Shown here: in pieces, positions 1 through 44,229 of the stretch
Numbering within the stretch: the stretch's first letter is position 1
Layout: each line of letters begins with the position of its first letter
Assembly (NCBI GenBank): GCA_009886115.1
Contig: VFJJ01000014.1
Span: forward strand, 1 to 44,229
Length of the DNA: 44,229 bases
Direction: 5' to 3'
Origin: Actinomycetota bacterium
GTDB taxonomy: Bacteria; Actinomycetota; Acidimicrobiia; IMCC26256; VFJJ01
Notes under the pieces: model-generated
What the model saw: the letters and a program-made list of their open reading frames with translations, nothing else
Told to the model about the DNA's origin: nothing
The model's database searches: none
Translations under genes and position numbers: made by a program

Positions 1-84
1 ACAGGTACAGGTACAGGTACAGGTACAGGTACAGGTACAGGTACAGGTACAGGTACAGGTACAGGTACAGGTACAGGTACAGGT
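1..84. repeat. ACAGGT hexanucleotide microsatellite, open at the left edge
   Basis: Fourteen uninterrupted, identical copies of ACAGGT fill the first 84 bases and run off the window, so the true copy number is unknown. The unit length is a multiple of three, so copy changes would not shift a reading frame. On the minus strand the tract lies just downstream of a possible promoter (TACGGT at 96-101) for a leftward gene, so it may be in a leader or an early coding part of that gene. Perfect identity implies recent slippage or an assembly edge effect. Confidence 0.95.
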
Positions 85-103
85 GGTCCTGAGCACCGTA
101 TCA

Positions 104-191
104 CGATCATGCGTTCGGGGCAAACATTCGTTCGATTCCCTCTTGACGACGAACGTCCGTTCGTGGTTGGATCTCATCGAACAGTCGTTCG
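104..191. promoter_or_regulatory. Cluster of LexA (SOS) boxes, two perfect and two near-perfect
   Basis: The actinobacterial LexA operator is CGAAC-N4-GTTCG. Two exact copies are visible: CGAACGTCCGTTCG at 150-163 and CGAACAGTCGTTCG at 178-191. Two more have one mismatch: CGATC-ATGC-GTTCG at 104-117 and CAAAC-ATTC-GTTCG at 121-134. Successive boxes start 17, 29 and 28 bases apart. They precede a LysM gene on the plus strand. The two left boxes also overlap where the -10 to -35 part of a leftward promoter would lie, which fits autoregulation of a divergent lexA outside the window, the usual arrangement in mycobacteria. Confidence 0.85.
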
Positions 192-308
192 GTGTCGTTC
201 GTGCGAGCTCGGGTCGAGGCCGGGTCGCTCTCGCCCCGTCCGGCTACCGGAGGGTGCCCGCCACCACCGGGCGCCCTCCGCCCCGACGTCGCCTTCCCGG
301 AGATCATC

Positions 309-902
309 ATGTCGAGCTTCACGTGCCCTCCAACCGTGCTCCACGTCGGCCCCGCTCGGGCAGAACGCGGCTCGCCCGGCGAGGGCAGCGCACGGAGGGC
401 CTGGCCGCTGGCCAGCGGGGCCGACGCCTGGTTTCCCGAGCCGCTGATCCTGAGGGCGGCCCAGCCTGGTCGGTGCCAGCCCCGTCAGGCTCCGTCCGGG
501 CCGACGCATCGACGGCGCTCCGCGGCCGGTGAAAGTCGCCGACCGATCGGCCACGGCGTCCGGATCGGCGCCGGTTCGTCGAGTCGCGATGCCCGCACCG
601 TCGCTCGCGCCCGGCGGAGCATCGTCCTCGCGCTGGCGCTGCTGGTCGTGACCACCATCCCTGCGATGGCCGATGGTCTCGGCGGGTCCGGTCCCCAGGG
701 TTCAGCCGCCTCCGGTGCTCCCGAGCCCATGGCGGCGATCGTCCACTACGTCGAGCCGGGAGACACCCTGTGGTCGATCGCTCGGCGGATCGAGCCCGAC
801 GGCGAGGTTCGGCCCATCGTCGACGCCCTCTCGCGAGCTCGGGGGGGCCTTCCGTTGCAGCCGGGCGAGGCCATCCGCTGGCCCCTCGGGTCGGGGCTCT
901 GA
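309..902 (+). CDS. LexA-controlled LysM membrane protein, ChiZ/DivS-like cell-division inhibitor
   Basis: A 197-aa protein if started at ATG 309, which has GGAG at 299-302, six bases upstream. The in-frame GTG at 192 is an alternative, but it abuts a LexA box. After a long, Arg- and Pro-rich N-terminus there is a hydrophobic helix at about residues 105-121, a short linker and a C-terminal LysM domain at about 145-195 (VHYVEPGDTLWSIARRI at its start). It is therefore probably anchored in the membrane with LysM facing peptidoglycan. Position decides the call: between SOS boxes and nrdR, like Rv2719c (ChiZ) of Mycobacterium, DivS of Corynebacterium, and functionally YneA of Bacillus, which block septation during DNA damage. 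The division-inhibitor role is inference; the LysM domain is seen. The N-terminal region is poorly conserved and the start uncertain. Confidence 0.7.
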   Translation: MSSFTCPPTVLHVGPARAERGSPGEGSARRAWPLASGADAWFPEPLILRAAQPGRCQPRQAPSGPTHRRRSAAGESRRPIGHGVRIGAGSSSRDARTVARARRSIVLALALLVVTTIPAMADGLGGSGPQGSAASGAPEPMAAIVHYVEPGDTLWSIARRIEPDGEVRPIVDALSRARGGLPLQPGEAIRWPLGSGL

Positions 903-991
903 CGGCCTGCCCGTCGACGGCTTCCAAGGACGCGCTTCGAGGGGGCTGGCGTTGTCGAGGCCCGTGTTGGTGAGGGTGCCCGGGAGGGTCC

Positions 992-997
992 TACGGT
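992..997 (+). promoter_or_regulatory. Possible -10 box for a leaderless nrdR transcript
   Basis: TACGGT lies six bases before the GTG start of nrdR, the spacing expected if transcription begins at the start codon. No Shine-Dalgarno precedes this GTG at a normal distance. No clear -35 box is seen. The same hexamer-to-start spacing recurs at several genes in this window. Confidence 0.4.
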
Positions 998-1003
998 AGG
1001 TGC

Positions 1004-1483
1004 GTGCGCTGTCCGTACTGCGAGGCCGTCGAGACCAAGGTGGTCGACTCGCGCGTGACCGACGGCGGTGCCGCCATTCGCCGACGGCGCGAGTGTCTGC
1101 ACTGCGAGCTCCGTTTCACCACGTTCGAGCGCACCGAGGACGGCGGGCTCGTCGTGGTCAAGCGATCAGGCGGGCGTCAGGCGTTCCAGCGGGAGAAGCT
1201 CCTGTCGGGTCTCCGGCGAGCGGCCAAGAACCGTCCCCTCGATCCGGCGGCCCTCGAGGCCGTGGCCGTGTCGGTCGAGGAGCATGTCCGAGCCCGTGGA
1301 CCCCTCGTGCCCACCGACGAGATCGGCCGTGCCGTACTCGAGCGGCTGCGTGAGCTCGACGAGGTCACCTACCTTCGTTTCGCATCGGTGTACATGGGGT
1401 TCGAGGACGCCACCGACTTCGCCCGGGAGGCCGGGCTCCTGAACAAGGCGACGGCCCCCAAGGAGCGTCGCCGGCGCGGCTGA
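1004..1483 (+). CDS. nrdR: Transcriptional repressor NrdR
   Basis: A 159-aa protein of the normal NrdR length. The N-terminal zinc ribbon has its four cysteines at C3, C6, C31 and C34 (MRCPYC and ECLHC), followed by the basic stretch RRRR and then an ATP-cone domain from about residue 46 to 136 (VVVKRSGGRQAFQREKL near its start). NrdR senses ATP/dATP through the ATP cone and represses ribonucleotide reductase genes by binding paired NrdR boxes. The start is GTG, which puts the zinc ribbon at the very N-terminus as in the family. Its likely target, nrdJ, is the next gene downstream, with a NrdR-box-like palindrome in between. The C-terminus ends in a basic tail (KERRRRG). Confidence 0.95.
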   Translation: MRCPYCEAVETKVVDSRVTDGGAAIRRRRECLHCELRFTTFERTEDGGLVVVKRSGGRQAFQREKLLSGLRRAAKNRPLDPAALEAVAVSVEEHVRARGPLVPTDEIGRAVLERLRELDEVTYLRFASVYMGFEDATDFAREAGLLNKATAPKERRRRG

Positions 1484-1582
1484 AGGCTCGCGGCCGCGCC
1501 CTCTGGCGGTGCCACACGAGCGACCAATCGGCGCTTTTCGGCAGGATCGCGGAGATGGACCAGAAAAATTCCGGTCTGATTG

Positions 1583-1612
1583 TTGACAGGAAGAGAATCC
1601 CAGTGCTGTAAT
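1583..1612 (+). promoter_or_regulatory. Strong sigma-70-type promoter of nrdJ
   Basis: TTGACA (1583-1588) is a perfect -35 and TGTAAT (1607-1612) matches the -10 consensus at five of six positions, with an 18-base spacer. The surrounding 1550-1620 stretch is clearly more A/T-rich than its neighbours. Predicted transcription starts near 1619, giving a leader of about 200 bases before the preferred nrdJ start. I see no adenosylcobalamin riboswitch core in that leader. Confidence 0.75.
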
Positions 1613-1643
1613 TTACCCCTGATCTCGCGGTCCGATGTCCGCA

Positions 1644-1663
1644 ACCCACAAGATGTAGTGGGT
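1644..1663. promoter_or_regulatory. Putative NrdR box (operator of nrdJ)
   Basis: ACCCAC-AAGATGTA-GTGGGT is a perfect six-base inverted repeat around an eight-base A/T-richer centre. It resembles the NrdR box (ACAC-rich arm, AT-rich centre, GTGT-rich arm). It lies about 25 bases downstream of the predicted transcription start, where binding would block elongation or promoter escape. NrdR boxes normally come in pairs about 31 bases apart; the candidate partner around 1615-1632 is weak. Assignment rests on position and shape. Confidence 0.5.
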
Positions 1664-1803
1664 AATGGAAGAATTCGGTGTCCGGATGCGTTTGGCCGGG
1701 AGCGTGCGATCGAGAAGCACTGACACCCCGGCGCACGATGACGGCTCCGTGAATCTCGCACGGTGACGATCGGGCGTCGACATGTTCACTCCACGAGACG
1801 TTG

Positions 1804-1810
1804 AAGGGAA
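1804..1810 (+). promoter_or_regulatory. Ribosome binding site deciding the nrdJ start
   Basis: AAGGGAA ends ten bases before ATG 1821. The alternative ATG 1782, 39 bases upstream in frame, has no comparable purine-rich motif, so 1821 is preferred. Confidence 0.5.
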
Positions 1811-1820
1811 ACGCGCCAAC

Positions 1821-4652
1821 ATGGCCATGGCACCTGAGCAGATCGGCATCGGAATTCGTCGGTGGTTCACCCGCAAGGGTGTTCACCCGTACGACACCGT
1901 CGCTTGGGAGATCCGCGACGCCCGGATCCCCAACCACCGAGACGGCACCGACGCGTTCTTCCAAGCGGGTGTCGAATTCCCGGTGACGTGGTCGCAGAAC
2001 GCCACCAACATCGTCGCCCAGAAGTACTTCCGGGGGACGCTCGGTTCCCCCGACCGTGAGTGGTCGCTGCGCCAGGTCATCGATCGGGTGGCTGACACGA
2101 TCACCGGATGGGGCCTACGTGACGGGTACTTCGTCGACCAGGCCGAGGCCGAGGCCTTCTGCGACGACCTCAAGTACCTGTTGGTCCACCAGTTCGCGGC
2201 GTTCAACTCGCCGGTGTGGTTCAACATCGGTGTCCGCGGGGTGCCGCAGCAGGCCAGCGCCTGTTTCATCCTCGCGGTCGACGACACCATGTCGTCCATC
2301 CTCAACTGGTACGTCGAGGAAGGCACGATCTTCAAGGGGGGATCGGGCTCGGGGATCAACCTCTCGAACATCCGGTCCTCGCACGAGCGCCTCGCCGGTG
2401 GCGGGACCGCCAGCGGGCCGGTCAGCTTCATGCGCGGCGCCGATGCATCGGCGGGCACGATCAAGTCGGGTGGCAAGACCCGTCGTGCGGCCAAGATGGT
2501 GATCCTCAACGCCGACCATCCCGACATCGAAGACTTCATCTGGTGCAAGTCGATCGAGGAGCGCAAGGCCCGAGCGCTGGCCGAAGCCGGTTTCGACATG
2601 GACCTCGACGGACGCGACTCGCACTCGATCCAGTACCAGAACGCCAACAACTCGGTGCGGGTGACCGACGAGTTCATGCAGGCCGTGGTCGAAGATCGCG
2701 AGTGGGAGTTCAAGGCCGTCAAGACGGGCGAGACGGTGCGCACCGTTCGTGCCCGCGACCTGATGCGCCAGATCGCCCAGGCCTCGTGGGACTGCGCCGA
2801 CCCGGGGATGCAGTTCGACACCACCATCAACCGTTGGCACACGGCGAAGAACACGGCCCGGATCAACGGGTCGAACCCGTGCTCGGAGTACATGCACATC
2901 GACAACTCGGCGTGCAACCTCGCGTCGCTCAACCTCATGAAGTTCGTGGGCGATGACGGCGCCTTCGACGTCGACGGGTACCGGCGCGCCGTCGAGATCA
3001 TGTTCACGGGCCAGGAGATCCTCGTCGGCAACGCCGACTACCCGACCGATCGCATCGGCGAGAACAGCCGACGATTCCGTCAGCTCGGGCTGGGCTACGC
3101 GAACCTCGGTGCGTTGCTCATGGCCCAGGGCCTGCCGTACGACTCCGAGGGCGGTCGGGCCTGGGCCGCCTCGCTCACGGCGCTGATGACCGGGCACGCC
3201 TACGCCGTCTCGGCCCGGACCGCCGGGCGGATGGGGCCGCACGCCGGCTACGAGGACAACAAGGAGCCGATGCTCGACGTGTTGCGCATGCACCGCGCCG
3301 CGGTGGCTCGCATCGACGAGGAGCTCGTGCCGCCGGAGCTGCTCGGTGCTGCGCAGCAGGCCTGGGACGAGGCGGTCGACCTCGCCGAGATCAACGGGGT
3401 CCGCAACTCGCAGGCCACGGTCCTCGCCCCGACGGGAACCATCGGGCTGATGATGGACTGCGACACGACCGGTATCGAGCCCGACCTGGCCTTGACCAAG
3501 GCCAAGAAGCTCGTGGGCGGCGGGACGATGTTCATCGTCAACACCACCGTCCACCGGGCACTGCGCCGCCTCGGCTACTCGGAGGGCGAGGCCTCGGCGA
3601 TCGTCGACTACGTCAACGTGAACAAGACGATCATCGGGGCGCCGCTGCTGCGCCCGTCCGACCTGTCGGTGTTCGCCTGTGCCATGGGCGACAACACGAT
3701 CCACTACATGGGTCACGTGAAGATGATGGCTGCCGTGCAGCCGTTCATCTCGGGCGCCATCTCCAAGACGGTCAACCTGCCCGAGGATGCGACGGTCGAG
3801 GATGTCGAGGACCTGCTGGTCGAGGGCTGGCGGCTGGGGCTCAAGGCCATCGCGCTCTATCGCGACAACTGCAAGGTGGGTCAACCCCTCTCGACACAGA
3901 AGAAGGCCGGCGAGAGCACCGAGCGCTCCGGCGCGGGCGCAGTGACCGAGCGGATCGTCGAGCGGGTGATCGAGACGGTCATCATGCAGCAGCCCGTCCG
4001 ACAGCGGCTCCCCCGCAAGCGAACCTCGAAGACGTTCTCGTTCCGGGTGGCCGACTGCCACGGCTACGTCACCGTGGGCGAGTTCGAGGACGGCCGTCCC
4101 GGTGAGGTGTTCCTCCGGGTCGCCAAGCAGGGCTCGACCCTGGCCGGGATCATGGATGCCTTCGCCATCTCGGTGAGCCACGGGCTCCAGTACGGCGTGC
4201 CCCTCGATGCGTTCGTCGAGATGTTCACCAACATGCGCTTCGAGCCCGCCGGCATGACCGACGATCCCGACATTCGCTTCTCGACGAGCCTGGTCGACTA
4301 CATCTTCCGCCGCCTGGCGGTCGAGTACCTGCCCTACGACCGTCGGGTCGAGCTCGGCGTGCTCACCGTGGGCGAGCGCATGCAGCCCACGCTGCCCGGG
4401 GTCGACGAGCAGACGATGCCGGCCCAGTGGTCGACCCAGCTCCGCCATCCCGAGCTCGACGGCGATCCGTTGCTGCGAGAGCTGACCAGCGAGCCCCCGG
4501 CCTCGGCCCCGGCCCCAGCGGCTCCGCCGTCCGTGGTCGCCCGTCCCAAGCAGGTCGAGCAGGTCGTGTGCCACGTGTGCGGCGATCTGATGAAGCGGGC
4601 GGGCAGCTGTCACGTGTGCGAGTCGTGCGGGGCGACGAGCGGCTGCAGCTGA
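1821..4652 (+). CDS. nrdJ: Vitamin B12-dependent (class II) ribonucleoside-diphosphate reductase
   Basis: A 943-aa adenosylcobalamin-dependent reductase that makes deoxyribonucleotides in the cytoplasm. Numbered from ATG 1821, the radical-site motif NPCSE is at residues 352-356 with the thiyl cysteine C354. The redox partners are C148 (QQASACF) and C365 (NSACNLASL). The C354-C365 spacing of 11 equals that of the Thermotoga enzyme. The C-terminal part has the Ser/Lys/Thr-rich linker, the TSCPD-type domain (about 735-840) and a final Cys-rich zinc-ribbon tail from C917 (CHVCGDLMKR... CESCG) expected to re-reduce the active site. No ATP cone is evident at the N-terminus. Start 1782 would add 13 residues. 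It is controlled by the promoter and NrdR box upstream and insulated by a strong terminator. Confidence 0.96.
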   Translation: MAMAPEQIGIGIRRWFTRKGVHPYDTVAWEIRDARIPNHRDGTDAFFQAGVEFPVTWSQNATNIVAQKYFRGTLGSPDREWSLRQVIDRVADTITGWGLRDGYFVDQAEAEAFCDDLKYLLVHQFAAFNSPVWFNIGVRGVPQQASACFILAVDDTMSSILNWYVEEGTIFKGGSGSGINLSNIRSSHERLAGGGTASGPVSFMRGADASAGTIKSGGKTRRAAKMVILNADHPDIEDFIWCKSIEERKARALAEAGFDMDLDGRDSHSIQYQNANNSVRVTDEFMQAVVEDREWEFKAVKTGETVRTVRARDLMRQIAQASWDCADPGMQFDTTINRWHTAKNTARINGSNPCSEYMHIDNSACNLASLNLMKFVGDDGAFDVDGYRRAVEIMFTGQEILVGNADYPTDRIGENSRRFRQLGLGYANLGALLMAQGLPYDSEGGRAWAASLTALMTGHAYAVSARTAGRMGPHAGYEDNKEPMLDVLRMHRAAVARIDEELVPPELLGAAQQAWDEAVDLAEINGVRNSQATVLAPTGTIGLMMDCDTTGIEPDLALTKAKKLVGGGTMFIVNTTVHRALRRLGYSEGEASAIVDYVNVNKTIIGAPLLRPSDLSVFACAMGDNTIHYMGHVKMMAAVQPFISGAISKTVNLPEDATVEDVEDLLVEGWRLGLKAIALYRDNCKVGQPLSTQKKAGESTERSGAGAVTERIVERVIETVIMQQPVRQRLPRKRTSKTFSFRVADCHGYVTVGEFEDGRPGEVFLRVAKQGSTLAGIMDAFAISVSHGLQYGVPLDAFVEMFTNMRFEPAGMTDDPDIRFSTSLVDYIFRRLAVEYLPYDRRVELGVLTVGERMQPTLPGVDEQTMPAQWSTQLRHPELDGDPLLRELTSEPPASAPAPAAPPSVVARPKQVEQVVCHVCGDLMKRAGSCHVCESCGATSGCS

Positions 4653-4665
4653 GTCGAGTCGCTTC

Positions 4666-4704
4666 GGAGGGGGACGGTTCCGATCGTCCCCCTCCAGCGG
4701 TTTT
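4666..4704 (+). terminator. Strong intrinsic terminator after nrdJ
   Basis: An 11-bp perfect stem, GGAGGGGGACG (4666-4676) with CGTCCCCCTCC (4685-4695), closes an 8-base loop. Five bases later comes TTTT at 4701-4704. It lies 13 bases after the nrdJ stop and is the clearest rho-independent terminator in the window. Confidence 0.85.
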
Positions 4705-4710
4705 CGGGAC

Positions 4711-4908
4711 CCGTCGACGGCCGAGCCGGCCGAAGACGAGCAACCAGGCGAAGACCGCGAACAGCACGCCGAAGGTCCCGTAGAGCTGTGACGCCGACAC
4801 GACCATCTGCGGAACGACCAGCGCGCCCAGCCATTTCAGCCCCTCGAGCCCGACGGCCCCGACGATCGCGCCGGGCATGAGGTCACGCAGCGGTGCGCTG
4901 CGACAGCC
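4711..4908 (-). pseudogene. C-terminal remnant of a YihY/BrkB-family membrane protein
   Basis: On the minus strand, directly after the stop codon of the 81-aa gene and in the same frame, the sequence reads LRDLMPGAIVGAVG, then two hydrophobic helices separated by SASQLYGTFG, ending in FGRLGRRR. This is the pattern of the last two transmembrane helices of YihY/BrkB proteins, including the conserved LYGTFG. Family members have about 280-320 residues with six helices; here only about 65 residues exist. The N-terminal part is absent and the frame has no proper stop, running on into the nrdJ terminator and antisense to nrdJ. I therefore call it a decayed fragment. An ATG at 4878 could still start a small two-helix protein, but nothing supports its expression. 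Confidence 0.5.
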
Positions 4909-5154
4909 TCAGACGGGCGGGACCGCCAGGACGCGGATGTCGAGCAGTTGGTCGACGCAGTACGTCCGGTCGACGAGCCGTTGCCCCGAGACTTCACCCA
5001 TGACCAGGTGCGTCTTGGCGGACACCGCACTCCCGGGCGCCAGGCTGGCGAGGTCGAGCAACTGATCGACGAACCAGGTGCGGTCGACGAGGGATCGACC
5101 AGTCAGTTGCACCATCAGCTCATCGACACGGGTTGTCACGTCGAGTGCGGTCAT
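4909..5154 (-). CDS. Unrecognised 81-aa protein made of a duplicated module
   Basis: A short minus-strand gene with codon usage like its neighbours (C/G at most third positions) and a GAAAGGA motif at 5168-5174, a rather long 13 bases from the ATG. The protein contains two copies of one module at a 38-residue period: residues 14-39 (M-x-x-L-T-G-R-S-LVDRTWFVDQLLDLASLA) and 52-77 (M-x-x-V-S-G-Q-R-LVDRTYCVDQLLDIRVLA). Each has a DRT turn and an amphipathic VDQLLD helix. There is no signal peptide, membrane segment or known catalytic motif. I do not recognise the family; helix-mediated binding is only a guess. It is followed without a gap by a YihY fragment and lies divergent to ctaA, 239 bases away. 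Confidence 0.6.
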   Translation of the reverse strand: MTALDVTTRVDELMVQLTGRSLVDRTWFVDQLLDLASLAPGSAVSAKTHLVMGEVSGQRLVDRTYCVDQLLDIRVLAVPPV

Positions 5155-5385
5155 CGGGTCACCCGATCCTTTCGAAAGGCTCGGTGGGGAGTTGGATCTC
5201 GGACACGCCGGTCGGCCTCATCGGCTCGACCACCTTGAGGATACGACGGATCGCCGTGCAGCGGGGTTCGCTTGACCGATTCGGGACCGGCGAGCCCGAG
5301 AATGAGTCGAACGGCCCAACGGGGGCCGCGGCCACGCCACGACCACGCCGAGGCCACGGTAGCGGTTCGATCGGTGGGCGGGCCG

Positions 5386-5391
5386 TACGAT
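5386..5391 (+). promoter_or_regulatory. Possible -10 box of ctaA
   Basis: TACGAT lies two bases before ATG 5394 and eight before an in-frame GTG at 5400. If it is a real -10 box, the transcript would start near 5398-5400 and the true start would be GTG 5400 on a leaderless mRNA. The rest of 5155-5385 shows no gene or clear signal. Confidence 0.3.
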
Positions 5392-5393
5392 CG

Positions 5394-6452
5394 ATGCTCG
5401 TGCTCCACCGCCGCCTCTCACCCGATTCCTATCGCCGGATCACGCTCGTGGCCCTGGTCCTGTTGTGCTTCATCGTGGTGAGTGGGGCGCTGGTGCGTCT
5501 CAGCGGATCCGGCCTCGGCTGCTCCGACTGGCCCAACTGCGAGGAGGGCGAGCTGGTCGCCCCCCTCGAGTACCACGCCCTGGTCGAGTTCGTGAATCGG
5601 CTCGTCACAGGCCTGGTGTCGGCCGCTGTCATCCTCGCCGTGCTGGGCTCGCTGGTTCGCGCCCCTCGTCGCCGTGACCTCACCCGGTGGTCGCTCGGGC
5701 TCGTGGTCGGCGTGATCGCCCAGATCGTCCTCGGCGGGATCGTCGTGCTCGCCGGGCTGAAGCCGCCGTTCGTGATGGGACACTTCCTCGTGTCGATGGT
5801 GCTGGTGGCCAATGCCGTCGTGCTCCATCACAAGGCCAGCCAGCACGATGGCGCGGGCGAGCTGGGCACAGGCGATGTCGACATCGACGACGACGACGTC
5901 GACATCGCGACTCAGGCGGGGCCGAGCATCGCGACTCGGCTGGTTCGGGTGGTGTTCGCGCTGGTCGTGATCGTGCTCGTGCTCGGCACGATCGTGACCG
6001 CGACCGGACCCCACGGCGGAGACGAGACGGCCGAACGCTTCGACCTGCCACTGCGGACGGTCACCCGGGTGCACGCCGGCGCCGTCTGGGCGCTGGTGGC
6101 CCTGACGATCGCCCTGTGCATCGTGGCGTCTCGCGCGCTGCGTCGCGGCGATCGGTCGGCCGAGTCCCTGCGCCGGGCGGCGACGAGGCTGCTGGTCTTC
6201 GAGGCCGTGCAGGGCGCCATTGGCTACCTGCAGTACTTCACCGACGTTCCGCCGGAGCTCGTGGCGCTCCACGTCGCCGGGGCCACGGCCACGTTCATCG
6301 CCGCGGTGCAGCTGCTCATCGTGGGCGGGGGGAGCTTCGCAACGTCCGGCGTCGGCCCCGACGTCGAAGGGATCGGACGATCCTCCGGGCCGGGGGCTCC
6401 GGTGGGGGTGGGTTCGGTGGTGCACGGCTCGGGGCTCGCTCACCCCGGGTAG
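5394..6452 (+). CDS. ctaA: Haem A synthase, CtaA/COX15 family
   Basis: A 352-aa polytopic membrane protein that oxidises haem O to haem A for aa3-type cytochrome oxidase. Eight hydrophobic helices are visible as two four-helix halves. The first loop carries the paired-cysteine motif CSDWPNC, typical of this family, followed by EFVNR, the actinobacterial form of the haem-ligand helix. Histidines at MGHFLVS, RVHAGAVW and ALHVAGA match the other haem-binding positions. Between the halves is an unusual acidic cytoplasmic loop (DVDIDDDDVDIA). The ATG at 5394 is used; GTG 5400 is possible if the transcript is leaderless. The stop overlaps the possible promoter of the following gene. Confidence 0.92.
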   Translation: MLVLHRRLSPDSYRRITLVALVLLCFIVVSGALVRLSGSGLGCSDWPNCEEGELVAPLEYHALVEFVNRLVTGLVSAAVILAVLGSLVRAPRRRDLTRWSLGLVVGVIAQIVLGGIVVLAGLKPPFVMGHFLVSMVLVANAVVLHHKASQHDGAGELGTGDVDIDDDDVDIATQAGPSIATRLVRVVFALVVIVLVLGTIVTATGPHGGDETAERFDLPLRTVTRVHAGAVWALVALTIALCIVASRALRRGDRSAESLRRAATRLLVFEAVQGAIGYLQYFTDVPPELVALHVAGATATFIAAVQLLIVGGGSFATSGVGPDVEGIGRSSGPGAPVGVGSVVHGSGLAHPG

Positions 6453-6455
6453 GAT
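6450..6455 (+). promoter_or_regulatory. Possible -10 box of the NlpC/P60 gene
   Basis: TAGGAT overlaps the ctaA stop codon. Five bases later is an in-frame ATC (6461) and 32 bases later the first canonical start, GTG 6488. See the finding on non-canonical starts. Confidence 0.35.
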
Positions 6456-6487
6456 GGGGCATCGGGAACACTCGTCATCCTCTCGCC

Positions 6488-7642
6488 GTGCTCGCCGCCG
6501 TGGTGAGCATCGGGCTCGTGGCTCCGCTCCTGCCTCTGGTGCCGGTCCGAGCAGCGGCGTTGTGGGCGCCGGCCGACGACATCGAAGCCAAGCGGGCCGA
6601 GGCTCGGGCGATCCAGGACCAGCTCGACGCCCTCGACGAGCGGGCCTCGTTGCTCGACGAGGACCTCAACGTGGCAACGATCGATCTGGCCCGCGCCGAG
6701 CAACGGGTCGAAGAGTCGCAAGCGCTCACCCGTGACGTGCTTTTGGCACGCGACGGAGCGCGGCTGGCCTTCGAGGACTATGCCATCGAGCTGTACACGG
6801 GCGGGGGAACCACGTCCGCGAGCGCTGTCCTCGGCGCTGCGACGTTCAACGAGGCCGCCAGCCGGGTCGTCTACGGCACGGTCGTGGCCGAGTCGAACCT
6901 CGACGCCTACGACCGCTTGTCGGCGCTCGAGACCGACCTCGTCGCCCAGGAGGCGACGCTCCAGGCCATCGAGAACCAAGCATCGGCGCAGCGGGAGCTG
7001 ATCGAGACGCAGCGGGCCGAGCTCCAGCGGGTGGTCGACGCCGAGGTGGAGGTGCTCGCTCGCGTCGAGGGCGAGCTGGCTCGACTGGTCGCCGAGGAAG
7101 AGGCTCGGCGCCGGGCCGAGGAAGAGCGCATCGCCCGGGAGCAGGCGGCCCGATTGGCCCGGGAGGAAGCGGCTCGACGGGCGGCGGCCGAGCAGGAGCG
7201 TCGCTCGCGCCAGCAGGCCCCGGCGCAGACCTCGACGGCCGCTTCGGGTACGGCGCCGGTTCCCGAGACGTTGCCGCCACCACCGCCGGCGAGCCCGAAC
7301 GCCACCCGGGTGATCGAGGCCGCCCGGGCCCTGATCGGGACCCCCTACCGGTTCGGCGCCTCGGGACCGGAGTCGTTCGACTGCTCGGGCTTCACCGCCT
7401 GGGTGTGGCGCGAGGCCGGTGCATCGCTGCCGCACTCGTCGAGGGCCCAGTTCGCATCGCTGCCCAAGGTCGCCCGCACCGACCTGCAGCCCGGTGATCT
7501 GGTGTTCTTCGGGAGCCCGATCCACCACGTCGGCATGTACGTCGGGGGCGATCAGATGATCGACGCTCCCCGCACCGGCTCGTCGGTCGGGATCCGCTCC
7601 ATCAACCGCCGCGATTACACCGGCGCCGTCCGTCCCGGCTGA
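6488..7642 (+). CDS. Secreted coiled-coil NlpC/P60 peptidoglycan endopeptidase
   Basis: A 384-aa exported cell-wall hydrolase of the RipA/PcsB kind. It begins with a hydrophobic signal segment ending VPVRAAALWA, followed by a long coiled coil (about residues 30-240) rich in Glu, Arg and Ala, a Pro/Thr linker (PETLPPPPPAS) and a C-terminal NlpC/P60 domain (about 275-384). The catalytic cysteine is C299 in DCSGF and the histidine is H347 in HHVGMYVGG. Such enzymes cut D-Glu to m-DAP bonds in stem peptides, with the coiled coil holding them inactive or docking them. The start is uncertain: GTG 6488 gives a signal peptide without positive charge, while an in-frame ATC at 6461 would add GNTRHPLA with the expected basic residues. 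The stop is 19 bases from the convergent GH57 gene. Confidence 0.85.
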   Translation: MLAAVVSIGLVAPLLPLVPVRAAALWAPADDIEAKRAEARAIQDQLDALDERASLLDEDLNVATIDLARAEQRVEESQALTRDVLLARDGARLAFEDYAIELYTGGGTTSASAVLGAATFNEAASRVVYGTVVAESNLDAYDRLSALETDLVAQEATLQAIENQASAQRELIETQRAELQRVVDAEVEVLARVEGELARLVAEEEARRRAEEERIAREQAARLAREEAARRAAAEQERRSRQQAPAQTSTAASGTAPVPETLPPPPPASPNATRVIEAARALIGTPYRFGASGPESFDCSGFTAWVWREAGASLPHSSRAQFASLPKVARTDLQPGDLVFFGSPIHHVGMYVGGDQMIDAPRTGSSVGIRSINRRDYTGAVRPG

Positions 7643-7661
7643 GGCGCCACCGTCGCTGTCG

Positions 7662-10237
7662 TCACCGTGAGGAGGCGCTGCGAGTCGGAGACGCGGCGAT
7701 CTGGGGCGCGAAGCCCAGTGACTCGGCCAGGGCCACCAGGGCCGGATCAGGGGGGACGGTGTCACCGAGCCAACGGTTGACGACGTTCTGAGCCGACCAG
7801 CGCTCGACCGGGAAGGGCAGCCGGGCCGTCGCATCGACGGCGCGGGCCAGCTCGGCTTGCACCGCGGGGGAGTGGGGGGCGTCCTCGAGGTGACTGGCCA
7901 GGTCGGACAGGGTGGCCGAGGCGGTGAACGCGAGGGTGTCGGCGGGGAGCACGAGCCCGAGGTCGTGGGCCTCGTCGAGGAGACGCTGCACCTCGGCGGG
8001 GTCGATCCGCACGGGATGCAGCGCCCGGCGAAGATCGGCGGCGACCACCAGCTCGGCGGTCGCCCGCAGGCTCGCGGGCAGGGGCACGCTGAGCGATGCG
8101 AGGAAACGCAACAGCGGCGCCTGGTCGTCGTACAGCGAGCGGTGGACGGCCTCGGTCTCGGCCAGGGTCGCAGCGAGCACGTCGTCGACGACACGGCGGC
8201 GCAGATCTCGAAACAGCGAGTTCAGCGAGAGCGGGAACCCGGCGAAATGCCGGTCGAGGGCCCGGATCGTTCCCGGAACGTCGGCCTGCTGGAACGCGGC
8301 GGACACGTCGGCGACCATGTCGTCGTAGGCGGCAGGTCCGGGCGACGGCCGTGCGCCTCCCGTGAGCGAGTGGTCACCCAGGTGCAACAAGCCGTAGCTG
8401 AGCGTGGTCGATTCGCGCGTCGTGCCCGACACGACCCTGACCCGTCCGATCGCCACCCGGGCTCGACCGGCGTGGATGATCCGGTGGTCGAGCCGGTCGA
8501 TCTCGAACTGGTACATGAGCGCGGTACCGGCCGAGCCGTCGAAGAGCCCGGCCAGGCCCGAACGCGACGTCCGCTCGGTCGGGCGGACATCGGCACGGGC
8601 GCCGTTCGGTGCGGGAGGTTGTACAACGCCGTGCGATATGGGCGCGTGGGCGTTGGGTCCGGTGGAGCCGTTGGGGAACAGCGTGGTCACGGCATAGTTG
8701 GCCCCGACCCGAACGAGATCGACGCGGGCCGGCGCGATGAACCGGTCGTAGACGATCGCGGCGTTCGGGAGCTCGGCCAGATTGCCGGGAACTGCAGCCA
8801 GGCGCTCGCGGAGCTCGGCTTCGAGGCCCGGTCGCAGGCCCAACGTGTCCTCGGCGAGCTGCACCGCGCAGCCCGCGTACCGCAGCACCTGGGTGGTTTC
8901 GATGCCTGAGACCTCGTCGAAGAACCAGCCGCAGCTCGTGTACATCAACACCAGGAAGCGCTGGAGCTCCAGCAGGTGCAGGGCGCGCACCACCTCGATC
9001 CCGGTGAGGCTCCGCGAAGCGTGCCGTTCGAAGAACGCCCCGATCGCAGCTTCGGACCGCTCGAGCACGACATCGATGTAGTCGTCGCGCGCCAGCCACG
9101 GATCGTCGACGAGGAGCGAGAGCTCGCGCTCGTACGGTCCGGCGAGGGTGTCTCGCAGCCAGTCGAAGGTGGCCCGCAGACCCCCTCGCCAACGCTGGTG
9201 CCAGCCGCCGTGTCCGCTCGGTCCGCCGCCGTTGCAGCCACAGTCGCTGCGCCACCGTTCGATCCCGTGGGCGCAGCTCCACGACGTGTTCTCGGCGATC
9301 TCGGCCTCGTGGGTGGGCGGGAACAGCTCGAGGAACTCGCCGTAGTTCGTGAGGCGGACGTCGTCGCGTCGCTCGAGGTCGTCGAGGGCGACGGCCAGCG
9401 CCATGTCGCCGAAACGGTGATGATGGCCGTAGCTCTCGCCGTCGGTCGCGATGTGCAGCAGCTGCGGGCGGTCGAGCCGTTCCGACGCCGAGCCGAGCAG
9501 GCGTCCCGACAGTCGCAGCCCGTCGGTGAGGAGCTGCTCGAAAGCGACCGCTCGCGAGATCGGACCGTCGTAGAAGAACACGACGATCGTCCGTCCCGAG
9601 GGGAGCGAGACCCTGTAGGGCATCGTCGGGTCGACCCCCGAGCCGACGGTCTCCCAGGTCGCGCCCGCCGGGTCGGTCAACGGCCTGACCCGAGCGGCTT
9701 GGTGCGGTGCCAGGATGGTGAAGGCGATCCCGGCAACCGAGAGATCGTCGAGGGTCGCGAGATCGACGGCGGTCTCGGGGAGCCACATGCCCTCGGGCCG
9801 TCGACCGAAGCGTCGTTCGAAGTCGCGCACGCCCCAGGCGATCTGGGTCCGGCGGTCGCGGGCGTTGGCGAGCGGCATGATCATGTGGTTGTACGGCTGG
9901 GCCAGCGCGGATCCGTGCCCGCGGTGGGCCTGCCGACTGGCATGGTCGGACTCCACGACGGCCCGGTGGACGTCGGGCCGGTGCTGATCGAGCCATGACA
10001 ACAGCGTGGGTCCGAGGTTGAAGCTGATGCGCCGGTAGTTGTCGACGATGCGCTCGATGCGACCCTGCCCGTCGAGAACCCGGGCCGCCGAGTTGGGCGC
10101 GTAGCACTCGGCTGTGATGCGTTCGTTCCAGTCGTGGAAGGGCGCGGCGCTGTCTTGGGCTTCGACCGCGCCCAGCCACGGGTTCTCTCGGGGTGGCTGG
10201 TAGAAGTGCCCGTGGATGCAGACGTAGCGAGGGTGCG

Positions 10238-10241
<4 letters not shown>
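7662..10241 (-). CDS. GH57 glycoside hydrolase with DUF3536 domain
   Basis: An 859-aa cytoplasmic enzyme. The N-terminal GH57 catalytic barrel opens with HGHFYQPPRENPW. The conserved WLPE carries the probable nucleophile E156 and ATDGE the probable acid/base D267. The histidine-rich GESYGHHHRFG follows. The C-terminal half matches the DUF3536 type found in large GH57 proteins of unknown specificity. GH57 members include alpha-amylases, 4-alpha-glucanotransferases and branching enzymes. Its ATG overlaps the glgB stop by ATGA (10238-10241), implying translational coupling, so glycogen is the likely substrate. An upstream in-frame extension runs antisense-like through glgB and was rejected. The precise activity cannot be told from sequence. 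Confidence 0.88.
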
Positions 10242-12184
<1,943 letters not shown>

Positions 12185-12188
12185 CGGA

Positions 12189-14405
12189 TCACCGCCTGGA
12201 AGACCGTGGGATGGCTACAGGTGCTGTCGCCGCTGGAGGAGGCGCGGCCGGCTGGTAGTACTCGGCGACGTACTGATCGACCATCCGGTGAGCGGTGAAG
12301 ACCGGCGCCAGTGTCGCGAGCGCAGACTTCATCATGGCGACCCACGTGCGCGGCACGTCGTCGCTGCGGTCGTAGAACGCCCGGACCACGCTGGTCTCGA
12401 GCAGGCGGTACAGGGCGTTGGCGTCTTGGATGTCTTGACGATCCTCGTCACGGAACCGGCGACCCGCGATGGCCCACCCGAACGGCGTCGCGGTGGGGTC
12501 GCGGTCGATCCAGGCCTCGTCCCACCACCCGTCGAGCGTGCTGAGGTTGAGGCTCCCGTTGACCATGGCCTTCATCCCCGACGTACCGCACGCCTCGTGG
12601 GGGCGTCGGGGGGTGTTGAGCCACACGTCGCACCCCTGGACGAGCTGACGGGCGACGGCGGTGTCGTAGTCCTCGAGGAACACCAGGCGTCGCCGCAGGA
12701 GGGGGTCGGCTGCGAACGCCGCCACCTGCCGGATGACGTCCTTGCCGCCCTCGTCGCGGGGATGGGCCTTGCCGGCAACGAGCACCTGCACGGGCCGAGC
12801 CGGATTGCTCAACAGGCGTGCGAGACGAGCCGGGTCGGACAACAACAGAGCCCCGCGCTTGTAGGTGGCGAACCGGCGGGCGAAGCCGATCGTGAGCGCC
12901 CGGGGATCGAGCACGTCGGTGACCTGGGCCAGCTCGGCCGGCGTCGCGTCGCGTCGGGCGTGCTGATGATGGATCGTGTCGCGGGCGAAGGCGACGAGGC
13001 GCTCACGACGTCGTCCCTTGATCCGCCAGAGCTCCTCGTCGGGAATGCTCGCCACGCGGGCCCACACCTCGGGATCCTCGGGCGTGGTGCGCCAGCCCGC
13101 ACCGAGCCAGCGGTCGAAGAGCGCCGCGAGATCGTCGGAGACGAACGTGGGGTAGTGGACGCCATTGGTGACGTGGCCGATCGGCGTCGTTGCCGACGTG
13201 GGGAACACGTCCTGCCACATGGCCCGGCTGACCTCACCGTGGAGCCGGCTCACGCCGTTGGCCCGGGAGGCCAGGCGCAGCGCCAGCACGGTCATGCAGA
13301 ACGGCTCGAGCTTGTCGTGGGGATTGCGGCGACCGAGCCCGAGGAACTCGTCGGGCGTGATGCCCAAGATCGCGGGGTACTCGCCCAGGTACGACAGGAG
13401 CAGCTCGGGCGGGAAGTAGTCGTGTCCGGCAGCGACGGGTGTGTGGGTCGTGAACACGAGGTCGCGTGCGGCCCGGTCGCGCGCGGCTGCGAAATCGAGG
13501 CCGTCGCGCTCGACGAACCGGCGCACGTGCTCGAGGGCGAGAAAGGCGCTGTGCCCCTCGTTCATGTGGAAGCGGCTGCACGCAACGCCGAGAGCCTCGA
13601 GCGCTCGATATCCGCCGATTCCCAGGATGATCTCCTGGCGCAGCCGGGTCTCGATGTCGCCGCCGTAGAGATGCTGGGCGATCCACCGGTCGTCAGGCTC
13701 GTTCTCGGGATCGCCCGTGTCGAGGAGCTGGAGCGAGACCTGGCCCACGGCGACGGTCCACACCCGGGCCGTGACGATGCGGCCCGGGAAGGCCACGGTG
13801 ATCGAGACCGGACGCCCATGGCCGTCGCAGGCCCGATGGATGGGGAGCACCTCGAGCTGGGCATCCTCGTACAGCTCCTGCTGGCGCCCGTCCTCGGTCA
13901 GACGCTGCCTGAAGTAGCCCTCCCGGTAGAGCAGGCTCACGCCGGTGATCGGCAGGCTGCGGTCGCTGGCGGCCTTGAGGTGGTCGCCGGCGAGGATGCC
14001 GAGCCCGCCCGAGTAGATCTGGAGGCACTCGGTGATCCCGAACTCGGCCGAGAAGTAGCCGACGGCCGGTACATCGGAGCGGATGGGGCGGGCGAGGTAC
14101 GCAGCGAGCTCGTCGGCTTGACGGTTCACCTCGGCGACGAAGCCGGCGTCGGCGGCCGCGACGGCGAGGCGCACGGGATCGATGAGGGCGAGCATGCGCA
14201 CCGGGTTGTGCGCCGAGCGCTCCCACAGCGAGCCGTCGAGACGCCGGAAGACCTCGACTGCCGGTCGGTGCCACGACCACCGCACGTTCGCCGCCAGACG
14301 GGCGAGAGCAGTCAGCGCCTCGGGGAGAGCCACGACACGGTTGGTGAGGCCGGCGGGACCAGCCGGGTCGGTGCGGTCGGTGCGGGGAAGGGCGCGCTTG
14401 ACCAT
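12189..14405 (-). CDS. glgP: Alpha-glucan (glycogen/maltodextrin) phosphorylase
   Basis: A 738-aa GT35 phosphorylase of the shorter DUF3417-containing type. It releases glucose 1-phosphate from alpha-1,4-glucan ends with pyridoxal phosphate. The N-terminal DUF3417-like region (LARLAANVRWSWHRPAVEVFRRLD) leads into GYFSAEFGI and the phosphorylase core. The PLP lysine is K612 in GTSGMKAMVNG, and GGKDVIRQ and FLEDYD are also present. The start ATG 14405 precedes MVKRALPRTD; a longer in-frame extension overlaps the epimerase and was rejected. First gene of the glycogen operon. The C-terminus ends in a Pro/Ala tail. Confidence 0.94.
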   Translation of the reverse strand: MVKRALPRTDRTDPAGPAGLTNRVVALPEALTALARLAANVRWSWHRPAVEVFRRLDGSLWERSAHNPVRMLALIDPVRLAVAAADAGFVAEVNRQADELAAYLARPIRSDVPAVGYFSAEFGITECLQIYSGGLGILAGDHLKAASDRSLPITGVSLLYREGYFRQRLTEDGRQQELYEDAQLEVLPIHRACDGHGRPVSITVAFPGRIVTARVWTVAVGQVSLQLLDTGDPENEPDDRWIAQHLYGGDIETRLRQEIILGIGGYRALEALGVACSRFHMNEGHSAFLALEHVRRFVERDGLDFAAARDRAARDLVFTTHTPVAAGHDYFPPELLLSYLGEYPAILGITPDEFLGLGRRNPHDKLEPFCMTVLALRLASRANGVSRLHGEVSRAMWQDVFPTSATTPIGHVTNGVHYPTFVSDDLAALFDRWLGAGWRTTPEDPEVWARVASIPDEELWRIKGRRRERLVAFARDTIHHQHARRDATPAELAQVTDVLDPRALTIGFARRFATYKRGALLLSDPARLARLLSNPARPVQVLVAGKAHPRDEGGKDVIRQVAAFAADPLLRRRLVFLEDYDTAVARQLVQGCDVWLNTPRRPHEACGTSGMKAMVNGSLNLSTLDGWWDEAWIDRDPTATPFGWAIAGRRFRDEDRQDIQDANALYRLLETSVVRAFYDRSDDVPRTWVAMMKSALATLAPVFTAHRMVDQYVAEYYQPAAPPPAATAPVAIPRSSRR

Positions 14406-14481
14406 ATCGGCATGGTATCGGCCACTCCCGGAGGCACCTGGAGTGTTGGGGTGCCGCCTCCGCACGGCGTGGGCTCCAGCC

Positions 14482-15531
14482 TCAGCGGAGGTTGGCTCGG
14501 GCCAGCTCGCGCATGCCGTCGTCGAAGCCCACGTCGGCGGAAAAGCCCAGCTCCACCCGGGCCTTCTCGGGGGACGCGAAGACGTGGCGGACGTCGCCGA
14601 GCCGGTAGCCGCCGACGATCTCCGGCCTGGGCGCTTGAGGTCCCGCGGCGTCGGCCAAGGCCCGGGCGAGGTCGCCCACGCTGCGAGGCGTGCCCGAGGC
14701 CACGTTGTACGCGTGGAATCCGGGCGGGAGGTCAACGGTGAGCGCGGCGAGGTTGGCCCGAGCGACATCGCGCACGTGCACGAAGTCGCGGGTCTGGCCC
14801 CCGTCCTCGAACACCTCGGGAGCCCGTCCGCCGGCGATGGCGCTGCGGAAGATGCTGGCCACCCCGGCATAGGGCGTGTCGCGGGGCATCCGGGGTCCGT
14901 AGACGTTGTGGTATCGCAGGGCGACGACCGTGGTGTCGTGCTCGCGAGCCCACGACGCACACAGGTGCTCCTGGTGGAGCTTGGTGGCGGCGTAGACGTT
15001 GCGGGGATCGAGGGGGGCGTCCTCGCCAACGGGCACCGGCGCGAGGTCGCGCCGGCACTGCGGGCACGGCGGTTCGTAGCGGCCCTGCTCGAGGTCGACC
15101 TCGGTGCGGGGGCCCGGGCGCACGTCGCCGTGCACCGAGCACTGGTAACGGCCCTCGCCGTACACGACCATCGAGGATGCGAGCACCAGCCGACCTCGAA
15201 AACCCACGTGGTGCATGGCCCACAGGGCAACGGCGGTGCCCGTGTCGTTGCTGGCGACGTAGGCCGTGATGTCGGCAAAATCGACCCCGAGCCCCACCTT
15301 GCCGGCCTGGTGGCACACCGCGTCGACCCGGGGCAGGAGCTCGACCCAGGTCTCGCGATCGCCAACGTCGACGAACCGGTGCTCGACCCGGTCGTGGAGG
15401 TACTCGGGACGGCTGCGGTGGGCCGCGGGGTCGAGGTTGTCGACGACCACCGCCGTGTGGCCCGCGGCGAGGAGCGCGTCGACCACGTGCGAGCCGATGA
15501 AGCCGGCACCTCCGGTGACCAGAACGTGCAT
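14482..15531 (-). CDS. NAD-dependent epimerase/dehydratase with a CxxH...CxxC insertion
   Basis: A 349-aa extended short-chain dehydrogenase of the sugar-nucleotide epimerase type. The N-terminus has the NAD motif GGAGFIGSH and the acidic residue ending the second strand (VVDNLDP). The catalytic pair is in VYAATK (Y-x3-K), preceded by ASSMVVYGEG. Between them is an insertion with C131, H134, C156 and C159 (QCSVHGD and CPQCRRDL), which looks like a small zinc ribbon. The perfect Shine-Dalgarno GAGGT lies four bases before the ATG. The substrate is unknown; relatives are usually annotated UDP-glucose or dTDP-rhamnose 4-epimerase. It precedes a GT-C-like membrane protein only in map order, transcribed downstream of it. 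Confidence 0.88.
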   Translation of the reverse strand: MHVLVTGGAGFIGSHVVDALLAAGHTAVVVDNLDPAAHRSRPEYLHDRVEHRFVDVGDRETWVELLPRVDAVCHQAGKVGLGVDFADITAYVASNDTGTAVALWAMHHVGFRGRLVLASSMVVYGEGRYQCSVHGDVRPGPRTEVDLEQGRYEPPCPQCRRDLAPVPVGEDAPLDPRNVYAATKLHQEHLCASWAREHDTTVVALRYHNVYGPRMPRDTPYAGVASIFRSAIAGGRAPEVFEDGGQTRDFVHVRDVARANLAALTVDLPPGFHAYNVASGTPRSVGDLARALADAAGPQAPRPEIVGGYRLGDVRHVFASPEKARVELGFSADVGFDDGMRELARANLR

Positions 15532-15599
15532 CGGGACCTCCGGGGCTCGGCGGTCACGGGCATGACCGGGTGGACGGGGCGCGCTGTCCGGAACCCCAG

Positions 15600-16982
15600 T
15601 CACCAGGGCGAACGTAGCGTGAGCTGGAGCGCGAGGGCCATGACGACCTGAGCACCGAGCCAGGGCGGCCATCGCCGAGCCCACGGCGAGCCCGGCTCGG
15701 GCAGCGCAACTGCGGCCACGAGCAGCCAGGGCGTGAACGGGAGCCAGATCCGTTCCACCTCGCCCTTGGTGAAGCCGCTCAGGTCGGCGACGGCCACTCC
15801 AGCGAGGGCGGCGCCGGTGAGGAGCCACGTCGTCCGGTCACGCAGCACGACGATCCCGGCGACGGCCGCCGGGCCGACGATGGCGGCGAGCACCGCGAGA
15901 TCGGCGACCACGAAGTAGCGCCACGGTCGGAACCGAGCGACGGTGTCGACGTAGCGCCCATGGGTCGCCGAGAGCCCGTCGAGCCACCAGAAACCGGAGG
16001 CGGTGAACGCCCCCACGACGACCATGCCGCCGAGCACGGCCAGCGCCGCCGATCGCCAGGCGCGCCGGTGCACCACGATGGCCACCGCGGGCACCAAGAA
16101 CAACGGCGCGGCGTAGGTGCAGTAGCAGAGGGCGGCTGCGAGCGCCCCGGCCGCCAGCGCCCATCCGTCTCGACTGTGGCCACGACGTGACGGCCCGGGT
16201 GACGAGGCGGACGCACCTTCGGTCGCCCAGGCCATGAGCGCCGTCGTCCACGCTGCCAGCCCGAGGAACGCCCCGTCCATCGAGGTCACCGAGAAGATGG
16301 CTGCCGGGCTGAGCGCCAGGTAGGGCAGGGCCCGGCGGGCGATGGCCTCACCGGCGACCGAGCGGACGGCGACGAGAGCCGCCGCGGCGGCCGACGCGCC
16401 GACAGCGATCACGGCGAGCGCCGCCCAGCGCGCCCCGCCCAGCCCGATGGCGTCGAGGGCCCGGAGCCCGACCACGGGTCCCGGAGGATGGCCCTGCACG
16501 TGGACGGGGTACTCGGTGATGCGGTCGGTGAACGTGCGCAGGAAGGCGCGGGTCGAGTCGATGTCGTCGACCACCCCCAGGTACTCGAAGCGGGTCGTGA
16601 GCGGCCGGGCCAGTCGGGCCGCACCGTCGGTGGCCAAGGCCAACGCGCTGCCCCACGCCGCGCTCGCCAGCCACCCGGTGAGCACCACCACCCGCCAGCG
16701 GGCCCGGCCTGCGAGCACCGGGAGACCGCGCACGGCCGAGACAGCGACGGCGATCGTCACGATCACGCCCGCCCCGACGCGCGGCCGCCAGTACCCGAGG
16801 AACGGCGCAGCCGGGAGGAGGATCCTGGGATCGGAAGCGACGAGCCGCCTACCCCACCAGACGCTGGTCGCGAAGCCGATCGCCACGACCACCAGGGTCA
16901 CGACGACGGCGCGTGCGGGCCCCGACCGCTCGGGACGAGCCGCGACCGGTCGGCGGGGAGCTGGTGTCTCAGCCGCCGGCAC
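15600..16982 (-). CDS. Polytopic membrane protein, GT-C glycosyltransferase-like
   Basis: A 460-aa integral membrane protein with about ten hydrophobic helices and a basic cytoplasmic N-terminus (RRPVAARPERSG). The first extracytoplasmic loop carries EYLGVVDDIDS and then VHVQGHPPGPVV. An acidic pair followed by an H-P-P motif is typical of GT-C-fold transferases that use polyprenyl-phosphate sugars. No sequence-level assignment to a named family is possible here. Starts at GTG, overlapping the end of the upstream DoxX-like gene by 14 bases within a nonamer repeat. The next gene in the same direction is a sugar-nucleotide epimerase, consistent with a cell-envelope glycan role; this is inference. 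Confidence 0.65.
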   Translation of the reverse strand: MPAAETPAPRRPVAARPERSGPARAVVVTLVVVAIGFATSVWWGRRLVASDPRILLPAAPFLGYWRPRVGAGVIVTIAVAVSAVRGLPVLAGRARWRVVVLTGWLASAAWGSALALATDGAARLARPLTTRFEYLGVVDDIDSTRAFLRTFTDRITEYPVHVQGHPPGPVVGLRALDAIGLGGARWAALAVIAVGASAAAAALVAVRSVAGEAIARRALPYLALSPAAIFSVTSMDGAFLGLAAWTTALMAWATEGASASSPGPSRRGHSRDGWALAAGALAAALCYCTYAAPLFLVPAVAIVVHRRAWRSAALAVLGGMVVVGAFTASGFWWLDGLSATHGRYVDTVARFRPWRYFVVADLAVLAAIVGPAAVAGIVVLRDRTTWLLTGAALAGVAVADLSGFTKGEVERIWLPFTPWLLVAAVALPEPGSPWARRWPPWLGAQVVMALALQLTLRSPW

Positions 16983-18045
16983 GCCGGGCCGGGTCTGCCG
17001 GGGTTGCCGGGCCTGCCGGGTCAGCCGCGGGTGCCGGGTCTGCCGGGTCTGCCGGGCCTGCCGGGTCAGCGTGCGGCGCCCGAGGTATAACCCTCGGGGT
17101 CAGCACCAGGGTGAGGACCGCAGCCGCGCACACGGCGAGGTTTCCGCCGCGCTGGGCGCCCAGCCAGTTGGTGTCGCGTCCGAACTGCACGAGCACCTGG
17201 AGACCCAGCACGACGAATCCCGACGTCGCCGCGCTCGTGAGCGTCGCCGACCGTCGCACCACGCCCAGCAGCCCGACGGCGGCGACCATGCCGTAGAGCA
17301 GGGCGCCCAACCCGTTCAGCTGCACGAGATCGCCCATGAACCAGTCGTCGTTGCGCAACAGCACGATCCGGCCTCGATCGGCCGTGAACCCCACGGTGTG
17401 CGATGCGATGAGCGCGTAGACGGCCATCGCTAGGGCGCTGGCGAGCACGACGATCGGAACCGACCGACCGTTGCCACCGCGGCGACCGCCATCATCGGCG
17501 ACGGCTGCCGCGCCCCGGCCGGCGGTGGCACACCGAACTCGGCCCCGGGCCGGGCAACGGAGCGCGTCGAGGCCGTAGGTGGAGCCCGGGCCCACAGCGG
17601 CGAGCACCAGATGGCCCGCGATGAGCATCCAGTAGGCCCAGCCCCATTCACCCGGGGTGTTGAGGGCACTCAGCGCGATCAGCAACGAGAGCCCGGCCCC
17701 GGCCAGTGCCGAGGCCCGGGTCCAGATCCCGACGAGCAGCGTCGCGCCGAGGCCGGCCTCGGCGAGGAACGTGATCCAGCCGAACACCGAGAAGTGCTCG
17801 AGCACCAGGTGCTCGACGATCCAGGCCCAGGGAGCGAACACCTCGTGGTCGATGGCGTTCACCGTCTGGTTCCGCAGGGCCACGAAGTCGGGTGGCACCT
17901 TCCAACCGGCGCTCTGGACCCACAGCAGCCCGAACAGCACGCGCAGCCCGGTGAGCGCTAGCGGCGTCGTGCGCTCGGGGTCGCGGACGAGGTCGACACC
18001 CCGCTGCAGTCCGAGCCGACGACCGTTTCCAGAGGTGCTCGTCAT
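16969..18045 (-). CDS. DoxX/DoxD-like integral membrane protein with a repetitive C-terminal tail
   Basis: A 358-aa membrane protein. The N-terminal half (LRVLFGLLWVQSAGWKVP, then ITFLAEAGLGATLLVGIW and WGWAYWMLIAGH) has the four-helix layout of the DoxX/TQO small-subunit family. This group has roles in quinone-linked or redox membrane processes, mostly undefined. A charged low-complexity loop (about 165-195) and further helices follow. The last 35 residues are an ADPAGPADPADP-type tail encoded by a GC-rich tandem DNA repeat that runs into the next gene's start. Function beyond the DoxX resemblance is unknown. Confidence 0.65.
   Translation of the reverse strand: MTSTSGNGRRLGLQRGVDLVRDPERTTPLALTGLRVLFGLLWVQSAGWKVPPDFVALRNQTVNAIDHEVFAPWAWIVEHLVLEHFSVFGWITFLAEAGLGATLLVGIWTRASALAGAGLSLLIALSALNTPGEWGWAYWMLIAGHLVLAAVGPGSTYGLDALRCPARGRVRCATAGRGAAAVADDGGRRGGNGRSVPIVVLASALAMAVYALIASHTVGFTADRGRIVLLRNDDWFMGDLVQLNGLGALLYGMVAAVGLLGVVRRSATLTSAATSGFVVLGLQVLVQFGRDTNWLGAQRGGNLAVCAAAVLTLVLTPRVIPRAPHADPAGPADPADPAPAADPAGPATPADPARRAGG
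16982..17070. repeat. Nonamer tandem repeat coding the Ala/Asp/Pro tail
   Basis: About nine imperfect copies of the nonamer GCCGGGTCT/GCCGGGCCT. Read on the minus strand they encode Asp-Pro-Ala and Gly-Pro-Ala triplets at the C-terminus of the DoxX-like protein. The tract touches the start codon of the following membrane protein, so copy-number changes alter a tail and the gene junction without breaking the frame. Confidence 0.85.
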
Positions 18046-18088
18046 CGGGCAACGGTACCCCCGTCCGCTGGTGCGGTGGGTGTGTGCT

Positions 18089-18121
18089 CAGAGCGCGCTC
18101 ACAGCGCGCTCACAGCGCGCT
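18089..18121. repeat. Three 11-bp direct repeats, each with the palindrome AGCGCGCT
   Basis: CAGAGCGCGCT followed by two copies of CACAGCGCGCT. Each unit contains the self-complementary octamer AGCGCGCT. They lie seven bases past the purK stop and before the DoxX-like gene on the same strand. No U-tract follows, so a terminator role is not evident. Confidence 0.8.
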
Positions 18122-18128
18122 CGACGCC

Positions 18129-19274
18129 TCACACGCCGATGGCCGTCCGGAGGCGCTCGCGCCTGGCGTGCAACTCGGTGGTGTCGGCGGCGGTGAGGGT
18201 CACGTGGCCGAGCTTGCGTCCCGGGCGGGGAGCCTTGTCGTAGACGTGGAGATGGGCGCCGGGGATCGCCAGGACCGCCGCGGGATCGGCCCGCGTTCCG
18301 ACGAGGTTGACCATGATCGACGGGCACCTCGGCGCCGTCGATCCGAGCGGCAGATCCAGCACCGCACGCACATGGTTCTCGAACTGGCTGGTGTGGGCGC
18401 CCTCGATCGTGGAGTGGCCCGAGTTGTGCACCCTGGGGGCGATCTCGTTGACGAGGAGATCGTCACCGACGGCGAAGCACTCGACGGCCAGCACGCCCAC
18501 GTAGTCCAACGCCTCGACGACGGCCCGCCCGATCTCGCCGGCCCGACGGGCGACGGCATCGGGAACGGAGCCGGGATCGACGATGCTCTCGTGCAGGATG
18601 CCGTCGTGATGCACGTTGCGCACCGGCGTCCACGTTGCGATCGAGCCGCTGCGGTCGCGTACGACCAGGATCGACCATTCGTCGTCGAAGGCGATCGTGC
18701 GCTCGACGATCGCCGGATGGCATCCGATCGCCTCCCAGGCCGCGTCGCGCTGGGCAACCGTCGAGGCGGCTCCGATGCGGGCCTGCCCGTGGCCGTCGTA
18801 TCCCAATCGTCGGGTCTTGATGATCGTCGGACGGGTGCGGGCCCCGACGCCGTCGAGGGGATCGTCGAGGACCCGATCGAGATCGGCCCGGTCGTCCACC
18901 ACGGCGAAATCGGCGGTGGGGATCCCGAGTGAGCGCACCCAGGCCTTCTCGACGGCACGGTCCTGCGTGGACGCCAGGGCCACCGCCTCGGGGGCGACGA
19001 CCGTCCGCTCAGCGAGCCAGGCGGCTGCTTCGTGGGGGACGTTCTCGAACTCCCAGGTGATCACGTCGGAGCGCTGCGCCAGATCGCCCAGCGCCTCGGG
19101 CTCGTATCCGGCCGTGATGACCTCGCCGACGGCCGCCGCGGGCGGGTCGGGCGCCGGATCGAGGAAGACACACCGCACACCCAGCGGAATCGCAGCGAGA
19201 CCGATCATCCGACCGAGCTGGCCGGCACCGAGCACCCCGACGACCGGCTGGGCCGGGTTGCGCAGGGCGATCAC
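18129..19274 (-). CDS. purK: N5-carboxyaminoimidazole ribonucleotide synthase
   Basis: A 381-aa ATP-grasp enzyme that carboxylates aminoimidazole ribonucleotide with ATP and bicarbonate in purine synthesis. The N-terminus [13 protein letters not shown] is the family hallmark. The ATP-grasp core shows [14 protein letters not shown], the acidic metal-binding VECFAV and [15 protein letters not shown]. The length is normal. The start is GTG, whose bases overlap the purE stop in GTGA (19271-19274), so translation is coupled and PurK and PurE act in sequence. Confidence 0.96.
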
Positions 19275-19771
19275 GACGGGGCCGGCTCGCGGGGGTCGCG
19301 GTCGGCCATCACGGCCGCAGTCTGGCGGGCCCGCCATGCCGCGAGCCGCGCACCGATCTCGGGATGGCTGCCCGCGACGATGGCCGCCGCGAGCAACGCG
19401 GCGTTGACGGCGCCGGCGCGGCCGATCGCCAGCGTCGCCACAGGGACGCCAGCCGGCATCTGCACGATCGACAGGAGCGAGTCGACGCCGTTGAGCGTCC
19501 GGCTCTCGATGGGGACCCCGAGGACGGGGAGCATCGTCTTGGCTGCGGTCATCCCGGGGAGGTGGGCTGCGCCACCTGCACCGGCGACGATCACCGCGAG
19601 GCCCCGCCCGGCGGCCGTCGATGCGTACTCGAAGAGGAGGTCGGGGGTCCGGTGCGCCGAGACCACACTGACCTCGTGGGCCACGCCGAGCTCCTCCAAC
19701 GTGGAGACCGTGTGGCGCATGGTCTCCCAGTCGGAGCGCGACCCCATGATCACGCCCACGAGCGGTGTCAC
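19271..19771 (-). CDS. purE: N5-carboxyaminoimidazole ribonucleotide mutase
   Basis: A 166-aa class I PurE that moves the carboxyl group of N5-CAIR to give CAIR. The signature [13 protein letters not shown] at the N-terminus, SAHRTPD with the catalytic histidine, and [12 protein letters not shown] are all intact. Its ATG overlaps the stop of the upstream oxidoreductase by four bases, and its stop overlaps the purK start, so three genes form a coupled series. Confidence 0.96.
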
Positions 19772-20628
19772 GGGCGGGTGGCGGGGGAGTAGCGCTCAAC
19801 GAGGGGTGCGAGCCGGTCGAGCAGCGGCAAGACCACCTCGGCCCCGGCGGCTGGGAGCTGGAACGCGACCCCGTCGATCCCGGCATCGACGTAGGTGTCG
19901 AGGTTCTCGTGCGTCGGCGTCGCGTACGACACGTGCACCGCGATGGTCGACGGGTCGCGGCCGACCTCCTCGGCCATGGCGGCCATGCGGACCTTCAGCT
20001 TCAGGACCGGCATCGGTCCTTCGATGGGCGCCCAACCGTCGGCCCACCGCACGACCTCGGCGAGCACGGCCTTGCCGCCGCCGATCATGATGGGCGGGTG
20101 CGGTTGCTGGACGGGCTTGGGCCACTGCCAGCTCGGCGCCAACGAGACCATGGTGCCCGAGTACGAGGCCTCCTCCTCGGTCCAGAGGGCCTTCATGAGC
20201 TCGACCTTCTCTCGCAACAGGGTGCGTTTCCGGGCCGGGTCGATGCCATGGCCGCGCATCTCGTCGACGTTCCAGCCGTAGCCCACACCGAACGCCAGCA
20301 GGCGACCGCCACTGAGGTGGTCGACCGAGGCCACCTGCTTCGCCAACCCGATCGGATCGTGCTGGTTGACGAGGCACACCCCGGTCGCGACCCGCAGCCG
20401 CGAGGTGACGCTGACCGCCGCGGCCATGGCGACGAACGGGTCGAGCGAGCGCTTGTAGTACCGCGGCAGCTCACCGTCGACCATCGGCCAGGGCGTCTCA
20501 CGGCTGAGCGGGATGTGCGTGTGCTCGGGCACCCACAGGCTGTCGAAACCGCGGTCTTCGAGCGCCCGGGCCAGCTCGATGATGCCGATGGTCTCGTCGG
20601 TGGGGAAGATCGTCGCGCCGATCAGCAT
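19768..20628 (-). CDS. LLM-class F420-dependent oxidoreductase
   Basis: A 286-aa flavin/F420-type oxidoreductase with a luciferase-like TIM barrel. Visible family features include the N-terminal strand [39 protein letters not shown] and [17 protein letters not shown]. The length and the WVPEHTH motif fit F420-dependent members common in actinobacteria; the substrate cannot be predicted. ATG 20628 begins directly with the first barrel strand. It overlaps purE by four bases and starts 11 bases after the thiamine pyrophosphokinase gene, so it is probably cotranscribed with the purine genes although no metabolic link is obvious. Confidence 0.85.
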
Positions 20629-20639
20629 GGCCCGAGACG

Positions 20640-21440
20640 TTACCTGCCGCGCTCGGGACGGCTCTGGTGCGCCGCTCCCGGCCCGGGCATCCGGTCGCTG
20701 TCGGAGCCGACCTCGCCCTCGGCGTCGCGCTCGGGGGCGATCACGAGCAGCGTGCCGAGCTCGAGGCTCACCGCCGCATCGGAACCGGTCATCTCGTTGC
20801 TGACACCCCGGGTGGAGCCGGGTGTGAGGTCGTCGCCGATCAGGCGCCACCTCAGCCCGCGCGTGTGCACCGAACGGGCCGGTCCGAACACGGGGAGCAG
20901 GGTGACGAGATCGCCCTGGTCGCCCCGGTGGACGACGTTGCCGGGGCCGTGCAGAACGTGGACGGTCGCCCGTCCCAGCCGGGCGGTGATGGTGAGATCG
21001 GCGTTCAGCGGGCTCGCCAGCAACATCACGTTGGCCAGCAGATGGTCGAACCGGCCGCCCGGGCCGCCGAGCACGAGGATCGAGGTGTGGCCGTTGTCGC
21101 GAGCCGAGCGCAGCGCCAGCTCGAGGTCGGTCTCGTCCTTGTCGGTCGGATGCCGGTCGATGGCCACCCCGGCCGCGACCGCAGCGGCCAGTCCGTCGGC
21201 GCTGATGGAGTCGAGGTCGCCGACGAGGGCTCCCACCGTGAGTCCGAGCGTCCGGGCATGGTCGTAGCCCGAGTCGGCCGCGATGACGAACACGCCGGGG
21301 GGCAGCGCTCCAGCGAGGATCGGGGCCGGAGCATCGCCGCCGGCGACCACGACGCACGTGGCCCGTCGCGCGTCACCGGATCTGGGGGAGTCTGGCAGCG
21401 GAGAGTCGACCGACGCGGTGGTCGAGGTACGACGGGTCAT
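20640..21440 (-). CDS. thiN: Thiamine pyrophosphokinase
   Basis: A 266-aa protein that converts thiamine to thiamine pyrophosphate with ATP. The catalytic-domain motifs are ADSGYDHA, GDLDSIS (metal/ATP binding Asp residues), KDETDLELAL and GGRFDHLLAN, in the family order. The C-terminal beta-rich thiamine-binding domain follows (GLRWRLIGDDLTPGSTRGVSNEM), with a nonconserved Asp/Glu-rich tail. The first 27 residues are low complexity, so a later start is possible. The ATG overlaps the stop of the upstream methyltransferase (ATGA, 21437-21440). Confidence 0.92.
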   Translation of the reverse strand: MTRRTSTTASVDSPLPDSPRSGDARRATCVVVAGGDAPAPILAGALPPGVFVIAADSGYDHARTLGLTVGALVGDLDSISADGLAAAVAAGVAIDRHPTDKDETDLELALRSARDNGHTSILVLGGPGGRFDHLLANVMLLASPLNADLTITARLGRATVHVLHGPGNVVHRGDQGDLVTLLPVFGPARSVHTRGLRWRLIGDDLTPGSTRGVSNEMTGSDAAVSLELGTLLVIAPERDAEGEVGSDSDRMPGPGAAHQSRPERGR

Positions 21441-22699
21441 GTCGGTGCGCGGTCGAACGTCGAGACCACCTCGATGTGCGACGTGTGCGGGAACAGGTCG
21501 AGGGTGGTCGCACCAGCGAACCGGTAGCCGAGACCGTCGAGGATGAGCGCGTCACGACCGAGCGCCGCGGGTTCGCAGCTCACCAGGACGATCCGAGCCG
21601 CGCCGGTGGCGGCGAGGCGTTGGGCGGCGTCCTTGCCCAGGCCCGTGCGCGGGGGATCGGCGATGACGAGATCGGCGGGCTGGGCGTGCCACCGCTCGAC
21701 CTGGGTCCGGATGATCTTCGGAGCCGGCTCGATGCCGGCGAGGTTGATGCGTGCGTCGGCGACCGCCGACGCCCCTGATTCCACCAGCACGAAACGGCAC
21801 CGGGCCCCGCGTGCGGCGAAGACCGCGGCGAACAGCCCGATGCCCGCATAGGCGTCGACGACCGTGAGCCCTTCGTCGAACGCCCGGCCCTCGGGCCGTT
21901 GGTCGTCGCCGCCGAGGCCCGCCCCGGCGTGGCGCGCAACCACCTCGACCAGGGCTTCCGCGGCCTCCGGTCCGGCTTGGAAGAACGACTCGGCCGAGAC
22001 CCGGAGGCGGCAACCGCCGACTTCCTCGTGGTACCAGAGCCGACGCCCGGCCCGGAGCTCGTCGAGGCCGACCACCCGCACGTCGGCAGGCAACTGGACC
22101 CCCCGGGCGTGCGGAGCGACCACGGCGATGCGCTCGCCGGTCCGGGCCCCGATGCGCACCGTGACCTCCTCGGCGTCGTCGAAGAGGCCATCGGTGAGCA
22201 GTGCGGTGAGCTGCGGATGGCCGACGAGGCAGTCGACGACGGTGAGCACGTCGTGCGATCGCCGGCGGCGCATGCCCAGGCGACCGTCGCTGACCGCGAA
22301 GCGCAACGTGGTACGGGTGCGCTCGACGGGCAGCTCGGGTCCGGCGCGCACCTCGGGATCCGCGATGCGACCCAGCCGGCGCAGGGCGTCGCGTACGATC
22401 TCGACCCGCAGGTCGCGCTGGCTCGCGGGGGCCACGTGCTGCCAGTCGCATCCCCCGCAGCCGTGGGCGACCTCGGGACATGGAGGATCGACGCGCTGCG
22501 GCGACGCCACCTCGACCGTCCGCACGACGGCCCGGGCGAAGTCCTTGCGTTGCTCGGTGATCTCGACCTCGACCCGTTCGCCGGGAAGGCCGCCGTGCAC
22601 GAAGACGACGCGCCCGTCGCTGTCGCGGGCCACACCTTCACCCCCGGTGGCCACTCGATCGACCGTCAGCACCATCCGGCTACCCGTCATCCCCGTCAC
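21437..22699 (-). CDS. TrmA/RlmD-type RNA m5U methyltransferase
   Basis: A 420-aa class I SAM-dependent RNA methyltransferase. The N-terminus is a TRAM RNA-binding domain (MVLTVDRVATGGEGVARD), followed by an iron-sulphur cysteine cluster in CPEVAHGCGGC and the fourth cysteine in VDCLVGHP. SAM is bound around VVDAYAGIGLFA; DPPRTGLG precedes the catalytic nucleophile in VSCEP, and FFQ is present. It probably makes 5-methyluridine in tRNA or rRNA. The start could be GTG 22699 or internal ATGs at 22690 or 22675, where the TRAM domain begins. Head of a plausible five-gene run down to purK. Confidence 0.88.
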   Translation of the reverse strand: MTGMTGSRMVLTVDRVATGGEGVARDSDGRVVFVHGGLPGERVEVEITEQRKDFARAVVRTVEVASPQRVDPPCPEVAHGCGGCDWQHVAPASQRDLRVEIVRDALRRLGRIADPEVRAGPELPVERTRTTLRFAVSDGRLGMRRRRSHDVLTVVDCLVGHPQLTALLTDGLFDDAEEVTVRIGARTGERIAVVAPHARGVQLPADVRVVGLDELRAGRRLWYHEEVGGCRLRVSAESFFQAGPEAAEALVEVVARHAGAGLGGDDQRPEGRAFDEGLTVVDAYAGIGLFAAVFAARGARCRFVLVESGASAVADARINLAGIEPAPKIIRTQVERWHAQPADLVIADPPRTGLGKDAAQRLAATGAARIVLVSCEPAALGRDALILDGLGYRFAGATTLDLFPHTSHIEVVSTFDRAPT

Positions 22700-22790
22700 G
22701 AGCGCAGGCTAGCGGGCAGCCGGGCCGGGCCGGCTGCCCGGCGAGCGGCGAAGCGCGCGGGCGCGCCGACACATCGCTCGGGGTGGAGGG

Positions 22791-22796
22791 TAGACA
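22791..22796 (+). promoter_or_regulatory. Possible -10 box of the GH26-like lipoprotein gene
   Basis: TAGACA at 22791-22796 lies 50 bases before ATG 22846 in the short divergent region between two genes. It would exclude the longer reading from GTG 22783, which overlaps it. No convincing -35 box. Confidence 0.25.
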
Positions 22797-22845
22797 TGAT
22801 GCCCGTCCCCCGGCGCGCCGACACGGGGGCCACGGACCGAACGAG

Positions 22846-24156
22846 ATGGTGGAGATGATCGCTGCACGGCGAAGAACGCGCACGAGGATGCCCCTCGATG
22901 CTCGCAGACGATCAGACCCGGGCCGGAGCCCGGGTCGGAGCACCGTCCGGAGAGGCTCCGGGCGGTGCCAGCTGGTGGTCGTGCTCGTGCTGGTTCTCGG
23001 TGCGAGCTGCTCGAGCAGCGACGACGGTGCCGGCACCGGATCGGCCGGACCGACGGTGGTGCCCACCACCAAGGCCGCAGCCTCGGCGACGGTCCCGGTC
23101 GCCGAGAGCACCTCGGCGCCGACGGCGCCGACGACGCCGACGACCACGACAGCCCCCACATCCACGACGGTTGGCGCGAGGTCGGTCACCGACTCGACGC
23201 CCGTGGTCGGTCCGGCCCAGCTCGGGGTGTACCGCGGTCCGGGAGGCTTCAACGACGAGCAGCTCGTCTCGTACATCGATTTCCTGGGCCGCCAGCCCGA
23301 CCTCGTCGAGGACTACCTCGACGTCGACACCTGGGCGAACCAGCAGTGGCCCGACTGGCAGTCGCAGCCGTGGCAGGCCTACCCACAGTATCGCCTGGTC
23401 CTCGGCGGGGCCTGCGTGTTCCCGGAGGGGCAGGGCTCATGGACCGAAGCGGCGACGGGGGCCTACGAGGACGAATGGCTCGTCCTCGGACAGAACCTGG
23501 TTGCCGGTGGTCAAGAGGACGCCATCGTGCGCATCGCCCACGAGTTCAACGCGTCGCACTTCCACTACGGCGTGACCCCGACGGAGGTCGAGAGCTTCAC
23601 CGAAGCCTGGCGACGATGTGTCGACACGCTGCGCTCGGTGCCGGGGCAGCGATTCACGTTCGACTGGAACCCCATCGCCGGCGTCTGGGACGGACTTCCC
23701 GACGCGGCCCAGGCCTACCCCGGAGACGCCTACGTCGACCGCATCGCGCTCGACGTCTACGACGGTAACTTCTATCCCCGGGGCTGGCGACCCGGCGTCG
23801 ATCCGCCGCCGACCCAGCAGATCCGCGACGACGTGTGGGATCACATCGTGAACGGACCCGACGGGCTCGAGCGCTGGCGCCAGTTCGCCGTCGAGCACGC
23901 CAAGCCCCTCAGCATCCCCGAATGGGGACTCCAGCTCTGGACCACTGGTGACGACGGGCTGGTGTGGGGCGGTGGTGACAACCCGGCCTTCATCGAACGG
24001 ATGCACGCAATCATCGCCGATCCCGCCTGGAACGTCGCGTACCACGCGTACTGGGAACAGCCCGGGTGCGGTCTGGCTGATGCCGTCAGGGCCGAGAGCT
24101 GTGTCGTGGACCCCGTCGACAGCCGAGCCGTGTTCCTCGACCTGTTCAGCACCTAG
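22846..24156 (+). CDS. GH26-like secreted lipoprotein glycosidase
   Basis: A 436-aa exported protein from ATG 22846 (other in-frame starts: 22783, 22855, 22888). An Arg-rich n-region is followed by LVVVLVLVLGASC, whose cysteine fits a lipobox, then a Ser/Thr/Pro/Ala-rich linker of about 65 residues, typical of surface-tethered enzymes. The C-terminal domain has the clan GH-A look. AHEFNASHFHYG resembles the GH26 acid/base motif (HExN), and IPEWGLQLW resembles the nucleophile strand. VDRIALDVYDGNFYPRGW lies between. GH26 members cut beta-mannans or related beta-glucans. Substrate is not predictable and the family call rests on these two motifs. Confidence 0.65.
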   Translation: MVEMIAARRRTRTRMPLDARRRSDPGRSPGRSTVRRGSGRCQLVVVLVLVLGASCSSSDDGAGTGSAGPTVVPTTKAAASATVPVAESTSAPTAPTTPTTTTAPTSTTVGARSVTDSTPVVGPAQLGVYRGPGGFNDEQLVSYIDFLGRQPDLVEDYLDVDTWANQQWPDWQSQPWQAYPQYRLVLGGACVFPEGQGSWTEAATGAYEDEWLVLGQNLVAGGQEDAIVRIAHEFNASHFHYGVTPTEVESFTEAWRRCVDTLRSVPGQRFTFDWNPIAGVWDGLPDAAQAYPGDAYVDRIALDVYDGNFYPRGWRPGVDPPPTQQIRDDVWDHIVNGPDGLERWRQFAVEHAKPLSIPEWGLQLWTTGDDGLVWGGGDNPAFIERMHAIIADPAWNVAYHAYWEQPGCGLADAVRAESCVVDPVDSRAVFLDLFST

Positions 24157-24221
24157 TCACCTCGGCCGACGACGACCCTCGGCCCCAGGGTGATATCTGT
24201 TACATCTGTCCGAGAGGTCCT

Positions 24222-24249
24222 TTGCTTCCTGAGCGATCTCTGGTAGAGA
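24222..24249 (+). promoter_or_regulatory. Promoter for a leaderless transcript at 24257
   Basis: TTGCTT (24222-24227) and TAGAGA (24244-24249) are separated by 16 bases. ATG 24257 begins seven bases after the -10 box and has no Shine-Dalgarno, as expected for a leaderless mRNA. Confidence 0.55.
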
Positions 24250-24256
24250 TGCACCT

Positions 24257-24685
24257 ATGCCTTACACCGACAACTTCCGCATCCCCCTGACGCTCGTCGA
24301 AGCCCGTGACGCCCTCGACAGCCTTCGGGTCGACAACGTCCTCCACGGCTCGTTGTGGGGTGTCTCGCTCCCGGCCGGACGGCTGCTGCTCACGAGCGAC
24401 CCGGTTGACCGGCCGTACCTCCCGTTCCTCGTGGGTCGTCGTGTCGACGGAGTCGTCGAGATCGGTCGTCGCCAGGTGCCCGTCGAGATCGAGGTCCTGC
24501 CGTTCTCGAACCGGGACTCCGAGCTCGTGCTCCGCATGAGCGACGAGAGCCCCCGATCGACCCGCTTCCTGCTCGCCAACGCCCGCACCGTCCGCAGCCT
24601 GGCCGAAGCCCTCGTGTGCTCCCTCGTGGGCGCTGCCGCCGACCTGGTCGAGGTCAGGCGGGATCTGGTCACCACCTCGGCCTGA
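24257..24685 (+). CDS. Small conserved-looking protein of unknown function
   Basis: A 142-aa soluble protein starting MPYTDNFRIPLTLVEARDAL. The composition is mixed alpha/beta: a hydrophobic strand-turn region (PYLPFLVGRRVDGVVEIG), alternating strands (VPVEIEVLPF, ELVLRM) and a C-terminal helix (VRSLAEALVCSLVGAAADLVEV). No signal peptide, membrane segment or catalytic motif is visible, and I do not recognise a family. Codon usage is typical of the window and a promoter fits its ATG exactly, so it is probably real. It lies between a secreted glycosidase and typA, separated from each by 100-170 bases. Confidence 0.7.
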   Translation: MPYTDNFRIPLTLVEARDALDSLRVDNVLHGSLWGVSLPAGRLLLTSDPVDRPYLPFLVGRRVDGVVEIGRRQVPVEIEVLPFSNRDSELVLRMSDESPRSTRFLLANARTVRSLAEALVCSLVGAAADLVEVRRDLVTTSA

Positions 24686-24854
24686 CGTCGAACCTCGACG
24701 CGGTCGGCTCGTTCGATCGTGCCCGCCCCCGGACGCTCCCCCCGCGTCCCGAGGGCGGGAACCTTCGCGTCCGTTCCAGCCCGTCACGTCGGTCGTCCAG
24801 GGACGCAGCCCCCGGACCTGTACCATCGACGGGCCCCCAACCAGTGTCGGAGTC

Positions 24855-26759
24855 ATGATCGCGCGCCCTGAAACCACCCATGCCCAGCGTCACGATCTAC
24901 GCAACGTCGCCATCGTGGCCCACGTCGACCACGGCAAGACGACGTTGGTCGACGCCATGCTGTGGCAATCGGGCGTCTTCCGGGCGAACCAGAACGTCGG
25001 CGAGCGGGTCATGGACTCGAACGACCTCGAACGCGAGAAGGGCATCACCATCCTGGCCAAGAACACGGCCGTCCAATGGACGACCACCGCCGGCCAGCTC
25101 CTGACCGTCAACATCATCGACACCCCGGGCCACGCCGACTTCGGCGGCGAGGTCGAACGTGGTCTCACGATGGTCGACGGTGTGGTGCTCCTCGTCGACG
25201 CCGCCGAAGGGCCGTTGCCGCAGACCCGTTTCGTGCTGCGCAAGGCCTTCGAGTCGAAGCTGCCGGTCGTCGTGGTGATCAACAAGGTCGACCGTCACGA
25301 CGCCCGGTCGGCCGAGGTGCTCGACGAGGTCTACGAGCTGTTCATCGACCTCGGGGCCGACGACGAGCAGATCGACTTCCCGATCGTGTACGCCAACGCA
25401 CGCGCCGGGCGGGCCTCGCTCGACCCGGCCGATGCGGGCCTCGTGGCTCCTCCCGGTCCTGGTCACGGCGATCTGCAGCCCCTGTTCGACGTGCTCGTCG
25501 AGCGCATCCCGGCGCCGGCCCACGACCCCGAGCACCCCCTCCAGATGCTCGTCACCAACCTCGACGCCTCCCCGTACCTGGGCCGCCTGGCCCTGTGCCG
25601 GGTCAAGCACGGGACGATCAAGCGCGGCCAGCAGGTGGCGTGGTGCCGCATCGATGGCACGATCGTGCGCTTCCGGGTGGGCGACATGTTCATCACCGAG
25701 GCGCTCGACCGGGTGCCCGCCGAGGAGGCCGGCCCGGGCGACATCGTGGCCATCGCCGGTCTGGCCGACGTGATGATCGGCGAGACGCTGGCCGATCCCG
25801 ACGATCCCCGACCGCTGCCGATCATCCGGGTCGACGAGCCGTCGCTGGCCATGACCATCGGGATCAACACCTCGCCCCTCGCCGGCCAGGACGGCACCAA
25901 GCTCACCGCCCGTCAGGTCAAGGCCCGCCTCGACACCGAGCTCGTCGGCAACGTGTCGCTGGCGGTGCTGCCGACCGAGCGCCCCGACACGTGGGAGGTC
26001 CAGGGCCGCGGTGAGCTCCAGCTCGCCGTGCTCGTCGAGACGATGCGGCGAGAAGGTTTCGAGCTCACCGTCGGCAAGCCCCAGGTCGTGACCCGCGAGA
26101 TCGCCGGCTTGATCTGCGAGCCCATGGAGCGCATCGCGATCGACGTGCCCGAGGACTACCTCGGCGTCGTGACGCAGCTGCTCGCCCTGCGCAAGGGCCG
26201 GATGGAGCAGATGGTCAACCACGGGACGGGTTGGGTGCGCATCGAGTACCTCGTGCCGGCCCGGGGGCTCATCGGCTTCCGCACCGAGTTCCTCACCGAG
26301 ACCCGGGGCACCGGGATCTACCACCACGTGTTCGAGAAGTGGGAGCCGTGGCACGGCGAGCTCAAGTCGCGCCCGACGGGCTCGCTCGTCGCCGACCGGC
26401 GGGGCCCGACCACCACCTACACGCTCTTGAGCTTGCAGGAGCGCGGCACCCTGTTCGTGGGTCCAGGGGTCGAGGTGTACGAGGGGATGATCTGCGGCGC
26501 CAACGCACGCGCCGAGGACATGGACATCAACCCCACCAAGGAACGCAAGGTCACCAACATCCGCCAGGCCAACGCCGAGGAGCTGGTGCGACTCATCCCG
26601 CCGCGACAGATGTCGCTGGAGCAGGCGTTGGAGTTCATCGGCGACGACGAGTGCGTCGAGGCCACCCCCAAGAACGTCCGCCTCCGCAAGGCCGAGCTCG
26701 ACCAGAACCAGCGGGCCCGCAACCTCAAGCGCAAGAAGGAAGGCTCCGCCCCGAGCTGA
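24855..26759 (+). CDS. typA: Ribosome-associated GTPase TypA/BipA
   Basis: A 634-aa translational GTPase that binds the ribosome under stress and cold and helps subunit assembly. The G domain shows G1 AHVDHGKTT (residues 22-30), the switch-I region with EREKGITI, G3 [11 protein letters not shown] and G4 NKVDR. EF-G-like domains II, III and V follow, with the BipA-specific C-terminal domain ([19 protein letters not shown] and [14 protein letters not shown]). The length is normal with a basic tail. ATG 24855 has GGAG four bases upstream; a possible -10 (TACCAT, about 24819) lies further up. It is convergent with the LOG-Nudix gene, with an unusual palindrome between. Confidence 0.96.
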
Positions 26760-26836
26760 CCCCTCCACCGCCCCAAGGCTCCACCCCTCCACCGCCTGAC
26801 CCCTCCACCCCTCCACCGCCCGAAGGCTCCACCGCC
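26760..26836. repeat. GC-rich tandem repeat after typA
   Basis: Imperfect units of ACCCCTCC, ACCGCCC and AAGGCTCC are shuffled in tandem between the typA stop and the palindrome. For example, a 24-base block at the start of the tract recurs near its end with one change. No reading frame or terminator structure is evident in this part. Confidence 0.75.
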
Positions 26837-26887
26837 CGAAATTTGTGCAGGCAACGACGCTGGGCGTCGTTGCCTGCACAAATTTCG
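26837..26887. repeat. Perfect inverted repeat, 24-bp arms and 3-base loop
   Basis: The left arm 26837-26860 begins CGAAATTTGTGC and ends CAACGACGC. The loop is TGG (26861-26863). The right arm 26864-26887 is its exact complement, with no mismatch. It lies between the convergent stops of typA and the LOG-Nudix gene and could terminate both transcripts, with AAATTT at the base of the stem providing the weak pairs. The stem is longer than an ordinary terminator and has no plain U-run after it, so a mobile palindromic element (REP/MITE-like) is an equal possibility. Confidence 0.9.
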
Positions 26888-26931
26888 TTGAGGTTGGTGT
26901 CGTTGGGGTGGGGGGGTGAGGCGACAGCGGG

Positions 26932-27933
26932 TCAGTGCAGGAGGCCGCGCTCGGCGAGGAGGGCCAGGACGATCCGGTCGGCGGGGGCGCAGCGTTCGCT
27001 GTCGGCGAGGGTGAGCCAGGCCAGCTCGGCGATCTCACCGCTGGCCTCGGGCTGGCCGTCGACGGCGCCCGTGTAGCAGATCATGCGCACGACGGCCTCG
27101 GCGCCGTGGCCGTGCGCCGGCGCCACGACGGTGGTGAGATGCTCGACGGTGTCGAGGCAGATGGTCACGCCGAGCTCCTCGGCCAGCTCTCGAGCCAGGG
27201 TCTCGCGGTCGTGCTCGCCCAACTCACGTTTGCCGCCCGGCAGGTAGAACGCGTCGCGGTCGACGCTGCGGACGTGCAACACCGCATTGTCGGCGACGTG
27301 CACCCAGGCGACGGTGTCGATCCAGACGGCCTCACTCGCAGTGCTCTCGAACTTGGCGGCCGGGACGTGAGCGTGCAGCAGGCGCTCGAGAAGCGAGATG
27401 GGATCGTCGTCGAACGCCACGGCCCGGGTGTGGGCCGGTCGCACGAATCCCTCCAACGTGGCGTGCAGCACGAACTGGCGCAGGTGCTCGTAGTAGCCGG
27501 CGACGTTCAAGAACCCCAAGGGCTTGCGGTGGATCCCGAGCTGCGACCACGTCCACATCTCGAAGATCTCCTCGAACGTGCCCGGTCCGCCCGGGAGCGC
27601 GATGAAGGCGTCACCGAGCGAGGCCATGGTCATCTTGCGAGCGTGCATGTCCTCGACGACGAGCAGGTCGGTGAGGCCGGGATGGGCGACCTCGGCGTTC
27701 ACGAGCTGGTGGGGGATCACACCGATCACCTCGCCCCCCGCCGCGAGGACGGCGTCGGCGACCACGCCCATGAGGCCGATCTGGGCTCCGCCGTAGACGA
27801 GCCCGAGGCCTTGCTCGGCCAGCAGCGTCCCGAGGGTCCGGGCGGCCTCGGTGTACTCGGGGCGCGTGCCGGTCGCCGATCCGCAATACACCGTGACCCG
27901 GCGGGGCTTCGAGCACGCTGCGATGTCAGTCAT
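26932..27933 (-). CDS. LOG-family phosphoribohydrolase fused to a Nudix hydrolase
   Basis: A 333-aa two-domain protein. Residues 12-190 are a LOG/TIGR00730 Rossmann domain with YGGAQIGLMG, the HARKM element and the active-site motif PGGPGTFEE. Members hydrolyse nucleoside 5'-monophosphates to base and ribose 5-phosphate. Residues about 205-333 are a Nudix domain with a complete Nudix box at 234-256 (GKRELGE, then RELAEELGV), expected to bind metal and cleave nucleoside diphosphate derivatives. LOG proteins are normally about 180-200 aa on their own. The ATG overlaps the upstream ligase stop by eight bases (27926-27933), making it the last gene of the acyl-CoA operon. The joint function is inference: Nudix could make the monophosphate that LOG then splits. 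Confidence 0.88.
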   Translation of the reverse strand: MTDIAACSKPRRVTVYCGSATGTRPEYTEAARTLGTLLAEQGLGLVYGGAQIGLMGVVADAVLAAGGEVIGVIPHQLVNAEVAHPGLTDLLVVEDMHARKMTMASLGDAFIALPGGPGTFEEIFEMWTWSQLGIHRKPLGFLNVAGYYEHLRQFVLHATLEGFVRPAHTRAVAFDDDPISLLERLLHAHVPAAKFESTASEAVWIDTVAWVHVADNAVLHVRSVDRDAFYLPGGKRELGEHDRETLARELAEELGVTICLDTVEHLTTVVAPAHGHGAEAVVRMICYTGAVDGQPEASGEIAELAWLTLADSERCAPADRIVLALLAERGLLH

Positions 27934-29545
27934 GGGTCGGCTCTCCTGGCCGAGGGTGCTCGTCGGCCGAGTGGGTGAGGGCCTGCGCTCGGAGCTGGTT
28001 CTTGGCGACCTTGCCGAGGAGCGAGCGGGGGAGCTCGTCGACGAGCCAGACGGCCCGGGGGCGTTTGAAGTCGGCCAGCTGCTCGCCGCAGGCCGCGCCG
28101 ATAGCGTTGACGAGATCGCTGGACCCGGCGGCACCGGATGCGATCACGAAGGCCACGGGCTGCTCGTCGAGCATCGTGTGGGGTCGGCCGACCACGGCCA
28201 CCTCCTCGACACCGGGCACCGCTGCGATGATGCGCTCGATCTCGGACGCGGCCACGTTCTCGCCGCCGACGCGCAGCATGTCCTTGGCCCGGTCGGCGAA
28301 GCTGAGGAAGCCGTCGGCATGGGCGGTGACGAGGTCGCCGGTGCGCATCCAGCCGTCGTCGGTGAACGCCGCCGCCGTCGCCTCGGGGTCGTGCAGGTAC
28401 TCGGCGAAGAGCGAGATCCCGCGGACCCCGCGCACGTGGAGCTCGCCGGTGTCGTCGGGCCCGACCTCGGCCCCGTCATCGTCACGGACCGAGATCCCGT
28501 ACTCGGGCGCCGGCCGGCCCATCGACATCGACCGATTGGGATGGTGCACGTCACCGACGATTCCGTGGGTGACCGTCTCGGTCATGCCCCACCAGCCGAT
28601 GGTCTTCACGCCCCAGCGGGCGTCGGTCGGGGGCTCGCACCACGCGTTGCCGACGAGCCGGAGGGTATGTTCGGCCGGCGGGTCGGTGTGCTGCAGGGCC
28701 CGCCACGAGAAGCGGGTGAGGGTGGTCCAGGTGCAGCGGTGTCGCTCGACGACGGGCCAGAACCGTGATGCCGAGAAGCGCGGCTGGAGCACGAGCGTGG
28801 CCCCGACCCACAACGATGCCAGCATCGAGTAGCACAGCGCGTTGATGTGGAACAGGGGCAGGTTCGCCAGGTGCACGTCGCTCGAGCGAAGGTCCTCGTG
28901 GCTGGCGCTGGTGCGCGCGCCCCAGAGGGCGTTGGCGTGGCTCAGCACGACGCCCTTGGGGCGGGCGGTCGTCCCCGACGTGTACTGGATGCCCATGGGT
29001 GCCATGGGATCGACGGGTCGGTCGGGTAGGCCGGCCGGATCTCCGCCGCGCTCGAACACCTCGAACCCGTCGCTGCCGCTACCGTCGTCGCAGACCGCGA
29101 CCCATCGGAGACGGTTACCGGCCGACGCATCGGCGCGAACGACGTTCGAGATCTCCGCGTCAGCGAAGATCGCCCCGGACACGTCGGCGTGCGCCATGCA
29201 GTACGCCAGCTCGTCGGTGGCCAGTCGGGTGTTGGTGGTCACGCAAACGGCTCCGACCCGGGCGCAGGCCAGCCAGCTCACGATGAACTCAGGTCGGTTG
29301 TCGAGGTGCAGAAGCACCCGATCGCCCGCTCGGACTCCCTTGCCGTACATGGCCGCGGCGACCTTCTGGCTCCTCTGGGCCAAGGCGCGGTAGCTGATGG
29401 GCTCGGCCGGCCCGTCGAACGGAGCCCAGACGATGGCCGGATGCTCGCCGCGGGCGCGGGCCTGCTGGTCGACGAGCCAGGCCACGTCGCGGCCGACGAA
29501 GGGATGCCGACCTGGCCCGGTCTGGCGCACTGCGGAACCGCTCAC
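27926..29545 (-). CDS. Acyl-CoA synthetase (AMP-forming ligase)
   Basis: A 539-aa ANL-superfamily enzyme that activates a carboxylic acid via an acyl-adenylate to a CoA thioester. Motifs: the ATP P-loop YTSGTTARPKGVV, GWWGMTETVTHG, DDGWMRTGDLV, and the C-terminal PRSLLGKVAKNQLR with the catalytic lysine. The length and position beside acyl-CoA dehydrogenases suggest a fatty-acid, steroid-side-chain or similar substrate. The start is GTG 29545, which overlaps the preceding dehydrogenase stop as GTGA. A much longer in-frame extension is antisense-like reading and is rejected. Confidence 0.92.
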   Translation of the reverse strand: MSGSAVRQTGPGRHPFVGRDVAWLVDQQARARGEHPAIVWAPFDGPAEPISYRALAQRSQKVAAAMYGKGVRAGDRVLLHLDNRPEFIVSWLACARVGAVCVTTNTRLATDELAYCMAHADVSGAIFADAEISNVVRADASAGNRLRWVAVCDDGSGSDGFEVFERGGDPAGLPDRPVDPMAPMGIQYTSGTTARPKGVVLSHANALWGARTSASHEDLRSSDVHLANLPLFHINALCYSMLASLWVGATLVLQPRFSASRFWPVVERHRCTWTTLTRFSWRALQHTDPPAEHTLRLVGNAWCEPPTDARWGVKTIGWWGMTETVTHGIVGDVHHPNRSMSMGRPAPEYGISVRDDDGAEVGPDDTGELHVRGVRGISLFAEYLHDPEATAAAFTDDGWMRTGDLVTAHADGFLSFADRAKDMLRVGGENVAASEIERIIAAVPGVEEVAVVGRPHTMLDEQPVAFVIASGAAGSSDLVNAIGAACGEQLADFKRPRAVWLVDELPRSLLGKVAKNQLRAQALTHSADEHPRPGEPTHD

Positions 29546-30546
29546 CCGAGCACGTGGGTGGCGACCCGGGATTGGTGCCACCGGGCGTCGCCGTAGGCCG
29601 GGAGGAGCGCCCAGACCCGCTTCATGAACAGGTGCAGATCGTGCTCGAGCGTGTAGGCGATGGCGCCGTGGCACTGCAGGCAGGCCTTGACCGCCACGCT
29701 GGCGGCCTCGGAGGCATAGACCTTGGCCATCGAGCAGTGCACCGATGCCAGCGGATCGCCGGCGTGGCGCGACCATGCCGCCCGATACACGACAGGCCGG
29801 GCGTAGGCCAGCTTCAACTCCACGTTGGCCAGATGGTGCTTGACCGCCTGATAGGAGCCGATCGGCACGCCGAACTGCTTGCGCTCCTTCACGTACTCGA
29901 CCGTGATGTCGAGCATCCGGGCGGCGAGGCCGCACAGTTGCGCCGCCACGGCGAGCGCGCCCCGGTCGCGCGCTGCACCAGCCAGAGCGGCTGCCGCCGG
30001 ACCCGACGCCAGCACCGGGCCCCCGTCGAGGACGCGAGGGTCGAGAGCGAACAGCGGCCGGGCCGCGTCGACGTTGGCCTGCGGTACGAGCGCGTAGGCG
30101 TCGGGGCTCAGCAGCTCGACGGTGTCGGCGGCGGCGCGCACCACCAGCCCCGCCCGATCGGCCCACGGCGCGTATTCGGCGCCGAAGGTCATGACGGCGA
30201 TCGTCGACCCGTCGGCGATGCCGGGCAGGTGCTCGGCGGCCACGGTGCCACCGATGGCCGCGAGGAGCGGGGCGACCACGGCGGTCGTCTCCACGAGCGG
30301 CTCGGGCAGGCCAGCGCGACCGGTCTCCTCCATGATCAGGACGAGGTCGAGATCGTCCATCCCCAAGCCCCCCATGGCTTCGGGGACGGTGAGACCGACC
30401 ACGCCCATGTCGGCGAGCTGCGGCCAGAGCTGCGAAGGCTCGCCGTTCCACGCCGAGCGCACCACCGAGGGCGGGCATTCCCGCACGAGGAAGTCGCGCA
30501 CCGCATCGCGGAACGCCAGCTGGTCGTCGGAGAAGGCGAAGTGCAT
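29542..30546 (-). CDS. Short acyl-CoA dehydrogenase subunit, FadE29/ChsE2-like
   Basis: A 334-aa acyl-CoA dehydrogenase, shorter than the usual 380-400 residues. The middle beta-domain is reduced and the C-terminus carries KACLQCHGAIAYTLEHDLHL, typical of the small partner in two-subunit steroid-type dehydrogenases. ERKQFGVPIGSYQAVKH marks the FAD-binding helical domain. In Mycobacterium, ChsE1-ChsE2 (FadE28-FadE29) forms an alpha2beta2 enzyme that oxidises a C3 steroid side chain. Here the larger partner is encoded 18 bases upstream. Heteromer formation is inference from this pairing. Confidence 0.82.
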   Translation of the reverse strand: MHFAFSDDQLAFRDAVRDFLVRECPPSVVRSAWNGEPSQLWPQLADMGVVGLTVPEAMGGLGMDDLDLVLIMEETGRAGLPEPLVETTAVVAPLLAAIGGTVAAEHLPGIADGSTIAVMTFGAEYAPWADRAGLVVRAAADTVELLSPDAYALVPQANVDAARPLFALDPRVLDGGPVLASGPAAAALAGAARDRGALAVAAQLCGLAARMLDITVEYVKERKQFGVPIGSYQAVKHHLANVELKLAYARPVVYRAAWSRHAGDPLASVHCSMAKVYASEAASVAVKACLQCHGAIAYTLEHDLHLFMKRVWALLPAYGDARWHQSRVATHVLG

Positions 30547-30564
30547 GCGCAGGCTCTTCCCGGG

Positions 30565-31740
30565 CTACTTGCGGGGGAGGCCGAGCACACGCTCGGCGAT
30601 CACGTTGCGTTGGATCTCGTTGGTTCCCGCGTAGATGGGCCCGGCCAGGGCGAACATGAACGAGCTCATCCAGGCTCCGTGGTCGACGGCGTCGGGCGCC
30701 CCCTCCACGAGCGGAGCCCGGGACCCGAGCAGGCGCAGCGCAGCCTCGTTCAGGCGGATGTCCATCTCCGACCAGAAGACCTTGTTGACGCTCGATTCGG
30801 GGCCCATGGTCGCGCCCTGGGCCAGGCGGGTGACCGTCTGGAGCGTGTTGAGCTGGTAGGCCTCGGCGTCCATCCAGGCCTCGACGACGGCGTCACGGGC
30901 GCCCTGCTCGTCGTGTGTGGGCGCGCCGATGCGGTGGTGGAGGTCGACGAGGCGGGCGGCGGCGGCCATGAATCGGCCCGGTGAACGCAGGGTGAGCCCC
31001 CGCTCGGAACCGGTCGTGGCCATGGCGACGTCCCAGCCCCGGTCGACCCCGCCGAGCACGGCACTGTCGGGCGCGAAGGCACCGTCGAAGAACACCTCGG
31101 CGAAGCCGGCATCGCCGTCGAGCTTGTCGACGGGCCGGACGTCGACGCCGTCCTGATCGAGGTCGACGAGCAGGTAGCTCAGGCCCCGGTGACGATCGGC
31201 CGCGGGATCGGTGCGGAACAGGCCGAAGAGCTTGGTGGCGAAGGCGCCCCTGGTCGTCCAGGTCTTCTGCCCGTGCAGCCGCCAACCGCCAGCGGCGTCG
31301 TCGCGGACACCCGTCGACCGGATGCCGGCCAGGTCCGACCCGGCGTTGGGTTCCGACCAGCCCTGGCACCAGATGTCGTCGACACCAGCCATGCGGGGCA
31401 GGATCTCGTCGCGCTGCTCCTGCGTGCCGAACTCGAAGATGCTCGGCGCGAGGAGGAAGATGCCGTTCTGGGCGACCCGTTGCGGCAGTCCGATCCGGTA
31501 GTACTCCTCCTCGAAGATGAGCCACTCCCACAGCGACGCCTCGCGCCCGCCGTACTCTCGGGGCCAGCTCACCACGGCCCAGCCGGCCTCGAACAGACGC
31601 CGTTCCCAGGCGCGGTTGACGGGGAAGCCCTCGAACGTGTCGCCGTGGGGCAGTGGCTCGCGAGGCGCGTTGGCCTCGAGCCAGGCCCGGGCCTCGGCGC
31701 GGAACTGGTCCTCGGCCGGAGTCCAACGCAGGTCCATCAT
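30565..31740 (-). CDS. Acyl-CoA dehydrogenase, FadE28/ChsE1-like
   Basis: A 391-aa dehydrogenase with the normal three-domain length. Visible are WSEPNAGSDLAGI (substrate/FAD-binding loop), GQKTWTT and the C-terminal IYAGTNEIQRNVIAERVLGL. In ordinary medium-chain enzymes the corresponding motif is YEGT with the catalytic glutamate. Here it is YAGT, so the base must come from elsewhere, possibly from a different helix or the partner subunit, as in steroid-type heteromers. ATG 31740 begins MMDLRWTPAEDQFR; the second Met is equally possible. Confidence 0.85.
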   Translation of the reverse strand: MMDLRWTPAEDQFRAEARAWLEANAPREPLPHGDTFEGFPVNRAWERRLFEAGWAVVSWPREYGGREASLWEWLIFEEEYYRIGLPQRVAQNGIFLLAPSIFEFGTQEQRDEILPRMAGVDDIWCQGWSEPNAGSDLAGIRSTGVRDDAAGGWRLHGQKTWTTRGAFATKLFGLFRTDPAADRHRGLSYLLVDLDQDGVDVRPVDKLDGDAGFAEVFFDGAFAPDSAVLGGVDRGWDVAMATTGSERGLTLRSPGRFMAAAARLVDLHHRIGAPTHDEQGARDAVVEAWMDAEAYQLNTLQTVTRLAQGATMGPESSVNKVFWSEMDIRLNEAALRLLGSRAPLVEGAPDAVDHGAWMSSFMFALAGPIYAGTNEIQRNVIAERVLGLPRK

Positions 31741-31789
31741 GAGGCGGCGGGCTCCGAGACGAGCGACGGTGCGAGCGACGATACGAGCA

Positions 31790-33004
31790 TCAGCGGGTGA
31801 CGATCACCGACGAGCCGTGGCCGAACAGGCCCTGGTTGACCGTGAGCCCGGCCGTGGCCCCCTCGACCTGCCGCCCACCGGCTTCGCCACGGAGTTGCCA
31901 GGCCAGCTCGCACACCTGGGCGATGGCCTGTGCCGGGATGGCCTCGCCGAAGCTGGCGAGCCCGCCGCTGGGGTTGACGGGGATCCGTCCGCCGATGGTG
32001 GTGGCGCCGCTGCGGAGGAGTGCCTCGGCCTCGCCGGGTGCGCACAGGCCGATGTTCTCGTACCAGTCGAGCTCGAGCGCGTCGGACAGGTCGTAGACCT
32101 CGGCCAACGAGAGATCTTCGGGACCGATCCCAGCTTCCTCGTACGCCTCATGGGCGATGGAGTCGCGGTAGCTGATCGCCGGCAATGACACGCCCAGGCC
32201 GGCTCCCGAGTCGGTGGCCAGGTCGGGCATGTCGAGGTACGTGTTGGGATACCGCGGCGTCGCCGTCGAGACCGCGGCGATCGTGACGGGACGGGCGCCC
32301 CGGCCCGCGGCCCGATGACGACGTGCGTACTCGGTGCTGGCGAGCACGATCGCAGCCGCACCGTCTGACGTGGCACAGATGTCGAGGAGACCGAGCGGAT
32401 CGGCGACGATGGGCGCCCCGAGCACCTCCTCGACCGTGAACGGCTTCGAGTAGCGGGCGTTGGGGTTGGTGAGCCCGTGCTTGGCGTTCTTCACCTTGAC
32501 CAACGCGAAGTCCTCGCGGGTCGCGCCGTGCAGGGCCATGCGACGACGGGCGTAGAGAGCGAAGTAGGTGGGGTTGGTTGCGCCGACGAGACGGAAACGC
32601 AGCCAGTCGGGATCGTCCCAGCGCTCGCCGGGCAGCGGGCCGAAGAACCCCTTGGGCGCGGTGTCGGCTCCGATGACGAGCGCCACGTCGCACAGACCCG
32701 CCAGGATCTGCGCTCGGCCGATGCTCAGCGCGACGGCCCCCGTGGCACAGGCCGCGAACACGCTCGAGCTGCGGATCCCCTGCCACCCCAAGGCCTGCTG
32801 GAACGTGGCGCCCGAGACGTACCCCGGGTACCCGTTGCGCATCGTGTTGCCGGCCGAGACGTACTGGATGTCGTCCCACCCGAGACCGGCGTCGGAGAGC
32901 GCGTTGTGTGCGGCGACCGTCCCGTACTCCCAGAAGGGCCGGCCCCACTTCCCCCACGGGTGCATCCCGACCCCGAGGACGGCGACGTCGTGGTCACGGC
33001 TCAT
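31790..33004 (-). CDS. Thiolase-fold lipid-transfer protein, Ltp2-like aldolase
   Basis: A 404-aa thiolase-superfamily protein of the SCP-x/Ltp type. The nucleophile-region cysteine survives in CATGAVALSIG. The usual thiolase histidine motif GHP is replaced by GEA in NPSGGLASFGEAIPAQA, arguing against ordinary thiolase activity. Its stop-start overlap (ATGA) with a DUF35 protein mirrors Ltp2 and its DUF35 partner in sterol catabolism. There the pair performs a retro-aldol cleavage releasing propionyl-CoA from the side chain. The ATG 33004 was chosen for that overlap; the longer reading is rejected. Confidence 0.82.
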   Translation of the reverse strand: MSRDHDVAVLGVGMHPWGKWGRPFWEYGTVAAHNALSDAGLGWDDIQYVSAGNTMRNGYPGYVSGATFQQALGWQGIRSSSVFAACATGAVALSIGRAQILAGLCDVALVIGADTAPKGFFGPLPGERWDDPDWLRFRLVGATNPTYFALYARRRMALHGATREDFALVKVKNAKHGLTNPNARYSKPFTVEEVLGAPIVADPLGLLDICATSDGAAAIVLASTEYARRHRAAGRGARPVTIAAVSTATPRYPNTYLDMPDLATDSGAGLGVSLPAISYRDSIAHEAYEEAGIGPEDLSLAEVYDLSDALELDWYENIGLCAPGEAEALLRSGATTIGGRIPVNPSGGLASFGEAIPAQAIAQVCELAWQLRGEAGGRQVEGATAGLTVNQGLFGHGSSVIVTR

Positions 33005-33480
33005 GACGGGTTCCCTCCCGGGGCGATGGCACCCGACGCGTGCGTGCTCGCCACGGGTCGCCACTTCCAGACGAGGTGCTCGACGCCATCCGACACGTCG
33101 AGGACCTCCACGACGAGCTCGACCTCCATGCCCACGTGGAGCGCATCGGTGTCGACCCCGCGGGTGAGCTGACCCATGACGACCATCTGCTCGAGCTCGA
33201 GCTCGACGGCGGCCACGGCGTAGGGCTCGAAGGGATCGCCGGCCACGTACGGCGGGGGAGGCGCGAAGCGGTTGTCGGTGTACGACCAGATGCGGCCCCG
33301 GCGCGAGAGTGCCACCTCGTCGAGCTCGCGGCTCGTGCATCGCGGGTTCTTGCAGAAGAACAGCTGCTTGGGGAAGAAGTACGACCGGCACTCCCGGCAT
33401 TGGCTCCCCGTGAGCGTCGGTTCGTCGCCGGTGCTGAACCAGCCGGCGATCACCGGTACGGGTTCGGGTGTTGAGGTCAT
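33001..33480 (-). CDS. DUF35 zinc-ribbon/OB-fold acyl-CoA-associated protein
   Basis: A 159-aa small partner protein. The zinc ribbon has C28, C31, C43 and C48 (SQCREC and CKNPRC), followed by an OB-fold domain with the typical YVAGDPFEPYAVAAVEL strand and GMEVELVVEV. Such proteins bind acyl-CoA and pair with thiolase-like or MaoC-like enzymes; in steroid degradation the DUF35 segment of ChsH2 binds Ltp2. It is the first gene of the operon running to the LOG-Nudix fusion. Only 39 bases separate it from the gene upstream, so the promoter may lie further back. Confidence 0.88.
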   Translation of the reverse strand: MTSTPEPVPVIAGWFSTGDEPTLTGSQCRECRSYFFPKQLFFCKNPRCTSRELDEVALSRRGRIWSYTDNRFAPPPPYVAGDPFEPYAVAAVELELEQMVVMGQLTRGVDTDALHVGMEVELVVEVLDVSDGVEHLVWKWRPVASTHASGAIAPGGNPS

Positions 33481-33519
33481 GGCGTGACGATACCGGCGCG
33501 GAGCCGGCGGGCGCGACTC

Positions 33520-34416
33520 CTACCGATCGGCGTCGGTCCCGACGAGGCGGCGCTCGCCGATCCGTGCCGGGCCGGCCATTTCGGCGCCCTGCGCGTCGAT
33601 GCCCTGCGCGGCGAGCAGGCGGCGGTACACCTCGTCGGCACCGAGCACCGCCAACGCTCGCCGGGCGACGGCCGACGAGCCTGCTGCGCGAACAGATTCA
33701 CGTACGGGCTCGCGTACAGGCTCAGACTCACGTACAGGCACGGGACGTGACGCGTACGTCGGGACACGTTCGTTCGCAGACGCCCGTCGGGCGACGACGG
33801 TGTCGGCGCCGACCACGGTCCGCGCCGTCACGGGAGGGTCGCCGACGGGGTAGGACGGCACCTGGTGGTGGTGTGCGTTCTCCCCGGGGAGCCTGACCGT
33901 GCCCAGCGCGCGCGCCGTGGCGCGGAGCTGCGCATCGAGCACGAGCCCGGGATGCGCGCTGCAGAGCAGCGTGAGCTCGTCGCCGATCGCGCCGACCCGA
34001 TCGGCATGCCTCGACGACCACTGGTCCTCGCGATGGCGGGCCCGGGCGCCCTCGGCGAGCATGGTGGTGCCCGGGCTCGAGAGGAACGACGCCAGTCCCG
34101 GCTGGTAGTCCCACGTCGGACCGAACTGGGTGTCGGGCGTGCGCCGGGGGTCGAAGCGCAACGCACGGGCGTACGCCAGGGGGAGGCCGACGGCGACGGT
34201 CACGATCGCCTGGTTCTCGTGGTCGAAACGGATGGGCACGATCAGGTTGGCGTTCACCCGCATCCCGGTCGTCTCGAGATCGTCGAGCTCGACGGCTCCG
34301 TCCGCAGGCAGACCCGATGCGGCCATCCCATCGGACGCATGGATGGCGCAGGTCTCGCCGACGCGCACCTCGTGGTGGCATCGGGTACCTCGTGCAGTCG
34401 TGCCGACGCAGCGCAC
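33520..34416 (-). CDS. Cys/His-motif protein of unknown function with a Pro-Val-Arg-Glu repeat
   Basis: A 298-aa protein. GTG 34416 is chosen because AGGAGG ends five bases upstream; an ATG at 34452 would add 12 residues. The N-terminus is a compact C3-x9-C13-x9-C23-x2-H26 motif (RCVGTTARGTRC, then CAIH), resembling small DUF5763-type zinc motifs. A central domain (VNANLIVPIRFDHENQ, VTVAVGLPLAYARAL) is unrecognised. Then comes a degenerate repeat of PVRES/EPVRE units and a C-terminal helix. No signal peptide or membrane segment. The position between a PaaX-type regulator and the acyl-CoA operon suggests an accessory or regulatory role, but this is a guess. Confidence 0.65.
   Translation of the reverse strand: MRCVGTTARGTRCHHEVRVGETCAIHASDGMAASGLPADGAVELDDLETTGMRVNANLIVPIRFDHENQAIVTVAVGLPLAYARALRFDPRRTPDTQFGPTWDYQPGLASFLSSPGTTMLAEGARARHREDQWSSRHADRVGAIGDELTLLCSAHPGLVLDAQLRATARALGTVRLPGENAHHHQVPSYPVGDPPVTARTVVGADTVVARRASANERVPTYASRPVPVRESEPVREPVRESVRAAGSSAVARRALAVLGADEVYRRLLAAQGIDAQGAEMAGPARIGERRLVGTDADR
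33694..33742. repeat. Degenerate in-frame repeat encoding PVRE units
   Basis: On the minus strand, blocks such as CCTGTACGTGAG, CCTGTACGCGAG and CCCGTACGTGAA recur in frame and encode Pro-Val-Arg-Glu. The CCTGTA core equals the unit of the left-edge microsatellite, which may be coincidence. Confidence 0.6.
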
Positions 34417-34519
34417 CCGGGCCTCCTCACAGCGATCGGTTCGCCACACCATCGGCCAGTTCCGGGCTTGTCTGGAGCAGCCACCTTCACCGAGGACGGG
34501 GCCGTCCCGGCGGCCCCGC

Positions 34520-35371
34520 TCATGCGACCCAGGCGCGCCACCGCCGGCGGAACGCGGCGTCGAAGACCTGGAAGCGGCTTCTCAGCGCCTCGGCGGGCCA
34601 ACCGGGGGGCTCGAGCGGACCCGGCAGCAACGGATCGGCGCGCAGGTGACGCAACATCGCGGCGTCGAGCGAGAAGACCGTCGCCAGGTGCGAGCCCGTC
34701 GCCGACGCGGCGTCGAGCGCGAGCAGCAGTGCGTGGGCGCTCGCCGCCCAACCGTCGAGATCGAACACCGTCCGGGCCAGGTCGCGGGGATCGCCCGCGG
34801 GGCGAGCCGTGAACCTGGACGCAACGATCCCGCCCGGCTCCGACCCCTCGGAGCCCTCGGCAAGCTCGGCGATCAGCGGTGCGTCCCCGGTGTCGAGGAG
34901 GTTGTCGGGTCTGAGCCACACGCCCTCTCGCAGCTCGCCGAGCCGCGCCGCCCGGAGGCCGCGGCGCAGCGACCTGCGGGCAGCAGGCAGCCGGCCGGCG
35001 TCGCCCAGCACCAGCACCGTCCAGGAGCCATCCCACTCGCGCAGGTGCGGCGATCGGCTCACGTCGAGGCCGCGCTGACGCGCGGCGAGGGTGCCCGTGA
35101 GGAGGTAGCGGCCGTCCCGGTTCTCGACCTCGCCGCGGGTCGCCATGCGAGACAAAGCCACCCGGGTGGTCCCCTCGCTGATGCCGAAGGCGGCCGCGGT
35201 GCGTACCAGGACCGCGACCGGGAGCTCGGGAGGATGGGAGCCGAGCAGGGTCGAGGCCAACACCGAGCGTGCGTTCAGCGGTCGTACCAGGCCGGGCACG
35301 GCCTCCACACCCACCGGGCGGCCCGCCGAACGCCCCGGCTCGAGCGCCCCGCTATCACATTCTTGGCTCAT
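34520..35371 (-). CDS. PaaX-family transcriptional regulator
   Basis: A 283-aa regulator from ATG 35371 (ATG 35395 would add eight residues but leave no promoter room). The N-terminal winged helix shows FGISEGTTRVALSRMATRGEVENRDGRY, the PaaX DNA-binding signature. The central domain has WDGSWTVLVLGD and LREGVWLRPDNL, and the C-terminal domain follows. PaaX proteins repress catabolic operons and are released by aryl- or acyl-CoA thioesters. It is divergent from a desaturase gene with only 26 bases between starts and upstream of the acyl-CoA operon on the same strand, so both are plausible targets. Confidence 0.88.
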   Translation of the reverse strand: MSQECDSGALEPGRSAGRPVGVEAVPGLVRPLNARSVLASTLLGSHPPELPVAVLVRTAAAFGISEGTTRVALSRMATRGEVENRDGRYLLTGTLAARQRGLDVSRSPHLREWDGSWTVLVLGDAGRLPAARRSLRRGLRAARLGELREGVWLRPDNLLDTGDAPLIAELAEGSEGSEPGGIVASRFTARPAGDPRDLARTVFDLDGWAASAHALLLALDAASATGSHLATVFSLDAAMLRHLRADPLLPGPLEPPGWPAEALRSRFQVFDAAFRRRWRAWVA

Positions 35372-35391
35372 ACGGTGCTGAAGTGTAATAT
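35364..35391. promoter_or_regulatory. Overlapping divergent promoters of the PaaX regulator and desaturase
   Basis: For the plus strand, TTGGCT (35364-35369) and TAATAT (35386-35391) with a 16-base spacer end six bases before ATG 35398, giving a leaderless desaturase mRNA. On the minus strand TATTAC in the same A/T-rich patch lies 13 bases before ATG 35371. The two promoters share sequence, so one bound regulator would affect both. No clear palindromic operator is visible. Confidence 0.55.
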
Positions 35392-35397
35392 GCATCG

Positions 35398-36351
35398 ATG
35401 ACGGCGACGACGATGGTCCCCGCCCCCGGCCTGCTCCCCGACACGCTCCCGCGGGGTGATCTCAGCGCCGACGGTCGCCCGACCGGCGAGCTGCGCACAA
35501 CGCTCCGGCGCATCCCCTCGCTCCGCAACGGGTTCACGGTGCTCGCCGCGCTGGTGCAGTCGGTCGGCGTGTACGTGGCCGCCGGTCTCATCGACCGTTG
35601 GTGGGTGTGGCCCATGGCGTTCGTGCTCGTCGGACGGGGCTTCGTGCTCCTGAGCATCCTCGCCCACGAGGCTGCGCACCGCCTGCTGTTCGCCCGGCGC
35701 TCGCTCAACGACACCGTCGGCCGGTGGCTCACGGCCTACCCGGCGTTGTTGCCCATCGACGTGTACCGGCGGGCGCACATGGCCCATCATCGTCACGAGT
35801 TCGGCCCCGACGAGCCCGACCTCGGCCTCTACCGGGGCTATCCGATCACCCCGGCGTCGTTGCGCCGCAAGCTCGTTCGCGACGCGTGCTTCGTGTCGGG
35901 CTGGAAGAACCTCCGCCCGCTCGGTCGGGCTCTCCGTCGTCGTTCGCCCGACGCCTGGGGGATCGTCGCCGCGCAGGCAGTGCTGCTCGTCGCCGGTGTG
36001 CTGCTCGGGCACTGGTGGATGTATCCGGTGCTCTGGCTGGCGCCGTGGATGACGGTGTGGCGGGTGCTCAACCGGCTCCGGGCGATCGCCGAGCACGCAG
36101 GGATGGAGGAGTCGCGCGACCGGCGGCGCACCACGCACGTCGTGCGCCAGAGCCCCCTGGCCCGATGCTGGATCGTGCCCTACCGCACCGGATGGCACCT
36201 CGCGCACCACGTCGACTCCGGCGTGCCGTTCCGTGCGTTGCCACGCCTGCATGACGAGCTCGTGGCCGCCAGATGGGTGCCGCCGGGGCTCGAGTGGCGG
36301 TCGTACCGCGCCCTGTGGCGAGCACTGCGGGCCGCCCCGCCCGCCGCCTGA
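35398..36351 (+). CDS. Membrane fatty-acid desaturase/hydroxylase family protein
   Basis: A 317-aa di-iron membrane enzyme. The three histidine boxes are intact: H90-EAA-H94, HMAHHRH (H127, H130, H131, H133) and GWHLAHH (H267, H270, H271). Hydrophobic helices lie before the first box (about 50-88) and between the second and third boxes. These enzymes use O2 to desaturate or hydroxylate lipid chains. The short length and HEAAH first box fit a compact bacterial desaturase; the substrate is unknown. Divergent from the PaaX regulator, suggesting control by an acyl-CoA signal. The stop is 13 bases from the convergent permease gene. Confidence 0.9.
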   Translation: MTATTMVPAPGLLPDTLPRGDLSADGRPTGELRTTLRRIPSLRNGFTVLAALVQSVGVYVAAGLIDRWWVWPMAFVLVGRGFVLLSILAHEAAHRLLFARRSLNDTVGRWLTAYPALLPIDVYRRAHMAHHRHEFGPDEPDLGLYRGYPITPASLRRKLVRDACFVSGWKNLRPLGRALRRRSPDAWGIVAAQAVLLVAGVLLGHWWMYPVLWLAPWMTVWRVLNRLRAIAEHAGMEESRDRRRTTHVVRQSPLARCWIVPYRTGWHLAHHVDSGVPFRALPRLHDELVAARWVPPGLEWRSYRALWRALRAAPPAA

Positions 36352-36364
36352 GCGGCCCAGCGGC

Positions 36365-38236
36365 TCAGCGCTGGACGTCGTCCTCTGCGTTGAGGTGGTA
36401 GGGGACCGACGTCACCACGGTGCCCTCGCGGAACAGCAGCTTGCCCTTGAGGCGTAGGGCCGACTGGTTGTGCAGGAGCTGCGCCGACCAGTTCGCCACG
36501 ACGAACTCGGGGATGACCACGGTGATGGTGTCGTTCGACCAGCGGTCGTCGAGCTCGTCGACGTAGCGCATGACGGGCTCGACGAGCTCACGGTACGGCG
36601 AGTGCACGATCTCGAGGGGCACGTCGAGGCCGAACTCCTCCCACTGGGCCTCGATCTCCTCGCGATCGTGGTCCTCGAACGAGACGAAGACCGCCACAAG
36701 ATGTTGCGGCCGCAATGACTTGGCGTAGTCGAGGGCCTTCAGCACGCCGCGGTGAACCCGACCCACGAGCACGACCACCGTGTGGTTGACCGATTCTCGC
36801 TGTACCTGAGCGGGCACCACCGCCAGGGCTGCGCCGACACGTCGGTAGTGACGCTTGATCGACATGAACAAGAAGATGATCATCGGTACCACGATGATCG
36901 GGACCCAGGCGCCGATCGTGAACTTCGTGATGCCCACGATGAGGGTGACCGCTCCGGTGGCGACTGCGCCGACGAAGTTGATGGCGACGCCGGACTTCCA
37001 GTTGGGCTCTCGCAGCTTGCGGTGATGCACCACCATCCCGGCCTGGGAGAGGGTGAACGAGGTGAACACGCCGATGGCGTACAAGGGGATCAGCCGGGTC
37101 GTGACCCCACCGAACACGATGATGAGGATCCCGGCGAACACCGCCAGGAAGAGCACGCCGTTCGAGAAGACCAGCCGATCGCCCCGGTTCGAGAGCTGAC
37201 GGGGGAGGTACCCGTCCCGGGCGATGATCGACGACAAACGGGGGAAGTCGGCGTAGGCGGTGTTGGCGGCGAGGACGAGGATGGCCGCCGTGGCGAGCTG
37301 CAGCACCCAGTAGAACACGCCGTCGCCGATGCTGACCCGGGCCATCTGGGAGATGACCGTCACCTCGTGGCTCGGGTACGGGCGCACCTTGTGGGCCAGG
37401 ATCGACACGCCGAGGAACAGCGCTCCGAGGATGGCCCCCATCCAGACCATGGTGTTCGCCGCGTTCTTGGCCTCGGGCTTGCGGAAGGCCGGCACGCCGT
37501 TCGAGATGGCCTCGACGCCCGACAGCGCCACGGCGCCCGACGAGAACCCGCGGAGGATGAGGAAGAGCCCGAGCGTGCCGCCCGACTCGAGCATCGCCTC
37601 CGACTGCTCGGCGTCGTACGGCACCTGATCGAGGTCGCCCATGAGCCCCTTGACCAGGGCGATGCCGAGCATGACCGACAGGCTCACGATGTACAGGTAC
37701 GTCGGGACGGCGAAGATGCGGCCCGACTCCTTGATGCCCCGAAGGTTCATCATCGTCACGAGCGCGATGAGCGCCAGGCACAAGAGGACGCGATGCTGAG
37801 CGAGGTCGCGGAACGTGGGGATCGAGATGATCGCGGAGACGCCGGCCGCGATCGACACGGCGACGGTGAGGATGTAGTCGATGAGCAGTGAGGCCCCGGC
37901 CACGAGTGATGGGGCCTCCCCCAGGTTCTCCCGGCTCACGATGTACGACCCGCCGCCGCTCGGGTAGGCGAAGATCGTCTGGCGATACGACACCACCACG
38001 ATCACGAGCAGCACCAAGACCCCGATGGCGATCGGGATGAGCACCGACAGGCCCAGCGTCAGCGATGACGCGCCCAACGCGGTGACGAAGAGGATCTCCT
38101 CGGTGGCGTAGGCCGTCGACGAGATGGCGTCGGACGAGAACGTCGCCAACCCGATCCGCTTCGAGAGGCGCTGGTGCTCCTGCTCGGTGGTGGCGATCGG
38201 GCGACCGACGAGGAGGCGCTTCATCCATCCGAGCAC
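36365..38236 (-). CDS. KimA-like APC-superfamily potassium permease (copy 1)
   Basis: A 623-aa transporter with about 12 transmembrane helices (residues about 30-455), followed by a soluble domain of about 150 residues. The N-terminus LSKRIGLATFSSDAISSTAYATEEIL and YPSGGGSYIVSREN mark the APC/KimA group. The cytoplasmic end (VNHTVVVLVGRVHRGVLKALDYAKSLRP) is a universal-stress-like fold. Bacillus KimA takes up K+ with protons and is inhibited by cyclic di-AMP through this domain. The actinobacterial neighbour arrangement with trkA genes supports potassium. Ion specificity and c-di-AMP binding are inference. A near-homologue follows 37 bases upstream. Confidence 0.82.
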   Translation of the reverse strand: MLGWMKRLLVGRPIATTEQEHQRLSKRIGLATFSSDAISSTAYATEEILFVTALGASSLTLGLSVLIPIAIGVLVLLVIVVVSYRQTIFAYPSGGGSYIVSRENLGEAPSLVAGASLLIDYILTVAVSIAAGVSAIISIPTFRDLAQHRVLLCLALIALVTMMNLRGIKESGRIFAVPTYLYIVSLSVMLGIALVKGLMGDLDQVPYDAEQSEAMLESGGTLGLFLILRGFSSGAVALSGVEAISNGVPAFRKPEAKNAANTMVWMGAILGALFLGVSILAHKVRPYPSHEVTVISQMARVSIGDGVFYWVLQLATAAILVLAANTAYADFPRLSSIIARDGYLPRQLSNRGDRLVFSNGVLFLAVFAGILIIVFGGVTTRLIPLYAIGVFTSFTLSQAGMVVHHRKLREPNWKSGVAINFVGAVATGAVTLIVGITKFTIGAWVPIIVVPMIIFLFMSIKRHYRRVGAALAVVPAQVQRESVNHTVVVLVGRVHRGVLKALDYAKSLRPQHLVAVFVSFEDHDREEIEAQWEEFGLDVPLEIVHSPYRELVEPVMRYVDELDDRWSNDTITVVIPEFVVANWSAQLLHNQSALRLKGKLLFREGTVVTSVPYHLNAEDDVQR

Positions 38237-38273
38237 GAGGGCCGACGCTACTCCGGCCGACCGACTCGATCGA

Positions 38274-40208
38274 TCATCCCGGCGTCTCCGGCGTGGCCGA
38301 AGGCGCCGCCATCGTGGCGTTGGGAGTGGGGGTGGGGGCCCGGCTCGATGCTTCGGGCTCGACGTGGTAGGGGACCGAGGTCACGACGGTCCCGGGCCGG
38401 TAGAGCAGCCGTCCCTTCAGGCGCAGGGCCGACTGGTTGTGCAGCGCCTGTTCCCACCAACGCCCGACGACGAACTCGGGGATGACCACGGTGATGCGGT
38501 CGTTGTGCCAGCGCGTGTCGAGCTCCTCGAGGTAGCGCTCGACGGCGTTGACGAGCTCGCGATAGGGCGAGTGCACCAGCTCGAGGGTGACGTCGATCCC
38601 GAAGCGCTCCCATTGGTCCTCCATCTCGATCCGGTCTTCGTCCTCGAACGTGACGTAGACCGCGACGAGATGTTGGGGGCGCAGCGACTTGGCGTACTCG
38701 AGGGCCTCGACCACACCTCGATGGATCTTGCCCACGAGCACCACGACGGTGTGGTTGGGGAACCCTCGCCGCACCTCGTGCGGTGCGAGCATCAACGCCA
38801 TGTTGACCCGGTCGTAGTGGCGCCGGATGCCGCTGAAGAGCGCGATCACGGTCGGGATGACCACGATCGGCAGCCACGCGCCCTTCGAGAACTTCGACAC
38901 GGCGACGATCACCAGCACCACGAACGTCATGGCGGCGCCAACCCCGTTGACGACCGCCCGAAGCTTCCATCCCGGGTCGCGGAGGTTGCGACCCCGAGCC
39001 ACCATGCCGAGCTGCGAGAGCGTGAACGACGTGAACACGCCCACGGCATAGAGCGGGATGAGCGCCGTGGTGATCCCACCGAAGGCCACGAGCAGCGCCC
39101 CGGCCGAGACGGCGAGGAAGAGGATCCCGTTCGAGAACACGAGCCGGTCGCCCCGGTTCGCGAACTGGCGGGGGAGGAACCCGTCCCGGGAGATGATCGA
39201 CGACAGGCGTGGGAAGTCGGCGAAGGCGGTGTTGGCGGCCAGGGTCAAGATGGCCGCGGTGGCGAACTGGAGGATCACGTGCAGCGGGCCCTCGCCGAAC
39301 ACGACCCGGCCCATCTGGGAGATCACGGTCTCGTCGTGCGTCGGATAGGGCTCGACGTGCCTGGCGAGCACCGAAACACCGAGGAACAACGTGCCCAGGA
39401 TGATTCCCATCGTCCGCAGTGTCGAGGCCGCGTTCTTGGCTTCGGGCTTCTTGAACGCAGGAACGCCGTCGGCGAGCGCCTCGATCCCGGTGAGGGCCAC
39501 CGCCCCCGACGAGAAACCCTGGAGGAGCACCAGGGTGGTCAGGGTGCCCCCGGCGAACAGGTCGCCCTCGAAGGCCTCGGGGTCGAACGGCACGGTGCCG
39601 ATCCCGCCGCCGAGGAACTCCTTGCCGAGTCCGTATCCGATGAGCGTGGTGATCATCACGATGTAGACGTACGTGGGCACCGAGAACACCGCGCCCGACT
39701 CCTTCATGCCCCGGAGGTTGGCGACGGCGATGAGCAGGATCAGACCCAGGCCGAGCAGGACCCGCTGGTCCCTGAGGTCGCGAAAGGCCGGGATGGAGAT
39801 GATGGCCGCGACCCCGGCCGAGATCGACACCGCGACGGTGAGGATGTAGTCGACCAGCAACGACGCTCCCGCGATCAGCGACGGCAGCCGACCGAGGTTG
39901 TCGCGGCTCACCAGGTACGAGCCGCCCCCCTTGGGGTAGGCGAAGATCGTCTGCCGGTACGACGTGACGACGATGGCGATCAGGAACGCCACGACGATGC
40001 CGATGGGGATGAGCGTGTCGAGCCCCAGCAGCAGGCTCGATCCACCCACGGCCGTGACGAAGAGGATCTCCTCGGTCGCGTACGCGGTCGACGAGATGGC
40101 GTCGGACGAGAACGTCGCGAGTGCGACCTTCTTCGAGAGCTTCTGGTGATCCTGATCGACCGTAGCGATGGGTCGACCGAGGAAGATCCGCTTCAACGGG
40201 TGAGACAT
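38274..40208 (-). CDS. KimA-like APC-superfamily potassium permease (copy 2)
   Basis: A 644-aa paralogue of the adjacent permease, collinear over its full length and clearly similar (for example FSSDAISSTAYATEEILFVTA and ANRGDRLVFSNGILFLAV), but diverged enough to be an old duplication. It has the same helices and C-terminal stress-like domain, plus a unique Pro/Thr/Ala tail of about 20 residues (APTPTPNATMAAPSATPE). It is transcribed first of the two and is divergent from trkA with 99 bases between them. Two copies may differ in affinity or in response to second messenger, but this cannot be read from sequence. Confidence 0.82.
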   Translation of the reverse strand: MSHPLKRIFLGRPIATVDQDHQKLSKKVALATFSSDAISSTAYATEEILFVTAVGGSSLLLGLDTLIPIGIVVAFLIAIVVTSYRQTIFAYPKGGGSYLVSRDNLGRLPSLIAGASLLVDYILTVAVSISAGVAAIISIPAFRDLRDQRVLLGLGLILLIAVANLRGMKESGAVFSVPTYVYIVMITTLIGYGLGKEFLGGGIGTVPFDPEAFEGDLFAGGTLTTLVLLQGFSSGAVALTGIEALADGVPAFKKPEAKNAASTLRTMGIILGTLFLGVSVLARHVEPYPTHDETVISQMGRVVFGEGPLHVILQFATAAILTLAANTAFADFPRLSSIISRDGFLPRQFANRGDRLVFSNGILFLAVSAGALLVAFGGITTALIPLYAVGVFTSFTLSQLGMVARGRNLRDPGWKLRAVVNGVGAAMTFVVLVIVAVSKFSKGAWLPIVVIPTVIALFSGIRRHYDRVNMALMLAPHEVRRGFPNHTVVVLVGKIHRGVVEALEYAKSLRPQHLVAVYVTFEDEDRIEMEDQWERFGIDVTLELVHSPYRELVNAVERYLEELDTRWHNDRITVVIPEFVVGRWWEQALHNQSALRLKGRLLYRPGTVVTSVPYHVEPEASSRAPTPTPNATMAAPSATPETPG

Positions 40209-40294
40209 GCGACGGGGACGTTAACCGCTCGCCGGGGCCGCGCGAACGTCCGAGGCTCCGAGCCTCATCGTGCGGCGCGCGACGACCTCGCCGG

Positions 40295-40300
40295 TAGAGT
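40295..40300 (+). promoter_or_regulatory. -10 box for a leaderless trkA transcript
   Basis: TAGAGT lies seven bases before ATG 40308, the same hexamer type and spacing as at 24244-24257. No proper Shine-Dalgarno is needed on a leaderless message. I looked for a cyclic-di-AMP (ydaO) riboswitch in the 99-base divergent region and saw none. Confidence 0.5.
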
Positions 40301-40307
40301 GGAAGCC

Positions 40308-40967
40308 ATGCACGTGGTCGTCGTCGGCTGTGGACGGGTCGGGTCGGAGTTGGCTGTGGCGCTCGAGCGCGACGGCAACACGGTCGCGGTCATCGACAAG
40401 AACCGCCAGACCCTCCTCCGCTTGCCCGAGCGCTTCTCGGGACGGGCGATCCTGGGTTTCGGGTTCGACCGCGACCATCTCGAGCAGGCCGGGATCAAGG
40501 AGGCCGGGGCGTTGGCCGCCGTCACGAGCGGTGACAACACGAACATCCTCACGGCCCGGATCGCCCGCGAGAGCTACGGCATCGAGAACGTGGTCGCGCG
40601 CATCTACGATCCCCGTCGGGCCGTCATCTACCAGCGCCTGGGGATCCCCACCGTGGCCAGCGTGGCCTGGACGACCGATCAGGCGCTGCGCAAGCTCACA
40701 CCCGAGAAGTCGGTGGTCGAGTGGTCCGATCCGACCGGGGGCATCGACCTCATCGAACGGATGCTGCCCGAGCGTTGGGCCGGCAAGAAGCTCGTCGATC
40801 TCGACGGCGGCGACCGGTTCCACGTCGTCTCGATCGTTCGGGCCGGCCGATCCCGGTTGTTCGCTCCCGAGTTGGTGGGCCAGGAGGGCGACGTGCTCCA
40901 CATCGCCGTCATGCGGGAATCGTCCGACCTGCTCGAGTCGCGCCTGCTCGCCGGGCCCGATCACTGA
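40308..40967 (+). CDS. trkA: TrkA/RCK potassium-uptake regulatory protein (first copy)
   Basis: A 219-aa cytoplasmic protein with one RCK_N Rossmann domain (VVVGCGRVGSELA, with acidic D35 in VIDKN binding NAD/NADH) and a C-terminal RCK_C domain (FHVVSIVRAGRSRLFAPEL). It corresponds to CeoB in mycobacteria. RCK proteins gate K+ transport by binding nucleotides. Here two copies and two KimA-like permeases are encoded together, so they probably regulate those permeases. The second copy begins 80 bases downstream, probably on the same transcript. Confidence 0.9.
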   Translation: MHVVVVGCGRVGSELAVALERDGNTVAVIDKNRQTLLRLPERFSGRAILGFGFDRDHLEQAGIKEAGALAAVTSGDNTNILTARIARESYGIENVVARIYDPRRAVIYQRLGIPTVASVAWTTDQALRKLTPEKSVVEWSDPTGGIDLIERMLPERWAGKKLVDLDGGDRFHVVSIVRAGRSRLFAPELVGQEGDVLHIAVMRESSDLLESRLLAGPDH

Positions 40968-41047
40968 GATCGCGTGTCACCGGCCGAACGGGTACGTCCA
41001 CGGGCCGTCCGAGCACCACACAGCACCGTTCGAGAAAGCAGGAGCAC

Positions 41048-41701
41048 ATGCGGGTGGCCATCGCCGGGGCGGGCAACGTCGGGACGTTCATCGCCCGTGA
41101 CCTCAAGGCCAACGGGCACGACGTCCTCATCATCGAGCAGGACCTCGACCTCGTCGCCAAGCTGAGCCCGACCCTCGATGTCGAGTGGCTCTGCGCCGAC
41201 GCCTGCGAGGTGTCGGCGCTGCACGACGCGCACCTCGAGAACGTCGACGTCGTGGTCGCTGCCACAGGAGACGACGAGGACAACCTGGTCGTGTCGCTGC
41301 TGGCGAAGCAGGAGTTCGCGGTGCAGCGCGTGGTGGCCCGGGTGAACCATCCCCAGAACGAGTGGCTGTTCAACGAGACCTGGGGTGTCGACCACGCGGT
41401 CTCGACCCCGCACATCCTCACCGCCCTGGTGGAAGAGGCCGTTGCCGTCGGGTCGCTCGTGCGGCTGCTCAACTTCGCCGACGCCCGCCTCGTCGAGGTG
41501 CGGCTCGCTCCCGACTCTCCGGCCGCGGGCAAGGACGTCGTCGAGCTCCAGGTTCCCCGCGACGCCACGGTGGTCGCCGTGGTGCGCGACCGTCACGTCA
41601 TCGTGCCCCGAGGCGAGACCGTCTTCGAGGTCGGCGACGAGGTGCTGCTCCTCGTCACCATGGACGCCGAGGACTCGGTCCGCGGCCTCTTCATCAAGTA
41701 G
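41048..41701 (+). CDS. trkA: TrkA/RCK potassium-uptake regulatory protein (second copy)
   Basis: A 217-aa RCK protein, CeoC-like. The nucleotide site is AIAGAGNVGTFIARDL with acidic E at the end of the second strand (IIEQD). VVVAATGDDEDNL is the middle of the Rossmann domain, and the RCK_C domain is VVELQVPRDATVVAVVRDRH. The two TrkA proteins are only distantly alike and probably form a hetero-assembly. GGAG just upstream of the ATG serves as ribosome site, though close (three bases). Confidence 0.9.
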   Translation: MRVAIAGAGNVGTFIARDLKANGHDVLIIEQDLDLVAKLSPTLDVEWLCADACEVSALHDAHLENVDVVVAATGDDEDNLVVSLLAKQEFAVQRVVARVNHPQNEWLFNETWGVDHAVSTPHILTALVEEAVAVGSLVRLLNFADARLVEVRLAPDSPAAGKDVVELQVPRDATVVAVVRDRHVIVPRGETVFEVGDEVLLLVTMDAEDSVRGLFIK

Positions 41702-41710
41702 CGACGCCCG

Positions 41711-41779
41711 GTCAACGGCCTGGGTCAACCACCCGACGTCAACGACCCGGCGTCAACGACCCGGTGTCAAGGACCCGGC
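41711..41779. repeat. Five tandem 14-bp units between convergent genes
   Basis: Units of GTCAACGACCCGGC lie at 41738, 41752 and 41766 (the last two with one and two changes). More degenerate units are at 41711 (13 bases) and 41724. They occupy the space between the trkA stop and the convergent OB-fold gene. CCGGCG (41775-41780) can pair with CGCCGG (41790-41795) in a weak hairpin that may help terminate. Confidence 0.8.
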
Positions 41780-41795
41780 GACGACGGGCCGCCGG

Positions 41796-42155
41796 TCAGA
41801 GCAGCTCGTAGCGCGGGTTGAGGATCTCGAGGCGCCCGTTGGGACCCGTCGGCGCGCCGCGCCCAGCGATCACGAGCCGTTTGCCGGGCGCCACGCCCGC
41901 GATGCGCCGCCGGCCCGTCCACACGGCGGTGAGGTAGCCGGTCCCGTCGGTGATGGTGGCCTGGAGCGTCGGCGAGCCGGCCCGGGGCACGATGCGCAGG
42001 GTGCTGATCTCGCCCACGATCGTGGCTTCCGATCGGGCGAGCACCTCCCCGATCGGGGTGGTGTGGGGCGTGCCGGCACAGAACTCGCGCAGCCGGGCGA
42101 GATCTTCATCGACGACCGAGGTCGCGAGCTTCTTGAACACCTTCCGCAACGCCAT
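41796..42155 (-). CDS. OB-fold nucleic-acid-binding protein
   Basis: A 119-aa single OB-fold protein. The strands TIVGEISTLRIVPRAGSPTLQATITDGTGYLTAVW and GKRLVIAGRG are the RecG-wedge/tRNA-anticodon type OB core. In actinobacteria a protein of this kind is conserved beside the TrkA pair (Rv2694c in M. tuberculosis) with no established role. It has no zinc motif or signal peptide. The stop abuts the repeat shared with trkA on the other strand. Confidence 0.8.
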   Translation of the reverse strand: MALRKVFKKLATSVVDEDLARLREFCAGTPHTTPIGEVLARSEATIVGEISTLRIVPRAGSPTLQATITDGTGYLTAVWTGRRRIAGVAPGKRLVIAGRGAPTGPNGRLEILNPRYELL

Positions 42156-42238
42156 CGCAGCCTCGGTCCCTTCCGTGCTCAGCGGGCTCGGGTTCGGCTC
42201 GACTGCCGTCCCGGCTCGGCCGGAGTGGAGTCTGCCCG

Positions 42239-43612
42239 TCAGGACGTGCCGCGGTCCAACATTCGTCGAGCCTCGTCGAGCCCGATGCCCGGCGCGAACA
42301 GCGGGCTCCGCGACGGCTTGACCCGGGTGCTCAAGCCCGCGAGCACGTCGAGACCGAGCGCGCCCACGGCCACGGCGAGCGCCGCGTCGAACGAGATCGT
42401 GAAGACCGACAGGCCGATCACCGTTGCCGCAGCCAGCGCGCTGAGCATGACGGCCCGACGGGCGATGCCGACCGATCCCGGTGACGCGTTCGGTGTGAGC
42501 GAGTAGAGCCCGAGCAGGAGGGCGCCGATGGCCACCAGCGCCGCCAGCACCCCGATCGTGGCCCGGGCCACGTCGACCGCGACACCGGCACCGCTGCCCG
42601 CACCCGGGTCGTCGTCGTCGGAACCAGCCCCGAGCCCCAGGGGATCGTCGGCGGTGTCTTCGGGGCCGGTCGAGGTGGCACCGGCTGCGGTGGTCGTGGT
42701 CGTGGTCGTGGAGCCTCGTCCGACCGTGGTCGCCGTCGAGGGGGGAGCGGCCGATCGGGAGGTGGTGGTCTCGCTCGACCCTCCGGTGGTCGCGCCCGCG
42801 CCGCTCGAGGCGGTACTCACCGACGACGCCACCGTCGATGTCGTCGTCGAGGAGGTCGACATCGAGGTCGAGGTCGCCGGACGGGTCGTGGTGCTCACGC
42901 CAGCTCCCGCGGGCAGCTGATCAGGTGTCGGGAGCGGCGGTACGAGGGCCGTCGTCGCCGGGGTGACATCGACCGTGGGAAAGGCCCCGCCGGTCCACCA
43001 TTGGTTGAACCCGAAGTCGGGGGTGAGCAGCGAGTAGGTCGCCGACGGCAGCTCGGGCACCACGTAGCTCACGTCGTACACCCGCACCGTCTTGGCCACC
43101 GGCACCGTCGACGAGCACGAGGTGGGCGTGAGCGTCTCGCGCCCGGATCCGGCGGTGGACGTCGCCCGAGCGAGCCAGGGCCCGTCGAGGCGATCGCCGA
43201 TGGTGTACTGCGAGAGGTCGGCCGTCGTGCCGAAGTACAGGACGGGTCGCCAGTTGGTGATCGTCCGCGTGGTGGAGCGCCCGAGGACGTCGGCACACAC
43301 CTTCGACTCGGCGTCGGGACTGAACGGTGTCGGGCCGACGTAGGTCCAGGTCATGACCACGTGGAGCAGGTCACCAGCCGTGACCACGGCCGGGTCGGCC
43401 ACGACCGTGAGGGTCGTGCTGGCGGCGCCGTCGCTCCACGACACGGTACCCACCGACGGGATGCCGATGACGGCCACGGCGGCGTCGGCCGGGATGGTGG
43501 GGGCAGACGTGGTGGTCGTGGTCGTGGTCGCGACCGGTGCGATCTGGGCGTTCGCCGTGGCGCCCCCGAGGGTGAGGGCGGCGAAGGCGACGAAGGTGGC
43601 GCCCACGACCAC
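42239..43612 (-). CDS. Secreted Thr-rich surface protein with C-terminal membrane helices
   Basis: A 457-aa protein of unknown function when started at GTG 43612. It has a signal segment (VVVGATFVAFAALTLGGATANA), then a beta-rich extracellular region with two cysteines (about 40-235). A Thr/Ser-rich stalk of about 100 residues follows, then an Asp-rich stretch (GSDDDDPGAG) and two to four helices near the C-terminus with a basic cytoplasmic end. The canonical start lacks the positive n-region. An in-frame ATC at 43663 would supply ATRPLPPRRRW, and no ATG, GTG or TTG exists between there and the upstream stop. The stalk is encoded by repeated ACC/ACG codons. No family recognised. Confidence 0.65.
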   Translation of the reverse strand: MVVGATFVAFAALTLGGATANAQIAPVATTTTTTTSAPTIPADAAVAVIGIPSVGTVSWSDGAASTTLTVVADPAVVTAGDLLHVVMTWTYVGPTPFSPDAESKVCADVLGRSTTRTITNWRPVLYFGTTADLSQYTIGDRLDGPWLARATSTAGSGRETLTPTSCSSTVPVAKTVRVYDVSYVVPELPSATYSLLTPDFGFNQWWTGGAFPTVDVTPATTALVPPLPTPDQLPAGAGVSTTTRPATSTSMSTSSTTTSTVASSVSTASSGAGATTGGSSETTTSRSAAPPSTATTVGRGSTTTTTTTAAGATSTGPEDTADDPLGLGAGSDDDDPGAGSGAGVAVDVARATIGVLAALVAIGALLLGLYSLTPNASPGSVGIARRAVMLSALAAATVIGLSVFTISFDAALAVAVGALGLDVLAGLSTRVKPSRSPLFAPGIGLDEARRMLDRGTS

Positions 43613-43669
43613 GGCGAGGGGTGCTGTCCAGCGGCGTCGAGGAGGAAGCGGTCGTGTGGCGATGTCGGC

Positions 43670-43675
43670 ACTATC
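43670..43675 (-). promoter_or_regulatory. Possible -10 box before an ATC start
   Basis: On the minus strand GATAGT is followed after six bases by ATC (43663-43661) in frame with the Thr-rich gene. It differs from TATAGT at one position; the -35 region is weak. The rest of the 273 bases between this gene and the divergent one shows no other gene. Confidence 0.3.
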
Positions 43676-43885
43676 GGCCGCGACGCCCGACGGCTTGAAC
43701 GATGCGTCAGGATTCGTCCATGAATCGACCGATTCGTTCCCGGGCGTGCTTCGAGGGCATCAATCGGACATCGTTGCCGAAACAGGGACGTCGAGTCCGA
43801 TGCCTCTGAAGGTTGCTCGGCCGTCGCGCCGATGACCTTCACCGAACGATCTCGCCGCCCTCGTCATCCGATCGGAGCATCAGGC

Positions 43886-44229
43886 GTGCCAGCCCGGAAC
43901 CGAAGCACCCGGTCGTCGTCGGTTCGCCTCGATCGGGCGGGACGCGTACGGGGCGTGCCGTCGCTGGTGCCGTCGCTGGTGCTGTCGCTGTCGTTCGTGC
44001 TGTCGTTCCTGGTCACCGCCACGGTGCCGGGGATCGGATCGGCGCCGGCTGCGGGAGCTGCGCCCAGCCATCTCGGCGATCTCACCGGTCAGAGCCTCGC
44101 TCGGCCGATCGTGGGGATGGCGTCGTCGCCGTCGGGGTCGGGCTACTGGTTGGTGGCGTCCGATGGTGGGATCTTCGCGTACGGCGATGCCCGGTTCTTC
44201 GGGTCGACGGGGAATCTGCGGTTGAACCA
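43886..44229 (+). CDS. Start of a secreted tandem-repeat protein (truncated at the edge)
   Basis: At least 114 codons, open at the right edge. GTG 43886 has GGAG eight bases upstream. A very basic n-region ([21 protein letters not shown]) leads to a hydrophobic signal core and SAPAAGAAP. Then comes the first copy of a repeat: [36 protein letters not shown]. This [13 protein letters not shown] unit is, from general knowledge, found in long, secreted, beta-propeller-like repeat proteins of Acidimicrobiia, whose function is unknown. The contig presumably ends because the following copies are too similar to assemble. Confidence 0.8.

Follow-up and report, generated by a model that had tools for sequence, protein, structure and literature searches.

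We found that a stretch of actinobacterial DNA, analysed at its full length of 44,229 nucleotides and referred to here as the window, carries on its minus strand a gene in which a LOG phosphoribohydrolase and a Nudix hydrolase are joined in one polypeptide. What is new is the architecture; the parts themselves are known. The protein is predicted to be a bifunctional nucleotide-disposal enzyme, which we judged the most likely reading, with a probability of roughly 40%. The MutT-type Nudix domain would take a nucleoside triphosphate that is unwanted, be it damaged, methylated or non-canonical in another way, to the monophosphate and pyrophosphate, and the type-I LOG domain, probably as a dimer, would then split this monophosphate at its N-glycosidic bond into free base and ribose 5-phosphate. 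With that bond cut, kinases could no longer re-phosphorylate the monophosphate.

One frame with a full LOG and a full Nudix domain

Translation of the window from 27933 to 26932 gave one stop-free open reading frame of 333 aa, with the following features.

26932..27933, minus strand: coding sequence of the LOG–Nudix fusion, 333 aa, ATG start, TGA stop
27364..27903, minus strand: LOG (type-I phosphoribohydrolase) domain, aa 11–190 (PF03641/TIGR00730; matches to 5zbj/5zbk)
27637..27639, minus strand: codon of the catalytic Arg99 (MHARK), invariant in alignments A1 and A4
27568..27594, minus strand: PGGPGTFEE motif, aa 114–122, including the catalytic Glu122 (sequence, alignment and R99/E122 of CgLOG; PMC8234997)
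27325..27363, minus strand: inter-domain linker, about aa 191–203, with codon 211 as the earliest in-frame start codon
26935..27324, minus strand: Nudix domain, aa 204–333 (PF00293; domain-only AlphaFold model, MutT-type folds closest)
27166..27234, minus strand: Nudix box GKRELGEHDRETLARELAEELGV, aa 234–256, an exact fit to GX5EX7REUXEEXGU

The first-pass annotation had described both domains as complete and the Nudix box as perfect, and both descriptions held. In Pfam, PF03641 matched aa 55–184 with 147 bits (cut-off 27) and PF00293 matched aa 211–318 with 44 bits (cut-off 21.1), and the TIGR00730 score of the fusion protein was 198.6 bits, above the curated cut-off of 96.35. The catalytic residues R99 and E122 and the PGGxGTxxE pattern (as PGGPGTFEE) are all kept in the LOG half, and the numbering of the pair is identical to that of the C. 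glutamicum LOG (PMC8234997). The LOG match starts at aa 12 of 333, without the N-terminal extension of 50–60 aa that is typical of type-II LOGs (PMC8234997). Across about 178 aa the LOG half is 57% identical to 5zbj, one of the solved type-I LOGs (P. aeruginosa 5zbj/5zbk and C. glutamicum 5its), and the LOG model fitted 5zbk over 179 columns with an rmsd of 1.2 Å; those enzymes are single-domain proteins, whereas the fusion adds a C-terminal Nudix domain. Alignment with homologues demonstrated that this Nudix domain keeps every Nudix catalytic residue. These results confirmed that one frame contains a full type-I LOG and a full Nudix domain.

A merger of two adjacent genes by assembly or sequencing error would fit with the fusion being known from one draft genome only (224 contigs), and with a +2-frame stop close to codon 200, but appears extremely improbable. 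Past codon 184, the first in-frame ATG, GTG or TTG is codon 211, which lies within the first Nudix strand, so a two-gene merger would also require a lost start codon. GC content by codon position was uniform over the two halves (0.70/0.45/0.91 in LOG and 0.77/0.46/0.93 in Nudix). Because the Nudix frame has no start before codon 211 and codon-position GC is alike across the junction, an assembly frameshift is an unlikely source of the fusion, and neither a frameshift nor a missed stop between the domains, the artefacts that the first-pass annotation had named, was indicated by the start codons and codon-position GC. A GTGA in the linker (codons 199–201) was considered as a relic of a 4-nt overlap and set aside as coincidence, its GTG being out of frame with both domains.

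Rarity of the fusion and LOG–Nudix gene pairs elsewhere

The fusion was found only in the window's own genome, which is the only genome of its genus and family. Whole-protein searches gave no full-length match in 58 genomes of the order, 395 of the class or 396 of the phylum, in 295 genomes of another phylum (that of G914; those listed were very small and little informative), among 72,556 plasmids and 50,697 phages, or in IMG/VR. The genome sets partly overlap and amount in all to about 1,000 other bacterial genomes. Elsewhere these searches returned the LOG half alone, with identity of up to 61–62%, and a scan of genome contigs returned one relative, which was LOG-only. The search with the whole protein, run here on genomes, plasmids and phages, yielded no second fusion, and a literature search found no paper naming a LOG–Nudix fusion, with an earlier mention being possible. 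We consider the fusion rare within the genome, plasmid and phage sets searched, and make no claim that it is the first of its kind. It is not the genome's only LOG-like protein, because the same genome has a second, distant LOG-like gene with 28% identity (L002, about 1501–2070; G000:C148). PADLOC gave only weak generic matches, and matches of the Nudix half to TALE repeats in the PDB were dismissed as chance.

Separate LOG and Nudix genes were found side by side in the actinobacterial genus g325. In 20 of its 30 genomes a Nudix gene lies immediately downstream of LOG, in the same order as in the fusion; at the 13 junctions measured, the two genes overlapped by 4 nt in 11 cases and were separated by 7 nt in the other two, as in the single-contig genome G590, where the Nudix gene begins 7 nt past the LOG stop. 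One further member (L126) has the Nudix gene about 0.6 kb upstream of LOG. The coupled genes of G590 and its relatives are like the fusion in domain order and direct adjacency, but they make two polypeptides and their Nudix partner comes from another clade. In the Nudix tree the window's domain grouped with stand-alone Nudix genes of families f78 and f83 (support 96/91) and the g325 partners fell in a different supported clade; in the LOG tree the window grouped with class relatives with moderate support (89/87) and the g325 LOGs formed their own clade (100/97). Because the Nudix partners sit in different clades and the g325 LOGs in a clade of their own, the trees indicate that the LOG–Nudix pairing arose at least twice, independently. 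The neighbouring genes in this unrelated genus are the strongest of the new evidence and suggest that the two enzymes work together, most probably to clear unwanted nucleotides. Neighbours upstream of the g325 LOG are highly variable, and the downstream synteny is common also to loci without the Nudix gene; the linkage argument is weakened by this and the linkage partly explained by conserved gene order.

At the other loci of the class and phylum, LOG lay beside Nudix in 1 of 55 (the window's own excluded), and that one was a g325 member, so the association is occasional and not general. No Nudix box was detected within 1.5 kb of LOG at the class and phylum loci examined outside g325, and no LOG was found within 1.5 kb of the Nudix homologues of genera g396 and g398 (family f110). 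We also observed that in plasmid NZ_CP092188.1 of Deinococcus sp. KNUC1210 (L033, 3600–4551) the Nudix gene comes first and overlaps the start of a LOG gene broken by a frameshift. Its Nudix protein is of a third, more distant type, and the plasmid shows a third LOG–Nudix pairing.

Genomic setting among acyl-CoA genes

The genes upstream of the fusion, all on the same strand, were annotated as follows.

27941..27947, minus strand: AGGAGAG, Shine–Dalgarno-like, 7 nt before the ATG of the fusion (read directly)
27926..29458, minus strand: AMP-binding gene (acyl-CoA ligase type), start approximate (PF00501/PF13193)
29542–30546 and 30565–31740, minus strand: two acyl-CoA dehydrogenase genes (domain search)
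31790..33001, minus strand: thiolase-like gene, start approximate (domain search)

The fusion is the last gene of the run and begins within the end of the ligase gene, with an 8-nt overlap between its ATG and the ligase stop; its earlier description as last in an acyl-CoA operon is real as to position. Farther upstream on the same strand, a PaaX-like regulator is encoded at 34523–35395. On the other side, between the convergent ends of typA/bipA and the fusion, 26837–26887 contains a perfect inverted repeat, CGAAATTTGTGCAGGCAACGACGC, with 24-nt arms and a 3-nt loop; no T-run was seen at this repeat, and no exact copy of its core was found in 135 kb of the genome's other contigs.

Genes for acyl-CoA dehydrogenases, carboxylases or AMP-ligases were found within 1.5 kb of LOG at 15 of 35 class loci, drawn from seven families (L005, L006, L009, L012, L013, L016, L019, L021, L024, L025, L027–L029, L032 and L087), compared to 1 of 26 other phylum loci, although the class loci are not all independent (six, for example, come from family f20). 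In a Pfam tally near the class LOGs, acyl-CoA dehydrogenase (7 members) and carboxyl transferase (4) led, and neither was on the list of families given for the phylum control. The neighbours in class relatives vary in kind and are frequently divergent, and a sample of the window's own genome had about 3 acyl-CoA gene places per 135 kb. The proximity in the class may come from common regulation or from how numerous genes of this sort are. The phylum loci (L034–L059) had ADP-ribosylglycohydrolase (2 members) and NAD synthase (3) among their neighbours, and an NAD-linked context of LOG is possible in those other lineages.

Nudix substrate class and predicted function

The fold of the Nudix domain was taken from a domain-only AlphaFold model (mean pLDDT 91.6), as the whole-protein model, for lack of Nudix relatives in its alignment, could be used neither for the Nudix half nor for the arrangement of the domains. 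Nudix folds topped the structure matches. The closest was MutT 3hhj (Z 18.1), and MutT with 8-oxo-dGMP (3a6t, Z 16.2), BdRppH with GTP/dGTP, NudG and MutT2 were also among the nearest; mycobacterial MutT1 (5gg6) scored Z 14.1 and the ADP-ribose pyrophosphatase 4kyx Z 14.7, and fold likeness among Nudix enzymes does not fix the substrate. The top NCBIfam matches of this domain and of the G590 partner were likewise of MutT/NudG type and all below cut-off (for the fusion, TIGR00586 21.8 of 97.9 bits and NF007834 29.1 of 156 bits). The domain thus shares a perfect Nudix box and its closest fold with the (d)NTP diphosphatases MutT, NudG and MutT2, but stays below every curated NCBIfam cut-off and sits behind a LOG. 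Because the equivalog cut-offs were missed, we describe it as probably working like a MutT/NudG-type (d)NTP diphosphatase and not as being one.

The motifs of other substrate classes were sought by reading the sequence. Nudix CoA diphosphatases carry LLTxR(S/A)... before FPGG; the fusion reads VLHVRSVDRDAFYLPGG there and lacks this motif, and the CoA-like substrate proposed in the first-pass annotation is not supported. Its NAD-like substrate fared no better, since SQPWPFPQS, the NADH diphosphatase motif that follows the box (PMC5389931), is absent from the fusion protein. The Tyr of ApnA hydrolases was also absent from the Nudix domain. A Pro about 16 residues past the box, in the X-loop, is a marker reported for ADP-ribose diphosphatases (PMC5389931), and the fusion has P272 at box+16, which is not conserved in its nearest homologues.

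An adenosine dinucleotide-type substrate (ADP-ribose, NADH, FAD or Ap4A), cut by Nudix to AMP and then by LOG to adenine and ribose 5-phosphate for turnover or signal removal, would make use of this Pro and of the acceptance of AMP by LOGs (PMC6864091). SLOG and Nudix domains have been placed together in NAD/ADP-ribose networks (PMC9503650) and also occur together in TRPM channels, which like the fusion combine an SLOG (MHR1/2) region and a C-terminal NUDT9-homology domain in one protein, but as eukaryotic ion channels with a distant SLOG clade and with ligand sensing in place of base release (PMC13143021). Given the missing NADH and ApnA features, the variable Pro and the MutT-type best folds, this reading seems unlikely. 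A service to the acyl-CoA pathway, such as clearing CoA, or the AMP or dinucleoside polyphosphates that the neighbouring AMP-forming acyl-CoA ligase makes, draws on the 8-nt overlap at the end of the run and on the class loci described above. It is quite improbable: the coupled g325 pairs have other and varied neighbours, those in the class are of mixed kinds and often divergent, the CoA-diphosphatase motif is lacking, and these genomes are probably rich in acyl-CoA genes, with loci within a family not independent.

Chance joining, or a regulatory device in which the Nudix part serves for ligand binding or just as a folding aid, without a common pathway, is suggested by the one known occurrence and by how common LOG and Nudix genes both are; a few chance adjacencies might be expected among many loci. 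We regard this as unlikely, as the Nudix catalytic residues are all kept and a second, independent lineage has LOG and Nudix still together in 20 of its 30 genomes. Cytokinin activation, with Nudix turning isopentenyladenosine di- or triphosphate into the monophosphate from which LOG frees the hormone, would bridge the gap between IPT product and LOG substrate that has been named as an open question in plants (PMC12066119). It is very unlikely here: the cytokinin LOG equivalog NF058542 reached 132 of 300 bits, below its cut-off, PF01745 matches in these genomes spanned no more than about 100 of the 233 model positions, lay in frames as long as MiaA or longer, and appeared in the E. coli and B. 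subtilis controls too, and the phytopathogen IPT type works on AMP.

For the predicted disposal enzyme, we infer the reaction order, the triphosphate substrate class and the sanitation role. The route from NTP through NMP to base and ribose 5-phosphate was favoured because the fold and NCBIfam class are MutT-like, the other motifs are absent and LOGs accept monophosphates. The earlier suggestion that Nudix supplies the monophosphate for LOG gained weight from the g325 gene pair and the MutT-like model; on the other side, the fusion is in one genome and the LOG–Nudix link is not general. Mycobacterial MutT1, a two-domain enzyme acting on 8-oxo-(d)GTP, likewise has its Nudix domain as one part of a longer sanitation protein and gave a weak NCBIfam match, although its partner domain is of phosphatase type and not a LOG. 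We know of no Nudix domain in DNPH1, a different protein with a deoxynucleotide substrate. DNPH1 is nonetheless a precedent for glycosidic disposal, and resembles the proposed LOG step in converting a non-canonical monophosphate to base and sugar phosphate (PMC10603095, PMC12751057). The B. pertussis LOG prefers GMP over AMP, and 6-O-methylguanine is its reported physiological product in cells (PMC6864091).

What LOG enzymes do in bacteria that live apart from plants is not settled. It is a tentative and still doubtful idea that actinobacteria have a recurrent disposal route of LOG and MutT-type Nudix, and that bacterial LOGs outside plant-associated species would serve sanitation and not hormone synthesis. 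Because the fusion couples both activities in a fixed 1:1 ratio within one polypeptide, the assay is simple. Together with the independent g325 pair, it leads to a testable guess, that LOG may complete the work of a Nudix cleaner and make nucleotide removal irreversible.
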